Source: Methanobrevibacter sp.
Lineage (GTDB): Archaea; Methanobacteriota; Methanobacteria; Methanobacteriales; Methanobacteriaceae
DNA length: 64,000 bases
NCBI RefSeq assembly: GCF_030539875.1
Contig: NZ_JAUNXI010000006.1
Span: 1 to 64,000 of the forward strand
Direction: 5' to 3'
Below are positions 1 through 64,000 of this stretch, in pieces. The position numbers were made by a program, and so were the translations under genes. The notes under the pieces were generated by a model. It saw nothing but the letters and a program-made list of their open reading frames with translations. It made no database searches and was not told the DNA's origin. The stretch's first letter is position 1, and each line of letters opens with the position of its first letter.

Positions 1-75
1 TAAGTCAAAAATTTTTCAGCACAAAATCAAAAAAATTAATTTTGGCGGACACCCTTTAACGAAAAAAAATAGTAT

Positions 76-120
76 AAAAAAACAAGACAAAAAAAAAATA
101 TCTTCGTTGCTTGTTTTTTT
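76..120 (-). terminator. hairpin terminator of the adhesin-like gene
   Basis: An 11-bp inverted repeat (76-86 with 110-120) of the form A7-CAAG / CTTG-T7 lies just past the stop codon of the leftward adhesin gene. Its A/T arms give a U-rich tract in the leftward transcript. The 23-nt loop is A/T rich. It could work in both directions. Confidence 0.5.
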
Positions 121-143
121 ATTTAAATCTGATTTAATCAGTT

Positions 144-2156
144 TTAATATTCTTCCTTACTGCGTTTTCTTACCCTATATCCAACAATTATCAATATTAA
201 TGCAATTGCAATCACGGCAGCTATTTGAATGTAATTTACATTTCCTTCGATTTTTTTAGTTACTTCATAGGATTTTTGATTATCTAATTCAGATTGACCA
301 CTGCCGCCTGCACCGCCAGAAGATGAAGAAGCACTAGCAATCTCTATACCCGAAGAACCATAATAATAATAAGTTGAATTTAAATCTCCGCTGCGAGATT
401 GTGAATTACTATGATTAGGATTGTTTCCAATGATATTAGATTTATTGTGACTATTATTCTTCCCAATTAAAGAGTTACCATCATTATTTAACCATCCCAA
501 TCCGAAACCATTTCCTTTAAAAGGATTATTTAAATAATTCTTCAAGCTATTAGGATATTCATTACTGCCCATTTTAAGAACAGGTTTAGACCCATCAGTA
601 TTATTAATAATAATATTACCAGTTCCACCACCAATAGTTGCTGCACGATTACCACCATACTTACGGCCTTTTAAAATATTATTCGCAATAATCGAATCAA
701 CAACACTAGATCCTCCCCCACTTTTTAGTGAGACAACATAATCACTATTTGTTGAGACATTATTATACTGAATATTGTATGTATGATTTCCACTGGTGGT
801 TTGAGAATAACTTATTCCATAAACATTAAAACCTTTCTCAAATTCATTTACAGTATTTACGATGATAGTATTATTCATTATTTTATCATCGGAGTCCTGT
901 ACTTCAATTCCGGCAACTAAAGCCCAATTATGTTTACTGGCAAAACCTGTAACATTAATAAAATTACTAATAATATCAAGTTGAGTTACACCAAAAAAAT
1001 TTTGAGAATAGATTCCGATATTAGGTCCATTACTATAACTAGTAAGATTATTAAAAGCAATTAGAATATTTTCCGCCTGCCCAGTTACTTGAATTGGATA
1101 AGCAGTACCGTGTGCCTCTTTACCTCCACTTGTACGAATATGAATATTATTGCCGTAAATTACAACATTATTAGATAAATACAAATCCAAACCATACAAA
1201 TAATTAACATCACCTTTCTTTGTAATGTAATCATTTTCAATGATTGTGTTGTTTTCTATTGTTGAATTATGACATGCATAAATCAATACAGCATCCAATG
1301 TAGGTTCTCCCTGAGCCACACCATTAACAGCACAACGAATATAATTATCAGATAATCTTAGATTGTGGCATGAGTCTGCTGCCAGACCTGCAACAGCATC
1401 CATACTAATTCCACCATATATTCCAGCCGTCCAATTAACCGCCCTTAATGGAAGCTGGCAGTCAATAGTATTTCCAGAAACAATTGCATCCAGAGTATGG
1501 ATTAAAACAATCCCATAATTATAACCACTAACTAAAGCATTGCCCTGCATCTTAACAGTATTATTAACTAATTTAACATCAGCCAAATCTTCATTCAAAC
1601 CATTTGAATAGATTCCGAATCCAGTACAATTTTTAGGTACAGTATAATCAATAGTAACATTGTAAACTGTAACATTATTGCCTCCAATCAATATTCCAGC
1701 ACATTCATTATCACTAAATTCCTTATCTAAGACAAAGTTCAAATTAGTTAACATCACACCATCAGCTTTAATGTTAAAAATTGTATTGTTAAATAATGTA
1801 TTCCGTCCAGTGATTTTAGTATTAGGTGAATCGATAGTAAACACTCCGTTATCTACGAATTTACCACTAAAAGTTATGATTTTACCACCATACTCCTTTT
1901 TTAAAACATTATCCTGATTAAAATACATCTTATAATTCTTTTGATTAACAATAACATTACTAGTTGATTTCAGTTCGTCAGAAAAGACATTAGAAGAAGA
2001 ATAAGACTCAGCATTACTAATCCCGACACCAGCATCACTTGCATCATCTGCAAAAGTTAAATTACCTTCAACATCAGTTGAAGCAGAAACAAAACTAATG
2101 CAAGACAATAAAATACCAAATATCAAAATTAATAACAAAAATTTATTAATTTTCAA
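144..2156 (-). CDS. adhesin-like protein, parallel beta-helix, membrane anchored
   Basis: This 670-residue secreted surface protein starts with a signal peptide (hydrophobic residues about 6-25, likely cut after SFVSA). The body, about residues 100-540, has repeated N-rich segments (NNTI, NNVT, NNIH types) typical of right-handed parallel beta-helix (PbH1) repeats found in methanogen adhesin-like proteins. A low-complexity S/N/G/Y stretch follows (about 560-620), then one transmembrane helix (about 645-662) and a basic tail RVRKRSKEEY. The start is a TTG, chosen because a GGATGGGAT ribosome site precedes it and the signal peptide begins there. It is likely attached to the membrane with the helix domain outside the pseudomurein wall. 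The ligand cannot be told. It is small for this family. Confidence 0.85.
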   Translation of the reverse strand: MKINKFLLLILIFGILLSCISFVSASTDVEGNLTFADDASDAGVGISNAESYSSSNVFSDELKSTSNVIVNQKNYKMYFNQDNVLKKEYGGKIITFSGKFVDNGVFTIDSPNTKITGRNTLFNNTIFNIKADGVMLTNLNFVLDKEFSDNECAGILIGGNNVTVYNVTIDYTVPKNCTGFGIYSNGLNEDLADVKLVNNTVKMQGNALVSGYNYGIVLIHTLDAIVSGNTIDCQLPLRAVNWTAGIYGGISMDAVAGLAADSCHNLRLSDNYIRCAVNGVAQGEPTLDAVLIYACHNSTIENNTIIENDYITKKGDVNYLYGLDLYLSNNVVIYGNNIHIRTSGGKEAHGTAYPIQVTGQAENILIAFNNLTSYSNGPNIGIYSQNFFGVTQLDIISNFINVTGFASKHNWALVAGIEVQDSDDKIMNNTIIVNTVNEFEKGFNVYGISYSQTTSGNHTYNIQYNNVSTNSDYVVSLKSGGGSSVVDSIIANNILKGRKYGGNRAATIGGGTGNIIINNTDGSKPVLKMGSNEYPNSLKNYLNNPFKGNGFGLGWLNNDGNSLIGKNNSHNKSNIIGNNPNHSNSQSRSGDLNSTYYYYGSSGIEIASASSSSGGAGGSGQSELDNQKSYEVTKKIEGNVNYIQIAAVIAIALILIIVGYRVRKRSKEEY

Positions 2157-2531
2157 TTTAAAATCCCATCCTTACAATTTATAATGCGCCAATAGCAATA
2201 ACCTATTAAGCGCAAAATATATAAAGATAAATTTAATAAAAATCCTAAAAATTATCATACAATAATCTTTAAAAATTATTAAATATACTTTATATAATTT
2301 ATATTAAAACAAAACTGTTATTAATAATTTTTTATAAAATTGATGAAATTCCATAAATCCTGCCATATGACCAGCAGCTAAAAAATTAAATATGCATTTA
2401 AATGACCATTCAATGAAAAATAATATCCTCTTTATTAAATTTCAAATAAAAATCAGCACAGACTATTAAAAATGATTTCTGCAAAGGCAATAAAAAATAA
2501 AAAAAAGAAGAGATGTTAAAATCTCCTAAAT
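2157..2531. other. 375-nt intergenic region with the adhesin promoter
   Basis: AT-rich spacer between fbp and the adhesin gene. On the minus strand a TATA-like CTTTATATATTT lies at about 2215-2226, roughly 60 nt before the adhesin start, which would give a leader of about 35 nt. The left end holds the fbp terminator. I see no gene in the rest. Confidence 0.5.
2490..2525 (-). terminator. hairpin and U-tract after fbp
   Basis: The inverted repeat GAGAT (2510-2514) / ATCTC (2521-2525) with a 6-nt loop sits 6 nt after the stop codon of fbp. It is followed in the leftward direction by a long run of T (poly-A on the plus strand, 2490-2506). Confidence 0.55.
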
Positions 2532-3626
2532 TTAATCCATATCTTCAAATCTGGATTCTAATTTTTTCATTACACCAGGCAATGAAGTGTATTCCATTTC
2601 TTCAGAAGGCAATCTGTGTGGTTCAAATGGACCATGTCTTCTGAGGTAACTTGCAATGTTGGCTGCTTGTTCACGAGCAGGGTCAAATGCAGGATCATCA
2701 AATAAGTCAACAGGACCTATTAATTGTCCGTTGGACACTTGGAAACCTAAACCGACTACTCTAGGAGGTCCGTCAAATCTAATTGGATTTGCTTCTGCTT
2801 CAGACACAGGCATTAATGGACCGTTGTGGGATCCCCTCATCCATCCGCTTACGATGTGAGGGAATGCAAATGGATCTACACATTCACCGTTTGCAGGAAA
2901 ACCGGATTGTGCTCTTACAATACATACAGGGTCATCTTTACCGACATATTCACCAGCCATTAAGTTTAACCTTTCGGTACTTACTGCAGCTGCAATTTCG
3001 CCGTTTTTCTTCCATACTCTTTTAATTACGTATCTTCCGGTAGAACCGATTAATGCAAGCAAGTCATACATTTCTTCAGGACAGTTTAAGACAACTTTTT
3101 TGTGTTCGATTACATCAAACACTTCAAATTTAAATCCTTCATGTAAGCTTGGGTCAATTACGAGACCTGCAGTATTGAATGGATCTGCAAAAATTCTAAA
3201 TACAGGCAAGTTAAATGCACCAGGTTCAGTTTTGTCACAGCAGAATATGAGTACCGGATCAGACGGCCTTTCTTCAAATTCAATTTCCGCTACACCAGGA
3301 CCCATACCTTTGATGTTTCCAGAAAAGGTGTCGGATAACAAGTCCTGACCTGCACCATATAATTTTAATTCACGTGCTCTTTCAGTAGCTTTCATAAATG
3401 CATTATATGCTGTTTTATGAACTTCTTCATTTTCTTCCCCTTTATCGTGAGTCATGATTAAATCTATGTCGTCTCCGCAACGGGAAATAAAGTAATCTTT
3501 TATGATTCCATTTTCTAAAGCTTCGTTTAAAACTTCATCACAAATATCTATTAATTCAGGGTGTGCTACACAATGTCCAGACACACTACCAATATCAGCT
3601 TTAATTACACTAACAGTAGTTTTCAT
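2532..3626 (-). CDS. fbp: fructose-1,6-bisphosphate aldolase/phosphatase (class V)
   Basis: Archaeal bifunctional enzyme of gluconeogenesis. It joins triose phosphates to fructose 1,6-bisphosphate and then removes the 1-phosphate. At 364 residues it has the usual length. The N-terminal DIGSVSGH (residues 11-18), the YGAGQDLLSDTFSGN block (about 90-104) and DKTEPGAFNLP (131-141) fit the family's metal and phosphate sites. EYVGK carries Tyr227 and Lys230, the spacing of the tyrosine and Schiff-base lysine known in this family. FDGPPRVVGLGFQ is also typical. It is transcribed alone, with its own terminator. As the committed enzyme of sugar synthesis it would feed the cell-wall sugar genes found elsewhere in the window. 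Confidence 0.96.
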   Translation of the reverse strand: MKTTVSVIKADIGSVSGHCVAHPELIDICDEVLNEALENGIIKDYFISRCGDDIDLIMTHDKGEENEEVHKTAYNAFMKATERARELKLYGAGQDLLSDTFSGNIKGMGPGVAEIEFEERPSDPVLIFCCDKTEPGAFNLPVFRIFADPFNTAGLVIDPSLHEGFKFEVFDVIEHKKVVLNCPEEMYDLLALIGSTGRYVIKRVWKKNGEIAAAVSTERLNLMAGEYVGKDDPVCIVRAQSGFPANGECVDPFAFPHIVSGWMRGSHNGPLMPVSEAEANPIRFDGPPRVVGLGFQVSNGQLIGPVDLFDDPAFDPAREQAANIASYLRRHGPFEPHRLPSEEMEYTSLPGVMKKLESRFEDMD

Positions 3627-3739
3627 TTTAATAACCTCGGATTAGTAAATAATATTTACTATACATGTATTAATTATATATTGTATAGTATTTAATTATT
3701 ATGTATACCAGTTAATAATTTTAAAATAATGTTAAAAAA

Positions 3740-3768
3740 AGTAAAAATGAAAACTTACTCAAGTTTTC
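3740..3768 (-). terminator. hairpin over the thiI stop codon
   Basis: A perfect 8-bp inverted repeat GAAAACTT (3749-3756) / AAGTTTTC (3761-3768) with a 4-nt loop covers the stop codon at 3755-3757. Downstream in the leftward transcript are T-rich runs from the poly-A at 3733-3747. Confidence 0.55.
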
Positions 3769-4909
3769 TAATGGTTTTAAAAGCTTTTTTAAGCTCCTCG
3801 TCCTGATTCATATCTTCACAAGCTATTTTAACACGATTTAAATCTGCATGTGTTTCGGGATATTTTGGAACAGCACTGCATCCACCATCATCAATTTTGG
3901 ATATTTCAAAAGTTCCGATTTTTTTGGCAATTTCTGCGATTTCCTCTTTATCAAGACCTATCAGTGGAGACAGAATCGGCATTTCAACACCGTATCTTGT
4001 GGCCAGAATATTTGATAAAGTCTGTGAAGCCACCTGCCCCACACTGCTTCCATCAACAATAGCATCGGCTCCAAGCTTTACTGCTAATTTTTCTGCAATG
4101 TGATACATACCAGATTTGCACAACACGCAAGTCATTTTTTCAGGAGCCTTTTCTTTGGCTGCTTGCAAATATTGCCCATATGGAACAACACGTTTTTTAA
4201 TAGGAACTCCTTTTGCATATTCATTTAACTGGTCAACTAACCTTTCAAAAAGCTCACTGGCCTTAGAAGTAGTAAAAGGCTCATTATCGCAATTAAGAGC
4301 TATAACCTCACATCCTCTCTTCATCATCATGTAAGCAGCTACCGGAGAGTCAATTCCACTTGATAAAAGCACGACAACTTTTCCCTGTGTTCCCAAAGGA
4401 AGTCCTCCAGGTCCTTTAATTTTTTCATGGAAAATATAAGCATCCCCATCCCTTATTTCCACAAAAATTGTCAAATCAGGATTTGTCAAATCAACAGGCG
4501 CCAGAACAACACTTCTCACTACCCCTCCACAGTGAGCAGCCATTTCCTGAGAGGTGAAATCATGTTTTCCGACACGACGGCATTTAATGGCGAATTTAGT
4601 ATCCTCATCCAATAATCCCATACTGACCAGGCTTTCAGTATACTCGGTTAATGTTTCATCAATATCATCATAACTGGCCTTGGTTGAAGTTGCAGGAGAA
4701 TATGATACAACACCAAAAACCTTGTTTAATTTTTCAATCCCCTGATTGAAGTCTTCAGGAAAAATATAAATTCTTCCCTGGTTTCTCTCAACCCTGCATT
4801 CAAAAGAGGCTTTAATATTTTTAACCAGTTTTTTTTCAAAACGAGACCTTATTTTTGGACTTTTTAATCCAATTTCACCATATCTGGCAATAATTAAATT
4901 ATGATTCAT
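3755..4909 (-). CDS. thiI: tRNA 4-thiouridine sulfurtransferase ThiI
   Basis: Adenylates and thiolates U8 of tRNA. The 384 residues contain an N-terminal ferredoxin-like and THUMP RNA-binding region (about 1-165) and an ATP pyrophosphatase domain with the PP-loop SSGIDSP at residues 183-189. A CxxC (CVLC, about 261-264) lies in the catalytic domain. The rhodanese domain of the 482-residue E. coli protein is absent, as is usual in archaea, so sulfur must arrive by another route. A role in thiazole synthesis is less likely without the rhodanese domain. It lies alone between fbp and alaS, and has its own hairpin terminator over the stop codon. Confidence 0.95.
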   Translation of the reverse strand: MNHNLIIARYGEIGLKSPKIRSRFEKKLVKNIKASFECRVERNQGRIYIFPEDFNQGIEKLNKVFGVVSYSPATSTKASYDDIDETLTEYTESLVSMGLLDEDTKFAIKCRRVGKHDFTSQEMAAHCGGVVRSVVLAPVDLTNPDLTIFVEIRDGDAYIFHEKIKGPGGLPLGTQGKVVVLLSSGIDSPVAAYMMMKRGCEVIALNCDNEPFTTSKASELFERLVDQLNEYAKGVPIKKRVVPYGQYLQAAKEKAPEKMTCVLCKSGMYHIAEKLAVKLGADAIVDGSSVGQVASQTLSNILATRYGVEMPILSPLIGLDKEEIAEIAKKIGTFEISKIDDGGCSAVPKYPETHADLNRVKIACEDMNQDEELKKAFKTIRKLE

Positions 4910-5079
4910 CTAAACAACTCTTTTAATTTAATACACACTTAAAATGCAGCAATCCCTTCAATGTCGGTTTTTTGAATATAACAGCAGTGTAATTTATAAT
5001 TTTAATACTATAAAAATATGGCTTTTAAAACAATGCTGATAAGTCAACATGAGTTTAAAAGCACAAATTAGGATGCTGT

Positions 5080-5107
5080 TAAGAAAAAGGATAAGAAATT
5101 ATCCTTT
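5080..5107 (-). terminator. hairpin over the alaS stop codon
   Basis: A perfect 9-bp inverted repeat AAAGGATAA (5086-5094) / TTATCCTTT (5099-5107), loop GAAA on the plus strand, overlaps the alaS stop codon (5099-5101). In the leftward transcript the stem ends in UUUUUCUU. Confidence 0.55.
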
Positions 5108-7795
5108 GATTAAATCAACTGCAACCTGAATAGCTTCATCCATCTTATCATTATTTTTACCTGCACCCTGCGCCAAGGTTAAACGGCCTCCGCCGCCACC
5201 GCCCAATACTCCTGCTGCAGTTTTAATAATCTCATTAATCTTAATTCCATTATCAATTGCATTTTGAGAAGCAGCTCCAACGATTTTACCATCATTATTT
5301 CCAATGACAACCACATCTGCCTTTCCACTATCCGTAAAGTCTGTTGCTATTTTTTGAAGTTCCTTAAAATCAGCTTCCATCAACTCGGATACAACTTTCA
5401 AACCGTTGATTTCGTCATAATCATCAGCAAGAGACTTCATTTTTAAAGAAGCTATTTGGGATTTTAATCTGTCGATTTCGTTTTTCTGCGCTTTCCATTC
5501 ACTGAAGAACCTGTCACATGTTTTCGGAAGCTGATCCTTTTCGACTTTGAATATGGAAGAGCTTTCCCTTAAAATTTCATTATCATATTGCATCGAGTCA
5601 ATTGCAGCAAGACCTGCTGAGAAATCAATTCTTTCAACACCGTCCTGGACCCTTTCAGTTTTATTAATCTTGATTGGTCCGACAACACCTGTTCTTAAAA
5701 CATGTGTACCTGCACAAGCCTGAACATCAACACCTGGGATTTTGACAACACGAATCATTTTACCCGGAACAATACCTCCCTGGTAGAGGACAAATCCATA
5801 CAGTTCCTGTGCTTCATCTCTTGAATGGAACTGGATATCCAAATCAATATTTTCCATTACATATTCATTAGCCAGCTTTTCAATTTCATTTAATTCTTCC
5901 TGAGTGATGCGTTTGTAATGAGACAAATCAATACGGGCTCTTGTAAGTCCGTTTTGAGAACCTGCCTGCCAGATGTGCTGACCCAATACTTTTCTTGCAG
6001 CTGCAATAACTAAGTGGGTTCCTGTGTGGTGGCGCGCAATTGTTATTCTTCTTGTCCAATCGATTTTACCTACTGCTGTTTTGCCCACAACATCCTTTGA
6101 AATATCTCCGTCAACATGATGCAATACAACATTGTTGACTTTTTCGGCATATCTGATTTTAAAGACCTTACCTTCAATTAAAACTTCCCCAATATCTGAA
6201 GGCTGACCTCCCCCTTCAGGATAAAATGAAGTTTTATCAAATATCAAACATGACTCATCCTCTTTTTCGACTAAACCTAAAACTTCTGCTTCAAATTCTT
6301 GTTGGTAGAAATCTTTATAGAATAATAAATCAGTTTCAGGGAAATCTACTTTGAAAGTGGATTTTTCAGCTGCAGTTTCTTTTTCATGAGCTCCGGCCAC
6401 TTGAGTAAAGAAGTTGTCAGGAACATTTACTGAAAAATCATCACCGGCCATTTCAACCACTGTTTCCGGAGGAATTCCATGCGCATCATACAAATCAATC
6501 AGCATGTCAAGAGGCATTTCATCTTTGCCTTCTTTTTTAAGTCTTTTAATTGATCTTTTAACAATGCTTCTTCCTTTTTTAACTGTTGCAGCATATCTTT
6601 CTTCTTCCAGGGCGATAATATTCATGATATGCTCTTCGCAGTCACGGATTTCCGGATAGAATTTGGATAAGAAATCAAGCTGTATCTCCATTACATCGGC
6701 AAGAGATTCCTTCATGTTTAACTCTTTCATAAAGCGTATTGTCCTTCTTAAAACCAACCTTGCCAAATATCCCTCTTTTACATTAGACGGAATAATGCCG
6801 TCAGCAAGCATAAAAGCAAGACAACGGGTATGGTCTGCAATAATATAAATTGCTTCCATCGGCTCTGCAGCCTTTAGGTAGTCCTCTAAAGAAAGGCCTA
6901 AACTATCTGCAACCTGTTGGCGAAGTTCCTTTAAATCCCCAATATCTTCAATATCCATCATTCCTGCAATTTGAGCGTTTCTTCCCTGAATATCTTCATT
7001 AATTTCAACACCGGTCAATTCTTTTAATTTGTCAACAACAGGTGCAAAGCATGCATCATATGCAGTAGGAGTTCCCTGTGAAATCCATGCAATTCTCTCA
7101 AGACCATAACCGGTATCCACAACCTTAATTGGAATTTCCTTTTTAGATCCGTCTTCTAAAGTTTCATATTGGATGAAAACAAGAGTTGCAAGTTCCACAC
7201 CCCTGCAGCATACCTCATAACAAGGCCCTTCATTACCTCCGCCGGCCCACCAGGACTTAATGAATGTGATTTCTTCTGTGTTAATTCCAATAGATTTGAA
7301 AAATTCATGACAGAGCCTGATGGTTTCATCTTCCCAGTAAACAAATTCATCTTCAGTATTTATTACTGTGTGTGACCCCATTGTAAAGCAGGTCATGTGA
7401 CGACCAGTTCTTCCGACATTGTCCACATCGTTTAACCGAATGGACGGCTGAGCTATTTCCAGAGGGTTTGCAGGAGCCTTAACAAGTCCGGAGGTAACCC
7501 ACGGTTGGAAACAGAAAATTGATGCACCAACTAAAAATACATCATCCCTCCATCTTTTAGCTAAAACAGGATATCTGTCAATAGCTACATGCCCTTCGCT
7601 TTCTAAAAATTCTTTAAAAACTTTTTGGATTTCATATAAATTGTATGGTTTATCAGTAGCAGGATTTGCAATAAAGCCATACTCATCACATGGAGCATCT
7701 CCACAAGTGTCTCTGTCAACCTGGGAGTAAAACTCCTGTCCACAAGTTTTACAAGTCTGCAGTTTATAACCAAGTTTTTCAAAAATTTCTACCAT
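5099..7795 (-). CDS. alaS: alanyl-tRNA synthetase, archaeal type
   Basis: Charges tRNA-Ala. At 898 residues it matches the archaeal form, with an N-terminal Cys-rich extension (CKTCGQEFYSQVDRDTCGD) before the class II catalytic core. The editing domain shows HHTGTH near residue 585 and CAGTH near 693, the zinc-type motifs that clear Ser- and Gly-tRNA-Ala. The C-terminal C-Ala region ends with GVLGGGGGGRLTLAQGAG. The ATG is followed at once by the conserved N-terminus. It lies downstream of the ribosomal protein block but is separated by 225 nt and a terminator, so it is probably transcribed on its own. Confidence 0.97.
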   Translation of the reverse strand: MVEIFEKLGYKLQTCKTCGQEFYSQVDRDTCGDAPCDEYGFIANPATDKPYNLYEIQKVFKEFLESEGHVAIDRYPVLAKRWRDDVFLVGASIFCFQPWVTSGLVKAPANPLEIAQPSIRLNDVDNVGRTGRHMTCFTMGSHTVINTEDEFVYWEDETIRLCHEFFKSIGINTEEITFIKSWWAGGGNEGPCYEVCCRGVELATLVFIQYETLEDGSKKEIPIKVVDTGYGLERIAWISQGTPTAYDACFAPVVDKLKELTGVEINEDIQGRNAQIAGMMDIEDIGDLKELRQQVADSLGLSLEDYLKAAEPMEAIYIIADHTRCLAFMLADGIIPSNVKEGYLARLVLRRTIRFMKELNMKESLADVMEIQLDFLSKFYPEIRDCEEHIMNIIALEEERYAATVKKGRSIVKRSIKRLKKEGKDEMPLDMLIDLYDAHGIPPETVVEMAGDDFSVNVPDNFFTQVAGAHEKETAAEKSTFKVDFPETDLLFYKDFYQQEFEAEVLGLVEKEDESCLIFDKTSFYPEGGGQPSDIGEVLIEGKVFKIRYAEKVNNVVLHHVDGDISKDVVGKTAVGKIDWTRRITIARHHTGTHLVIAAARKVLGQHIWQAGSQNGLTRARIDLSHYKRITQEELNEIEKLANEYVMENIDLDIQFHSRDEAQELYGFVLYQGGIVPGKMIRVVKIPGVDVQACAGTHVLRTGVVGPIKINKTERVQDGVERIDFSAGLAAIDSMQYDNEILRESSSIFKVEKDQLPKTCDRFFSEWKAQKNEIDRLKSQIASLKMKSLADDYDEINGLKVVSELMEADFKELQKIATDFTDSGKADVVVIGNNDGKIVGAASQNAIDNGIKINEIIKTAAGVLGGGGGGRLTLAQGAGKNNDKMDEAIQVAVDLIKG

Positions 7796-7987
7796 ATGAA
7801 TCAGTTTAATTATTTATTAGTATAAACTATGATTTTTGTTAAATAAATATATTAGTGAAAAAATCAGTATAAATTAAAAATTGATGTATTGAAAATGAAA
7901 ATTAAATTATGAACCTGATAAAAATAAGTTGCCTGTTAAATGATAAAACGAAAATAAGAATCAGTTGAAATTGTAAAAAAATAGCAA

Positions 7988-8025
7988 ATAAAAAAAAGAA
8001 AGGTGATAGATTTAAAAAATCTATC
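7988..8025 (-). terminator. terminator of the ribosomal protein operon
   Basis: A perfect 9-bp inverted repeat GATAGATTT (8005-8013) / AAATCTATC (8017-8025) overlaps the end of rpl12. It is followed leftward by a U-rich tract from A8 at about 7990-7998. Confidence 0.6.
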
Positions 8026-8296
8026 CGAAGAGAGCACCTAATCCAGCTGCTGCTTCTTCTTCAGAAGCTTCTTCTTCCTCTTCTTCTTCCACTTTTTCTG
8101 CAGCTGCAGGTGCTGCTGCCATTGCAGTAGTTTCCATAGCTTCGTCGATGTCTACATCTTCTAAAGCTGCAATTAAAGCTTTGATTCTAGCATCTTCAGC
8201 TTCAATTCCTGCTGCTTCAATAATACTTTTAACATTTTCTTCGTTAATCTCTTTTTCTGCACTGTGCAAAATCATTGCCGCATATATGTATTCCAT
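8021..8296 (-). CDS. rpl12: ribosomal stalk protein P1/L12
   Basis: Archaeal acidic stalk protein of 91 residues that dimerises on L10 and recruits translation factors. An N-terminal helical dimerisation domain (about 1-58), an Ala-rich hinge, a run of Glu and the C-terminal factor-binding tail ending [10 protein letters not shown] are all present. The tail is identical to the end of L10, as expected. GGTGAT seven nt before the ATG supports the start. Last gene of the L11-L1-L10-L12 set. Confidence 0.96.
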
Positions 8297-8360
8297 GTTA
8301 TCACCATTAATTTTTTAAAGTGTTAGTTTTTTATAATAATAAAAATTTTAATCAATTAAT

Positions 8361-9371
8361 TTAACCGAAGAGAGCTCCTAACCCAGCTGCTGCTTCTTCT
8401 TCACTACTTTCTTCTTCTTCCTCTTCTTCCTCTTCTTCTTCAACAACATCTTCAACTACTGGAGCAGCTGCTACAGCAACATTAGAAAGTTTTTCAGCTA
8501 ATTCATCATCAATAGCGCCGGCTACATCAGCAACTTCAGATGCTAAAGCTAACATTTTAGCTTGTGCTAAACCGATAATCGGTTCAGAAGTTTCAGAGGT
8601 CATAATTGCTCCTGCAACACCAACATTTACAGCTCTAGTGTATGCGAGAGTAATAATAGTGGAAATAGTTTCATCAGTAGGAATTGCTGCGTTTACAGAT
8701 AAATTAAATGCATTTCTGAATGCATTTTGAACGTCAGCTAATGTTTGTTCTTCGTCGATTGCAAGTACGTCGGAAGTATAAATTGCTTCATCTTCATATA
8801 CTGCTTTTAAATCCATTCCTACTTCCATTGGATTGATATCCATTCTGGATAAGGTTGTTGCTACTTGTTTAGAAACTTCTTCACCTGCTTTTACAACAAC
8901 AGTTTCTTTTTGTACGCAAATTTTACCTTTATCAATTTTAGCAGGAATTCCAACTTGTTGTAATTCACCTAAGAAAGGACCCGGTTCAAAACCAGTGTCT
9001 CCTTCAGGTACAATAATATCGTCACTAGCAATAGTTCCCGGTTTTGCAGGAGCTTCGGTTTTGCTGTCTTCCAATATTTTGTACAGTTTAAAAGGATTCA
9101 TTTCAGTTGCGATAAGTGCAACTTGACCATCCATATGTTGGGATAAATCAACAATGTTGTTTTTATCAGCATTACAATCTTTAAGAGCTAATTCAATAAG
9201 ATTAATTTTAGACATTCTGATAACAGCATTATCTTTGAGAGATTTTCTCATTTCTTGAAGCTGTTTTGCAGGAATGTTCATTAAATCAACAATACCTATT
9301 ACATCATATTGATCAATGATGCTTTTTAGCTCTTTAACTTCTTCCTTTTTCCATTCAGCAACATGAGCCAT
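8361..9371 (-). CDS. rpl10: ribosomal stalk protein L10 (P0)
   Basis: Stalk base protein of 336 residues. The N-terminal rRNA-binding domain (about 1-110 plus part of 180-210), the archaeal insertion, a helical spine that carries L12 dimers, and a Glu-rich linker with the tail [10 protein letters not shown] are visible. The ATG overlaps the rpl1 stop (TAATG) and its ribosome site GGGTGAT lies in the last rpl1 codons, which implies coupled translation. Confidence 0.96.
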
Positions 9372-10009
9372 TAGATCACCCTCACTACTGGTCCCATAGT
9401 TGTTTTTATAAACATGGACTTGATTTGACTTCTTCCTTTTTCTAAATTGCGGTCTAAGACTGTAAGAACAGTTTCAACATTTTCAGCTATAGCTTCGTCT
9501 GACATGTCTTGGCTTCCAACAACGATTTGAATACTAGCTTGTTGTTTTACGCCAACTTTAACAGTACTTTGTAATCTATCTAAAAGAGGGTCCAATTTGA
9601 TGCTTGCAGGTACCGGTTTTGGCATTTTGCCACGAGGTCCGAGTACTGGACCTAAGAACCTACCAACAAGTGGCATCATATCAGCTTGAGCCACTAAGAA
9701 ATCAACAGAGTTAGCCATTTTTTTAGCTGCTTTTCTGTCTTTTCCTAAAGATTCCAAATCTCCTTTATTAATTACAGTGTCAAGACCAGCTTCCTTAGCT
9801 TGAACAATGAGTTCCCCATCAGCAATGACTCCGATTTTAACATCTTTGCCACGGCCGTTAGGAAGAGTAACTTCCTCATTAAACCTATTTTCTGGCTTTT
9901 TGACATCTAAGTCACGGATATTAATAATAATATCTACGGACTCAGTGAAGTTTCTCGGCTTAGATTGTTCTTTTGCCTCCTTCACCGCGTTAATTACATC
10001 TTGTGTCAT
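9371..10009 (-). CDS. rpl1: ribosomal protein L1
   Basis: The 212-residue L1 protein of the mobile stalk that helps E-site tRNA leave. The motif [19 protein letters not shown] (about 116-134) is diagnostic. In methanogens L1 is known to repress its own mRNA. Here a 179-nt gap and a stem-loop directly before the start could hold such a control site. It overlaps rpl10 by one base. Confidence 0.96.
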
Positions 10010-10188
10010 ATTAATCCCCCATGAACATTACGTTCATTGGATATTTTTTTGGTTTCATGAGTATCGATTACAAGAAAAAAATTCTTCAACGATTGCATGA
10101 ATTAAAAACAGTATATCAATTATAACCGTAATTATAACATCATATACACTGTATTTATTAACTTAATTTAAATTTAACAATATGATAT
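10010..10188 (-). promoter_or_regulatory. rpl11-rpl1 leader, candidate L1 autoregulation site
   Basis: A 179-nt untranslated gap interrupts an otherwise tight operon. In the leftward transcript the inverted repeat ATGAAC/GTTCAT with a 5-nt loop (about 10020-10036) ends a few bases before the GGGGGATTAAT ribosome site and ATG of rpl1. AT-rich boxes (TTATAATTG types, about 10110-10140) may form an internal promoter. L1 control of its own mRNA is known in methanogens; that this site does it is inferred. Confidence 0.4.
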
Positions 10189-10671
10189 CTATCCTAATAA
10201 GATATCATCATATTTTCCAGCATCAACATCTTTTTGTGCTTCTCTTGGGTCTTTACCATCAACAGATAATCCCATACTTACACAGGTTCCCATAACTTCT
10301 TTGACACCTGCTTTATAATCATTTGAAAGTAATGAATCAAATTTCATTCTTGCAATTTTAAATGCAGTTTCAATTGGTAAGTCATTAACAATGTCTAAAC
10401 CTGGTTCATGAGAAGCTTTTTCGATGCCTAACTCTTCCATGATAAGAGCAGTTGTAGGCGGAGTACCGATTTCAATTTCGAAATCTTTAGTATCACGATC
10501 AACGATGACTTTAACAGGCACTTTCATTCCTGCGAAGTCAGCGCTTTTCTTATTAATCTCTTCAACTACTTGCATCATGTTAATACCGAGAGGTCCTAAA
10601 GCCGGACCTAATGGTGGACCAGGAGTTGCAGTTCCACCTTCGATAAGAACTTCGACTGTATCTTTAGCCAT
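10189..10671 (-). CDS. rpl11: ribosomal protein L11
   Basis: Binds the GTPase-associated centre of 23S rRNA at the stalk base. The 160 residues start with the factor-facing domain, containing [20 protein letters not shown] (residues 12-31 region), followed by the rRNA-binding C-terminal domain. The start is coupled to spt5 by a TGATG overlap with AAAGGAGG upstream. Confidence 0.96.
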
Positions 10672-11141
10672 CAGTCAGCCTCCTTTTGAATTATTCTAAT
10701 TTGATCAGCTTTAACAGTGACTGGAATAGGCACTGCAGCTTCTATTAACTCAAGAACGACTTCTTCACGTGATTCATCAATACGAACCACTTTTGCTCTT
10801 TCTCCTTTGAAAGGACCAGAAATAAGTTCGACAATACTTCCCTTTTGAATAGAGGAGATAATCGGCTCTGGTTTCAAGAATCTTTTCACTTCCTCAAAAG
10901 TGACAGTGGCATTACCTCCAACAACCCCTCTTAAATGTTGTACTTTTAAATCAGGATTTCTAAGATCTATCTTTGTTGAAGATTCAACTAAAATATACCC
11001 TTTTAAAGATTCTGGAACAAGAATTGAGGAAATGCCAATACCATCAATGGTTTTAGCTTTACGTGCTAAAAGTCTAGCAACATTCCTTTCTTGACCTGCG
11101 GATGTTTTAAGAGCATATATGGAACTATTAATATCTTCCAT
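10671..11141 (-). CDS. spt5: transcription elongation factor Spt5 (NusG family)
   Basis: The 156-residue factor binds the RNA polymerase clamp and raises processivity, paired with Spt4. The NGN domain fills about residues 1-85 ([19 protein letters not shown]) and the KOW domain 90-150 ([18 protein letters not shown]). It lies between secE and rpl11, the order conserved in archaea. A TATA-like run at about 11260-11278 may drive the spt5-L11 unit. Confidence 0.95.
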
Positions 11142-11257
11142 AAAAAATTCACCTATTTTTAAAATTTTTTCTTGTTAATAAAATCATACATTAAGTTAAA
11201 AATATTATAAAAGCCATAATTTCCAAGAAATGCTGTCTTGAAAAATAAGATTTCTAT

Positions 11258-11280
11258 AATATCTATATATATATAAATAA
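11258..11280 (-). promoter_or_regulatory. TATA-rich promoter candidate for spt5-rpl11
   Basis: An alternating TA tract (TCTATATATATATAAATAA) sits about 120 nt upstream of spt5 and downstream of secE, in a 245-nt gap with no gene. It is a plausible TATA box, but the long leader is unusual and the start site cannot be set. Confidence 0.3.
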
Positions 11281-11386
11281 TAGTATTTAAAAGTTTTCAA
11301 AAAAATGATAATTTTAAATAAAACAACATATTACTAAAAAAATTTTACTACAATTTATGAGATTAAAAAAATAAAAAAGAATAGTT

Positions 11387-11566
11387 TTATATTCCAATTA
11401 AAGAACCTAATAAAACTATAACAAAACCGATGACACCAATGACAGCCACTCCTAAAGCAGAAATTTTTGCCAATTCAAGATATTCTTTACCATCAGGTTT
11501 TTTAGCAACTTTTAATACTCTTTTACTGTCTTTAATAAATTTATTAAAACTTTCTCCAACATTCAT
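11387..11566 (-). CDS. secE: preprotein translocase subunit SecE (Sec61 gamma)
   Basis: A 59-residue protein beginning MNVGESFNKFIKDSKRVL. It has an amphipathic N-terminal helix that lies on the membrane, then GKEYLELAKISALGV and one transmembrane helix (about 36-57) ending GSLIGI. Size and layout match archaeal SecE, which clamps the two halves of SecY. It sits between ftsZ and spt5, its usual place. Confidence 0.92.
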   Translation of the reverse strand: MNVGESFNKFIKDSKRVLKVAKKPDGKEYLELAKISALGVAVIGVIGFVIVLLGSLIGI

Positions 11567-11659
11567 TTAAATACCCAAAATTAAGAATTTTTATAAATTA
11601 TAATAAAATAATAGTAATAAAATGAATTTTAATTTAAACATTAATAAATGTTTGCATTT

Positions 11660-11696
11660 TTATAAAAAAATAAAAAAATGGAATTAGAAGATTCCA
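11660..11696 (-). terminator. hairpin over the ftsZ stop codon
   Basis: The inverted repeat TGGAAT (11679-11684) / ATTCCA (11691-11696), loop of 6, overlaps the stop codon. It is followed leftward by a T-rich tract from A7-T-A7 at 11664-11678. Confidence 0.55.
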
Positions 11697-12820
11697 TCAA
11701 TGAAATCATCTAATTGATCGTCAGCTGATGCATCTTCGGTTTTTTCTTCAGCATACTCAATTTCAGGAGTTGAATCAATTTCATAATTAGATTTGATGCC
11801 TGAAACAACAACAGTGGTCCTAACAGTATTTTGAAGGCTTTCATCAATTTGGGTACCCCAAATAATATTAGCTTCAGGATCCAACTTATCAGCAACAACT
11901 TGAACAATCTTTTCAGCTTCATGTAATGTTAAGTCAGAACTACCGGATATGTTAACTAATGCACCAGTAGCATTTGAAATATCAATATCCAATAATGGAC
12001 TGCTTAATGCTTCATGTACAGATTCTAAAGCTCTATCACCAGTATCAGATTCACCCATACCAATCATAGCCATTCCTGAACCGCCCATGATACTTCTAAT
12101 ATCTGCAAAGTCCAGACTTACAAGACCTTTTTTGGTAATTAGTTCTGTAATGCCTTTAACAGCCCTTCCTAAAATCTCATCAGATACCATGAATGCCTTG
12201 TTCAGTGGCAAATTAGGTGCCACTTCCAATAGCTTATCATTTGGAATTACAATAACAGTGTCAGCAGATTCCTGAAGTTTTTCTAAACCCTGTTCAGCAT
12301 TTTCTCTTCTTTTAATACCTTCTGCTGAAAACGGCATAGTAGCTACAGCAACGGTCAATGCCCCTAATTTTTTAGAAAGTTTGGATATTATTGGTGCTGA
12401 ACCGGTTCCGGTTCCTCCACCAAGACCGCAGGTGACAAATACCATATCTGCACCGTCCAATTCGTCTCTGATTTCATCTTCACTTTCTTCAGCGCATTCT
12501 TCACCAACCGATGGTTCTCCGCCAGCTCCCAATCCTTTAGAGGTTTGTCTGCCTAAAAGGATTTTTTTAGAGGATTGACTATAAAATAAATCTTGAGCAT
12601 CAGTGTTTACTGCGATTGTTGTTGCACCTTCGATACCCATTTCGTTTAATCTTGAAATGGTGTTGTTTCCTGCTCCACCAGCACCAACAACAAATATATT
12701 AGTTTTAGCTCCTTTAATCATCTCTATAAGATCATCATCAATATCAGAAGAGAATTTATCAGGAGCATTTTCTTCCATTCTTTGTTCGGATTCTTTGATT
12801 GCATCGTCTATAAATTTCAC
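11684..12820 (-). CDS. ftsZ: cell division protein FtsZ
   Basis: Tubulin-like GTPase that builds the division ring. The 378 residues contain GAGGAGNN (about 46-53) and the tubulin signature GGGTGTG near 133-139, then the T7-loop region and a short acidic C-terminal tail ending [12 protein letters not shown], likely the partner-binding peptide. The start is a GTG. An N-terminal acidic extension of about 35 residues precedes the GTPase fold. Upstream of secE-spt5, a common archaeal order. A second FtsZ may exist elsewhere in the genome. Confidence 0.96.
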
Positions 12821-12943
12821 AAATTAACCCCACATACTCTGCTTTAAAATAATTGTTAAATATCTTTATTTTTACTTATATTTAAATGCAACTAATATTT
12901 AATTTGATATTTTCAAAATCTTTGTCATGAAAAATAATTAAAC

Positions 12944-13516
12944 TTAGTCTCTGGGCATTGCTATAATCTCATGAATTTTTAAATCAAACAAATTTTTTGC
13001 ATTGACCGGCGTTAGAATAACCGCACTGTCCACACCATGGGCTCTGCCACCAACAGCCATTATTTCCTCGCCGACAGGAATTAAACCTGCGTCGGCAGCC
13101 ATGATTGAAATTTCGGCACCGACTTTTATACCGTGAGAAAACATTCTGAAAGTGTCTGCCACAACGTCCAAAGGAGAATATCCTCCGTATTTGTTGGTAA
13201 CTCCTCTTGCAGCGCCGCTAAATGCATGACTTCCAAAGTATGTTTTAATTCCGACGCATTCAAGTTGTTCAATCATTTCCTGTGAGATATCTGATTCATT
13301 AGCTCCGCTAAATCCCATATGATGTGTCACATTAATTATTTCAACATCCTCACCAACGGCATCATATAATTTTAATGCTGATTCGCCTGTTGCGGAAGCT
13401 ATCAGAATCCTTTTGATATTTGGAGAGATTTCCAATTTGTCCTTAATGGCCATTATTAATTCATCTGTATAGTCATTACCTTCCTTATCAAAATATGTAA
13501 TAAATTTTCTTGTCAT
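12944..13516 (-). CDS. conserved protein with a pyruvate kinase C-terminal-like domain
   Basis: The 190 residues resemble the stand-alone pyruvate kinase alpha/beta domain family (COG1751). Visible marks are RILIASATGESALKLYD, INVTHHMGFSG, a Gly/Ala-rich FSGAARG stretch and EEIMAVGGRAHGVDSAVIL near the C-terminus. No pyruvate kinase catalytic barrel is present, so it is not that enzyme; it may bind a metabolite. The second ATG is taken as the start because GGTG lies 6 nt before it. Divergent from the CofE-like gene across about 80 nt. Function unknown. Confidence 0.75.
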   Translation of the reverse strand: MTRKFITYFDKEGNDYTDELIMAIKDKLEISPNIKRILIASATGESALKLYDAVGEDVEIINVTHHMGFSGANESDISQEMIEQLECVGIKTYFGSHAFSGAARGVTNKYGGYSPLDVVADTFRMFSHGIKVGAEISIMAADAGLIPVGEEIMAVGGRAHGVDSAVILTPVNAKNLFDLKIHEIIAMPRD

Positions 13517-13598
13517 GAGCAACACCATAAAATAGATAATTATTTATAAATATCCTTATTATTTAATATTTATTATATCAAATTTAATAAAGATTTTT

Positions 13599-14459
13599 AT
13601 GAAAAGTAGTAATCTAGAAAATGTAAAGCATGTGATTAATGGAGATTACCTTGTAATTCCTATTGAAACAGGCTATATTAAACCTAATGACAGTTTGGAC
13701 GTTATTATTGAACCTGCAAAAGAACTGATGGAAAACAATGATTATCTTGTAATAGCCGAAACTCCTGTTTCGGTTTCACAAAATAGACTGGTTGACGAAT
13801 CAGAATATGAACCTTCACTGACTGCGAAATTTTTAACAACAGTCTGGAGCAAATATCTGTGGGGATATGTTCTGGGTCCTGCCTTAAAAATTAAAAAGCG
13901 AACAATAAAAAATTTAAGAAAACTGCCTGAAGAGACCAAAGCGCATAAAGAAGTCATTCTGCAATTATACGGATTGAAGCATGCTCTAAAACCAGCTTCA
14001 GAAGCAGGAGTTGATTTAAGCAATGCTCCTGGAACTTATGTTTCTCTGCTTCCGGAAAATCCTCAAAAAGTCGCAGAAGACATTAAAAAGGAAATCGGAA
14101 AAGAAGTCTGTGTGATGATTATTGATACCGATGCGACTTATATGAAAAATGGAAAATACTTTACCGGACTTCCAACAGCCATAAACGGCATTGATGCAGA
14201 TAAGGGATTTTTAGGATATGTCAAAGGTCAACTATGCGAAAATATGGGATCCACCCCAATTGGATGCAGTGAAATAATTGATGTTGAAACCGCACTGAAA
14301 ATAGCCAATATTGCTGAAGATTATCAAAAGTCACTTTCAACCGAGATGAAAACAATACATAGCGTCAAATCATTGCTCGGCAGCGAAATCGATGAAGTGA
14401 CAATGGAAGACCTTGATTCAATTGTTCACACACCTGCAGTAATAATTAGGAAAATCTAA
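13599..14459 (+). CDS. CofE-like (coenzyme F420-0:gamma-glutamyl ligase family) protein
   Basis: Related to the ligase that adds glutamate to F420-0, seen in YLVIPIETGYIKPNDSLDVI at the start, APGTYVSLLPENP in the middle, and MIIDTDATY followed by a Gly-rich PTAINGIDADKGFLGYV. CofE itself is about 250 residues; this one is 286 and has an insertion of basic residues (about 88-110). It may be a paralogue with another acceptor. No other F420 gene is nearby. It shares a short divergent promoter region with the pyruvate-kinase-C-like gene. Confidence 0.65.
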   Translation: MKSSNLENVKHVINGDYLVIPIETGYIKPNDSLDVIIEPAKELMENNDYLVIAETPVSVSQNRLVDESEYEPSLTAKFLTTVWSKYLWGYVLGPALKIKKRTIKNLRKLPEETKAHKEVILQLYGLKHALKPASEAGVDLSNAPGTYVSLLPENPQKVAEDIKKEIGKEVCVMIIDTDATYMKNGKYFTGLPTAINGIDADKGFLGYVKGQLCENMGSTPIGCSEIIDVETALKIANIAEDYQKSLSTEMKTIHSVKSLLGSEIDEVTMEDLDSIVHTPAVIIRKI

Positions 14460-14643
14460 TACATAATATCCATAATTATGACAAATCAATAATTAAAAAG
14501 TATGTAAATGGCCAATAAGCCAATATCCTGCCGAAAAATACTTTTAAAGAAAGTTTTATATTAAATAATTAACATAATAAATAGTGCTTATACTTGATAA
14601 CTTATAAGTTATATTATACATTTAATAGAAAAGGATGATTTTT

Positions 14644-16533
14644 ATGAAAATGGACAATCTTGGAAAATATCGGAATTTTTTATTGCCATTGATGGATTGT
14701 GTTTCTGTAATTTTAGGATATTACCTCATATCTGTTTTAATTACCGATTCATTTTTAATGAATCCAATAATGATAATAACAAGAAATGAAATTTTAATCA
14801 GCATTATACTAGCAATAATTGTTTTGCAGATAATTTTCAGATTAACAAAAAGATATTCCAACATCGTCCGTTACGAGAATAACCAAGACTACATATTATA
14901 CATCCTTTTTTCAGTAACAAGCCTGATAATTGTTTCTCTGATTGAAGAGGCATTCTTAAAAATGAAAACTCCTTCAATTAAATTCAATCTAAGTGTTGGA
15001 ATATTAATAGGAATCATAATTGTCGCATACCATTTGGTTATAAGATATGTTTTACTGTCCTACACTGCAAATAAAGGAATCCATTATGGGGAGGAAAACA
15101 GGGAGAAATTGTTGATTATTGGTGGAGGATACTCTGCAAATGACATTATCAAAACATTGAATTCAACATTAAAGGGAAGATATGAAATTATTGGTATTAT
15201 CGACGATAACAGAAAACGCATAGGATATACCGTTGCCGGAGTGAGAATCATAGGCAGCAGAAAAGATATTGTAAGAATATGCGACAAGTACCAAGTGGAT
15301 TCAATATTTTTCACCATAGTCAATATTGACAATAAAAATAAAAAAGAAATATTGGAAATCTGCAGCAAAACAGATGCCGAAGTAAAAGTTTTACCAGGTT
15401 TGAGAGAACTAATCTCTTCTGAAAATTTATATAACAGCCTAAGAGATGTTGAAATTGAAGATTTGCTTGGAAGAGATCCGGTAGAGCTAGACAACAACAA
15501 TATTAAAAGTTTAATTAATGACAAAGTTGTTTTAGTAACCGGCGGAGGAGGATCCATCGGAGAGGAACTTTGCAGACAAATCATGCTCAACAATCCTAAG
15601 CAGTTATTAATGTTAGACATATATGAAAATAATCTCTACAACATTGAACTAGAACTTAAAGACAAATATCCCAATAATGACATCAAAGCCATTATTGCAA
15701 ACATTAGAGATGAAAAAAGAATATTTGAAATATTTGAGGAATACAGTCCGGAAATTGTTTTCCATGCAGCTGCACATAAACATGTTCCATTAATGGAAAA
15801 CAATCCGACAGAAGCAATTAAAAATAATGTATTTGGAACAAATAATCTCGTCAATGCCTGTGATAAATATCACACCAAACGTTTTATTTTAATTTCAACC
15901 GACAAGGCAGTTAATCCAACAAACATAATGGGAGCTACAAAAAGACTCTGTGAAATGATTATTCAGGCAAAGGATAAAGAAAGTGAAACTGAATTTGTAG
16001 CTGTCCGTTTTGGAAATGTTTTGGGAAGTAACGGGTCTGTCGTGCCATTGTTTAAAAAACAGATTGATGCCGGAGGTCCTGTAACTGTAACTCATAAGGA
16101 CATTACCAGATTTTTCATGACAATACCTGAAGCAATAGCTTTAGTATTGCAGTCAATCACCTATGCTAAAGGCGGAGAGATATTTGTATTGAATATGGGC
16201 GATCCAGTTAAAATTTATGATTTGGCCAAAAGTTTAATTGAACTGTCAGGACTGACTCTTGGAGAAGATATTGAAATTAAAATTACAGGCCTGAGACCCG
16301 GAGAAAAATTATATGAAGAAATATTAATGGATGAAGAAAATCTCGAAGAGACAGGACATGAAAAAATATTCATTACAGAACCGATGGACTTTACAATGGA
16401 TGACGTTAATGAAAAACTAACCATTTTAAGAAATCTTATTGAACAGGACATTACAGATAAAACATTAATCAAAGAAAGTATGAAAAAATGTGTTCCGACT
16501 TACAGAGAATCTTCTGATGTTAACGGAGAGTAA
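14644..16533 (+). CDS. membrane-bound nucleotide-sugar 4,6-dehydratase (CapD/PglF family)
   Basis: About 629 residues. Four transmembrane helices fill the first 140 residues. A CoA-binding-like Rossmann segment follows (LLIIGGGYSANDII), then the dehydratase domain with NAD motif VTGGGGSIGEE (about 297-307) and the active region STDKAVNPTNIMGATK. Met replaces the usual Tyr before the xxxK, the S-M-K arrangement known in WbpM/PglF-type UDP-GlcNAc 4,6-dehydratases. The second ATG is taken as the start because AAGGATGAT lies just upstream. The aminotransferase follows after 5 nt, so the pair likely makes a UDP-4-amino-4,6-dideoxy sugar for surface glycans. The exact substrate is inferred. Confidence 0.88.
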   Translation: MKMDNLGKYRNFLLPLMDCVSVILGYYLISVLITDSFLMNPIMIITRNEILISIILAIIVLQIIFRLTKRYSNIVRYENNQDYILYILFSVTSLIIVSLIEEAFLKMKTPSIKFNLSVGILIGIIIVAYHLVIRYVLLSYTANKGIHYGEENREKLLIIGGGYSANDIIKTLNSTLKGRYEIIGIIDDNRKRIGYTVAGVRIIGSRKDIVRICDKYQVDSIFFTIVNIDNKNKKEILEICSKTDAEVKVLPGLRELISSENLYNSLRDVEIEDLLGRDPVELDNNNIKSLINDKVVLVTGGGGSIGEELCRQIMLNNPKQLLMLDIYENNLYNIELELKDKYPNNDIKAIIANIRDEKRIFEIFEEYSPEIVFHAAAHKHVPLMENNPTEAIKNNVFGTNNLVNACDKYHTKRFILISTDKAVNPTNIMGATKRLCEMIIQAKDKESETEFVAVRFGNVLGSNGSVVPLFKKQIDAGGPVTVTHKDITRFFMTIPEAIALVLQSITYAKGGEIFVLNMGDPVKIYDLAKSLIELSGLTLGEDIEIKITGLRPGEKLYEEILMDEENLEETGHEKIFITEPMDFTMDDVNEKLTILRNLIEQDITDKTLIKESMKKCVPTYRESSDVNGE

Positions 16534-16538
16534 TAAAG

Positions 16539-17738
16539 ATGAATATTCCATTTTCACCACCTGACATAACCGAAAAAGAAATAGAAGAAGTGATATCCTC
16601 ATTAAAATCCGGCTGGATTACAACCGGGCCGAAAACAAAGGAATTTGAAAAAAGAATTACTGATTATTGCCACAGCGATAAAACTGTTTGTTTAGGTTCT
16701 GCAACTGCATCTTTAGAGATGACTTTAAGGATGTTAGGCGTTGGAGAAGGGGATGAAGTAATCGTGCCTGCATATACATATACTGCTACATGCAGCGTTG
16801 TTTGCCATGTAGGTGCAACACCAGTGATTATTGACAGTCAAGAAGACAGAGAAGAGATGGATTATGAAAAAGTAAGAAATGCCATTACTGATAAAACAAA
16901 AGTCATCATCCCGGTTGATATTGCAGGTATTTTATGCGATTATGACAAACTGTTTGAGATAATCGAAGATAAGAAAGAATTATTCCATGCGGATAATGAC
17001 ATACAGGAAGCTTTTGGCAGAATCATTGTATTGTCCGATTGTGCTCATGGTTTTGGAGCTGTTCAAAATAATAAAGTAGCAGGAAGTCTTGCGGACTTTT
17101 CCTGTTTTTCATTCCATGCAGTTAAAAATTTAACAACAGCGGAAGGAGGAGCTGTAACCTGGAAGCACAACACAAAAATTGACAGCGAAAAATTATATAA
17201 ACAATTGCAAATCCTTTCACTTCACGGCCAAACCAAGGACGCCCTGGAAAAAACACAGAAAGGGTCATGGGAATATGACATTCTTATTCCGGCATACAAA
17301 TGCAATATGACTGATGTTCAGGCAGGAATCGGTCTTGGACAGCTTGAAAGATATGATTCAATGCTTAAGAGAAGATTAGAAATTATTGAAAAATATGATG
17401 AAGGATTCAAGAACAGCAAAGTCATATGTCCAAAACATTTAAGCGAAAATTCAAAATCTTCCGGCCATTTATATCTGGCAAGGATTAAAGACATTACCCC
17501 AGAGCAGAGAAACGAAATCATAATTGAAATGGAAGAGAGAGGAATAAGTACAAACGTACATTATAAGCCGCTTCCAATGCTTACAGCATATAAAAATATG
17601 GGTTTTGACATCAGAGATTATCCGAATGCATACAATTTATTTAAAAATGAGATAAGTTTGCCTATATACTCCACCTTAAGCAATGAGGAAGTAGACTACA
17701 TTATTGAAAATTTATTGAATATCTTAGAAAAATATTAG
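16539..17738 (+). CDS. DegT/DnrJ/EryC1-family sugar aminotransferase
   Basis: PLP-dependent enzyme of 399 residues that aminates a 4-keto (or 3-keto) nucleotide sugar. It shows GWITTGPKTKEFE at the start, the PLP-stacking DCAHGFGA (about 167-174) and the Schiff-base lysine in SFHAVKNLTTAEGG (about 190-203). It is closest in motif style to ArnB/PseC/PglE enzymes acting on 4-keto-6-deoxy sugars. This agrees with the 4,6-dehydratase directly upstream. No acetyltransferase or glycosyltransferase is next to it. Confidence 0.9.
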   Translation: MNIPFSPPDITEKEIEEVISSLKSGWITTGPKTKEFEKRITDYCHSDKTVCLGSATASLEMTLRMLGVGEGDEVIVPAYTYTATCSVVCHVGATPVIIDSQEDREEMDYEKVRNAITDKTKVIIPVDIAGILCDYDKLFEIIEDKKELFHADNDIQEAFGRIIVLSDCAHGFGAVQNNKVAGSLADFSCFSFHAVKNLTTAEGGAVTWKHNTKIDSEKLYKQLQILSLHGQTKDALEKTQKGSWEYDILIPAYKCNMTDVQAGIGLGQLERYDSMLKRRLEIIEKYDEGFKNSKVICPKHLSENSKSSGHLYLARIKDITPEQRNEIIIEMEERGISTNVHYKPLPMLTAYKNMGFDIRDYPNAYNLFKNEISLPIYSTLSNEEVDYIIENLLNILEKY

Positions 17739-17854
17739 ATATCTTTTTATAATACAAAAGACATAAATTAAGTTAATATTAATAAATTATTATAATTTTT
17801 AGTTTATTTTTTAAAATTCTCGAGAAAAACAGAAACTGCTTTAGGGGACGTTAA

Positions 17855-18523
17855 ATGATAGATGATCCATTAGTAAAAAACTTATTATCAAAAATTGTTG
17901 AAAAAGACCATGAAGAGAACCTTAAAAAGAATTTTAGGGATAGATACCCTACCGAAGAAACCCCGACAGGAATTGATAATCTTATAAGAGCATTGGAACT
18001 GACTCCAGAAGAAATTCAATATATTGCTAATGATATTCACAACACAGTCGAAAATACCATCATACCTATTATTAAAGCTCTGATTGACGGTGTTGAAACT
18101 GATGAAGAAATAGCCAATAGTACTGAAATTAAATTAAACATTGTCAGAAGAATATTATACAAACTTTACGATTTGAAAATTGCTAATTATAAAAGAAGTA
18201 AAGACCCTGACACCCAATGGTTTACTTATTCTTGGAAATTTGAAGAAGATGAGTTGATTGAAAAAGTTAATGAAGAATCTGAAAAGGTTTTGGCTCAGCT
18301 TAAAGACAGCTTACTTAAAGAAGAGCACAACATCTATTTCGCCTGCCCTCATGGCCATGTAAGATATAATTTTGACGAAGCTTCTGACGATGAATTTTTC
18401 TGCGTATGCGGTGAAGAATTAATGTTTCAGGACAATGAGGAAGTAATTGAATCCATAAAAACAAAAATCGCAGAAACTGAAAGTGATTTGAAATCCTTTA
18501 ATAAAAAAATGGCTAAAGATTAA
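17855..18523 (+). CDS. tfe: transcription factor E alpha subunit (TFE)
   Basis: Helps RNA polymerase melt promoter DNA with TBP and TFB. The 222 residues hold a winged-helix domain (about 35-125) and a C-terminal zinc ribbon whose pairs are split as FACPHGH and CVCGE. That is C-x2-H/C-x2-C rather than a four-Cys pattern. The N-terminus is extended by about 30 residues. The ATG follows GGGGACGTTAA. An HD-domain gene starts 2 nt after the stop. Confidence 0.92.
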   Translation: MIDDPLVKNLLSKIVEKDHEENLKKNFRDRYPTEETPTGIDNLIRALELTPEEIQYIANDIHNTVENTIIPIIKALIDGVETDEEIANSTEIKLNIVRRILYKLYDLKIANYKRSKDPDTQWFTYSWKFEEDELIEKVNEESEKVLAQLKDSLLKEEHNIYFACPHGHVRYNFDEASDDEFFCVCGEELMFQDNEEVIESIKTKIAETESDLKSFNKKMAKD

Positions 18524-18525
18524 AA

Positions 18526-19017
18526 ATGGAAATTGAATTGCTTAAAAAAGAGAATACTCCTCAAAATGTTATAAATCACTGCAGGGCAGTTTATAAAAAA
18601 GCTATGGAAATAGCCAATAATTTTGATAATGTAGACACAGACCTCATCAGACAGGGGGCTCTTTTGCATGATATTGGAAGGTCCAAAACACATGGAATCT
18701 GCCATGCCATAGAAGGAGTTAAAATAGCTAAAAAATACGGTTATCCCAAAGAAGTTTTAAATATTATTGAAAGACATATTGGTGCCGGAATAACAGAAGA
18801 TGAGGCTGTGGAACTTGGGCTTCCAGAAAAATCTTATCTGCCAGAAACACTTGAAGAAAAGATTGTTGCACATGCAGATAACCTAATGAGCGGCAGCATG
18901 GAAGTGGATTTGGATTATGTTATAAACAAATGGAAAATTCAAATTCCAGACAGTGAAGATAATATTGAAAGACTAATTAAATTAGATAATGAATTGATTA
19001 AAGCTTTTGAGGAATAA
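18526..19017 (+). CDS. HD-domain protein (TIGR00295-type)
   Basis: The 163 residues contain the metal-binding HD signature: His in VINHCRAV, LLHDIGRS (about 47-54) and downstream IIERHIGAGI. A further Asp in AHADNLMSG completes the site. Such proteins are phosphohydrolases or phosphodiesterases; the substrate is unknown. It lies between tfe and the archaeosine gene, with 2 nt and 1 nt spacing, so the three are one operon. Confidence 0.85.
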   Translation: MEIELLKKENTPQNVINHCRAVYKKAMEIANNFDNVDTDLIRQGALLHDIGRSKTHGICHAIEGVKIAKKYGYPKEVLNIIERHIGAGITEDEAVELGLPEKSYLPETLEEKIVAHADNLMSGSMEVDLDYVINKWKIQIPDSEDNIERLIKLDNELIKAFEE

Positions 19018-19018
19018 T

Positions 19019-19927
19019 ATGAAAGTAATATGTTCAAGTGAAGAGTCTCTATATCGTCCGGAAGCAGTTAGATGGAGACAAAGAATGGAAATGATGGAAC
19101 CTCTCGGTTCCACTGTTGTTTTACTGCCGTGCAGTATGAAAAAACCTTATTCTAATTCAAAATCACATCAAAAATTTAGAAAACTTACCCGTTCATATCA
19201 GGAACTTATTGTAACTTCCCCTTTTGGAATCTGTCCAAGGGAACTTGAAAATACATTCCCTATCCAGTCTTACGATGTAAGTACAACAGGTTCATGGTCA
19301 CAGGATGAAATAAAAGAAACCGGCAGGCTGATTGCCCATTATTGTAAAGGCAAGAAAGTTGTTGCAAACCTTGCCGGAGGATATCTGGAATCCTGTGAGG
19401 CCTATGTTGATGACTTTATAAACGTTTGCGAAGATGGAAGGCCCACTTCACCGGATTCACTTTATAATTTGAGAATGGAACTTAAAAACCATGAAAAAGT
19501 CAACAGAAGAGAAAAAACCTTGCATGAATTAAAATCAATTGCGAAATTCCAATTTGGTGAAGATGGAGATAAATTTATTCCAGATAATGTCAAAACCAAA
19601 GGAATGTATCATAAAAGAATCCTGTCTAATGGAAAACAACTGGCATTATTGAATAAAGATAACGGATTGTACAGATTAAATTTGCCCGGCGGAGAAATTT
19701 TAAAAAATCTGAACATACATGTTGTGGAAATTGATTTTGATTTATCGACAAATACTGTTTTTGCACCGGGAATTGTTAAAGCAGACCCTAAAATTGTACC
19801 TAACGACGAAGTGGTTGTTGTTCGGGACAACAGTGTTGCAGGTGTTGGAAAAGCTGTGATGACAGGACATGAAATGGTAGAGTGCGGCAATGGCATTGGC
19901 GTTAAAATAAAACATAGAGTCAAATAG
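19019..19927 (+). CDS. arcS: short archaeosine synthase-like protein (ArcS core plus PUA)
   Basis: Related to the enzyme that converts preQ0 at position 15 of archaeal tRNA towards archaeosine. The 302 residues show the family's PCSMKKPYSNSKSH motif (about 35-48), a central DUF5591-type domain and a C-terminal PUA RNA-binding domain (about 225-300). The N-terminal transglycosylase-like half found in long ArcS proteins is missing. The ATG is preferred over an upstream TTG because GAGG lies 6 nt before it. The partner radical SAM enzyme is not in the window. The preQ0-type transporter at 36245 may supply its substrate. Confidence 0.8.
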   Translation: MKVICSSEESLYRPEAVRWRQRMEMMEPLGSTVVLLPCSMKKPYSNSKSHQKFRKLTRSYQELIVTSPFGICPRELENTFPIQSYDVSTTGSWSQDEIKETGRLIAHYCKGKKVVANLAGGYLESCEAYVDDFINVCEDGRPTSPDSLYNLRMELKNHEKVNRREKTLHELKSIAKFQFGEDGDKFIPDNVKTKGMYHKRILSNGKQLALLNKDNGLYRLNLPGGEILKNLNIHVVEIDFDLSTNTVFAPGIVKADPKIVPNDEVVVVRDNSVAGVGKAVMTGHEMVECGNGIGVKIKHRVK

Positions 19928-20019
19928 GTTTTAGTATAATTTTGTTAGAAAAAATAACAACTTTTATAAACATCATTAATGAAAGTATTAGTATAATGAA
20001 ATTTTTAGAGGTTTAACAT

Positions 20020-20304
20020 ATGTCTGAAGAACTTGTAAATAATATTAAAGATGCTATTTATGTAATTAATGACCCTCATATGGGAATTAGTATTGTAGAT
20101 ATGGGCATTGTACAAAATATCGCTGTTGACGGTGATCAAGCTGAAATTACTCTCAAGCCAACAAATCCTGGATGTATGAGTATTACACGCATTGCTGCTG
20201 ATGCTAAAATCAGAGCTGAAAATGTTGAAGGAATCGAAAATGCAAAAATTATTGTCGAAGGACATGCCATGGCAGATTCCATTAATGAAATGATTAATAG
20301 ATAA
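20020..20304 (+). CDS. MIP18-family iron-sulfur assembly factor
   Basis: A 94-residue DUF59/MIP18 domain protein related to SufT and PaaD, thought to help load Fe-S clusters. It has DPHMGISIVDMGIVQNI (about 19-35) and the conserved single Cys in PTNPGCMS. Transcribed alone from a promoter within the 92-nt gap, with GAGG upstream of the ATG. Methanogens carry many Fe-S enzymes, which suits such a factor; the client is unknown. Confidence 0.87.
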   Translation: MSEELVNNIKDAIYVINDPHMGISIVDMGIVQNIAVDGDQAEITLKPTNPGCMSITRIAADAKIRAENVEGIENAKIIVEGHAMADSINEMINR

Positions 20305-20398
20305 ATTTTTGATTAATTTCTATATATGACCGAAAGAGTTATATATAGTAATTAACATAATTATAAGTGTTGACAGTTAAATAGTACCATAATCATAT

Positions 20399-20473
20399 AG
20401 GCTAGTGGCACAGCTTGGTTAGCGCGCTCGGCTGATAACCGGGAGGTCATGGGTTCGAATCCCATCTAGCCTA
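20399..20473 (+). tRNA. tRNA-Ile (anticodon GAT)
   Basis: A full cloverleaf can be folded: acceptor AGGCTAG/CTAGCCT, D-arm GCAC/GCGC with loop AGCTTGGTTA, anticodon stem CTCGG/CCGGG around CTGATAA, variable AGGTC and T-arm ATGGG-TTCGAAT-CCCAT, with A as the discriminator base. CCA is not encoded and there is no intron. A TATA-like GTTATATATAG lies about 60 nt upstream, and T7 follows after a few bases. Confidence 0.95.
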
Positions 20474-20847
20474 CTTAAACTACTTTTTTTAATGAATTTT
20501 CAATTTGCACAATAATATTGAAATTATATTATATAATTTATAGTTTTCTAAAAAATTAAGTATTTCAAGAAAACACTCCTTATGAAAATGTTTTGGAGAC
20601 GTAAATCACATCATCATCTTTTTTATACAAAATCAGCACTATAGATTGTTGTGCAACATCCTTTAAACATTATTATTAATCAATAATATAGAATCAGGAT
20701 TGTAAAACTTGAAATTCCTTTTAAAGAGTTTTGTGCTGAAATTTACATGACCAATATTATATCTTTTTTATAAAATTGCATAATAAATATATATTATACT
20801 CAACATAACCTAACTTAAATGTACAAAAAGTTGGAGTGTTGATTAAA
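20474..20847. other. 374-nt intergenic region
   Basis: AT-rich spacer between tRNA-Ile and the ACT-domain gene. A T7 run at 20484-20490 may end the tRNA transcript, and TA-rich promoter boxes lie at about 20785-20800. On the minus strand a short stretch reads like the start of a Mop/TOBE domain (about 20722-20755) but decays at once. I see no intact gene. Confidence 0.4.
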
Positions 20848-21351
20848 ATGTGGGAAAAAATTAATGAAAAATTTAAAAAATACCCTGCAAGATTAAGAGT
20901 TGCAGAAAAAATGATTGAACTTGGACTGTCCGTAAGCGATGATTGTAAAATTTACTGCGGAAATCTTAAAATAAGCGACAAATCACTGGCAACAGCAGCG
21001 GATGTAGATAGAAGAGCTATAAAATCAACAATTAAATTAATAAGAGAAGACGAGGAATTGTATAATCTCTTCAGCAGCATTGTGCCTGCAGGAACACTTC
21101 TAAAAAACATTGCCAAAAACTTAAAGCTGGGAGTGATTGAAATAGAAGTGGGGTCTGAAAGCGAAGGAATACTTGCAAACACTACAAGTTTAATTACAAA
21201 AAAAGGCATTAGCATAAGGCAGGCTTACGCTGAAGATACAGAACTTCAAGAAAATCCGCTGTTGACCATAATAACCGAAGAAGCTGTCAGCGGCGATTTG
21301 ATAAATGAATTTTTAAAAATAAAAGGAGTAAAAAGAGTTTCAATTTACTGA
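20848..21351 (+). CDS. ACT-domain regulator of amino acid metabolism (COG2150-type)
   Basis: About 167 residues. The N-terminal part (1-85) looks like a helix-turn-helix domain (SDKSLATAADVDRRAIKSTIKLI). The C-terminal part (about 95-165) is an ACT domain (GVIEIEVGSESEGILANTTSLITKKGISIRQAYAED) that usually binds an amino acid. A GTG 12 nt upstream is possible, but the ATG is better placed behind GGAG. Target genes are unknown. Its stop converges with hypC, which ends 2 nt away. Confidence 0.8.
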   Translation: MWEKINEKFKKYPARLRVAEKMIELGLSVSDDCKIYCGNLKISDKSLATAADVDRRAIKSTIKLIREDEELYNLFSSIVPAGTLLKNIAKNLKLGVIEIEVGSESEGILANTTSLITKKGISIRQAYAEDTELQENPLLTIITEEAVSGDLINEFLKIKGVKRVSIY

Positions 21352-21353
21352 TT

Positions 21354-21617
21354 TTAATCAGTCATTTGATTCTCCAATTCTTTGTCTTCTTCTTCAAGAA
21401 TTTCCAAAAGTTCTTCCCAAGCTTCTAAAGATTCCTTAGCAGCTTCTTCTGTTAATTTTTCTATTGCATAACCGGCGTGAATAAGAACATAATCACCAAT
21501 TTCAACATCAGGTAAAAGATCCAATTTTGCTTGTTGTCTTGCTCCGCCAAAGTCAGCATACAGCCAGTTTTCTTCTCTATTAATTTCCACTACATGAGCA
21601 GGTGCTGCAATACACAT
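21354..21617 (-). CDS. hypC: hydrogenase maturation chaperone HypC
   Basis: The 87-residue chaperone carries the Fe(CN)2CO unit from HypD to the nickel-iron hydrogenase large subunit. The N-terminal MCIAAPAHV holds the essential Cys2, followed by an OB-like fold ([28 protein letters not shown]). The Glu-rich C-terminal tail is usual. GAGAGGTAAC lies before the ATG. The other hyp genes are not in the window. The convergent stop region contains ACTGATT/AATCAGT, a possible shared hairpin. Confidence 0.95.
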
Positions 21618-21695
21618 AAGTTACCTCTCCAAAATTTAATATATACCATAATATTAAAAGTTAGTATTATATAAAACTATCTACAAGGTGTTATA

Positions 21696-22997
21696 ATGGA
21701 AAATATTGTTATTGGTTCAGGGCCCTCCGGAAGATTGGCCTCTTTAGAACTTGGAAAATTAGGAAAAGAGGTTACTTTAATTGAAAAAAGCCATATTGCA
21801 GGTACCTGTTTAAACGAAGGATGTATGGTGATTTGCGCATTAACAGACATTACCAAATTTATAGAGTCAAACAGAAGATTTACAGAACATGGATTTCTCA
21901 AAAGCCAAATTGAGATATCCTATGAGAAAATTGTTGAGAAAATTGTTGAAACTCAAAAGATGCTGAGGCACATAAACCAATTAGAAAATGAAAGCGTCGG
22001 AAACAATATTGTCTATGGGAAAGCCGTCATTGAAGATGATGCCGTTTGTGTAAATAATGAAAGTTTTGAATACGGCAATTTATTAGTTGCAACCGGAGCC
22101 CGTCCGTTTATTCCAGAGATTAAAGGCAGAGAATTTGGATTGACAAACCGAGATATTTTAAAAATCGATGATGTTCCTGAAGAATTGAATATTATCGGAG
22201 GAGGCATTATAGCTGCCGAAATAGCTAATATTTACTCAACATTAGGTAGTGAAGTGAATATTCTTGCAAGAAGTACATTTTTAAAAGAAATCAGTGCCGA
22301 AACAAAGGAGTATGTGTTGAAAAAAATCATTCCTGATGTTGAAATTTATGAAAACACAAGCGTTGCAGAAGCATTTAAAGATAAGGTTTTGCTTGAAAAT
22401 GATGCTGAATTAAAAGGAATTCCATTTTTTGCAACCGGCAGAACACCCAACAGTGAAATTGTTGAAGGGATTGTTGAGTTGAACCCTGACCGGACAGTTA
22501 AAGTTGATGAAATGATGAAAACTTCTGTTGGGAATATATATGCTGCAGGAGATGTTACCGGAGGATACATGTTAACTCCAGTAGCAAGAAAGGAGGGCAT
22601 CACAGCTGCAAGAAATATGGCTGGGCATGCAAATAAAATAAGCTATGAGTGCATTCCTCAAAACATAAGTTTGAACATGGAAGTGAGTTTTGTTAAAAAT
22701 GAAAAATCATTATGCAGTGATGAAGACAAAGCAAAAATTGCAATTCCAGGAATTGCAGGGCCATCCTCGTTTTGGAACATCCTAGCCGGAGAAACAGGAT
22801 ATACTGAAATTGAATTTGATAAGAAAAATAACAGAATAAACGAAATTAATGCAATATCACCTTCATCCGTAAGTGATTTGGCATACTTATCATACCTAAT
22901 GAGAATGGATTATGACCTGGATGATTATGATGAATTTTTAGAAATCCATCCGTCAACCGATTCCAATTATAAAATTATAAAAAACATGTGGCTATAA
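21696..22997 (+). CDS. dihydrolipoamide dehydrogenase-like flavoprotein
   Basis: Pyridine nucleotide-disulfide oxidoreductase of 433 residues. It shows the FAD site GSGPSG (8-13), the redox pair CLNEGC (about 38-43), the NAD(P) region IIGGGIIAAEIANIYSTLGSEV and the second FAD motif IYAAGDVTGG. After the redox pair the usual IPSK is replaced by MVIC. At the C-terminus HPSTDS stands where a HPTLSE-type His-Glu pair is expected, so the catalytic Glu appears lost. No 2-oxoacid dehydrogenase genes are near. The substrate is unknown. Confidence 0.8.
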   Translation: MENIVIGSGPSGRLASLELGKLGKEVTLIEKSHIAGTCLNEGCMVICALTDITKFIESNRRFTEHGFLKSQIEISYEKIVEKIVETQKMLRHINQLENESVGNNIVYGKAVIEDDAVCVNNESFEYGNLLVATGARPFIPEIKGREFGLTNRDILKIDDVPEELNIIGGGIIAAEIANIYSTLGSEVNILARSTFLKEISAETKEYVLKKIIPDVEIYENTSVAEAFKDKVLLENDAELKGIPFFATGRTPNSEIVEGIVELNPDRTVKVDEMMKTSVGNIYAAGDVTGGYMLTPVARKEGITAARNMAGHANKISYECIPQNISLNMEVSFVKNEKSLCSDEDKAKIAIPGIAGPSSFWNILAGETGYTEIEFDKKNNRINEINAISPSSVSDLAYLSYLMRMDYDLDDYDEFLEIHPSTDSNYKIIKNMWL

Positions 22998-23002
22998 CGC
23001 CA

Positions 23003-24052
23003 CTATTCTAATTCTTTTAACATTTTATCCACTAAAACATCAGCGGCCTCATTGCACTGCTTCCCATAGAAAATAGCCCTTTGTTTTAAGGAGTCATAAT
23101 TTTCAAATGCCTCATTGATGCTTTTGCAAACATCACTGACTTCAGATTCGATAATGGCCCCTTTAAATACACCGGCCATATTTTGATATCTTCCCCATTT
23201 GACTTTTGTAAGGGCAATGATGGGCTTTTCACAAAGCAGCGACTCTTCAAGGGAAACACCATCATCAGTTAAGACAGTCAAGTCGGCAAATTTAAATAAA
23301 TGATTAATCCAGTCAATAAAACCTGCATAGATTATTTTATCATCGTCAAGTTCATCAAGATATTCCTCATGGAGAGGCAATCCCACCAAAACCAGGTTAT
23401 ATTCATCAGTATCACCGGCAACTAAGTTAATAGCGTCGACTGTGCCTTTGAATATGGATGAACCTGAGGAAAATACAATTGTTTTTTTGTTTTCATCAAA
23501 ATTAGGAAATTCCTTTAGTTTCTGAAGAGCCACTTTCTCGTTTCCCTTTTCTGTGTTTTCAGCCAATGGATAAAATGACCTTGTCATGTTTTTAGGGAGT
23601 TTTTCCCATCTGAACTTATCCAGTTCCGGAAATACGAAACATTGGTTAAATTTAGGACATACTTTTGAATCCAGTGGTGTCGAAATTAAAGAAAAAGCAG
23701 GTTTCCCCGTGAATTTAGCGCCTAAAGATCCGACAATCGCACCCCCTCCCAAAACACCAACAACAAAATCGGCTCCTGATTTTTTAATAGCAGACATTGC
23801 TTTGAAAGTAGCCGTAATTAATTTTAAACCGCCTTTCAATGCAGATAATTTAGTTGCAGAATGGCCTCCCGCTTGAGGAATTGAGACTTTATGTACAAAG
23901 TAACCATTTTTTTCAAATAAGTCTCCGGAGGCAGAAGAATCCAAACCCACTTCACATTCGACACCTCTTTTTTCCAGCGCTTTCATAGTATTAAGAGCAA
24001 TAGCTGCATCCCCACCTAATCCTCTACCGGTAACCATAAACAATACTTTCAT
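23003..24052 (-). CDS. MurG-like glycosyltransferase, probably pseudomurein
   Basis: A 349-residue GT-B fold enzyme of the MurG/GT28 style. The N-terminal Gly-rich loop GRGLGGDAA (about 9-17), a middle membrane-facing GVLGGGAIVGSLGA, and the C-terminal sugar-nucleotide part with VFSSGSSIFKGT, VLVGLP and DDGVSLEESLLCEKPIIAL are visible. It follows the MraY-like gene by 3 nt. By analogy with bacteria it would add the second sugar to the lipid-linked precursor of pseudomurein. That role is inferred from context. Confidence 0.75.
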   Translation of the reverse strand: MKVLFMVTGRGLGGDAAIALNTMKALEKRGVECEVGLDSSASGDLFEKNGYFVHKVSIPQAGGHSATKLSALKGGLKLITATFKAMSAIKKSGADFVVGVLGGGAIVGSLGAKFTGKPAFSLISTPLDSKVCPKFNQCFVFPELDKFRWEKLPKNMTRSFYPLAENTEKGNEKVALQKLKEFPNFDENKKTIVFSSGSSIFKGTVDAINLVAGDTDEYNLVLVGLPLHEEYLDELDDDKIIYAGFIDWINHLFKFADLTVLTDDGVSLEESLLCEKPIIALTKVKWGRYQNMAGVFKGAIIESEVSDVCKSINEAFENYDSLKQRAIFYGKQCNEAADVLVDKMLKELE

Positions 24053-24055
24053 AAA

Positions 24056-25018
24056 TTAAACCCCACTTTTCAAGTTTGGTATTTTCTTAGGAGTGTATTT
24101 TTTTGGATGTGATGCAAAGGGATTGAACAATAATCTTCTAAACCCTAATGAAATCAATAAAGGATGTCTAACCTCATATTGTTTGTCTTTAAGAATCAGT
24201 CTTCTAAATAAGTCTCCCAATCCTCCGCCAGTTAAGACGTCCATGAAATAATCTCCAAATGTCGGATCAAGGATTCTTAAATTTTGTCTGAAGAACACTC
24301 TTAAATTATTTCTTCTAACAAATGCGATTAATGCAACAGTTATAAATCCGAGTAAAATAACTGACCATAATCCTCCAACTAAATAATAAGCTAATCCAAG
24401 GGCTACACCAAATGTGTGATTTCCAACTTCGCCCAACATGATTTTTCCTGAAAAGTCAAGCGGACAGTAAGCCAGACATACTATAAATATCAATAATGGA
24501 GTATAAACGGCAGGCAATTCATTTACAGTCGGTGAACCTACAATTAACATGAGAATAATTGTTAAAACAGCCATAATCATGGTTACGATACATGTAGAAC
24601 CGGGTTGCATATCTGAAATATTAAGCGGCTGAACCATAAGCGCTATAAATATTGAAGAAATCCAATATCCTTTAAGAATACATGCAATCATAACTAAAAC
24701 AATTCCAATTCCCCTTGAAAGTTGACCCCACTCAATACCTAACGGAACACATTTTCTTCTTCCTAAAATATCGTCAATCAATGCAAATATACCGATTATT
24801 AAAATAATTGAATTGCAACCAGGTATCATGAAAAATGCCAGTACAATAAATGGTATTACTCCAATGGCACGTGGAATTCCACCCCTTACATTGGGATATA
24901 AATTACCAAGGTATCCTCGATTTCCAAAAAATCTAAAAACAATAGTTAAACCTAATGTAGATACTGCAGTTACAATAAAAACAAAGATAAATGCAATAAT
25001 AATTGACGAATAATACAT
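24056..25018 (-). CDS. MraY-like lipid-linked phosphosugar transferase
   Basis: Polytopic membrane enzyme of 320 residues, with about 9-10 hydrophobic helices. The family marks are present in altered form: NVRGGIPRAIGVIPF (about 43-57), ALIDDILGRR holding the DD pair (about 79-88), and PLDFSGKIMLGEVGNHTFG, the counterpart of the NxxNxxDG/MGDxG region. It probably moves a phospho-sugar (or phospho-sugar peptide) onto undecaprenyl-type phosphate, the first membrane step of pseudomurein. Operon with the MurG-like gene, which starts 3 nt after its stop. Not GlcNAc-1-P transferase of N-glycosylation, though that is the main alternative. Confidence 0.78.
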   Translation of the reverse strand: MYYSSIIIAFIFVFIVTAVSTLGLTIVFRFFGNRGYLGNLYPNVRGGIPRAIGVIPFIVLAFFMIPGCNSIILIIGIFALIDDILGRRKCVPLGIEWGQLSRGIGIVLVMIACILKGYWISSIFIALMVQPLNISDMQPGSTCIVTMIMAVLTIILMLIVGSPTVNELPAVYTPLLIFIVCLAYCPLDFSGKIMLGEVGNHTFGVALGLAYYLVGGLWSVILLGFITVALIAFVRRNNLRVFFRQNLRILDPTFGDYFMDVLTGGGLGDLFRRLILKDKQYEVRHPLLISLGFRRLLFNPFASHPKKYTPKKIPNLKSGV

Positions 25019-25072
25019 AATTAATCTCTCATATAACTTTTAATTTTTCATATTATATAAATCTGTACGAAA

Positions 25073-26134
25073 TCAGGCAATTTCATATCTTAAAATAGCC
25101 GCCATACCACCAAGACTTTCCAGTTGCTTTCCGCCTTCATGTTCACTGCTAATGACCATTACTTCCCCTTTCATATTTTCCACCATGTCCATCAGCTCAC
25201 CCATGTTTTCACTTGCTACTTTAGTATCTAAAATTAAAAGTTGGCTGACAGCGCCTAAATTAATTGCCTCTTTTGTCTGTTTAATCCCATAGGCAATTTT
25301 GGATGAGTTTTTACCGATTTGTGCAAGTAATTTGTCAATAGCTCCCATTTCAACAGCAACCCTGTTTTCGGAAGTTAGCTTTTCAACAGTTCCCTTTTTT
25401 AGAACTTCACTAATTCCGTTGCGTCCGCCTGATCCGGTAGCTTCTATAACAGACATTTTAGCCAGACTTTTATGTTTTTCCTTGAGATAATCATGAAAAT
25501 CATTTTTTACAAATCCAGGTCCTGCAATGACAATATTCTGAATTGAGTCGAACTTTTCGATTGATTCGATGACTTTTTCATAAAACTGAACAATATTCTT
25601 CTGTCTGTTCTTATCAATTATCCTTTTGCCGGAAACATGGCCTTTAACCGGACCGTAATATTCAATTCCGAATTGCCTCATCAGACCGATAGTTGCGGTG
25701 TCGTCTTCCAAAACAATAATCATTGCAGACAATTTTTTGGAAGCGTCAATAGCCTGATTGAGTCTTTTTATTGCCCAATTTTGCCATCTCTGTTTTTTGA
25801 TGGTTAACGGAGTGTTGAGTTTAACTTCCAATGTATGGTGTGATCCGAGAGGAATCAAATCTTCAGGACCTCTTGTAATGACTCCTGTTAATCTTAATTT
25901 TCCGGTGAATAAATGAAAGGTAATGTTTTCAATATCCAAACCTAAATAAAATGTTTTTTTAACTCCCCTGTCGCTTCTTAGTTTATCTCCGGTGTTATCC
26001 TGTATACGCCGGGTAGTCTTAGAGGATGCATTGTCCCCGGTTTCGATTATATGGGACAAATGCCATAAATCATCCAATGTTTCGGGAACCAATTCAATAA
26101 TTCCCTCTTTTGTATCTTGTTTTATAATTTTCAT
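25073..26134 (-). CDS. pelA: mRNA surveillance protein pelota
   Basis: Dom34/Pelota of 353 residues that rescues stalled ribosomes together with aEF1-alpha and ABCE1. The N-terminal Sm-like domain (about 1-130) starts MKIIKQDTKEGIIELVPE. The central and C-terminal eRF1-like domains follow (IAGPGFVKNDFHDYL, LGAVSQLLILD). No GGQ motif is present, as expected. Divergent from tyrA. Confidence 0.95.
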   Translation of the reverse strand: MKIIKQDTKEGIIELVPETLDDLWHLSHIIETGDNASSKTTRRIQDNTGDKLRSDRGVKKTFYLGLDIENITFHLFTGKLRLTGVITRGPEDLIPLGSHHTLEVKLNTPLTIKKQRWQNWAIKRLNQAIDASKKLSAMIIVLEDDTATIGLMRQFGIEYYGPVKGHVSGKRIIDKNRQKNIVQFYEKVIESIEKFDSIQNIVIAGPGFVKNDFHDYLKEKHKSLAKMSVIEATGSGGRNGISEVLKKGTVEKLTSENRVAVEMGAIDKLLAQIGKNSSKIAYGIKQTKEAINLGAVSQLLILDTKVASENMGELMDMVENMKGEVMVISSEHEGGKQLESLGGMAAILRYEIA

Positions 26135-26201
26135 GTTTTCACAATACTTTTTCTAATTAATATATATACTTACTAATTTAAAATAATTAATGATTGAAAT
26201 G

Positions 26202-27500
26202 AATGTTGGAATTATTGGAGGTAGTGACGGTTTGGGAAAAACCCTCATCTACTACTTAAGAGACGAATTTGAAGTATATATTACCGGAAGAGATCACCAA
26301 AAAGGAAAAAGTGTTGCAGATAGCATGAATGTCAATTATATTGAATCCAATGCAGGTCTGGCCAATATCAGCGACATATTAATAGTTTCCGTTCCCATCC
26401 ACCACACATCTGATGTTATAAGGGAAGTGGCACCATATATGAAAAAAGGTTCACTAATGCTTGACGTCACATCCGTTAAAGAGGAGCCCTCCAAAACAAT
26501 GGCAGAGGCATTGCCCGACAGCGTAGAATATATTCCAACACATCCTATTTTCGGTCCGAGAACAACAGAACTGGACAATCAGGTAATCGTTTTAACAGCC
26601 GACAAGAAAGGAGAATGGTATGATAAAGTTTATGATTATCTTGACAGCAAAAATATGAGAATAATTGAAACTACAGCTAAAAAACATGATTATATGATGA
26701 GCATTGTCCAGGTATTAACTCATTTCTCATTTATCTCCACCGCTTCGGCTATTGAAAAGCTGAAAATTGATTTATCCGAAACCGAGGATTATGAAAGTCC
26801 GATATATAATCTGATGATTGACATGATTGCACGTATTGTTGCTCAAAATCCTTATCTAACATATTACATCCAGTCCATGAACAACAACGGTGCGAAAATC
26901 AGAAATACCTTTGCAGATGCAGTTACTGAATTAAGAGACGTGATCAACAGCCAAGATGATGAGAAGTTTGTTGAGATTGCAATTAAAGCGACAAGGCACA
27001 TGGGCGATATTAAGAATGCATTAGGAAGAAGTGATAAGGCCATTAACGCACTTAATCATGAATTCAGCCTATTGAATAAAGCTATAGGTAGCGAGGTCGG
27101 ATTAAGACACATCTATTCCGGGAAAATCCATGTCGGAATCTTGGAGAAAATAGATGGTAAAACTGCAGTTTTAATTGACGGAAACAAGGTGAAAAAATTA
27201 CGCATAGCCAATATAGAAGTGTTAAGCGATAGTGAACTCCACCAATGGAAAATCAGCAACACCGCCAAAAAGACCGAATCAATCAGCTGCGTGTTTTCTA
27301 AAAATGTTAATGTCGAGACCATACAGGATGCATCTAAAAAAATCGCAAATATCCTTAACATCAAACTGATTGATGCTTATAACGGACCTCAGATTAGCGA
27401 AGACTCCATCAGTTTAACTTTTGAAGTTGTTGCAATATCCAAAGAGGATATTCAAAAGGTCAAGGAACTGTTTATCGGTTTTGGCGGAGTTATAAGATAA
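26202..27500 (+). CDS. tyrA: prephenate dehydrogenase with C-terminal regulatory domain
   Basis: Makes 4-hydroxyphenylpyruvate for tyrosine using NAD(P). The Rossmann start VGIIGGSDGLGKT and VTSVKEEP followed by THPIFGPRTTELDNQVIVL mark the dehydrogenase (about 1-260 of 432 residues). The last 150 residues resemble an extra fold plus an ACT-like end (SISCVFSKNVNVETIQDASK), which may sense product. The second ATG is chosen since TGAT lies 4 nt before it and the Rossmann strand starts there. No other aromatic pathway gene is next to it. Confidence 0.9.
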   Translation, partial: NVGIIGGSDGLGKTLIYYLRDEFEVYITGRDHQKGKSVADSMNVNYIESNAGLANISDILIVSVPIHHTSDVIREVAPYMKKGSLMLDVTSVKEEPSKTMAEALPDSVEYIPTHPIFGPRTTELDNQVIVLTADKKGEWYDKVYDYLDSKNMRIIETTAKKHDYMMSIVQVLTHFSFISTASAIEKLKIDLSETEDYESPIYNLMIDMIARIVAQNPYLTYYIQSMNNNGAKIRNTFADAVTELRDVINSQDDEKFVEIAIKATRHMGDIKNALGRSDKAINALNHEFSLLNKAIGSEVGLRHIYSGKIHVGILEKIDGKTAVLIDGNKVKKLRIANIEVLSDSELHQWKISNTAKKTESISCVFSKNVNVETIQDASKKIANILNIKLIDAYNGPQISEDSISLTFEVVAISKEDIQKVKELFIGFGGVIR

Positions 27501-27814
27501 ACTGTTTTGATTTATACGAACAAATATTAAAGTATACAAAAGTAATTAAACTTTTAATTAAGCTATTTCACTTTAATATCCACTTTTTTTTATTGGTTCA
27601 ATTTCATATAATCATTTTAATTAAACTACATTATGACAAAAGTTTATTGATTAAATAACTGAGTTTAAAAGAGAATTCAAAAACTTTTTTAACCGAAACA
27701 TTTATATAGTAAAACCTACACAGTTATACCTGTCAATAAAGTTACAAAAAGTAATAAAAAGATTGGCAGTAAAAAAATTATGATTACAATAAACTCACAC
27801 AGGAGATGATTATC
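27501..27814. other. 314-nt intergenic region with the cdcH promoter
   Basis: AT-rich spacer. A strong archaeal promoter reads CCGAAACA (BRE-like, 27693-27700) then TTTATATAG (27701-27709). Transcription would start near 27733 and give a leader of about 80 nt ending in AGGAG before the ATG. The rest shows no gene. Confidence 0.55.
27693..27709 (+). promoter_or_regulatory. BRE/TATA promoter of the CDC48-type ATPase
   Basis: CCGAAACATTTATATAG matches the archaeal BRE-TATA arrangement well and stands about 105 nt before the start codon. Confidence 0.6.
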
Positions 27815-30013
27815 ATGGCAGAAAATGAAATTACTTTAAAAGTTGCAGAAGCAATTTCACAAAAAGATGTTGGTCAGGGCGTTGCAAGACTTGACCCAAA
27901 TGTAATGAATGATTTAAACATCCATGAAAGAGACTTGGTTGAAATTGTAGGCGAAAAAAGAACTGCAGCAATAGCTCTGCCTTCACAAACAGACATTGGA
28001 CTTGGAGTTATCAGAATTGACGGATTAGTCCGTAAAAACTCCGGTGCAACCATAGGCGGAGAAGTTAAAGTTAAAAAAATCAAAGCAGTGGAAGCTAAAA
28101 AAGTTGTTCTGGCTCCAATTGACAATAATATACGTGTGCAAGGAGATGTGCGCAGTTTATTTGCCGGGAAAGTAATGGTTCAAGGAGACATCATCGGATC
28201 ACAAATCAAAGCCCCAAGACCAAGTATGAGCATGGGCTTTAACAGCATATTTGATGAATTAATGGACTTCACACCGGCAATGAGAGAAATCAAGTTTGCA
28301 GTCGTGTCCACAAATCCGAAAGACATCGTTATTGTCGGTCCAAATACCGAAGTGCAACTTCATGAAAGCCCAGTTGACGTAAGCAAAATCGAAGGTGTTG
28401 GAAACCTTGTAGATGTAAGCTATGAAGATATTGGCGGTCTTAAAGAAGAAGTTAAAAAAGTAAGGGAAATGATTGAAATTCCTCTCAAAAGACCTGAACT
28501 CTTTGAAAAATTAGGCATTGCCCCTCCAAAAGGAGTATTGATGCACGGTCCTCCAGGTACAGGTAAAACATTACTTGCAAAAGCAGTGGCAAGTGAAAGT
28601 GATGCCCACTTCATTGCAATAAACGGACCGGAAATTATGAGCAAATACGTAGGGGGATCTGAAGAAAACCTAAGAGAATACTTTGAAGAAGCAGAAGAAA
28701 ACTCCCCTTCAATCATATTTATCGATGAACTAGACGCTATCGCACCAAAAAGAGAAGAAACCAATGGAGAAACTGAAAGAAGAACCGTTGCTCAACTTCT
28801 AACATTAATGGACGGTCTTAAATCCCGTGGCCAAGTAGTGGTGATTGGTGCAACAAACAGACCTGATTCCCTTGACCCTGCACTTAGAAGGCCTGGAAGA
28901 TTCGACCGTGAAATAGAAATCGGAGTGCCTGACAGCGAAGAAAGAAAAGAAGTGCTTGAAATTCACACAAGGAACATGCCTCTTGCAGAAGACGTTGATT
29001 TAGACAAAATCGCAAATACCACCCACGGATTTGTAGGTGCTGATATTGAATCATTATGTAAAGAAGCTGCAATGAGAGTAGTTAGAAGAATCCTGCCGGA
29101 AATACAAAATGACGAAGAAATTCCAGAAGAAGTAATGAAAAAAATAGTAGTTACAGGTAATGATTTTAAATCAGCTCAAAAAGAAATCCAACCTTCAGCT
29201 TTAAGAGAAGTCCTTGTACAAATCCCTGACATCAAATGGGATGATGTAGGAGGTCTTGAAGATGTAAAACAAGAACTTAAAGAAGCTGTTGAATGGCCAT
29301 TGAAACACCCGGAAACATTCCAACGTTTAGGAATAAGACCTCCAAAAGGAACATTGCTTTACGGAATCCCTGGAACCGGTAAAACACTGCTTGCAAAAGC
29401 TGTGGCAAGTGAAAGCGAAGCAAACTTCATTTCAGTAAAAGGCCCTGAACTTCTATCCAAATGGGTTGGAGAATCTGAAAAAGGCGTCAGAGAAGTATTT
29501 AGAAAAGCTAAACAAACTGCTCCGACAGTAATCTTTTTCGATGAAATTGATGCAATAGCCAGCACACGCAGCGGAAATGACACTGACAGCGGAGTAACTA
29601 AAAGAGTTGTAAATCAGCTATTAACTGAAATGGACGGTTTGGAGGAACTTGAAGATGTTGCAATCATTGCGGCAACCAACAGGCCGGACATTTTAGATGC
29701 TGGACTTATGAGGCCTGGAAGATTTGACAGACACATACAGGTCAAAGAGCCTGATGAGGAAGCAAGACTTTCAATCTTTAAAGTACACACTAAAGACATG
29801 CCTCTTGCTGGAGATGTTGATCTTAAGAAACTCGCTAAAAATACTGAAGGATATGTTGGAGCAGACATCGAATCAGTATGCAGAGAAGCAGCAATGCTTA
29901 CTTTAAGAGACAATCTCGAAGCAAAAGAAGTTCCAAATAAATATTTCAAAGAAGCAATCGATAAAGTAAAACCTGGAAGCAGTTCAGACGAACAGCTTAT
30001 CCAATATATGTAG
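27815..30013 (+). CDS. cdcH: CDC48/VAT-type AAA+ ATPase
   Basis: Hexameric unfoldase of 732 residues that prepares proteins for the proteasome. The N-domain (about 1-190: double-psi barrel and 4Dbeta) is followed by the D1 ATPase with GPPGTGKT (about 244-251) and [12 protein letters not shown], and by D2 with GIPGTGKT (about 516-523) and [13 protein letters not shown]2 has Ile in place of the first Pro of Walker A. The end LIQYM has a penultimate Tyr but Gln before it, so it only resembles the HbYX proteasome-docking tail. The start at MAENE is set by AGGAG 9-10 nt upstream. Confidence 0.96.
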
Positions 30014-30048
30014 GAAGAAAAATCCCAATTTCTTCCTTATTTTTTTAT
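30013..30048 (+). terminator. terminator of cdcH
   Basis: A perfect 8-bp inverted repeat GGAAGAAA (30013-30020) / TTTCTTCC (30029-30036) begins on the last base of the stop codon and is followed by TTATTTTTTT. Confidence 0.7.
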
Positions 30049-30069
30049 GAATTCTAGCCATATTTTTTA

Positions 30070-30093
30070 GGGAAAGACACAGAAGTCTTTCCC
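30070..30093 (+). repeat. 9-bp perfect hairpin before methanogenesis marker 8
   Basis: GGGAAAGAC / GTCTTTCCC with a 6-nt loop, 44 nt before the marker 8 ATG. No T-run follows on the plus strand, but A/T runs on the other side would give one for leftward transcripts. It may be a second terminator or a control element; which one cannot be told. Confidence 0.45.
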
Positions 30094-30136
30094 ATAACCT
30101 CCAATTATAAATACTTTTTTTAACAAACTCAAAACT

Positions 30137-30970
30137 ATGAGAGAACATATTATTGAAGCCATGGGACTGAGCAAAGTAACAATTAAAGACGGAAAGGTTG
30201 TCAGTGTAAGTGAACCTGAAGTTGAGTACTGTCCTCTTTTTGATCACCACAGAGGAATTAAGAGACTGACATCTGAAGCAATAGCTGAAAATATGCAATT
30301 TAGAATTGATGATTTTGGAATGTGTATGCCAAATCGCCAATTAAGAATGAAGGACTTTTTGAATTTCGGCATTTCAGAGATTATGTGCACATTACTAGAT
30401 GAGGATGTAATCGACTGTGTTGTGATGGTTTTAGAAGGTTGCGGAACATTAATCGTTGAAGAGCCGGAACTTGTACAGGGAATTGGAGGAAGGGTTTCAG
30501 GCCTTGTAAAAACCAGTCCGATTCCGGAATTGATAGCTGAAATGGGCAAGGACAATATTGCCCATCCAAAAACAGCCGAAATTGATCAACTTAAAGGAAT
30601 AGAACTTGCAATTGCCAAAGGATTTAAAAATATTGCAGTTACTGTAACTCTGGCCGGAGACATTGAGGAAATTGAAAGGATTAAATTGGAAAATCCTGAT
30701 GTGAATATCTATGTTTTTGTTGTCCACACGACAAAAAAGTCTGCTGAAGACGCAAGAAAATTATTTGACGGCTGTGACGTCATTACATCCTGCGCATCAA
30801 GACATGTTCGTGAAATCGGAGAAAATGAAAGCATAAAAACTGTAGGCCAATCCATTTCGATTTACGCTAAAACAGAAAATGGCAGAAAATTTTTAGAAAT
30901 GCGTTTGAAAAAAATTGGAGGGGAAAAACCTAAAAAGGACAATCCTGATTTGCCATACCCCCTAATTTAA
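30137..30970 (+). CDS. methanogenesis marker protein 8 (DUF2099)
   Basis: A 277-residue protein of the DUF2099 family, known only from methanogens and relatives and of unknown function. Visible features are EYCPLFDHHRGIKRL (about 30-44), two Cys-containing spots (DFGMCMPNRQ and LEGCGTLIVEE), GQGIGGRVSGLVKT-type Gly motif and CDVITSCASRHVREIGE near the end. The Cys residues could bind a cluster or metal. Its promoter lies in the 123-nt gap after the cdcH terminator (TTATAAATAC). It converges with the exonuclease gene. Confidence 0.85.
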   Translation: MREHIIEAMGLSKVTIKDGKVVSVSEPEVEYCPLFDHHRGIKRLTSEAIAENMQFRIDDFGMCMPNRQLRMKDFLNFGISEIMCTLLDEDVIDCVVMVLEGCGTLIVEEPELVQGIGGRVSGLVKTSPIPELIAEMGKDNIAHPKTAEIDQLKGIELAIAKGFKNIAVTVTLAGDIEEIERIKLENPDVNIYVFVVHTTKKSAEDARKLFDGCDVITSCASRHVREIGENESIKTVGQSISIYAKTENGRKFLEMRLKKIGGEKPKKDNPDLPYPLI

Positions 30971-30973
30971 TTG

Positions 30974-31642
30974 TTATCTTCTCGGCAAACATCTTTCCTG
31001 AGGCAGCAATCCCCGATTATGGTAAGGCTGTCTCTTATATTCAATAAATGGGAATTTAATGCCACTTACGCCAAATTTTGGATTGTAACCGAATATGTTT
31101 ATATACTCTGATAAATCATCACGTTCGTTTTTCATGGCCACTGCAACCTGATATAATGCTTTTGCATCATCAATAGCTCTGTGAAAATTAACTTCACCAA
31201 TACCGTAATATTTAACAGCATCAATTAACTTATGAGGATAATCCTTTCTGTCTTTTAAAACAGATACAGTATCAATCCAGTTTAAATTAGATACGATATA
31301 ATCCGCATCATCTGGAAAATGACGCTTTAACAGTGAATAAACGAACTGCAAATCAAATTGACAATTATGAGCCACCATCAATGTATTTGCCGTGAGTCTT
31401 TCTTTTAAGTCATAAGCAACAGTTTCCTCATCGATTCCCTCATTTTGTATCATATTATTTGTAATTCCGGTTAATTGAGAAATTTTTGGAGAAATGAACT
31501 CTCCTATGTCAATGAATTCATCATAAGTATCTACAATAATCCCATTTTCAACAGTTAACATTGCAAGTTCAATAATCTTACAGCAGGAACAATCAAGACC
31601 GCTTGTTTCGGTATCAAAGAATATAATTTTTATAGTAAACAC
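30974..31642 (-). CDS. DnaQ-like 3'-5' exonuclease
   Basis: A 222-residue DEDD nuclease. Motif I FFDTETSGLDC (about 8-18), motif II AHNCQFDLQFV (about 95-105) and motif III HRAIDDAKALYQV (about 154-166) are complete, with His spacing of the DEDDh type. It may proofread, repair DNA or trim RNA. The start looks like a GTG with GGGG too close upstream, so the first few residues are uncertain. The C-terminal 40 residues are basic and unmatched to a domain. Confidence 0.85.
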   Translation of the reverse strand: MFTIKIIFFDTETSGLDCSCCKIIELAMLTVENGIIVDTYDEFIDIGEFISPKISQLTGITNNMIQNEGIDEETVAYDLKERLTANTLMVAHNCQFDLQFVYSLLKRHFPDDADYIVSNLNWIDTVSVLKDRKDYPHKLIDAVKYYGIGEVNFHRAIDDAKALYQVAVAMKNERDDLSEYINIFGYNPKFGVSGIKFPFIEYKRQPYHNRGLLPQERCLPRR

Positions 31643-31807
31643 ACCCCATTAAACACAATTTAATTAATTCTATGTATCTGTTACTATATAATCAGTAGCT
31701 ATAATATTTCTATGCTTAATGCATCTTCCGATATCAATTGAACTTTTATGTTTCGCCCTTAGAATGACGATATATAAATATGCAAATATACCGAATAGGC
31801 GATATTT
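31643..31807. other. upstream flank of the antitoxin remnant
   Basis: No gene is visible. The last 40 bases (TATATAAATATGCAAATATAC and following) resemble the promoter region of the intact antitoxin at 32909-32950, so the duplicated copy included its promoter. Confidence 0.4.
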
Positions 31808-32010
31808 ATGATAACAACCATCAGAATCAGTAAAAGATTTACAGCAGCGGCTAAAACTGAAAAGCACTGCGACAGGCAAAAGCCAACTGAATCTGGTCAA
31901 TCAATATACTGGATGGATTGAAAAAGGATAAAACAACAGCAAAACCCCCGGCAATGAGTTTAGATGAATAGAAAAACTGTTAAAACACGACCTGCATGAA
32001 GGTGAAAACA
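31808..32010 (+). pseudogene. wrecked copy of the VapB-like antitoxin
   Basis: The first 20 bases after the ATG start are identical to the intact antitoxin at 32621-32908, which lies in the opposite direction. Similarity continues to codon 65 or so (KSQLDLANRYILDGLKNDK region and AMSLDE-EKLLKHDLPEG), but several small insertions and deletions break the frame and cause stops. No toxin copy accompanies it. It appears to be an inverted duplicate that has decayed. Confidence 0.75.
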
Positions 32011-32011
32011 C

Positions 32012-32155
32012 GCTCACGGTTTTGCATCTATAATCGGCGGAATAAACATCACAGGAAACACTGTTAAAATCACCAAGAAAGGGACTTTCACTGCCACAAC
32101 ACAGTTTAGTAGAGATTTCCTGTGCTCTGCAAAAACAGTTAAAATCCAAAATTAA
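32012..32155 (+). pseudogene. C-terminal fragment of an adhesin-like protein
   Basis: A 47-codon open stretch reads as IIGGINITGNTVKITKKGTF and ends SAKTVKIQN then a stop. The pattern KITKxGTFTATTxFxxD...SxKTVKI is that of the last Ig-like repeat of methanogen adhesin-like proteins. There is no start codon or body; it abuts the antitoxin remnant directly, marking a recombination joint at about 32010. Confidence 0.55.
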
Positions 32156-32229
32156 AGTAAAATAGCATATGTGCTATTTACAATCTTTTTTTATTATTTA
32201 AAATGTAATCCATCTTTTAGAATAATGGC

Positions 32230-32619
32230 TTAAAGGTATATTCTGTTGATGCCTTTGATTTTATCAAAATCTGAATCGAATGAAACTATTGTACTGACTC
32301 CGTTTTTAATCATGGTCTGGAGTATGGTGCAGTCGCTGAAGTTGACTGCATGATTGTAATGTTTATATGATGCAACTGCTTCTGCATAATCATCAGAGCC
32401 TAAAAAATCTATTTCATATGATAGGAGCAATTCTGTCAGTTCATCAACATCGTATGTTGAGTTTGTTGCCTTCAGGCTGTTGAGGACTTCTGTAAAAACC
32501 GTACTGTTTATCAGTTTCCTTTCGTTTTTCAGAACCGGCTTTAATTTAAGTGCCTTTTCGGTGCAGGTGTCTTTTTTAAGTATGACTCCAATCAGGTATG
32601 TTGAGTCTAGAAATATCAT
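32230..32619 (-). CDS. vapC: PIN-domain toxin (VapC type)
   Basis: A 129-residue ribonuclease toxin. The four acidic residues of a PIN active site are present: Asp5 (FLDST), Glu44 (FTEVLN), Asp96 (FSDCTIL) and Asp115/Asp117 (SFDSDFD). The gene starts 1 nt after the antitoxin stop, so they are co-translated. The RNA target cannot be predicted. Confidence 0.88.
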   Translation of the reverse strand: MIFLDSTYLIGVILKKDTCTEKALKLKPVLKNERKLINSTVFTEVLNSLKATNSTYDVDELTELLLSYEIDFLGSDDYAEAVASYKHYNHAVNFSDCTILQTMIKNGVSTIVSFDSDFDKIKGINRIYL

Positions 32620-32620
32620 A

Positions 32621-32908
32621 TTAACCTCTTTTATATGATGATTTTTTTAACTCGACGGCGTTTGTTCTGATTGGTGCATCGGCAAGCCCGGTTAGTTTTT
32701 CAGATACATCATCGCCTTCGGGCAGGTCATGTTTTAAAAGTTTTTCTATTTCATCCAAGCTCATCGCAGGTTTTGCCGGTGTTTTATCGTTTTTCAATCC
32801 GTCCAGGATGTATCGATTGGCCAGATCCAGTTGGCTTTTGCCAGTTTCGGCGCTTTTCATTTTTAACTGCCGCTGCAAATCTTTATCTATTCTGATGGTT
32901 GTTATCAT
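32621..32908 (-). CDS. vapB: ribbon-helix-helix-like antitoxin (VapB type)
   Basis: A 95-residue partner of the PIN toxin. The N-terminus MITTIRIDKDLQRQLKMKSA followed by KSQLDLANRYILDGL is a ribbon-helix-helix DNA-binding fold (about 2-45). The rest (MSLDEIEKLLKHDLPEGDD) is likely the toxin-binding arm. GGTGAT precedes the ATG. Repeats ATATTTGT just upstream (32925-32950) are a likely operator for self-repression. Confidence 0.85.
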   Translation of the reverse strand: MITTIRIDKDLQRQLKMKSAETGKSQLDLANRYILDGLKNDKTPAKPAMSLDEIEKLLKHDLPEGDDVSEKLTGLADAPIRTNAVELKKSSYKRG

Positions 32909-33315
32909 AAATTATCACCTATGTAATATATTTGTATATTTGTATATAAATATATTGCATTTGAAATCATACACCAAAGGTTAATTAGTAATATCAAAAA
33001 TAAATACAATATGAAAAAAGATTTCAAAGTTGCGATAAGTATCAGATAATTCATAATCTACTAATTATATAGCTTATTTTTAATATGTCAAAATAACGAC
33101 AATACTACTTAATCGCCCAGATATAATCTTTCTAAGTTCAGGGAACGGTTGAATGCTAAATATATTTTTTAAAATCCAATTGATTTTCAAATTTACATAT
33201 CCAATTTCGACCTGTAAAAATATTTTAAATAGCAATAAAAAGCAATATTTATGATAAGCATACTAATATTTAATTGATATATAATTAATAGTGATTAGTC
33301 AATAGAGGGATAAAT
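32909..33315. other. 407-nt intergenic region
   Basis: AT-rich spacer between divergent genes. The left end holds the antitoxin promoter with ATATTTGT-type direct repeats (about 32922-32955). The right end holds a TATA-like GATATATAATTAA at about 33276-33288 for thiC. I see no TPP riboswitch sequence and no gene. Confidence 0.4.
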
Positions 33316-34590
33316 TTGACCCAAAAAAGTGAAGCGCAAAAAGGAAATATTACACCAGAAATGGAATATGTTGCAGAAATAGAAAATATAGATGTAAATA
33401 AATTAGCTAAATTAATAGATTGCGGAAAAGTTGTAATTCCAAAAAATATTAATGGACACTCAAAACCATGCGGTATTGGAGAAGGTTTGAGAACTAAAAT
33501 TAATGCAAACATCGGTTCATCATCAAAAATTGACGATATTGATCTTGAAATTAATAAAGCAAAATTGGCTCAGGAATACGGTGCAGATGCACTTATGGAT
33601 TTATCAACAGGTTCTGATTTAAAGTTATTCAGAAAAAAGATTATGGATGCAGTCGATATCTGTATTGGAACTGTTCCGATTTATGAAGCAGGTGTTGTAA
33701 CACTTTCAAAAGACAAAGAAATCATTGATATGGATCCTGATGATATTTTCAGGGCTATTGAAAATCAGGCAAAAGAGGGAGTGGACTTTATGACCCTTCA
33801 CTGCGGAATTACTAAAGATTTGGTCAGCAAATTAAAGTCCGCAAATAGAATGATGGGAATTGTAAGTCGTGGCGGAACCTTTATGGCTTCCTGGATTAAC
33901 CATAACGATATGGAAAATCCGTTATATGAAAATTACGATTATCTTTTAGAGTTATCATATGAATATGACATCACATTGTCTTTAGGTGATGGTTTAAGAC
34001 CCGGCTGTCTGTCAGATGCAAGCGACATCCCTCAGATTCAGGAACTTGTGAATTTGGGAGGTCTTGTTAAAAGAGCACAGGATGCAAACGTTCAGGTGAT
34101 GGTGGAAGGTCCGGGACATATGCCATTAAACCAGATTAAAGCAAATATGGAAATTCAAAAAACAATATGTCACAGCGCTCCGTTTTACGTATTGGGACCG
34201 TTAGTAACCGATATTGCACCTGGCTATGACCACATCACAGGAGCAATAGGAGGAGCAATAGCCGCATCAGCAGGAGCCAGCTTTTTGTGTTATGTAACAC
34301 CTGCAGAACACTTATCCCTTCCGAGTCTAGAAGATGTTAAAGAAGGAATTATTGCATCCAAAATTGCTGCAGAGGCCGCTGATGTTGCAAAGGGTCTTGA
34401 ATCCGCATGGAGCCGTGAACGTGCAATGGCCAAAGCAAGAAAAGAATTCGATTGGGAAAAACAATTTGACCTTGCATTGGACAAGTCAAAACCTAGAACA
34501 TATCGTGACAAATGTGAACTTGAAGATGAAGAGATGTGCGCGATGTGTGGTGAATATTGTGCAGTAAAAATAGCTAAAGGCGATTTTTAA
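33316..34590 (+). CDS. thiC: ThiC-family enzyme (phosphomethylpyrimidine synthase or paralogue)
   Basis: Radical SAM enzyme of 424 residues that rebuilds aminoimidazole ribotide. It shows DLSTGSDLKLFR (about 96-107), VDFMTLHCGIT, SRGGTF, ADALMD-type Asp, ADGLRPG-like SLGDGLRPGCLSDA, EGPGHMPLNQI and the C-terminal cluster motif CAMCGEYC, spaced Cx2Cx3C. The classical ThiC spacing is Cx2Cx4C. The start is TTG with GAGGG upstream. It may be thiamin ThiC or the 5-hydroxybenzimidazole-forming paralogue; see findings. The ligase ATG overlaps its stop. Confidence 0.85.
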   Translation: MTQKSEAQKGNITPEMEYVAEIENIDVNKLAKLIDCGKVVIPKNINGHSKPCGIGEGLRTKINANIGSSSKIDDIDLEINKAKLAQEYGADALMDLSTGSDLKLFRKKIMDAVDICIGTVPIYEAGVVTLSKDKEIIDMDPDDIFRAIENQAKEGVDFMTLHCGITKDLVSKLKSANRMMGIVSRGGTFMASWINHNDMENPLYENYDYLLELSYEYDITLSLGDGLRPGCLSDASDIPQIQELVNLGGLVKRAQDANVQVMVEGPGHMPLNQIKANMEIQKTICHSAPFYVLGPLVTDIAPGYDHITGAIGGAIAASAGASFLCYVTPAEHLSLPSLEDVKEGIIASKIAAEAADVAKGLESAWSRERAMAKARKEFDWEKQFDLALDKSKPRTYRDKCELEDEEMCAMCGEYCAVKIAKGDF

Positions 34591-36248
34591 TGAGATATCA
34601 GGAATTAGTAGATGTATACTCAGCATTGGAAGCAACAACAAAAAGATTAGAAAAAACAGAGATAATTTCTGAATTTTTAAAGAAATTAGACTCTGATACA
34701 ATTGAAAAAGTCGGACTTTTGATTTTGGGAGTCGTGTTTCCTGCATGGAGTTCGGAAGAAATTGGAATCGGCGGAAAATTAGTTGAAAGGGCAGTAGCGG
34801 AAGCTGTTGGAACAACACAATCTGGCGTTGAGGATGCTGTTCGTGACGAAGGAGACATCGGCCTTGCATGCATTAAATTATATGCTAAAAAATCCCAGAC
34901 AACATTTTTCTCACAGCCCCTGACAATTGATTTTGTATTTAACAGCCTGCGCAAACTGTCTAAAATCAGCGGATCACGTTCAACCAACCGTAAAATTGCA
35001 GTTATTTTAGAGCTGTTAAGTCAGGCAAGTGCAACTGAAGCCAAATATCTGACCCGTACAATAACCGAAGAACTGAGAATCGGCGTTGGAGACGGAGTGG
35101 TTAGAGATGCAATTGCGCAAGCTTTCGGCATTGATAAAAAAGTAGTTGAAAGAGCCCAGATGCTTACAAATGATTTTTCAATCGTTGCAAAAACTGCAAA
35201 AGAACAGGGCAGCGCCGGTTTAGAAAAGCTTAATCTGACACCGGGAACACCTGTAAAACCAATGCTTGCTCAGCTTGCACCTCCATTGGATGAAATCATT
35301 CCTGAAATGGGCGTTGCAATTTGCGATACCAAGTATGACGGCATCAGGCTCCAGGTTCACAGAAACAACGGCGAAATTAAAATATTCACACGCAGACTTG
35401 AAAACATTACCCATGCACTTCCAGAAATCGTGGAACTGTTTGATGAACACCTCCCCCATGAGAACTACATCGTAGAAGGGGAAGTAATAGCCACTAGAAA
35501 CGGAAAGCCCCTCCCTTTCCAGAACATATTGCACCGCGTTAGAAGAAAGCATAATGTTGAAGAGGCTATTGAAAATGTTCCTCTAAAATTATACCTGTTC
35601 GATGTTTTATATTATGAAGTTCCAATGATTGACGAGCCTTTAAAAAATAGAAGACGAATATTAGAAGAAATTGTTGACACCTCTATTGACGGGATGAATC
35701 TGAGCACAATGATTGTTGGAACTGCCGACAACATCGGCGAAGTTCAGGAACTGTTTGAACGCTCAATTAATGAAGGGCATGAAGGAATAATGATTAAGGA
35801 TGCTTCAGAACCATATATTCCTGGCCTTAGAGGTAAAAAAATGCTTAAATACAAAGCAGAACCTGAAACCCTTGACATGATCGTTATTGGAGGAACATAC
35901 GGAATCGGAAAAAGAGGAGATTTCGTCGGATCTTACTTGGTGGCTTTAAGAGATGAAAACGATGATTTTAAAAGCGTTGCTTATGCAGCAACAGGCCTTG
36001 ATGATGCGACATTGGAATATCTGACCGGTAAAATGAAGGAACTTGAAATTTCAACCAAAGGCAGGGAAATCAGAGTTGAGCCTAAAATCGTTCTGGAAAT
36101 TGCATTTTCAGAAATTGTCGAGTCTCCGGAATATGAGACAGGTTACTCCTTAAGATTCCCTGTTGTTAAAAATATAAGAAAAGATAAGGGTCCGATGGAT
36201 GTAGATACTGTTGAGAGATTAATTTCCATGTACAATACAGGAAATTAA
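34590..36248 (+). CDS. lig: ATP-dependent DNA ligase
   Basis: Replicative DNA ligase of 552 residues. An N-terminal DNA-binding domain (about 1-200) is followed by the nucleotidyltransferase core with the adenylated lysine in CDTKYDGIRLQVH (KYDG about residue 248) and motif EGHEGIMIKD, then the OB domain (RVEPKIVLEIAF, SLRFPVVKNIRKDKGP). Its ATG overlaps the thiC stop (TAATG). The stop codon shares bases with that of the convergent transporter gene. Confidence 0.96.
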   Translation: MRYQELVDVYSALEATTKRLEKTEIISEFLKKLDSDTIEKVGLLILGVVFPAWSSEEIGIGGKLVERAVAEAVGTTQSGVEDAVRDEGDIGLACIKLYAKKSQTTFFSQPLTIDFVFNSLRKLSKISGSRSTNRKIAVILELLSQASATEAKYLTRTITEELRIGVGDGVVRDAIAQAFGIDKKVVERAQMLTNDFSIVAKTAKEQGSAGLEKLNLTPGTPVKPMLAQLAPPLDEIIPEMGVAICDTKYDGIRLQVHRNNGEIKIFTRRLENITHALPEIVELFDEHLPHENYIVEGEVIATRNGKPLPFQNILHRVRRKHNVEEAIENVPLKLYLFDVLYYEVPMIDEPLKNRRRILEEIVDTSIDGMNLSTMIVGTADNIGEVQELFERSINEGHEGIMIKDASEPYIPGLRGKKMLKYKAEPETLDMIVIGGTYGIGKRGDFVGSYLVALRDENDDFKSVAYAATGLDDATLEYLTGKMKELEISTKGREIRVEPKIVLEIAFSEIVESPEYETGYSLRFPVVKNIRKDKGPMDVDTVERLISMYNTGN

Positions 36249-36877
36249 ATCTCAGGCAATTTTTTAATATTGTTAATGACAGCCCGTGTAATCGGATATA
36301 CGACAATCTCATATAGTGTCTTAAACATCGCCTGAGCAATCACCATCATCACCAGTGCCTCCAAAGGTATTGTTCCTATAAATCCTATTGTAATAAAAAT
36401 TATTGCATCCAGACCTTCACCAAATAATGTTGAAACTATGCATCTGAAAAATAGCTTTTCCTCATCCCATTTCTTAAGATAAACCATCAGTCTCGCATTA
36501 ACAATTGACCCTATCAAATATGCAACAAAACTTGCAACAAGCAGCCTTAAAGTAGAACTTAAAACAATGCCGAATGCCTGTGAGTTTTCAAAAAACACCG
36601 GTGCAGGAAGCCAGATAGTCACATTATAGCAAATCACCGCAACAAGATTCATGAAAAACCCAAGTAAAATAATGCGACGGGCCTTAGCATAACCATAAAC
36701 CTCTGCAAGCACGTCATTTACAATGTAGATTATTGGAAAAATGATAACCGCACAGGGCAGGGTAAACGAGAAAAAATCAAATGTTTTGCCTGCTATAATA
36801 TTTGATACAATCAGACATGCAGTAAAAACACCTGCCAAAATTGCATATAATTCTGTTTTTGTTAAATCTTCAAACAT
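36245..36877 (-). CDS. queuosine-precursor transporter (YhhQ/VUT family)
   Basis: Membrane protein of 210 residues with about six helices. Family marks are LIVSNIIAGKTFDFFSFTLP (the N-A-K region, residues about 22-41) and DVLAEVYGYAKARRII followed by FGEGLDAIIFITI. Bacterial YhhQ imports preQ0/preQ1. Archaea do not make queuosine but use preQ0 for archaeosine, so this transporter probably feeds that pathway. The gene overlaps the end of lig by 4 nt. Confidence 0.87.
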   Translation of the reverse strand: MFEDLTKTELYAILAGVFTACLIVSNIIAGKTFDFFSFTLPCAVIIFPIIYIVNDVLAEVYGYAKARRIILLGFFMNLVAVICYNVTIWLPAPVFFENSQAFGIVLSSTLRLLVASFVAYLIGSIVNARLMVYLKKWDEEKLFFRCIVSTLFGEGLDAIIFITIGFIGTIPLEALVMMVIAQAMFKTLYEIVVYPITRAVINNIKKLPEI

Positions 36878-36943
36878 AAAACATATTATATTTCTAATAT
36901 TAGATAAATTTTACAAGTTTAAAACCTATCGGATATTTTTAAT

Positions 36944-37363
36944 TTGAAAACAAATCAGAAAATCATGGAAATCACAGATGAAAAATTATTAAGAATCGCC
37001 TTAGTAACCTCCCTTATCGGCATAATCGGACTGATTATATTTACCCCATCAATCGAAGTTAAAAAAGTTGATATCAAAGACATTACAAGATCCATGATTG
37101 ATGAGAAGGTATGCGTCGACGGCGTGATAACAGATGTTGCCCAGTCAAGTTCAAAAACAAACTATTTTCTTACAGTAAATGACGGGGAAAGCCAGATTCA
37201 GTTAATCATCTTTGAAAAGCAAGTCAGTGAGATTAAATCAAAGAATTTGGATATTGAAGATTTCAAAAACAGAAAGGTTGAAGTTACAGGTACAATAACA
37301 GAATACAAATCAGATTTGGAATTAATTCTAACAAGCGGCGACAGTCTTCGGATAATAAATTAG
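36944..37363 (+). CDS. membrane-anchored OB-fold protein
   Basis: A 139-residue protein. One transmembrane helix (about 16-35, LRIALVTSLIGIIGLIIF) is followed by an OB-fold domain (about 50-138; KVCVDGVITDVAQSSSKTNYFLTVNDGESQIQLIIF, KVEVTGTITEYKSDLELIL). It resembles the tRNA_anti-type OB folds of nucleic-acid binders. Start is uncertain: TTG at 36944 or ATG at 36965. It precedes glmM by 67 nt and may share its transcript. Function unknown. Confidence 0.65.
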   Translation: MKTNQKIMEITDEKLLRIALVTSLIGIIGLIIFTPSIEVKKVDIKDITRSMIDEKVCVDGVITDVAQSSSKTNYFLTVNDGESQIQLIIFEKQVSEIKSKNLDIEDFKNRKVEVTGTITEYKSDLELILTSGDSLRIIN

Positions 37364-37430
37364 ACATCAATATATTTTTATTTGTAAAACTTCAAAAATA
37401 ATATAGAATGAATTTATAGGAATTTTAATT

Positions 37431-38795
37431 ATGTCTGATAAAAAAAGATTATTTGGAACTTTTGGAGTTAGAAGAACAGCAAATGACGTGTTAACTCCTG
37501 AGTTTGCAACAAGATTAGCTGCATGTTATGGAAGCGTTGTTAAAGGCAAAATTGCAGTTGGAGCAGATACAAGAACAAGCAGCCCAATGTTAAAAGATGC
37601 GGTTATCGCAGGTTTACTTTCAGCCGGCTGTGATGCTGTAGATTTGGGAATGCTGCCAACACCTGCGGTCCAGTATGCAGTAAGACAGTATTATGATGGA
37701 GGAATCATGATTACTGCAAGCCATAACCCTCCTAAATTTAACGGTCTTAAATTTTTAGATGAATTTGGTATCGGCCTTTCAGATAATGTTGAATTAGAAA
37801 TCGAAAGCCTTTATTTTGACGGTGAACCAGTCAGAGCAGGTTGGGATGAAATCGGTGAGAAATTCACAAATAATCAGATTATTGGCGAATACATCCAAAC
37901 TGCAATGTCACATGTTGACGCAGATGCAATAAGAAAAGCCAATTTAAAAGTGGTTCTTGATTGCGGATCAGGTGCAGGTTCCTTTACTGCCCCTTATTTG
38001 GTCAGGGAACTTGGATGTGACGTGACAACTTTGAATTGTCAAGCGGACGGATTTTTCCCTGGCCGTGACCCTGAACCGATAGAAGAAAACTTGCAGGAGC
38101 TCATTTCAGTTGTAAAAGAATTAAACGCAGATATCGGTCTTGCTCATGACGGCGATGCAGACAGAACCATTTGTATTGATGAGAATGGAGCTTTTGTTCT
38201 GGGAGATAAAACATTTACACTGGTTGAAAAACAGATGCTTAAAGAAAACGGCGGAGGAACCATTGTAACAACCGTTGCAACTTCACAGGCAATTTATGAT
38301 ATTGCAGAAGAATACAACGGAGAAGTGATAGCCACTGCTGTTGGAGATTTGCTTGTAGCGCGTAAGTTAAAAGACACAGACGGACTTTTCGGAGGAGAGG
38401 AAAACGGAGGATTGATTTTTCCTAAATTCGTTTACGGACGGGATGCTGCTTTAACTGTTGCCAAAATCCTGGAAATAATAGTTAAAGAAAACAAACCACT
38501 ATCCGAATTGGTTTCAGAGCTTCCAGTTTATTATTCAGCCAAAATGAAAACAGAATGCAGTGACGATTTAAAAGAAGAAGTAATGTCAAAAATAGCCCAT
38601 GAAGTTAAAGAAACCACCGATTACGAACTTGACACTACAGACGGCGTTAAAATATTTAAAGATGGCGGATGGGTCATTATCAGACCATCCGGAACAGAAC
38701 CAATCTTTAGAAGCTATTCAGAAGGAAACTCCCAAAAGCAAGCTGACGAAATGGCTGAGTGGGGAATTAGCTTAATTAAAAAATATAGAGACTAG
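37431..38795 (+). CDS. glmM: phosphoglucosamine mutase-type enzyme, copy 1
   Basis: The 454-residue phosphohexose mutase converts sugar 6-phosphate and 1-phosphate. The four motifs are complete: phosphoserine loop TASHNPP (about 98-104), metal loop DGDADR (about 240-245), sugar loop GEENGG and phosphate loop RPSGTEP (about 416-422). Archaeal GlmM makes GlcN-1-P for UDP-GlcNAc, but phosphomannomutase activity is possible. A second copy lies at 45437. The stop CTAG is shared with the convergent DUF116 gene. Confidence 0.88.
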   Translation: MSDKKRLFGTFGVRRTANDVLTPEFATRLAACYGSVVKGKIAVGADTRTSSPMLKDAVIAGLLSAGCDAVDLGMLPTPAVQYAVRQYYDGGIMITASHNPPKFNGLKFLDEFGIGLSDNVELEIESLYFDGEPVRAGWDEIGEKFTNNQIIGEYIQTAMSHVDADAIRKANLKVVLDCGSGAGSFTAPYLVRELGCDVTTLNCQADGFFPGRDPEPIEENLQELISVVKELNADIGLAHDGDADRTICIDENGAFVLGDKTFTLVEKQMLKENGGGTIVTTVATSQAIYDIAEEYNGEVIATAVGDLLVARKLKDTDGLFGGEENGGLIFPKFVYGRDAALTVAKILEIIVKENKPLSELVSELPVYYSAKMKTECSDDLKEEVMSKIAHEVKETTDYELDTTDGVKIFKDGGWVIIRPSGTEPIFRSYSEGNSQKQADEMAEWGISLIKKYRD

Positions 38796-39829
38796 AATTT
38801 GGTTGAAAGTTCTTCAAGGTCAATTGTTGATGGGAAATCCCCGTCCAGCCAATGCTTAGAGCAGGAAACTCTATTTAAAATCACACATTGCGGAGGAATT
38901 CCCATTTTACTTGCCTGATAACCACCAGATATAAGGTTTAAAACACAGCTAACACCAATAATTCCAAGTTCATCCAAATCTTTTTCTGTTGCCCCTTTAA
39001 GAGAATCTGAATTATGTTCTATCAGATATAACTCATGGGGAAAATCCTTAGCTATTTTATAGATGTTGCAGTTTTTATTGCATAGCCTGCATACAGGACC
39101 CAGTCCGGTATTTTCCGCATTGCAATTTTTTTCAGACACCCTCATGCAGGAAGGCAAAAGCAGTGCTTTTCTTTTTCTTGAGCGGAAATTCCTGCAGAAT
39201 ATTCTATTCATTAAATTAGCTCCAAGCATGTTTAAATGATATATTTCTTCAGGACTATTAAAAAATATTACATCTTCCTTCATTTTATGAGATTCTTTAT
39301 TTTTTTCAAAATATTCTTTAAATCCTGCCGTATATGTAGCTAGGTATTTAGGGGAATTTTTCAAAAACCATGCAGCCAACTTCAAAAAGATCTCCAATTT
39401 TTCAGAGGTTATACTATCTTCATACTTTCTCAAATAAGGCAGCTGATAAGCAAAATCACCAGTAGCCTCCAGCCAATCCAACAGTAATTTTAAACTGGCC
39501 CTATTTAAGGTTAACTCGTTTTTTGTCTTTTTTTTAGAAAATTCCTTTGTAAGAATCATCCCCCTAATGTCATCGACCAGATCCTTACTCATTTTAGACT
39601 TATTTCTCATAGCATACAATGCGGCAAGAACATCATGAGAACCGTTCGGCAAAACAACTGCATCATTTTTGTATATCTCCCAATAAACGCCGATAAGCAA
39701 TCCTTCCAACATTTCAGACAAGTCATCCAGATTCAGGGTTCCTGCAAAGCCGATAAATGCTTCTGCAAAATCATTAACATCCCCGTAATAATCATCCTTA
39801 ATCTGATAGGGAACTATAAAATCATCCAT
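38792..39829 (-). CDS. DUF116 protein
   Basis: The 345-residue protein ends in a DUF116 domain: LLLPSCMRVSEKNC, PVCRLCNKNCNIYKIA, IIGVSCVLNLISGGYQ and PPQCVILNRVSCSKHW. Its eight or more Cys may bind a Fe-S cluster or zinc. The N-terminal 200 residues are helical and unlike a known domain to me. It begins immediately after the TetR stop codon (TAA then ATG), so the two are one operon under the twin-operator promoter. Function unknown. Confidence 0.7.
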   Translation of the reverse strand: MDDFIVPYQIKDDYYGDVNDFAEAFIGFAGTLNLDDLSEMLEGLLIGVYWEIYKNDAVVLPNGSHDVLAALYAMRNKSKMSKDLVDDIRGMILTKEFSKKKTKNELTLNRASLKLLLDWLEATGDFAYQLPYLRKYEDSITSEKLEIFLKLAAWFLKNSPKYLATYTAGFKEYFEKNKESHKMKEDVIFFNSPEEIYHLNMLGANLMNRIFCRNFRSRKRKALLLPSCMRVSEKNCNAENTGLGPVCRLCNKNCNIYKIAKDFPHELYLIEHNSDSLKGATEKDLDELGIIGVSCVLNLISGGYQASKMGIPPQCVILNRVSCSKHWLDGDFPSTIDLEELSTKF

Positions 39830-40447
39830 TTAAACCCTCACCGCACCAAGAATAAACTCAACATGCTGTTCTGCATCTTCAAATAGCCTGTCCAATTCAT
39901 CATCGGGAAAGGAGTTGTTCTGGATAAATATCTCCATTAACAGAAACATAGGATAGGCATAATATTCCCTTGCCAGAACTGCAGGGTCAAATTCCTTTCT
40001 GATGAGTCCTTTTTCGATTAGTCTGGAAAAAATTGAAGTCCAGAATTCCAGAGGTTCTTCAAGAATGTGCTTATGGAAAAAATCAGCTATCATTTCGTCC
40101 TGATACATTTGAATAAAGAAAAACCTAAATAGCTTCATTATCCTTTCGTTTCTCAATTGCTGCCTGAACATCTCAGAACCCATCCTATAAAACAGCATAG
40201 GGTCTGAGTCCAATAATTCATCCATCTGATGGTTTTTATTTTCATCGAAGCTATTAAAATAATCCTCAAAAGTCTTTAAAATAATATCCATAATGGCTTG
40301 TTTTGATGAATAATGATTATATATTGAGCTTTCTTTAATTCCAACCTCACGGGCAATTTCTCTAACAGAAGTATTATTAAATCCTTTTTGTGAAAATAAC
40401 TCAAGTGAGGCATCAAAAATTTTTTCTTTGGTATTTTTCTCCTCCAT
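39830..40447 (-). CDS. TetR-family repressor
   Basis: A 205-residue regulator. The N-terminal helix-turn-helix FSQKGFNNTSVREIAREVGIKESSIYNHYSSK (about 16-48) is classical, and the C-terminal helical part would bind a ligand. It heads a two-gene operon with the DUF116 protein. Two inverted repeats flank the promoter (see next entries), which indicates self-repression. The start codon lies at the predicted transcription start, so the mRNA is probably leaderless. Confidence 0.92.
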   Translation of the reverse strand: MEEKNTKEKIFDASLELFSQKGFNNTSVREIAREVGIKESSIYNHYSSKQAIMDIILKTFEDYFNSFDENKNHQMDELLDSDPMLFYRMGSEMFRQQLRNERIMKLFRFFFIQMYQDEMIADFFHKHILEEPLEFWTSIFSRLIEKGLIRKEFDPAVLAREYYAYPMFLLMEIFIQNNSFPDDELDRLFEDAEQHVEFILGAVRV

Positions 40448-40465
40448 GACTAACAGTTGTTAGTC
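40448..40465 (-). promoter_or_regulatory. TetR operator 1
   Basis: Palindrome GACTAACA-GT-TGTTAGTC, 8-bp arms, touching the start codon of the TetR gene. It would cover the transcription start. Confidence 0.75.
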
Positions 40466-40476
40466 AGACCATATAA
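40466..40476 (-). promoter_or_regulatory. TATA box of the TetR-DUF116 operon
   Basis: Minus-strand TTTTATATGG lies between the two operators, about 25 nt before the ATG. With the usual archaeal spacing transcription would start at or next to the start codon. Confidence 0.6.
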
Positions 40477-40494
40477 AACTAACGGCTGTTAGTT
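40477..40494 (-). promoter_or_regulatory. TetR operator 2
   Basis: Palindrome AACTAAC-GGCT-GTTAGTT, 7-bp arms, sharing ACTAAC/GTTAGT with operator 1. The two centres are 29 bp apart, with the TATA box between them. Confidence 0.75.
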
Positions 40495-40517
40495 AAAAAA
40501 ATTTTAAAAAAAATAAT

Positions 40518-41654
40518 CTAGAGATACTCCAGGCACTCCTCTTTTAGGAAAAACGCATCTTCATTATCTGGGCTTCTAAGTAAAACCTTGTTAAAACTGT
40601 CAATAGCCTCTTCAAACTTGCCCAGTTCCATTAAAACAACACCTTTATTAAGTAAAAAATCAATGTTATACTGTTCTAGTGAAATAGCTTTATTAAAACA
40701 CTCAAGAGCCTTGTCAAGCTTACCCAAATCAATATATGCATTGCCCATCCTATTTATAGCGGCGGCATCCATTTCAGAATCATCCAGACAAACCTCAACA
40801 GCCTTGTCAAAAGATTCAATAGCCTCTGCCAGCATTCCCATATCGGTCAGCAAGTTACCTCTTGAATTCCAAACCTCCGGATTTTCGCCATCAATAACTA
40901 TAAGCTTGTCATAAACCCTCAATGCGTCATCATATCTTCCAAGCATTTCCAAAATAAAACCTCTCCAGTACAGAACAATCGGACTGCTTGGACGATAATT
41001 ATAGGCAAGGTTGCTCACTTTAAGAGCCTTGTTAATGTTTCCAGAGTTCAGAAGAGCAATGGCCTTGTTGTTTAGAATATAGATGTTGTCAGGTTCCATA
41101 TCCAATGCCTTGTCATAACACTCAATTGCATCCATAAACCTGCCCAGCCGGGATAAGTTATCTCCCTGCTTGTTTAGAAGGTAAATATCATTAGGATCCA
41201 ATCTTAAAGCGGCATCATAACACATTGTAGATTTATCAAACTTGCCGCTGTCAAATAAAATATCTGCCCGTTTAGAAATCATCGCCTTTTCATCGATTTT
41301 ATCTCCTTTCCACTGGCTGATATCGATTTTTTCAAAGTGAATTATTTGGAATTTATCAAGAGGAGACAATCTTCCGCCATACATCTTTTTAAATTCTTTT
41401 AACATATCCTTGGAATCTTTAAATCCTTCCTGGCGTGCCAATTCATCATTGCCTTCAAGCTCTTCAAAAGACAGGTCTTCAATCCTGGTAACAAAAGCTT
41501 CAAAAATCTTCATTTTTTCTTTAGAAACTAAATTCCAATAGCAGTAAAGCCTATCTCCAACTTTCAGAGGAGTTTTCCATGCTTTGCGTATGGTTCTTGT
41601 TTTTTTACCAGTGATAACATCAATATCATTACTTGAAAAAGATAAAATCGGCAT
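40518..41654 (-). CDS. ASCH-domain protein with TPR repeats
   Basis: A 378-residue protein. The first 110 residues form an ASCH domain (ITGKKTRTIRKAW, LKVGDRLYCYWNL, FVTRIEDLSFEELEG), a PUA-like fold thought to bind RNA. Residues about 125-375 carry seven TPR repeats (AIECYDKALDMEPDNIYILNN, ALECFNKAISLEQYNIDFLLN). The C-terminus ends FFLKEECLEYL. It stands just downstream of the radical SAM gene with a 9-nt gap and may belong to that operon. Role unknown; scaffold for RNA or translation factors is one guess. Confidence 0.85.
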   Translation of the reverse strand: MPILSFSSNDIDVITGKKTRTIRKAWKTPLKVGDRLYCYWNLVSKEKMKIFEAFVTRIEDLSFEELEGNDELARQEGFKDSKDMLKEFKKMYGGRLSPLDKFQIIHFEKIDISQWKGDKIDEKAMISKRADILFDSGKFDKSTMCYDAALRLDPNDIYLLNKQGDNLSRLGRFMDAIECYDKALDMEPDNIYILNNKAIALLNSGNINKALKVSNLAYNYRPSSPIVLYWRGFILEMLGRYDDALRVYDKLIVIDGENPEVWNSRGNLLTDMGMLAEAIESFDKAVEVCLDDSEMDAAAINRMGNAYIDLGKLDKALECFNKAISLEQYNIDFLLNKGVVLMELGKFEEAIDSFNKVLLRSPDNEDAFFLKEECLEYL

Positions 41655-41663
41655 AAGATGCTC

Positions 41664-42371
41664 CTATTCAATTATTTGTTCTCCAAATTCTCCTGATTTG
41701 ACTTTAACAACACCGTCAAAATAGGGTTTGATTTTTTTGGCCAATTTCACCAAATCATGAGGATTTGGAACTTCAACTTTTTCCAAAGCCGGATCTAAAA
41801 CGTTTTTATTTCTGAACTGCTGAATTGTATACACATCAGCTTCAATATCATTTACAATATTTAAAATATCCTTTTTGGTATGTAATGTTGGAACAAAAGT
41901 AGTTCTTATTTCCAGATGGACTCCTTCCTCATTTATTAAATCCATTGATTTTTTAACCTGGGAACCTACATTAGATCCGGTGATTTTCTTATATTTATAA
42001 AATGTTGTTTTAACATCAAGAGAAATATAATCAAGCAGATTCAAGTCTAAAATCTCTTTGAGATGACTTGGATAAATTCCGCTAGTGTCCAATTTTGTTT
42101 TCAAACCCAAACTGCGGACATACTTTAATATTTCAATTACTGCATCAGTTTGCACTAACGGCTCCCCTCCTGAAATTACAACAGCATCTAAAAAATCTGC
42201 CGAAGAGTCGATTGTGTGTTTTATCTTTTCAAAAGACCATTCAGTTTCATCATCCAGAAGCTCCACATTATGACAATATCTGCAGGTTAACGGACATTTT
42301 GACATGAAAATAACCAGAGACATATTTCCATGAAATTCCACTGACGAAATAACTGTTCCTCCAATATACAT
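41664..42371 (-). CDS. anaerobic ribonucleotide reductase activase-type radical SAM protein
   Basis: The 235-residue enzyme has CPLTCRYC (residues 27-34, CxxxCxxC) that binds the Fe-S cluster, and ISGGEPLVQ for SAM. It matches the NrdG2-type activating enzymes that put a glycyl radical on class III ribonucleotide reductase. No nrdD is in the window. It overlaps the hisC stop by one base, so it is in the hisC operon. Confidence 0.85.
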   Translation of the reverse strand: MYIGGTVISSVEFHGNMSLVIFMSKCPLTCRYCHNVELLDDETEWSFEKIKHTIDSSADFLDAVVISGGEPLVQTDAVIEILKYVRSLGLKTKLDTSGIYPSHLKEILDLNLLDYISLDVKTTFYKYKKITGSNVGSQVKKSMDLINEEGVHLEIRTTFVPTLHTKKDILNIVNDIEADVYTIQQFRNKNVLDPALEKVEVPNPHDLVKLAKKIKPYFDGVVKVKSGEFGEQIIE

Positions 42372-43471
42372 TACGCTAAAACCTCTTTTAGAATTTCAAT
42401 GAATCTCTTATCCTCTTCAAGAGTGCAGATACTGATTCTAATCCAGTATTCATCCAATCCTTTAAATGAAGTGCAATCCCTTACAATGACACCTTTTTTC
42501 ATAAGTTCCAAAGCCAGCTGTCCGGCTGTAAAACCTGTGTCCCTTATGTCGATTAACATGAAATTGGACTTTGACGGAAATACATAAAGCCCGTCAATCT
42601 TTGAAATTTCATCATATAAATACTGTCTTGACTCAATACCTTTTTTGATAGACTCTTCAATGTATTCAGTATCCTTAAAAGTGTTTAATGCAGCAGCAAA
42701 AGACAGTCTTGTAAGTGAAAAGACAGGTTTGATTCTGCGCATGTACTCAATAATTTCAGGACACGCAAGACCATATCCTATTCTCATTCCCGCAAGTCCC
42801 AAAACTTTTGACATTGTACGAATGATGAAAATATTGTTGAAATCATTGATTAAATCTTTATTGGTGACTTCAGAGTATTCAAAGTAAGCCTCATCAATAA
42901 CAATCAATATTTCCGGATTTTTAGAAGCAATATCAACCAATACTTCTTTATCAATCAGTGTCCCGGTAGGGTTGTTCGGACTGCACAGAAAAATCATTTT
43001 GGTTTTATCGGTTATTGCATCATATATTGAATTGACGTTTAGTTCGTTTTTTTCCAAGTCCCATCTTGCATAAACAGGTTTTGCACCATATTGCATTAAC
43101 AGATACTCGTAGTACATATAAGATGGCAGAGGAACTATGAATTCATCTCCAGCATCGATAAATGTTTTTGCCAGAACATCAATGATTTCATCAGCACCAT
43201 CTCCACCCACAATAACTTGCGAATCGTCAACACCGGAATATTCCGCTATCTGCAAGACCAATTCCCCCAATTGGGATTCGGGATACCTGTTTATTGAATT
43301 AATTTCCCGTTTAATAGCTTCCATTGCTTTGGGAGAAGGACCCCATGGATTTTCATTGGAGCCCAATTTAATAATATCCTCTTTATTTAAGTTAAAATCT
43401 TGAGCAATCTCATCCTGGGATTTTCCAGGAACATATGAATCCATTTCATCAACGATTTTTCTCGCTTTCAT
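42371..43471 (-). CDS. hisC: histidinol-phosphate aminotransferase
   Basis: Fold-type I PLP enzyme of 366 residues in histidine synthesis. It has [15 protein letters not shown] (about 36-50), [10 protein letters not shown], the PLP Asp/Tyr in [10 protein letters not shown] and the Schiff-base lysine in [16 protein letters not shown] (about 222-237). It lies 3 nt after the gamma carbonic anhydrase gene. The other his genes are not in the window. Substrate range of related aminotransferases overlaps with aromatic ones. Confidence 0.93.
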
Positions 43472-43474
43472 ATT

Positions 43475-43957
43475 TTAATCTTCCTTATACTGTTTGGAAA
43501 GTCTTACATAATTATCTGCATTGTTTTGAATTAATTCTGTCTGTTCAGGGCTTAACTGTTTAACCGCTTTTGCTGGAATGCCTAAAATCAGACTGTTTTC
43601 AGGAAATTCCTTGCCTTCACTTACAACGGCTCCCGCTCCAACAATGGAATTTTTAGAAATGTGTGCCCCATCTAAAACAGTGGCATTCATTCCAATCAAT
43701 ACATTGTCGTCAATCTTACAGCCATGTACAACAGCACCATGACCAACAGATACATTATCCCCGATTTCAACAGGGAATCCTTTAGTACAGTGGACAACAC
43801 AATTATCCTGAACATTGGAATTGTTTCCAATAGTTATTGAGTCGACATCTCCTCTTAATATGGCACCGTGCCAGATAGATACGTCTTCGCCTAATTCAAC
43901 ATTTCCAATTACTTGTGCGCCAGGGCATATTACAACAGAGTCTTTAAAATTTTCCAT
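43475..43957 (-). CDS. gamma carbonic anhydrase-family protein
   Basis: A 160-residue left-handed beta-helix protein (SIWHGAILRGDVDSITIG, NSNVQDNCVVHC, NVSVGHGAVVHGCKI). The three metal His are present (His in CVVHC, GHGAVVHG). It may hydrate CO2 or be an acyltransferase-like relative. Lies between the glmU-like gene (11 nt) and hisC (3 nt). Confidence 0.88.
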   Translation of the reverse strand: MENFKDSVVICPGAQVIGNVELGEDVSIWHGAILRGDVDSITIGNNSNVQDNCVVHCTKGFPVEIGDNVSVGHGAVVHGCKIDDNVLIGMNATVLDGAHISKNSIVGAGAVVSEGKEFPENSLILGIPAKAVKQLSPEQTELIQNNADNYVRLSKQYKED

Positions 43958-43968
43958 AATATCGCCAG

Positions 43969-45252
43969 TTAATCTTTTTTTGCTTTTTTATCTTGAATAA
44001 TATAATTCTGTTTTACCAATACTCTTGTATCGGAAGGTACATCATCATATAATAAAACTCCAGAACCTATAGTGGAGTTGAAACCTACTTTTACACCCGG
44101 AGAGAAACTAGAGTTAATTCCGGTTTTTACTGAATCTCCAATGATTGATCCGAACTTTCGCCTTCCACTATCAATCATCTGATTTTTAATTTTAGTTTTT
44201 ACTGATTTGTTATCAAAACGTAAATTTGCAATGTTGGTTCCGGCTGCAATATTACAGTTGGAACCGATTACGGAATCACCAACATAACTCAGGTGGCTAA
44301 CATTAGTGTTTTCCATAATAATCGAATTTTTGATTTCGACAGCATTTCCAACATGGACATTATCTCCAAAGTAGGAATTGCCCCGAATGTATGAATTCGG
44401 CCCGATATCACAGTTTTTACCGATGAACACATTGCCTTCAATATAAACTCCGGACCTGATTATGCTTCCTTCGCCTAAAACGACTTCACCGTGAATATGG
44501 GCACCATCTTCTATTACTCCTTTAATATCGGTTTTAATATTGGAAATTAACTCTTCGTTAACTTCAATTAACTCCCATGGACGTCCAACATCAATCCAGT
44601 CCTTATCGGTTTTATGGCCCATTACAGTTTTTCCGTCTTCGATTTGCAAAGCTACGGAATCTGTAATTTCATATTCTCCCCTCTTGGAAATTTCTGTTTT
44701 ATCGATTTTATCAAAAATATCCTCGTTGAAAACGTAAATTCCTGCATTGACCAAATTACTTGGCGCCTCTTCTTTTTTAGGTTTTTCCACAATGCTTCTG
44801 ATATTTCCGTTTTCAATTTCAACAACACCAAAAGCAGACGGATCTTCCACTTCAGTTAAAAGCATTAAAGTGTCGGGTTTTGATTCCTCGTATTTCTTAA
44901 TAAAATCCTTGATAATCTCATCGTCCAATATGATGTCCCCATTTAAGACAATTAGACTGTCCTCAATGAAATCCTTTCCATAAGAAATAGCATTAGCCGT
45001 GCCTAAAAAGTCTTTTTGCATTTTATAAGTAATGTTAACTCCAAAGTCACTTCCGTCGCCAAAGTAATCCTTAACCATTTCCCGTTTATAACGGACAATT
45101 AACAAAATATCTTTAATACCGTTTTTTCTTAATGATTCGATATTATATTGCATTATTGGCTTTCCAGCGACTGGCAACATAGTTTTAGGCTTAGTAAGTG
45201 TTAATGGCCTCATTCTTGACCCTTCACCAGCACTTAAAATAATCGCTTTCAC
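43969..45252 (-). CDS. glmU: bifunctional sugar-1-phosphate nucleotidyltransferase/acetyltransferase (GlmU-like)
   Basis: The 427 residues combine an N-terminal nucleotidyltransferase (LSAGEGSRMRPLTLTKPKTMLPV, residues 6-28; LNGDIIL; Asp metal sites) and a C-terminal left-handed beta-helix (about 250-410). Archaeal homologues make UDP-GlcNAc from GlcN-1-P with both activities. GTG start with GGGGAT upstream. Its substrate would come from the GlmM-type mutases in the window. Some relatives act on glucose 1-phosphate instead. Confidence 0.87.
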   Translation of the reverse strand: MKAIILSAGEGSRMRPLTLTKPKTMLPVAGKPIMQYNIESLRKNGIKDILLIVRYKREMVKDYFGDGSDFGVNITYKMQKDFLGTANAISYGKDFIEDSLIVLNGDIILDDEIIKDFIKKYEESKPDTLMLLTEVEDPSAFGVVEIENGNIRSIVEKPKKEEAPSNLVNAGIYVFNEDIFDKIDKTEISKRGEYEITDSVALQIEDGKTVMGHKTDKDWIDVGRPWELIEVNEELISNIKTDIKGVIEDGAHIHGEVVLGEGSIIRSGVYIEGNVFIGKNCDIGPNSYIRGNSYFGDNVHVGNAVEIKNSIIMENTNVSHLSYVGDSVIGSNCNIAAGTNIANLRFDNKSVKTKIKNQMIDSGRRKFGSIIGDSVKTGINSSFSPGVKVGFNSTIGSGVLLYDDVPSDTRVLVKQNYIIQDKKAKKD

Positions 45253-45436
45253 TTTTGTTATCCCCTTAAAAATTCTATTATAATGATATATAATTAACTT
45301 GTTACTTATTAATTAAGTTTGCTAATTGAATTCAAGTAAATTTAAAAATCAGGTGTGTCTATAAAAAATAAAAAGATATTATTAAATCTATTTTAGGCAA
45401 ATAGATTTGATTATTAATTTATGGATTTTGCGGAAA

Positions 45437-46774
45437 CTATAAATTTTCATTGATTATTTCTACACAGACATCCTTAATTTCTTCAGCTCTTGAGGCATCT
45501 CTTGATTCCAAAGTTATTCTAATGTAGTCTTCAGTTCCGGAAGGCCTTACAAGCACCCAACTATCATCTTCAAATGTCAATCTGACTCCATCAAGCGAAT
45601 TTACATCAACAATATCATCAAATGCTCCGACAAGCAAATCTTCCATGTTCTCCATCACTTCGGTTTTGGCTTCCTTAGAGCATGTTATTTTTTCACGGAT
45701 GTTTGGATAAGAAGGGATTTCGTCTAAAAGGGCTGAGAGCTTACCGTTCCTAGATACTATTTCAGCCATTCTCAAACCTGAAAGGATTCCATCAGGACAC
45801 ATGCAGAAGTCCGGGTGCAGCCAGGTTCCTGAAGGTTCACCTCCGAAGCTTGCATCTTTTTCAATAATGGCTTCAGCAACATTTACATCCCCGACAGGAG
45901 TTCTTATAACTTCTCCTTTTACAGATTCATCCATGCATAATCCTGCATCAACGGTTGTTACAATATCTCCGTCAAATTCTTTGGAAATTAACGCCAAAAG
46001 CGAATCAAATGGTGAAACATTGCCCTTTTCATCAACAGTAATCATCCTGTCTGCATCGCCATCGTGGGCAATTCCCAAGTCAGCCCCAATAGCTACAACA
46101 GTTTTCATTAAAGTTTGTAAATTCTCTTCATTAGGTTCAGGGTTTCTTCCGGGGAAAAATCCGTCCGGTTGTGAGTTAAGGGTTGTAACTTCACATCCCG
46201 CTTTTCTAAACACCAAAGGAGATATTTCACTTCCCGCACCGGAGGCACAGTCAATTACCACCTTCAATCCTTTTTTAATGTCAACCAAATCAACCAAATC
46301 ATCGACATATTCCCCTTTGATTTCATCATTAACACTTAATTTGCCGACATTGTCCCAAGTTACTGAAATATACTTCTTATCTGAATATATTTCTTCAATT
46401 TCAGCTTCCTGTTTGGAGGTGTATGCCATTCCGTTTTTATTCCACAATTTAATTCCGTTATATTGAGACGGGTTGTGGGATGCTGTTAACATTATTCCCG
46501 CATCGGCATTGAGCTTTTCGGCAGCATAACCAACCAATGGAGTTGGAACCATACCAATTTTTACAACATCGATTCCGCTTTCAAGCAATCCTGCACAGAT
46601 AGCCTGGTCAAGCATTTTATTTGTTGTTCTGGTATCGTAACCTAAAACTACAGTTCCCTCATTACCTAAGTAATAAGCAAGTGATTTACCTACATTCAAT
46701 GCAAGTTCACATGTTACTTCAGAGCCTATTTTTCCTCTAATTCCTGATGTTCCAAATAGTTTTTTAGCTACCAT
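45437..46774 (-). CDS. glmM: phosphoglucosamine mutase-type enzyme, copy 2
   Basis: The 445-residue mutase has the same four motifs as copy 1: TASHNPSQYNG (about 95-105), DGDADR (about 238-243), GGEPSG and RPSGTED (about 405-411). Copy 1 has EENGG and RPSGTEP, so the sugar and phosphate loops differ. This may separate GlcN from mannose or another sugar. It shares an operon with apgM, 10 nt upstream. GGTGAATTAAT precedes the ATG. Confidence 0.88.
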   Translation of the reverse strand: MVAKKLFGTSGIRGKIGSEVTCELALNVGKSLAYYLGNEGTVVLGYDTRTTNKMLDQAICAGLLESGIDVVKIGMVPTPLVGYAAEKLNADAGIMLTASHNPSQYNGIKLWNKNGMAYTSKQEAEIEEIYSDKKYISVTWDNVGKLSVNDEIKGEYVDDLVDLVDIKKGLKVVIDCASGAGSEISPLVFRKAGCEVTTLNSQPDGFFPGRNPEPNEENLQTLMKTVVAIGADLGIAHDGDADRMITVDEKGNVSPFDSLLALISKEFDGDIVTTVDAGLCMDESVKGEVIRTPVGDVNVAEAIIEKDASFGGEPSGTWLHPDFCMCPDGILSGLRMAEIVSRNGKLSALLDEIPSYPNIREKITCSKEAKTEVMENMEDLLVGAFDDIVDVNSLDGVRLTFEDDSWVLVRPSGTEDYIRITLESRDASRAEEIKDVCVEIINENL

Positions 46775-46784
46775 ATTAATTCAC

Positions 46785-48023
<1,239 letters not shown>

Positions 48024-48097
48024 AAATATCACCAAAATAACACTAATATAATCTTTATTTTCATAGTTAAATAATTTATTTAAAAAAGTAAAAAAAA

Positions 48098-48793
48098 TTA
48101 AATCAACAATATTCCGACAATTGCGCCGAAAATTGTTGCAAGCAAATTAACATGCTCATTGGTTAGCCATCCCTGATTTTCGAAAAGTGCACCTAAAATG
48201 CTGTCAATGAAACACCCAATAGTTCCTGAAATGACTGAAACCACGATTACAAAAATCGGATCATGCATAATATTAAGCAGATATGCAGCTATACCGATAA
48301 TTGTTGCACCTGCAATACCTGAGACAGTTCCCAGAACAGAAATCGCTCCATTTGTACCTGGATCCACTTTCTGAAGAGTAGTTATTAAACGGGGATGAGG
48401 GTCCAGAACACCAATTTCAGAAGCAAGGGTATCTGCAGTCGCTGTTGCAATTGCTCCGATGAAACCTCCGACAAATGGCAGATAGTATCCTCCGAAAGCA
48501 GCCATAAAACACGCCACCACTCCATTTGAAATAACATTTTTAGAAGTTCTTCTTCCTTCAAATTCGCCTAAAGACATCTTATACTTTTTAGAAAATTTAG
48601 TGGCAAGCAAAGACATGACAAGGAATAGCACAATCAATAATAACCAGTTGGCTCCAGCTGAAAAAATAATTACAATCCCCATAACAATCATTACTGCTGA
48701 GCCGAATAAATCAAGGGATTTTCTCCTATAGGTGATGAATCCTAAAACAAATAATAGTATTACATACGCCCAATTTATTATTATATCCTCCAT
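48098..48793 (-). CDS. DUF92 membrane protein
   Basis: About 231 residues with six or so hydrophobic helices. It belongs to the DUF92/TIGR00297 family (IATATADTLASEIGVL, LITTLQKVDPGTNGAISVLGTVSG, GCFIDSILGALFE). Plant relatives phosphorylate isoprenoid phosphates, so a lipid kinase role is possible. The second start (ATG) is chosen behind GGTG. It lies alone. Confidence 0.85.
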   Translation of the reverse strand: MEDIIINWAYVILLFVLGFITYRRKSLDLFGSAVMIVMGIVIIFSAGANWLLLIVLFLVMSLLATKFSKKYKMSLGEFEGRRTSKNVISNGVVACFMAAFGGYYLPFVGGFIGAIATATADTLASEIGVLDPHPRLITTLQKVDPGTNGAISVLGTVSGIAGATIIGIAAYLLNIMHDPIFVIVVSVISGTIGCFIDSILGALFENQGWLTNEHVNLLATIFGAIVGILLI

Positions 48794-49022
48794 TTTCAAG
48801 CACCTTATTTACAGTTATGTATGTTCAAATTCTTATAAATAAGTTTAGATAAATAAAAAACAGGCAAATTGCAGATTATAATGTTTTTTTAAAAATAGAT
48901 TCCTGTAAAAATTTATAGCCAAGTTCCGTTTTTATCCGAAAAATCAATCATCATTTTAACGAATTGAATGTCAACTCTAAAAGATTTAAAAATAAAAATA
49001 AGCCCATAAAAGTTTACAGACT

Positions 49023-49060
49023 AAAAAAAAAGAAGTAGTTAAGTAATCTATTTGATTACT
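49023..49060 (-). terminator. hairpin over the rps3ae stop codon
   Basis: AGTAATC (49042-49048) / GATTACT (49054-49060), a perfect 7-bp stem with loop of 5, covers the stop codon. A run of T follows leftward (A9 at 49023-49031). Confidence 0.6.
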
Positions 49061-49629
49061 TTACTTTTGATAATTTCCACTCTTTTAAGTGGGTAGATTT
49101 TTTTAGCGTTGTGATAAATTTCAGATGCTAATTTACCGTTTACAACAATTTTAATCAATTCATCAAATGAATTTTCAGCTGCCGCTTCAACGAGCAATTC
49201 TTCGATTACTTTTCTCATGTATTTTTGTTGGGAAGATTTTGCTCTTCTAATAGTTACAGCAAGTACATGAAGTTTAACTTTACGGCCGTCTTTGGTAGTT
49301 ACAACAGTTGAAGCATCGATTCTGGAAGTTCCTCTTCTAATCATACTTCTTACATAGTCTGTGGTAGTTTTGTGTCCGGTAAATTTAGTGTTTGCAACCT
49401 CACCTGCAACATTATCAATTTCGAATCTGAGTTTAATGTATTGTTTTGAGAAGTCTCCGGTTAATTCTCTCATAGTAACTTCTACGCCTCTTCCAATTAG
49501 AAGTTCTGGATCTCTTGCTGGAGTTTCTCCGATTTCTTTATCTTCAAAGTTCACTGGTGTTTTAACAGTATACCAGGATTTTTCTTTCCATGTGTCACGT
49601 ACTCTACGTCTTGCTTTTGCTTTTGCCAT
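49048..49629 (-). CDS. rps3ae: ribosomal protein S3Ae (eS1)
   Basis: Small subunit protein of 193 residues on the mRNA exit side. MAKAKARRRVRDTWKEKSWY at the start and YVRSMIRRGTSRIDAST (about 91-107) are typical. GGGTCGAT lies before the ATG. Transcribed alone with a long upstream gap. Confidence 0.96.
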   Translation of the reverse strand: MAKAKARRRVRDTWKEKSWYTVKTPVNFEDKEIGETPARDPELLIGRGVEVTMRELTGDFSKQYIKLRFEIDNVAGEVANTKFTGHKTTTDYVRSMIRRGTSRIDASTVVTTKDGRKVKLHVLAVTIRRAKSSQQKYMRKVIEELLVEAAAENSFDELIKIVVNGKLASEIYHNAKKIYPLKRVEIIKSKVIK

Positions 49630-49949
49630 TATATCGACCCTTTAAAATTATATATTAATATATTATATTAGCGTTATGCCATAAAATTTATAAAATAGTC
49701 TTGAAATTAATTATAGTACTCAAACTAAACTGTAAAAGTGATTTAAACTAATAATAAAGTTACAATCGTTAATTCGACTATTATAAGATATTCTCTGCTT
49801 ATTTAAAGAGAATATGTTTAATTAAGTTTTAATTTATAAAATCCGCCCATAAAGGTTGTTATTAGTTATTTTGTTTATGATATATAAATATTTTTGAAAT
49901 TTTAAAATTAACCCGAAATTTCCATAAAAATAAAAAAAAAGAAAGAATT
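49630..49949. other. 320-nt intergenic region with an inverted repeat
   Basis: AT-rich spacer. It holds the rps3ae promoter (TA-rich near 49650-49670) and a perfect 9-bp inverted repeat at 49788-49815. No gene is visible. Confidence 0.45.
49788..49815. repeat. 9-bp inverted repeat
   Basis: ATATTCTCT / AGAGAATAT with a 10-nt AT-rich loop, about 135 nt past the flavoprotein stop and 160 nt upstream of rps3ae. It could be a terminator or a protein-binding site. Confidence 0.5.
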
Positions 49950-50507
49950 TTACATCATCCAGTCAACTAAATCCCTGACCTGTGCCTGCTCATCATCACT
50001 AGCTGCAAATGCATCTGGAGTATTGTTATTTCCCAAAATAACGCTATCATATGCACCGAAACCAACTACTGAAAATGAAAATCCTGTTTGGGCTGCAACA
50101 GGTTCTGCATTTTTAACTGCTTCTTCATTTCCACCCATAGTGAAAACGATTCCCAATTTTTTATCAGGAGATGGAACATCCAAACCTTTAGCCGGATTGA
50201 AAACCCCGTAGAACCTGTCGATTACAGTGTGAAGAGGCCCTGGCAAACGTCCGAAATAGATTGGTGAGACTAAAAATGCACCATCGACATCTTTTAAATC
50301 AGCCACCAAATCTGTAGCATCATCATCAATAGCGCAGTGGTTCAGTTCCTTACAGGCGTTGTCTGCATGACAGTAGGTGTAATCTTTCTCATATATATTC
50401 CAAATTTCGACATCATTATCTCCTAATGAGTCTTTGATAAATTCAGCGATGGAGTCTGAATTTGCCCCTTTGCGAGGGCTTCCGGTAATAATTATATACT
50501 TAGACAT
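49950..50507 (-). CDS. NADPH-dependent FMN reductase / iron-sulfur flavoprotein-like
   Basis: A 185-residue flavodoxin-fold protein. FMN phosphate loop TGSPRKGANSDSIAE (about 8-22) and SPIYFGRLPGPL (about 100-111) are clear. A Cys set CHADNACKELNHC (about 47-60) resembles the cluster motif of Isf-type flavoproteins but with wider spacing, so cluster binding is unsure. Probably a redox carrier in oxidative stress. Monocistronic. Confidence 0.85.
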   Translation of the reverse strand: MSKYIIITGSPRKGANSDSIAEFIKDSLGDNDVEIWNIYEKDYTYCHADNACKELNHCAIDDDATDLVADLKDVDGAFLVSPIYFGRLPGPLHTVIDRFYGVFNPAKGLDVPSPDKKLGIVFTMGGNEEAVKNAEPVAAQTGFSFSVVGFGAYDSVILGNNNTPDAFAASDDEQAQVRDLVDWMM

Positions 50508-50581
50508 GTTTAAAAGTAAGTCTTTTAAAGTATATATAGATTAAACAGAGGAGGGAATTATTTTACTCATATTGAAAGTTG

Positions 50582-50902
50582 CTAATTTTTCATGAAGTTA
50601 TAATGATCAACATATCTCTTTAATACTTCATCAATAGGTCCCTCGTCCATTACAAGTTTTAAACCGACTTCATTAGCTTTGACCTTAGATTTGAATCCGT
50701 ACTGAACAGAAATTAAAACATCACAGTCACTGCAGGCTTTAATAACCTTGCCTCCCTGATGTTTTGAATCCTCTTCTATTTCAATGTCTCTCTGTTCGAC
50801 GAATCTGATTTCATCCCCGTAATCATATACGTAAATAGATTTTCCCTTTCCGAGGTGCAAATCAACATTTGCCCCGTCGGATGATACAACTGCAAGTCTC
50901 AT
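50582..50902 (-). CDS. NifX/NifB-C-terminal-like protein
   Basis: A 106-residue member of the dinitrogenase iron-molybdenum cofactor binding family (MRLAVVSSDGANVDLHLGKGKSIYVYD, GKVIKACSDCDVLISVQYG). Such small proteins in methanogens without nitrogenase are thought to bind metal clusters. The CSDC pair (about 72-75) may be a ligand. The gene follows the phosphorylase by 10 nt in the rtcB operon. Confidence 0.82.
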   Translation of the reverse strand: MRLAVVSSDGANVDLHLGKGKSIYVYDYGDEIRFVEQRDIEIEEDSKHQGGKVIKACSDCDVLISVQYGFKSKVKANEVGLKLVMDEGPIDEVLKRYVDHYNFMKN

Positions 50903-50912
50903 AATTATTCTC

Positions 50913-51671
50913 CTACACTTCAGCGCCGTCTAACGCATGACGGCAATCGCAATCAGGCAAATCTTCAGCATTTCTTATAAAGCCGTAAATCAAATCAAGG
51001 AGTTCTGTTTCTTTACTGCTGACCATTTCAAAGACTTCATCGATGGTTAGATTATTCGGTGAAATGCCTGCCGCATAATTGGATACAACACATATTGAAT
51101 TATAACATATTCCCCTCTCACGAGCAAGAGTGACTTCAGGAACTCCTGTCATACCCACCACATCTCCTCCAAGCATTTTAAACATTTTAATCTCTGCAGG
51201 AGTTTCAAAACGAGGCCCCTCAGTACAGACATATGTTCCGCCCAGAATTACATCACCTGATTTGGCCAGAACATCCCTTAAAGTCGGACAATAAGGTTCA
51301 GTCACATCAATGTGAATAACCTTGTCCTCATAGAAAGTTTTGATTCTGTTTTGTGAGAAATCCAAAAAATCATCCGGAATGACAAATGACCCGGGTGCCA
51401 TGTCAATATTCATGGACCCTACTGAGTTAGTGGCAATAATTTGGGTAACGCCAACTTCCCTTAAAGCATCAATATTGGCACTATAATTAATTTTGTGTGG
51501 AGGAATGGAGTGATTTTGAGAATGTCTTGGAATAAAAGCCACTTTTTTAGAAAATATTTCTAAAATGGAGACATTTACCTCACCATAATCTGTTTTAACT
51601 AACTTTTCACTGCAGGAGTCTGCTTTTTTGGTGATTTCGTAAACACCGCTTCCTCCAATTATGCCGATCAT
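50913..51671 (-). CDS. methylthioadenosine/methylthioinosine phosphorylase
   Basis: A 252-residue purine nucleoside phosphorylase-type enzyme for methylthio-nucleosides. It has GGSGVYEI, RHSQNHSIPPHKINYSAN (about 50-67), the TEGPRFETPAE motif (about 154-164), and MTGVPEVTLARE with VVSNYAAGIS. The Asn at SNYAAG fits 6-oxopurines, so methylthioinosine is favoured, as known in methanogens. It is downstream of rtcB by 4 nt. Confidence 0.88.
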   Translation of the reverse strand: MIGIIGGSGVYEITKKADSCSEKLVKTDYGEVNVSILEIFSKKVAFIPRHSQNHSIPPHKINYSANIDALREVGVTQIIATNSVGSMNIDMAPGSFVIPDDFLDFSQNRIKTFYEDKVIHIDVTEPYCPTLRDVLAKSGDVILGGTYVCTEGPRFETPAEIKMFKMLGGDVVGMTGVPEVTLARERGICYNSICVVSNYAAGISPNNLTIDEVFEMVSSKETELLDLIYGFIRNAEDLPDCDCRHALDGAEV

Positions 51672-51675
51672 GAAA

Positions 51676-53124
51676 TCATCCTTTACAAACAGACAGAGGT
51701 CTGACTTTAGCTACCAACTTGGCAATGCCCGCTTCATCAGACACCCTAACTACACTGTCAACATCCTTATAGGCCCCAGGAGCCTCTTCTACAATTACGT
51801 TTTTACTGGTGGCTTTAATTTTAATGCCCCTTGAAGCCAGATCATCAGTAATTTCATCTGCATTATAATCTTTTTTGGCTTTAGACCTTGAAAGTATTCT
51901 TCCAGCGCCGTGAGCAGTAGAACCGAAGGTTTCCTCCATTGCAACATCAGTTCCATGCAAAACATATGATGCAGTTCCCATTGTTCCGGGAATCAATACC
52001 GGCTGGCCCACGTCCCTGTATTTTTCAGGGACTTCCTCTCTTCCAGGTCCAAATGCGCGTGTTGCACCTTTTCTGTGAACCAAAACTTCCTCTTCACGGT
52101 TGTAGACCTTATGAGTTTCCATTTTAGCGATGTTGTGAGCAACATCATAGACAATATCCATTTCCATTTCTTTTGCGGATTTTCCCAAAACTTCCTCAAA
52201 GGTTTCACGAACCCAGTGAGTCATCATTTGCCTATTTGCCCATGCGTAATTGGCCGCAGCAGCCATTGCCTGAATATAATCCTGAGCTTCTTTTGAATCA
52301 AGGGGAGCACATGCCAACTGTCTATCGTCAATGCTGATTTTGTATTTTTTATAAGCCTTATCCATTACCCTCAGATAATCAGAACAGATTTGATGGCCGC
52401 ATCCTCTTGAGCCTGAGTGAATCATAACCACAATCATTCCCTTTTCAAGACCGAATACTTTTGCCACTTCCTCGTCATATATTTCATCAACAACCTGAAC
52501 TTCAAGGAAGTGATTGCCTGAACCGAGAGAGCCCAATTGAGGAATTCCTCTTTTTTTAGCTTTATCAGAAACAATGCTTGAGTCAGCATCAACCATTCTT
52601 CCATTTTCCTCTAAAACTTCCAAATCTTCACTCCATCCATAGCCGTTTTCAACAGCCCACTCAGCACCGTAATCAAGCACGTCATTAATTTCGTTTTCGT
52701 CAAGCTTGATTTTGCCTTTGCTTCCAACGCCTGACGGGATGTTTTTAAACAGCTTTTCTGTAAGCTCATCCAATTTTCCGTCAATATCATCAATAGTAAG
52801 ATTGGATTTGATTAGTCTGACTCCGCAGTTAATATCAAATCCGACTCCCCCTGGAGATACAACACCATTTCTTAAAGAAAATGCCGCAACACCCCCTATT
52901 GGAAAACCGTAGCCGAAATGGATATCCGGCAGTCCGATGGAATATCTCTGAATACCCGGAAGGCAGGCAACATTAACAATTTGTTCAATAGCCCCATCTT
53001 CAAGACTGTCAAAATATTCATCAGCAATATAAAATCTTCCAGAAGCCCTCATTTTTTTGTTAAAAGACCCTGGAATCTCATAAACATTATCCCTAACTTT
53101 TTTAATTTCATCTTTAATACTCAT
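51676..53124 (-). CDS. rtcB: RNA-splicing ligase RtcB
   Basis: The 482-residue ligase joins tRNA exon halves with GTP and Mn. It has the metal set in [21 protein letters not shown] and [10 protein letters not shown], and the GMP-binding His in [12 protein letters not shown] (about 398-409). No intein is present. The ATG is preferred over a GTG 9 nt upstream because GTGAT lies 5 nt before it. Archease at 54268 is its activator. The operon continues with the phosphorylase and the NifX-like gene. Confidence 0.97.
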
Positions 53125-53290
53125 AGAAATCACAAAATTATTATATTTTAAGGTTTATTCCCAATATTATAAATAATATACTCATCCTTTATATGCAGGC
53201 AAATTTTTTTATAAAATTCATTTAAAAATTTTGCTGAAAAATTAATTTAAAAAACAGAAAAATAAAGATTAAATAAAACTTTAAAAAAAG

Positions 53291-53323
53291 AAAAAAAGGT
53301 AAAAAGCCTATTTTTTACCTTTT
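53291..53323 (-). terminator. hairpin of the broken adhesin gene
   Basis: A 12-bp stem AAAAGGTAAAAA (53294-53305) / TTTTTACCTTTT (53312-53323), with the stop codon in the loop. It is followed leftward by T-rich sequence. The control element survives although the gene is broken. Confidence 0.55.
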
Positions 53324-53811
53324 AACGGTCTTAAACCCAATAGAGCCAAAACCATCAACAAGGCTAAAATAGGATTACCTGTAGCATGTTTAACATCGAC
53401 TGATTTATTAATGTCAGTGTTTTGATTTTCAACAGATGAATTGCCAGGAATATCTGTACCGTTTGTTGAATTATCCGGATTATCAGTACTGTTGCCTGTT
53501 TGATTTCCAGGAACTGTGCTGTTTTTAATAACTTCTGTTGTGTTATTGGCAGTCAGATTACCTATATTGTCTGCGCCTGCAACTACAACATTGGTGAAAT
53601 TACCTGTTTTAGTTGTTTTGAAGAATATTGTGAAATTAGCTGACTTGCCTGCAGCTAAAGAACTATTGTAGATGAATTTATTTTACATTTTTATCCCATT
53701 AATCACCTGTAAAACCAGCGTAAACCAGACCCTCAAAATTATTCTCAATTACATAACCATTTTCAACTGCAGCCACTAGTGTTTTTAACAACAGCTGCAA
53801 AGTTAATCTGA
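53308..53811 (-). pseudogene. C-terminal remnant of a DUF11 adhesin-like protein
   Basis: Reading leftward, fragments in three frames add up to one DUF11 repeat: FAAVVKNTSGC, then VENGYVIENNFEGLVYAGF-TGD, a stop in TGD-stop-WDKN, then NKFIYNSSLAAGKSANFTIF, TTKTGNFTNVVVAGADNIGN. A spacer rich in N/T/S follows, then the membrane anchor ATGNPILALLMVLALLG and a basic tail. At least two frameshifts and one internal stop break it, and the N-terminal part is missing. Methanobrevibacter adhesin genes often decay like this. Confidence 0.85.
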
Positions 53812-53913
53812 CGAAATAACTAAATAACAGACCCATAAGCTATTTAACAACACTATTTTTGCAAAAAGCACATAAAATAAACTGCAAAACCAATAAAATT
53901 TAAAGAAAATAAG

Positions 53914-54234
53914 TTATTTTCTAAATAATGCAGAAATTCCTGCAGCAAGTAAAAATATTGCACTTAAAATATTAATGTACTCTGATCCAAGAATAACAAA
54001 CATTGTTGCGATTATAAATCCAATACCTGCAATTTCAGAATTCTTTTTAACATATACACTTGATACCAATCCCAAAATGGATGCTAAAATAGCAAGAAGG
54101 CCGAAAAGCGGAGTATGAGCATTTCCAAGGTTTTCCAAAATAATCAAAAAAGAACCTGAAAACATACCGATGATTGAACCTATAATACCAAATATCCTTT
54201 CAAAGTTTCTTGATACGGTTCTAGTTCTTTTCAT
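53914..54234 (-). CDS. small membrane protein (DUF4064-like)
   Basis: The 106 residues have a basic start (MKRTRTVSRNFERIFG) and three hydrophobic helices (about 15-35, 40-60, 70-102). It resembles DUF4064 proteins common in Methanobrevibacter. No catalytic motif. Lies between archease and the adhesin remnant and is transcribed in the same direction. Function unknown. Confidence 0.6.
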   Translation of the reverse strand: MKRTRTVSRNFERIFGIIGSIIGMFSGSFLIILENLGNAHTPLFGLLAILASILGLVSSVYVKKNSEIAGIGFIIATMFVILGSEYINILSAIFLLAAGISALFRK

Positions 54235-54267
54235 GAAGATAATTATGTTTCCAATATTATATATAAT

Positions 54268-54681
54268 TTATAAATCAACAATAGCCTGGACTCTTGCAGG
54301 ATTTGTATCACTGACTTCCATCTTGTGAAACGTTATTGCTTTTATTTCTGATTTTCTCTCGTGTTTTGAAAAATCAAATGATTCTCCTTTGATCGTTGCT
54401 TTTAAACGGAAGTTTTCATAAATCTCAACATCAAATTCTGAAAACAGCATGAAATCCACTTCATGGTAAAACAAAAGCTCTTCTAAAAAATCATACAACA
54501 TGGCCACGTTGTCCTGAGAGGTTATTTCAAAGGATATCTCTTTTGACGGTTTTACATCACAAGTGTTGGAAATTATATTAAAAATAGCCAATCCCGCATT
54601 TTCAAATGCTTCACTCAGGTTTTCTCCATAAGCCTTAAAACCTATATCTGCAGTTACATCGAAATATTCGAATTGTTTCAT
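54268..54681 (-). CDS. archease, activator of RtcB
   Basis: The 137-residue protein helps RtcB take up GMP and turn over. The N-terminal FEYFDVTADIGFKAYGENL (about 3-21) and the C-terminal HKMEVSDTN...QAIVDL match the family, with the Asp metal site in DVTADIG. It is near rtcB but not in the same operon; a DUF4064 gene and a broken adhesin intervene. Confidence 0.92.
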   Translation of the reverse strand: MKQFEYFDVTADIGFKAYGENLSEAFENAGLAIFNIISNTCDVKPSKEISFEITSQDNVAMLYDFLEELLFYHEVDFMLFSEFDVEIYENFRLKATIKGESFDFSKHERKSEIKAITFHKMEVSDTNPARVQAIVDL

Positions 54682-54769
54682 AGTTTACCCCAAACAACAT
54701 TACTTTTCAAATGCTCTCTTACTCTTTTTTTATATTAGTCATTTAACAATTTTAAATATAGTGATTAAC

Positions 54770-54949
54770 ATGTTCGAAAATAATGACACCACAATTCAAG
54801 TAGATTTAAGGAAAAAAAGCAGTTTAAAGGACGAAATAATGTTTAAAAACATTGACATTCAATCTTGCATGGTAATGCTTGTAGCAATAACAGCATTACT
54901 TTTATCTGTTATTTCTGTTGTCGCAACTCAAAATCCATACATCATATAA
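54770..54949 (+). CDS. small single-pass membrane protein, unknown
   Basis: A 59-residue protein beginning MFENNDTTIQVDLRKKSS, with a C-terminal transmembrane helix (SCMVMLVAITALLLSVISVVAT). The ATG is preferred over an upstream GTG since GTGATT acts as ribosome site. It faces away from its neighbours and has a promoter-like region of AT-rich sequence. Unknown function; coding status is moderate. Confidence 0.5.
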   Translation: MFENNDTTIQVDLRKKSSLKDEIMFKNIDIQSCMVMLVAITALLLSVISVVATQNPYII

Positions 54950-55056
54950 TGGATTTGATTATTTTTAGAATACCAAACCCTTAGTTGCACATTAGACCAA
55001 GCTTACCATGCAACAATCTAATGTTAACAGAAACAAAATATGATTTTCAGGAAAAA

Positions 55057-56166
55057 CTAAATGACATAGTCATCAGGGGTAAAACGCAATATAATTTCTC
55101 TAGAATTTCCTCTAACCCCTTTTCCTGTAAATTTAGTATCAATCAATCGTACAAATTCCAATTTATCCAAGGTTCGATTAAAAGAAGCGTAACTGGAACT
55201 TGTTTTTTCAATATACATTTCAGCCAATTCACCAGCTTTACAAACACCTTCCCATCCGGCAATCATCTTTAAAAGACTTTTCTCAGCATCATTTAATTTC
55301 TTTAGAGTTTCTGAAAAATCAACTGAAACCAATGAGTCGACGGCTTTGTCAAAATGTTCCTGTTTGATTTCACGGCTGGCTGATGCTTCTGCAAAATTGC
55401 CGCAGGATTTTAAAAGATTAATGCCTGTTCTTAAATCCCCGTTTTCATGAGTATACATTGCAACCTGTTCCAATATGTCATCTGAGATAACTCCAGGGAA
55501 AAATCCTGCTTTTGCCCTGTTTTTTAAAATATCTTCAATTTCAGGATATGTGTAAAGCGGAAAAACTATTTCCTGGGGAATAAATACAGTATTTACGTTT
55601 TTGTCAAATGCGTATTTGAATTCCAGATCAGAGAGTATTGCAAAAATAGCTGTTCTGACACCAGGATATTCCTCATATGCCCTCAGCATGTCATAAAACA
55701 CCTTATTGGCTGATTTTGAGTGGAACAAATAATTAACGTCATCAAGCGCAATAACAAGGGATTTGTTATCTTTCTGAAGATTCTGCATGATTTGGTCATA
55801 TATCCTTGAAAATGGAACTCCTGTTTCCGGTGGAAGATGGCCGAAAATCTTTTTGTAGATTTGTGAAAATATTCCGAAACGGGTTGTGTGAAGTTGGCAA
55901 TTGATATAAACGCAAACTACCTTTTCTGTGTTTTTTTCAACTAATTCAAATACTTTTCTAATGGCTGTTGTCTTTCCGGTTGCAGGAGAACCTAAAACAA
56001 CCGCATTTGAAGGCTGGCCTCCTTTCATGGCAGGCCTTATTGACATTGCCATTGCTTCCATTTGAGTGTCTCTGAAATTATAATCCTGAGGCACATAATC
56101 CGGATCAAAGGCGTTTATATTTTGAAAAAGGCTTTCATCATACATTAAAATATCTTCAATTCCCAT
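55057..56166 (-). CDS. Orc1/Cdc6-type replication initiator
   Basis: The 369-residue AAA+ protein has Walker A GSPATGKTTA (about 58-67), Walker B LVIALDDVNYL and a C-terminal winged helix (about 290-369, ending with LRFTPDDYVI). Methanobacteriales usually carry two; this may be the second. No obvious origin repeats flank it, and it directly follows mptE in the same direction (33 nt). It may be a regulator or back-up initiator. Confidence 0.88.
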   Translation of the reverse strand: MGIEDILMYDESLFQNINAFDPDYVPQDYNFRDTQMEAMAMSIRPAMKGGQPSNAVVLGSPATGKTTAIRKVFELVEKNTEKVVCVYINCQLHTTRFGIFSQIYKKIFGHLPPETGVPFSRIYDQIMQNLQKDNKSLVIALDDVNYLFHSKSANKVFYDMLRAYEEYPGVRTAIFAILSDLEFKYAFDKNVNTVFIPQEIVFPLYTYPEIEDILKNRAKAGFFPGVISDDILEQVAMYTHENGDLRTGINLLKSCGNFAEASASREIKQEHFDKAVDSLVSVDFSETLKKLNDAEKSLLKMIAGWEGVCKAGELAEMYIEKTSSSYASFNRTLDKLEFVRLIDTKFTGKGVRGNSREIILRFTPDDYVI

Positions 56167-56199
56167 GTTATCTACATCTATATTAACTATTATTTATTA

Positions 56200-56919
56200 T
56201 TAATTCAATAAATTGACTATTTCAACCGGTTCATTTTCCAATATCCATTTGGTAAATTCCTCAGCATACACCAGCTTTTTCTTTTTAAACTCGTCTGCAT
56301 CGCCGACGTCCTGAGACATGTCAGGTCTTGAATATTTAGTTACCCTATCTCCGAAGTCCATTCCTGCAAGTGTGATTTCCCGTGCTCCAAGTGCAACCGC
56401 CAGGAACAATGCCCTGTCTCCATCGGTGAATCCTCCGAAGTTGTAGAGAGTTCCTACAGGCTGTGACTGAGTAGTTCCAAGCACATTATTGAAAAATGGA
56501 GTCAATGAAGCTATTTTATCAATATTGTCTCCATGGGCATGAACTACAATGTTTGCTCCGTTAATGTTTGCCAGGAGAATATCGTCAAGATTCCCGTCAA
56601 GGTCGGTAGCTACAATATCCGGAAAAACCCCCTCTTCAATCAGAGCAGTCGTTGCGCCGTCAGCTGCAAGCAGCACATAATCTTTCAGGTCATACTCTTC
56701 ATTTAGCATTTTAATATGTTCTTTAAGAGACGGTCCGGCTCCAAATACGATGAATTTATCTGAAAATCCCACGATTTTTGATAAGTCGTTTAGTGTAAGG
56801 CATTCCTCAGTTGATAAAATTTCATCCAATAGCTTGGCTGATTTTTCATCGCCGCTTCTTGAAAATCCGAAATCGTCAATGATTTCTTTATAATATTTTT
56901 CCCAGAGACCAAATTCCAT
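56200..56919 (-). CDS. mptE: 6-hydroxymethyl-7,8-dihydropterin pyrophosphokinase (MptE)
   Basis: The 239-residue archaeal enzyme for tetrahydromethanopterin synthesis. Typical sequence: FVFGAGPSLKEHI (about 53-65), LAADGATTALIEEGVFPDIVATDLDG (about 81-106), VHAHGDN and GFTDGDRALFLA. It replaces bacterial FolK. GAGGTTTTAAT lies upstream. Confidence 0.92.
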   Translation of the reverse strand: MEFGLWEKYYKEIIDDFGFSRSGDEKSAKLLDEILSTEECLTLNDLSKIVGFSDKFIVFGAGPSLKEHIKMLNEEYDLKDYVLLAADGATTALIEEGVFPDIVATDLDGNLDDILLANINGANIVVHAHGDNIDKIASLTPFFNNVLGTTQSQPVGTLYNFGGFTDGDRALFLAVALGAREITLAGMDFGDRVTKYSRPDMSQDVGDADEFKKKKLVYAEEFTKWILENEPVEIVNLLN

Positions 56920-56970
56920 ATTAAAACCTCGTTATATATAAATTGACCATCAATCATTAAATAATTTATT

Positions 56971-57618
56971 CTATTTTACCTCATTAACATAACTGCCTGT
57001 AATGTAGGCATACAGGTTGTTAATTTGCCTTAGGGTAAAGCCCACCATAAATGCCGCAATTACCGTTCCGATGTTGACTGCTGCAAATACGTCTGTATAC
57101 CACAATCCGCACATTATCAGAGATATAATAACCATTGAAGCGTCAAAGCATATTTTTATTGTTGAAAATCTCCACTGGCTGACAAGTGCAATGGCCTCAA
57201 CACATCCTTCCCCCGGAAGAGGGGCGATATTGGCAGGCATGTAAATGAATATTCCGAATGCAGTTAAAAATATGCTGATTAGCATAAACAGAATGCACAT
57301 CACAGGTGTCGGGTTAAGCGGAATAAATGAAACAGCATAAAGTGCAACATCAGTGAAAAATCCGAATAGTATGCAGTTGATCAGCTGAAGCAGCCTTTTT
57401 TTATGAAATCCCGATTTCAGAATTAAAAACTGGATAAGAATCAGAGCCGCATTAAAGACAAACGTCGTGATTCCAATGTTGATTTTTGTAATTATCGCAA
57501 GAGAATATGAAATTGAACTTATGGGAGTTGTTCCAAGCATTGATATGATTGAAAAGGCCACTCCAAATGACATTATAAAAAGACCAACTACAAACAATAT
57601 TATTCTTTTAGCAAACAT
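56971..57618 (-). CDS. YczE/YitT-type membrane protein
   Basis: A 215-residue protein with five to six hydrophobic helices. The start MSFGVAFSIISMLGTTPISS, and PGEGCVEAIALVSQW in the middle, fit the YczE/YitT (DUF6198-like) family. Function is unknown; transporters are suspected. It ends 51 nt upstream of mptE in the same direction. Confidence 0.75.
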   Translation of the reverse strand: MFAKRIILFVVGLFIMSFGVAFSIISMLGTTPISSISYSLAIITKINIGITTFVFNAALILIQFLILKSGFHKKRLLQLINCILFGFFTDVALYAVSFIPLNPTPVMCILFMLISIFLTAFGIFIYMPANIAPLPGEGCVEAIALVSQWRFSTIKICFDASMVIISLIMCGLWYTDVFAAVNIGTVIAAFMVGFTLRQINNLYAYITGSYVNEVK

Positions 57619-57767
57619 GATACCGGCCTTAGCGTTTTTAGAAATTAAATTTGAAAATCCAGTTTATATTATATATTACAAAATATTTAAAAGCAATAAA
57701 AATTAAAAATCTAATTAGCTTTCAATAAGCTGATGTACAAATTATTTTTATAATGGAGGAAACTTTA

Positions 57768-58910
57768 ATGGATGAAACTTTATTAATGCTTCCGGGTCCA
57801 ACAACAGTGCACCCTAGAGTGCTTGCTGCAATGTCTAACGCTGTTGTTAACCATAGAGGAGCCAAATATGGAGAAATTTTAACAGAAACAAATAAATTAA
57901 TGTCTGATGTTTTCCAAACCTCTAATGACTCATACTTAGTAACAGGATCTGGAACTGCAGTAATGGAAGCGGGCGTAAGCAATACTGTTGCTTCCGGTGA
58001 AAAAATACTCAATGTTGTAGGGGGAAAATTCGGTGAACGTTTCATGAAAATAGCCAACACTCATGGAATCGACACTAAAGAGTTAGCAGTAGAGTGGGGA
58101 ACCGCTGTAACTCCTGAAGCTATTAAAGAAGCTTTGGATGCTGATGAAGATATTAAAGCAGTAACTGTAGTTCACAATGAAACCTCTACCGGAGTAGCTG
58201 CACCTATTGAGGAAATTGGTAAAGTAATGAAAAATTATGATGCGCTATATATCGTAGATACAGTATCTTCCCTTGGCGGAGATTATGTTGATGTGGAAAA
58301 GTTCGGAATCGACGTTTGCGTAACCGGTTCTCAGAAATGTATTGCAGCACCGCCGGGAATGGGCGCAATTACTTTAAGCGACGATGCATGGGCTGCTGCA
58401 GATAAAATCGACTCACCTACTTTCTACCTTGATATGAAAGCTGCAAGAAAAAGTGGAGATAAAGTGCCGCCTCAAACTCCTTATACTCCTTCAGTATCCT
58501 TAACTTATGCAATGAACGAAGCTTTGAAAATGATTGTTGAAGAAGGTCTTGAAGCAAGAGTTGCACGCCACCACAAAGCTGCTGAAGCAAGTGTGGCTGC
58601 TGTTAAAGCATTAGGTTTAGATTTATTTGCTGATGAGGCCGTCTCCTCTGCAACCGTAACTGCCGTTAAAATTCCAGAAGGAATTACCGACAGCGAATTT
58701 AGAGGAACTGTTCGTGACAAGTACGGTGTTGAATTGGCCGGAGGACAGGACCACCTGAAAGGAAATGTTTTCAGAATCGGACACATGGGAAATATTTCAT
58801 ACAAAGAGCTGACCCAGACTTTTGCAGCTATCGGTATGACTTTAAAAGGTTTAGGTGCAATTGAAGACGCAGGTGCCGGTGTGGCATCCATTGCAGAATC
58901 ATACTTATGA
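57768..58910 (+). CDS. class V aminotransferase (alanine-glyoxylate/serine-pyruvate type)
   Basis: The 380-residue PLP enzyme has LPGPTTVHPRVL (about 6-17), SGTAVMEAGVSN, DTVSSLGG (PLP Asp about 167) and the lysine in TGSQKCIAAPPGMG (about 190-203). Related enzymes act on glyoxylate, serine or phosphonopyruvate; methanogens may use it for serine or glycine metabolism. ATG at 57768 is set by GGAGG 8 nt upstream. It is followed by a strong terminator. Confidence 0.9.
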   Translation: MDETLLMLPGPTTVHPRVLAAMSNAVVNHRGAKYGEILTETNKLMSDVFQTSNDSYLVTGSGTAVMEAGVSNTVASGEKILNVVGGKFGERFMKIANTHGIDTKELAVEWGTAVTPEAIKEALDADEDIKAVTVVHNETSTGVAAPIEEIGKVMKNYDALYIVDTVSSLGGDYVDVEKFGIDVCVTGSQKCIAAPPGMGAITLSDDAWAAADKIDSPTFYLDMKAARKSGDKVPPQTPYTPSVSLTYAMNEALKMIVEEGLEARVARHHKAAEASVAAVKALGLDLFADEAVSSATVTAVKIPEGITDSEFRGTVRDKYGVELAGGQDHLKGNVFRIGHMGNISYKELTQTFAAIGMTLKGLGAIEDAGAGVASIAESYL

Positions 58911-58930
58911 TTCTGTTTTTATATTTTTTT
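58894..58930 (+). terminator. terminator of the aminotransferase gene
   Basis: A perfect 10-bp inverted repeat CAGAATCATA (58894-58903) / TATGATTCTG (58906-58915) overlaps the stop codon at 58908-58910 and is followed by TTTTTATATTTTTTT. Confidence 0.7.
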
Positions 58931-59303
58931 AAACTGAATTTTTAGTAATATATTTTTTACATCTTCTTTTGTTATAAGTGATAAGTTACACTTGAAATGC
59001 ACCTCTTCAGACATCACCTTAAAAACTTATAAGTGAAAAGTTACACTTGAAATGGATGTCTCTAATTTTTGGACAGTATAAGTTATAAGTGAAAAGTTAC
59101 ACTTGAAATTTATGTCTTTAAAATAAAAAAAGTATTACAGAACATGCAGTCTTGATCTCAACATTTAATAAGCATAGCCATCACAGCATTTGAGGTAATG
59201 GAAAAATCAATGCTGAAAAATTACACCTGCCGATTTCTATGAAAATTGAAAAATATTTTAAATATTAAAAAACAAAGTTAAACCATTATTAGGATGTGAA
59301 AAT
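58931..59303. other. intergenic region with three repeats
   Basis: About 370 nt between the aminotransferase terminator and the GerW-family gene. The middle holds three copies of a 27-bp repeat (58972-59109). The right part (59110-59303) is AT-rich and holds the promoter of the GerW operon. No gene is visible. Confidence 0.6.
58972..59109 (+). repeat. three 27-bp direct repeats
   Basis: Unit TTATAAGTGAAAAGTTACAC then TTGAAAT, at 58972-58998 (one base differs: GATAAG), 59027-59053 and 59083-59109. Periods are 55 and 56 bp. Each holds AAGTG and CACTT as an inverted pair separated by 8 nt. The bases after copies 2 and 3 are also alike (ATGTCT). Confidence 0.85.
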
Positions 59304-59717
59304 ATGTCTGAAAATATCAAAACAACTGTAGAAGAATTACGCAAACTTATTAATGTAGACAATGTAATCGGCGAACCTATCGAAACCGAAGATAAAGTCC
59401 TCATTCCAGTAATGAGAATGGGAGTAGGATTTGGAGTTGGAGAAAAGATAATAGGAAGTGAAGGCGGTGCTGCAGGTGCAGGTGCTGGTGTCGAACCGAT
59501 TTCAATGGTGCTGATTCCTAAAAAAGGAACTGACAGCGAAGGTGTCCGCGTACTTAACTTAAGCAAAGGAAGTGACACAAACAAGGCATTGTCCGATTTC
59601 AGCTTGCTTGTAAGTGACTTGATTAAAAAATATGTGGATTCAAAAGAGGAAAATAACTACGACGAATCAGAATATATTGAACCAGAATTTTCCACAACCG
59701 ACGATAAAGAAGAATAA
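59304..59717 (+). CDS. GerW/YtfJ-family protein
   Basis: The 137-residue protein has a Gly/Ala-rich core (MGVGFGVGEKIIGSEGG and AAGAGAGVEPISMVLIP, about 37-71), as in the Bacillus spore protein YtfJ/GerW family. The C-terminal tail is acidic. In Bacillus the neighbouring gene is a DUF2953 protein, and the same is found here. GGATGTGAAAAT precedes the ATG. Role in this non-sporulating archaeon is unknown. Confidence 0.85.
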   Translation: MSENIKTTVEELRKLINVDNVIGEPIETEDKVLIPVMRMGVGFGVGEKIIGSEGGAAGAGAGVEPISMVLIPKKGTDSEGVRVLNLSKGSDTNKALSDFSLLVSDLIKKYVDSKEENNYDESEYIEPEFSTTDDKEE

Positions 59718-59719
59718 AC

Positions 59720-60280
59720 ATGTCAGACATCCTATTGATGATTATTTTTATAATCATCCTCTTCATCATCATACTGCTTTTTATTGGAGTTAAGATAGCT
59801 ATAATTTACGATAAGACAGGCAGTAACTTTAAGGGATGTTTAGACATATACGTTTTAAGAAAAATCAAAGTTTATTCAACCAGATTTCCATCATCCGAGA
59901 AAAAAGAAGACGAAGAAGAGAAAGGCGAAACCGAAATACTCGAACTGGCCAAACCCTGTTTTGAAGATTTTAAAATATTTTTAAAATCCTTTGTAAAATG
60001 CATCCGTGTGGAAAAGCTTGAAAACCATCTTGTTTTTGGTCTTGACTCCTACGTCGAGACTGCAAAATATATTGGCTACATCTGGGGATTGCTTGTAATT
60101 GTAAATGAAGCTCATGAAAATGCCATGCTGAGTGCTGAACCATCATTTAATGGAAGCGTTTTTGATTTAAACGGAGACAACGAACTTGAGATAAATCTCC
60201 TGAAATTGATTCCGCCAACTTTAAGACTGATGTCTAAAAAAGAGGTTCAAGCGTTGATTAGAGGTGTTATACATGGATAA
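59720..60280 (+). CDS. DUF2953 membrane protein (YtfI-like)
   Basis: A 186-residue protein. The first 25 residues form a transmembrane helix (LLMIIFIIILFIIILLFIGV), followed by a soluble domain (about 30-186) with FEDFKIFLKSF and GLDSYVETAKYIGYIWGLL, LRLMSKKEVQALIRGV at the end. Start is 2 nt after the stop of the GerW gene, so they are one operon. Confidence 0.75.
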   Translation: MSDILLMIIFIIILFIIILLFIGVKIAIIYDKTGSNFKGCLDIYVLRKIKVYSTRFPSSEKKEDEEEKGETEILELAKPCFEDFKIFLKSFVKCIRVEKLENHLVFGLDSYVETAKYIGYIWGLLVIVNEAHENAMLSAEPSFNGSVFDLNGDNELEINLLKLIPPTLRLMSKKEVQALIRGVIHG

Positions 60281-60533
60281 ACATGTCAGGGACTTTATTT
60301 GCGATAAGGCAGACATCTGCATAACATCAGAATATAGTTTTCGCGACATCTGCGGATTTACATTTGCATTTAAAACCGAAATTGTCCATATAAAAAACCG
60401 GATCAGCTCTGCATCAGCCGCTCCTGTTGGAATTATCTATAAAGAGAATAACGAATTTTATTTAGCCCCTCTTGCTAAAAAAGTAAACGTTAGCGAAGTC
60501 ATCATGCATTATGTTAAATACCACATGGATTGA
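60273..60533 (+). CDS. small protein of unknown function, third gene of the GerW operon
   Basis: An 86-residue protein starting MDKHVRDFICDKADIC, overlapping the DUF2953 gene by 8 nt, with GAGGTG upstream of the ATG (an alternative GTG lies 9 nt earlier). Three Cys and GFTFAFKTEIVHIKNR are visible. No known domain. The tight overlap suggests joint function with the two upstream genes. Confidence 0.65.
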   Translation: MDKHVRDFICDKADICITSEYSFRDICGFTFAFKTEIVHIKNRISSASAAPVGIIYKENNEFYLAPLAKKVNVSEVIMHYVKYHMD

Positions 60534-60671
60534 ATATTAGTTTAACCTCGTTAAATTGCCTTAAAATCATTTATAAAAGTTTATATAATCTTAAATTCAA
60601 TACAAACATGATTAACTTTAATTTAAAGTTTATGCATAAATTGAAAATCGGATTGTTTTGCAATATAATTT

Positions 60672-60727
60672 TAACTAGTAAAAAAATATTTACCAGTATT
60701 TATAAATAACTAGTAAAAAAATATTTA
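60672..60727 (+). repeat. two 21-bp direct repeats before the ATPase gene
   Basis: TAACTAGTAAAAAAATATTT and one more A, at 60672-60692 and 60707-60727 (period 35 bp), each with the palindrome ACTAGT. They lie about 45-100 nt before the ATG. The second is next to TTTATAAATATA, a likely TATA box. A candidate operator pair. Confidence 0.75.
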
Positions 60728-60769
60728 TAAATATAATCCACATACCAGCAAATGTCAGAGGTGAAAAAA

Positions 60770-62206
60770 ATGAATGATGCATTAGCAATCCACATCCAAA
60801 ATCAAGTTTTAATAAGGCCAGGCAAATTAAATGAAGATTTGAAATACAACAATAAAACATTTCGCCACAGACAAGATTACTATGAAATAATCAGATATGT
60901 TGATGACTATCTAAACGGGAAAACCAACAACAGATACTTAGTTTTACCAGGAATAAGAGGTGTTGGAAAATCCACAATACTATATCAGATATATGAATAT
61001 CTCCTAAAAGAAAAAAATATCAGCCAGACAAATATCATATACATAACAGGAGATAACCTGAAAAGAATGTCAAACAGCCCAATTATGGACGGAATAACAA
61101 CATATCTCGACATATTTCACAATGCAACAATCGAAACTGTAGGAGAACCAGTATTTTTATTAATTGATGAAGCGCAGTATGATAAGGATTGGTCAAATAC
61201 AGGAAAAATCATCTTTGATTCGACAAAAAACATATTTATGATTTTTAGCGGCTCATCAGCATTAGAACTTTCCTACAATGCAGATTCTGCAAGAAGATTA
61301 TTAAAAATCCCTGTTCTGCCTCTAAATTATTCCCAGCATTTGAAATTAAAATATGATTATTTTAAAAACGATATTTCAAAATCCATTACTGACTTAATTT
61401 TTGAGAAGAAAATCCCTGAGGACAATCTGGAAAGCAAAATTCTCAAAATCTATTCTAACTTAAAGGATTATGACATTAAAGAATGGGAAAATTTCATACA
61501 GTATGGAGGATTTCCATCATCATTCAATCAGAAACAGCACGAAATAACAAAAACAGTTACAGACATCATAGAAAGAGTAATAACAGTAGATTTAGAAAAT
61601 ATCAAAGGAATAAATGGGCAAACAGAATACCTTGCATTCCAGCTGTTATATTTCTTTGCTCTTCAAAATCCCGGTGAAATCTCAAAAGGATCAATGGCCA
61701 ACCACCTTGATTCAAATAAAATGACAATAAACAAGATTTTGGAACTGCTTGAAAAAACACAGCTGATTTTCCATGTCGAACCCTTTACTTCATCTGCTAA
61801 AAGAACTACAAAATCCCATAAATATTACTTTGCAACATCCAGCCTGAAGCATATACTGTCTGCAAATCTCGGCAACGCAAATCTCGAAGCAAAAGAAGCA
61901 TACATGGGCAAATTACTTGAAAACTTTGTTGCTTCAAGTTTTTTTAATCTTAAAAACAGAAGCGATGTGATGTATAACATATATTACGACACAAATAAGA
62001 AAAATGTTGATTTTTTAATTCAGAAAGGATTAAACACGCCGATTCCGATTGAAGTGAGTTTTGGAAAAAAAGACAAAAGCCAGATTAAAACTGCAATGAG
62101 AAAGTACAAATCAGACTACGGCATAATCATCTCAAATACAACAAAAAACATTTTAAAGGAAGACAATATTATTTATCTGCCTCCCCAAACATTTTCATTC
62201 ATGTGA
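60770..62206 (+). CDS. AAA+ ATPase with DUF4143-type C-terminus
   Basis: The 478-residue protein has Walker A GIRGVGKST (about 62-70), Walker B FLLIDEAQ and SGSSALELS, then a winged-helix-like region and the C-terminal DUF4143 part with VDFLIQ and IPIEVSFGK, a PD-(D/E)xK-like pattern. The ATG is set by GAGGTG 6 nt upstream. Such ATPases are common and mobile in archaea; function unknown. The end overlaps the convergent acetolactate-synthase-like gene by 12 nt. Confidence 0.85.
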   Translation: MNDALAIHIQNQVLIRPGKLNEDLKYNNKTFRHRQDYYEIIRYVDDYLNGKTNNRYLVLPGIRGVGKSTILYQIYEYLLKEKNISQTNIIYITGDNLKRMSNSPIMDGITTYLDIFHNATIETVGEPVFLLIDEAQYDKDWSNTGKIIFDSTKNIFMIFSGSSALELSYNADSARRLLKIPVLPLNYSQHLKLKYDYFKNDISKSITDLIFEKKIPEDNLESKILKIYSNLKDYDIKEWENFIQYGGFPSSFNQKQHEITKTVTDIIERVITVDLENIKGINGQTEYLAFQLLYFFALQNPGEISKGSMANHLDSNKMTINKILELLEKTQLIFHVEPFTSSAKRTTKSHKYYFATSSLKHILSANLGNANLEAKEAYMGKLLENFVASSFFNLKNRSDVMYNIYYDTNKKNVDFLIQKGLNTPIPIEVSFGKKDKSQIKTAMRKYKSDYGIIISNTTKNILKEDNIIYLPPQTFSFM

Positions 62207-63739
62207 CTGGTCAGGAAGTGGAATGTTTTCACTTAAAACAACAACCTCAACAACAAGAGGTCCTGTCAGTTCCTTTTCAAGAATCAATTCCAAATCCTCC
62301 AGATTATCCGCTCTTGCAGCATCAATCCCATAGCTTGAAGCCAGTTTTACAAAATCGGGATTGTTTAATTTGACCTGGAAGGGATCCATATCATAGAAAT
62401 CCTCTTCCCACTGCCTGATAATTCCATATTCTGAATTGTTTAGAATAAAGACAATAACGTCCAAGTTGTTTTCCTTTAGGGTAGAGAGTTCCTGAAGATT
62501 CATCTGGAAATCCCCGTCTCCGTTAATCACTATTATTTTCTCGCCGGTTGCAACAGCAGCTCCAACCGCTGCCGGAAGCCCGTATCCCATCGGAGCCATG
62601 GCCCCTGAGAAAAGCAGCTGTCCAGGTTTTAGGGATCTTTTAAGAAGTGTTGTCCATGTAGTGTGTGAACCTGCGTCGGAAACTATTATGTTGTTTTTGA
62701 ATTTATCTAAAATTCTTTTAATGGCTGCCTGAGGCTTTAAATCATCGTCCAGCCCTTCAATTTCAATTTCATTGCTGATTTTTAAAATTTCTCCAAGCCA
62801 ATCGGCTTTTTTAAATGTGATTTCTGCCAGAAAGTCTTCAACTTTTCCATGAATCGGAACATCCCCTATTAAAACATCCTTATTAATGTTTACATGAATC
62901 AAATTCTCGGGAATCTGAGGCAGAGTCCTCTCTGATGCCTTTATACCTAATCCGATTATGCAGTCGGCATTTTCAAATGCGTATTTTGCTCTCGGTGTTG
63001 AACGTATGCCCACCATGCCCAGATTCAGCTCATCACTTTCAGGGATGATTCCTTTTGCGTGAAATGTTGTAGCAACCGGAATCCGATATTTCCGGGCAAT
63101 CCTTACAACAGCTTTCCTTTGAGTGATTGCACCGGCCCCCAGAATGAATAAAGGTTTTTCAGAGGTGCTTATGAGCTCCTGTGCCATGGAGATATTTGAC
63201 AGGTCATCCTCACACAGATAACACAGCTCAAAGTCATCAAAGTCCTCTTCAAGCAACACGTCCTTTGACAGGTTAATGTGAATCGGGCCTTTTGGAAATG
63301 TTTTAAGTTCATAGATTGCTGCCCTTAAAACATACATCGCCTCGGTTCCGTTTAACGGATTGTATGACGCTGCAGTTATGTTTTTAAATATATCAACCTG
63401 AGGAGTGGTTTGAAAATAATCCGTGTTTCTGTACTTTAACTCATTGTCTCCGGTTATCACCAGAAGAGGAATGTTGTCCTTATAGGCTGTGGCCAGTGCC
63501 ATTGTAAAGTTTAGGGCCCCTGGAGATGCGGTTGCAACGCATACCCCGATTTTTCCGCTTGACCGGAAGTATCCGTCAGCCGCATGGGCCGCCGCCTGTT
63601 CGTGTCTTGTCAGAATATGGTTGATACCTGAAGCAGACAGCGCCCTGTAAAGAGGCATTATCTGCTCGCCAGGTATGCCGAAAATGTCCTTAATGCCTTC
63701 CTCTTCAAGTATTTTGACAAATTTGTCTGCCACGTTCAT
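62195..63739 (-). CDS. acetolactate synthase-like ThDP enzyme
   Basis: The 514-residue thiamine diphosphate enzyme has the catalytic Glu in RHEQAAAHAADGY (about 45-57), and the ThDP motif GDGDFQMNLQELSTLKENN (about 408-426). It is shorter than most IlvB proteins (about 560). The FAD-binding middle domain is present in part (GIRSTPRAKYAFE). It may make acetolactate or be a related decarboxylase. No small subunit gene follows. Its ATG overlaps the stop of the dUTPase-like gene by 4 nt. Confidence 0.82.
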   Translation of the reverse strand: MNVADKFVKILEEEGIKDIFGIPGEQIMPLYRALSASGINHILTRHEQAAAHAADGYFRSSGKIGVCVATASPGALNFTMALATAYKDNIPLLVITGDNELKYRNTDYFQTTPQVDIFKNITAASYNPLNGTEAMYVLRAAIYELKTFPKGPIHINLSKDVLLEEDFDDFELCYLCEDDLSNISMAQELISTSEKPLFILGAGAITQRKAVVRIARKYRIPVATTFHAKGIIPESDELNLGMVGIRSTPRAKYAFENADCIIGLGIKASERTLPQIPENLIHVNINKDVLIGDVPIHGKVEDFLAEITFKKADWLGEILKISNEIEIEGLDDDLKPQAAIKRILDKFKNNIIVSDAGSHTTWTTLLKRSLKPGQLLFSGAMAPMGYGLPAAVGAAVATGEKIIVINGDGDFQMNLQELSTLKENNLDVIVFILNNSEYGIIRQWEEDFYDMDPFQVKLNNPDFVKLASSYGIDAARADNLEDLELILEKELTGPLVVEVVVLSENIPLPDQSHE

Positions 63740-64000
63740 TTTTCCTCCTCCTGATACGACCCGCTGTATTCGCCGGAGCCTTCAACCGGGAACACAACAG
63801 CCTGAGCTATTCTGTCTCCTGATTTGATTTTATATTCAAAGTCTCCGTGATTATAAATCATAAACATCAGCGTTCCGTAAAAGCCGGGGTCCCCAACAGC
63901 GGTTTGAACAGATACAAAAGACCGCAGAAGGGTTGACCTTGGAAGATAAAGCATCGCATATCCTTTGGGAATCTTGATTTTTCTTTTAATACTTGCAAGA
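63736..64000 (-). CDS. dUTPase-family protein, N-terminus beyond window
   Basis: Partial: the open frame continues to the window edge (codons ...KGYAMLYLPRST). The remaining 88 residues hold PRSTLLR, TAVGDPGFYGTLMF and GDRIAQAVVFP, the motifs of dUTPase/dCTP deaminase trimers. An internal ATG at 63954 is not the true start. It probably hydrolyses dUTP. Overlaps the downstream ThDP enzyme by 4 nt. Confidence 0.82.
   Translation of the reverse strand, partial: LASIKRKIKIPKGYAMLYLPRSTLLRSFVSVQTAVGDPGFYGTLMFMIYNHGDFEYKIKSGDRIAQAVVFPVEGSGEYSGSYQEEEK

Follow-up and report, generated by a model that had tools for sequence, protein, structure and literature searches.

What is the gene of a GerW protein, a family currently filed among the spore proteins with an unknown role, doing in a methanogen for which we know of no sporulation, and how might it be controlled there? 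In the window, by which we mean the whole 64,000-nucleotide stretch of Methanobrevibacter DNA analysed here, gerW is followed by a DUF2953 gene and a small third gene. Our reading as a whole, to which we give a probability of roughly 0.45, is that the operon encodes a membrane-tethered complex of GerW, DUF2953 and a GerW-like third protein, and that it would be bound by the replication initiator Orc1/Cdc6.

The three co-directional open reading frames of the preliminary description were confirmed, the third one with alternative starts at 60264 and 60273 (Table 1). The ATG at 60273, which is better placed behind AGAGGTG than the GTG at 60264, appears from the sequence to be the likelier start; counted from this ATG, the third gene overlaps the DUF2953 gene by 8 bp. 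Further downstream, an ATPase gene (AAA_14/DUF4143) lies at 60752-62206 of the window, and before its start two 22-bp-like AT-rich repeats (ACTAGTAAAAAAATATTTA...) were seen at about 60676-60731.

Table 1. Features of the gerW region, in window coordinates.
Feature	Position	Strand	Basis
orc1/cdc6-2 of 369 aa, some 2.8 kb upstream of the array	55057..56166	-	NF001624 E 9.1e-161; PF22703 Cdc6_lid 3.8e-16; synteny
class-V aminotransferase, gene preceding the array (context)	57753..58910	+	PF00266 E 3.2e-30; next gene 5' of gerW in most close relatives
three origin-recognition-box-like repeats, one orientation, 55 and 56 bp apart	58969..59121	+	conserved in 28 of 30 close relatives
gerW, GerW/YtfJ-family protein, 137 aa, soluble; two long strands with a glycine-rich loop between them (predicted)	59304..59717	+	PF09579, TIGR02874, model
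DUF2953 gene, 186 aa; a single membrane helix at the N-terminus, followed by a probably cytoplasmic domain	59720..60280	+	PF11167, matches of relatives, hydropathy and charge
third gene, 86 aa from the ATG, with the GTG at 60264 as a possible start; putative diverged GerW-fold without the glycine-rich loop	60273..60533	+	conserved place, hhalign, model

The window GerW scores above the cut-off of PF09579 (E 2.4e-10; 41 bits, cut-off 25). All 46 GerW proteins that were scanned also match the sporulation equivalog TIGR02874 (best E 6.7e-17), the window protein with 43.9 bits, below the equivalog cut-off of 116.3. That the neighbouring gene encodes a DUF2953 protein was borne out by profile, marginally in the window protein itself, which stays under the PF11167 cut-off of 22 in hmmscan (E 0.00075, 20.0 bits) and passes it in the six-frame search (22.2 bits), and firmly in its relatives, where 39 out of 45 DUF2953 proteins match (best E 3.5e-11). 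In the six-frame search PF11167 is found above cut-off in 91 of 151 genomes. Hydropathy gives a single N-terminal membrane helix in 71 of 72 DUF2953 sequences, so that the general function at the membrane considered in the preliminary description is plausible. Lysine and arginine residues are more numerous after this helix than before it in 61 of the 72, equal in nine and fewer in two; following the positive-inside rule, the DUF2953 domain would therefore be located in the cytoplasm together with GerW and the third protein. Sequence searches among solved structures gave no convincing match for GerW or DUF2953.

The distribution of the module in the archaeal family of the window is broad. Of the 138 family genomes, 119 encode GerW, among them 72 of the 78 good-quality ones; the protein occurs in 14 of the 17 genera, and the module also in two further families of the order. 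Seventy loci were opened for the three genes, and 65 of them have all three in order. Regarding the other five, the DUF2953 frame is broken in L118 with the third gene present, three loci of genus g13 (L123, L125, L126) have no third gene adjoining DUF2953, and L127 stops at a contig edge. Three further g13 loci (L187-L189) likewise lack the third gene, so that all six g13 genomes are affected. A third-gene profile built from 37 proteins, that of the window included, finds a match at E 1 or below in 131 of 151 genomes; ten of these matches are weaker than 1e-4, which leaves 121 of 151. At E below 1e-4 the family contributes 112 of its 138 genomes, two of them (G006, where the match is located at the end of its contig, and G110) without a GerW match. 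The question raised earlier, whether the third gene is always present, can thus be answered with 110 of the 119 GerW-bearing family genomes at this threshold, and the gene is not absent in the relatives. The nine GerW-bearing genomes without it are the six from g13 together with G054, G117 and G119, the last two having GerW at a contig edge. Outside the family, L180 (family f2) also has the third gene after DUF2953, and so does family f3, there as open reading frames in L184 and L185 and by eye in the translated frames of L181-L183 and L186. Judged by this distribution over the genomes, the third gene is an almost invariable part of the module, and one genus has lost it.

The region before gerW holds a further feature that, like the orc1/cdc6-2 gene, is absent from the preliminary description. 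Within the 393 bp between the end of the aminotransferase gene (58910) and gerW, three ATAAGTGAAAAGTTACACTTGAAAT-like repeats carry the core TTACACTTGAAA at 58986-58997, 59041-59052 and 59097-59108, and no ATAAGTGAAAAGTTACACTTGAAAT-like repeat was found elsewhere in the genome with up to three mismatches. We counted exact TTACACTTGAAA within 500 bp before gerW in the 30 loci of close relatives (L002-L031): at least one copy is present in 28 of them and at least two in 27, with up to six copies, always in one orientation, and L009 and L026 have no exact copy in this interval. The spacing is regular. Among 73 spacings in the relatives 31 measure 54 bp and 19 measure 53 bp, and 56 fall between 52 and 56 bp. 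In the 40 other loci (33 from other genera and seven from remoter congeners) no array was found; allowing two mismatches, one site occurs in L116 and two reversed ones in L130, and none in the others. Since two of 30 close relatives and these 40 loci lack the array, it is not essential to the module. It was also considered as a CRISPR and dropped, as its copies drift, share the box of oriC and occupy one place in the genome.

The boxes resemble TTTACACTTGAAA, which we take to be the mini-ORB of M. thermautotrophicus, and because of this likeness the orc1/cdc6 genes were searched for; a literature search with the string TTTACACTTGAAA found no relevant paper. The initiator gene orc1/cdc6-1 (387 aa, Cdc6_C E 8.8e-25) is located on contig C5, and upstream of it, at oriC, the same box is present in both directions. 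Of 13 exact cores in the genome, three lie at oriC and three at gerW, and these two places are the only ones with clusters of at least two cores within 300 bp. Clusters at oriC and gerW alone were found in all seven array-bearing genomes that were listed in full (that of the window, G036, G043, G057, G061, G073 and G097); in G037, G039 and G042 the gerW array is absent. The core pattern read backwards, as a control, matches nowhere in the genome of the window and zero to two times per strand in the others.

The likeness extends beyond the core. We compared 101 copies before gerW with 46 at oriC from eight genomes, the oriC copies being allowed one mismatch in the core, and the bases behind the core played no part in picking the copies. 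In the gerW and oriC copies, respectively, A stands at +15 in 96 and 85%, T at +18 in 95 and 96%, C at +19 in 89 and 87% and T at +20 in 89 and 93%, and the ATG/ACC alternatives behind the core are likewise common to both. Before the core, gerW copies carry TTATAAGTGAAAA, which is absent from those at oriC. In the genome of the window itself, the gerW boxes are identical to the oriC boxes in the core and the following bases. As gerW lies 202 kb (G036) and 231 kb (G043) from orc1/cdc6-1 where both are on one contig, the array is outside oriC.

As a separate observation, in several genomes oriC is flanked on both sides by single origin boxes at a distance of about 10 kb (contig C5 37816, 58211 and 80238 in the genome of the window, C1 391860 and 412033 in G036, C1 30257 and 51082 in G043).

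With boxes that match those of the origin, we consider it probable that the Orc1/Cdc6 encoded beside oriC binds the gerW array. The 53-54 bp period corresponds to about five helical turns, which would place the initiator molecules along the same face of the promoter DNA. In the Methanobrevibacter clade of the window, this array would have been gained in the promoter region of the operon, and through binding, either operon expression or the level of free initiator could be linked to the replication cycle. That the binding regulates the gerW operon is a tentative proposal, which we nevertheless rank first among the readings of the array, followed by titration and, in third place, a second origin.

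Titration would mean that the array is a site where Orc1/Cdc6 is sequestered or the chromosome organised, its place before gerW being incidental; in bacteria datA is a comparable site for DnaA. The copy number, which varies from one to six while the regular spacing stays, and the single boxes on either side of oriC would suit such a site. However, 28 of 30 close relatives keep the array in the intergenic stretch preceding gerW, L040/L012 even with a gene inserted between the aminotransferase gene and the array, and this speaks rather for a promoter element. We therefore regard titration as unlikely, though it is the closest competitor of operon regulation.

The third reading starts from orc1/cdc6-2, which is 26% identical to the initiator. 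The array could be a second or dormant replication origin linked to this nearby gene, with the operon unconnected: the boxes are as at oriC, orc1/cdc6-2 is 2.8 kb off, and orc1/cdc6 genes often adjoin origins, as stated in PMC3984812. Against this, the gerW boxes point in one direction whereas those at oriC point in both, and the whole 64 kb window has no inverted box with one mismatch or less; the layout of a replication origin, with both orientations flanking an AT-rich stretch, was thus not found at gerW. The GC skew, followed in 2 kb steps, also has no lasting sign change near 59 kb, a position near the end of the window. Furthermore, orc1/cdc6-2 has no Cdc6_C match at E 0.001, and G037, G039, G065 and G101 have the gene beside gerW and no array. 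Since orc1/cdc6-2 is found near gerW in such array-less genomes too, and its place there is partly kept in genera g6 and g9, this neighbourhood is older than the array. Especially because of the single orientation and the missing skew change we place a second origin lower, as a rather improbable reading, and keep to Orc1/Cdc6 control of the operon as the preferred one.

What kind of protein does the third gene encode? The preliminary description saw no known domain in it, which holds for Pfam and NCBIfam, where the window protein matches no family, but not for profile comparison and predicted structure, which make it a relative of the GerW fold. Spore_YtfJ (PF09579) is not among the Pfam families matched by any of 65 relatives of the third protein, nor was it found in the sets of ten and four third proteins scanned apart (one of the four being a misplaced reference), and the solved structures gave nothing convincing. 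In hhalign, 37 third proteins, which we had picked for diversity, align with 46 GerW proteins at 70.3% probability (E 4e-5), in an alignment that spans 64 columns and has the expected register, whereas all 65, with one genus dominant, reach only 1.3% (E 0.039); the comparison with DUF2953 gives 0.14%. The third-gene profile brings 38 of 46 GerW proteins below E 1, but none of 920 shuffled sequences and none of 45 DUF2953 proteins. In the reverse direction, three third proteins out of 69 reach an E below 1 with the GerW profile (Z 10,000), and none of 1380 shuffled sequences does. The early-branching third proteins L180 and L122 score with E 3.5e-4, the best value, and 0.015, and have kept the GerW-like stretch IIGKPIKIDDRTLYPI; in L180 IIGKPIKIDDRTLYPI...IHPIAIVITEP corresponds to VIGEPIETEDKVLIPV...VEPISMVLIPK of GerW.

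The AlphaFold2 model of the window third protein (pLDDT 91.1) consists of helix 3-12, strands 15-26, 29-40, 43-58 and 61-66 and helix 73-85. Its order of helix, four strands and helix is common to the GerW model, which at pLDDT 65.1 is of low confidence (helix 2-16, strands 21-22, 26-27, 31-47, 55-72 and 82-85, helix 93-114). At the site of the glycine-rich loop of GerW, between the two long strands, the third-protein model has a tight turn, and no such loop was found in the 37-row alignment of third proteins. Foldseek and VIA-align searches with both models gave no fold family (best E 0.16; best VIA-align Z 5.3, to SpoVG and not significant, and 4.3), an absence that excludes nothing.

Taken from sequence profiles and models, the third protein very probably has the GerW fold, and an old, diverged duplicate of GerW is the most likely origin. 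Its resemblance to GerW could instead have arisen by convergence of two short beta-rich proteins that are otherwise unrelated, as the lacking direct Pfam match and the weak hhalign result with the full set would allow; but L180 and L122 keep IIGKPIKIDDRTLYPI and score with the GerW profile where shuffled controls do not, and the predicted order of elements is the same, which makes convergence improbable. For an operon so tight and conserved, the simplest reading is that DUF2953 tethers an assembly of two GerW-type proteins to the membrane, and we hold such a complex of the three proteins to be slightly favoured. In it DUF2953 would serve as the anchor, crossing the membrane once and keeping its domain in the cytoplasm. 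On this anchor GerW and the third protein would probably form a mixed beta-sheet assembly, in which GerW would contribute the glycine-rich loop and the third protein, having no loop, would be a partner or cap. The operon would then represent a GerW module of general, non-spore use.

Regarding other organisms, a tblastn search of a plasmid collection brought up nine alphaproteobacterial records with GerW. Four of these were opened: three (L190, L194, L191) have the order GerW, DUF2953 and an overlapping gene of 82-89 aa, and in the fourth (L193) the module is degraded. The alphaproteobacterial GerW and DUF2953 proteins match the archaeal profiles with up to 76.3 and 31.2 bits, and the bacterial third proteins show no significant match to the archaeal third-gene and GerW profiles (best hhalign P 0.11, in the right register). 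On the Sulfitobacter plasmid L191, genes of an F-type ATP synthase are found a few genes from the module. A haloarchaeal plasmid carries GerW alone, and none was found in phages or viral contigs. Used as controls, the genomes of B. subtilis and Methanosarcina acetivorans gave matches to both GerW and DUF2953. Together with the occurrence of GerW in most genomes of the archaeal family, the three-gene order in non-sporulating Alphaproteobacteria agrees with the earlier view that the module is not tied to sporulation.

The earlier statement that the gene order is as in Bacillus, on the other hand, is not supported. The three clostridial loci that could be reached, all from the plasmid collection, have the reverse order, DUF2953 then GerW, and no third gene. 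In Monoglobus and Pusillibacter this pair is located after scpA-scpB; the Subdoligranulum locus is unannotated and its DUF2953 match is weak (0.036). For B. subtilis we assume the order ytfI-ytfJ, for which no literature source was found. The E. coli genes named ytfI and ytfJ are other genes.

Trees were calculated for GerW (44 and 43 rows) and DUF2953 (37 rows), each with just five or six non-methanogen rows, drawn from three sequences of Clostridia, two or three of Alphaproteobacteria and one of a haloarchaeon. In the GerW trees the genera stay together with the exception of g12, beside which the three clostridial rows stand. A tree constrained to a single methanogen clade is 20.2 log units worse (p-AU 0.0735), and for one with g12 kept together p-AU is 0.334. 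In the DUF2953 tree bacteria and methanogens separate at 93/94, with g12 as one clade. With their few bacterial rows, these trees do not support the recent gene transfer from Firmicutes into the lineage of the window that had been put forward. In the g12 loci L127-L137, we observed that GerW looks clostridial and DUF2953 does not, possibly by an older exchange that involved g12 or by convergence. Arrival of the operon in methanogens from Firmicutes, for which the three clostridial GerW rows beside g12 would speak, is very improbable given the opposite order and missing third gene in the clostridial loci, the occurrence of the module in 14 of 17 genera of the family and two further families of the order, and the separation of methanogen and bacterial DUF2953 at 93/94.

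The GerW and DUF2953 families and their presence in archaea are already known. Literature searches on GerW in archaea, on DUF2953 and on Methanobrevibacter origins, judged from the search listings, found nothing on the operon or on boxes before gerW; within those searches, neither the GerW-fold third subunit nor the origin-box array before the operon was found. If the module works in archaea and Alphaproteobacteria that are free of spores, it has a general basic function, which can be studied in the absence of sporulation. A nameless third open reading frame would become a second GerW-fold subunit. If Orc1/Cdc6 binds the array, an archaeal replication initiator would sit in a promoter region at an array of its own origin boxes, which would also be a first clue to the job of the GerW module. 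The origin boxes before gerW hint at a link to the cell cycle. It would be a long step further, and a quite doubtful one, to see in the module an ancient chromosome-handling machine at the cytoplasmic membrane, later adopted by spore-formers, controlled by Orc1/Cdc6 in Methanobrevibacter and in its clostridial form part of the scpA-scpB chromosome-segregation operon.

Compared with known systems, the window GerW shares with GerW/YtfJ of spore-formers (PF09579, TIGR02874) a score over the PF09579 cut-off, the glycine-rich loop and the conserved xPI/V motif, but it stays far below the TIGR02874 equivalog cut-off and has no sporulation context. In Bacillus, GerW is produced only in the forespore and has no role in germination, according to PMC4366231. 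The clostridial scpA-scpB-DUF2953-gerW cluster has the two families side by side and a DUF2953 with an N-terminal membrane helix, but differs in its reversed order, the missing third gene and a following gene for a carboxypeptidase, amidase or pseudouridine synthase. Closer is the plasmid cluster of Leisingera and Sulfitobacter, with the same order and a small third gene overlapping the DUF2953 gene, although its third protein has no significant profile similarity to the archaeal one. The array resembles the archaeal mini-ORB, the box bound by Orc1/Cdc6, in that core and following bases are as at oriC, and differs in the single direction, the 53-54 bp period, the gerW-specific TTATAAGTGAAAA and the distance from oriC. 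Finally, PMC9738581 describes the Sulfolobus Orc1 paralogue Orc1-2 as a regulator of promoters, and thus an Orc1-family protein at promoters of non-replication genes; yet Orc1-2 is described there as binding an ANTTTC motif and not ORBs, while the boxes before gerW are those of the initiator.
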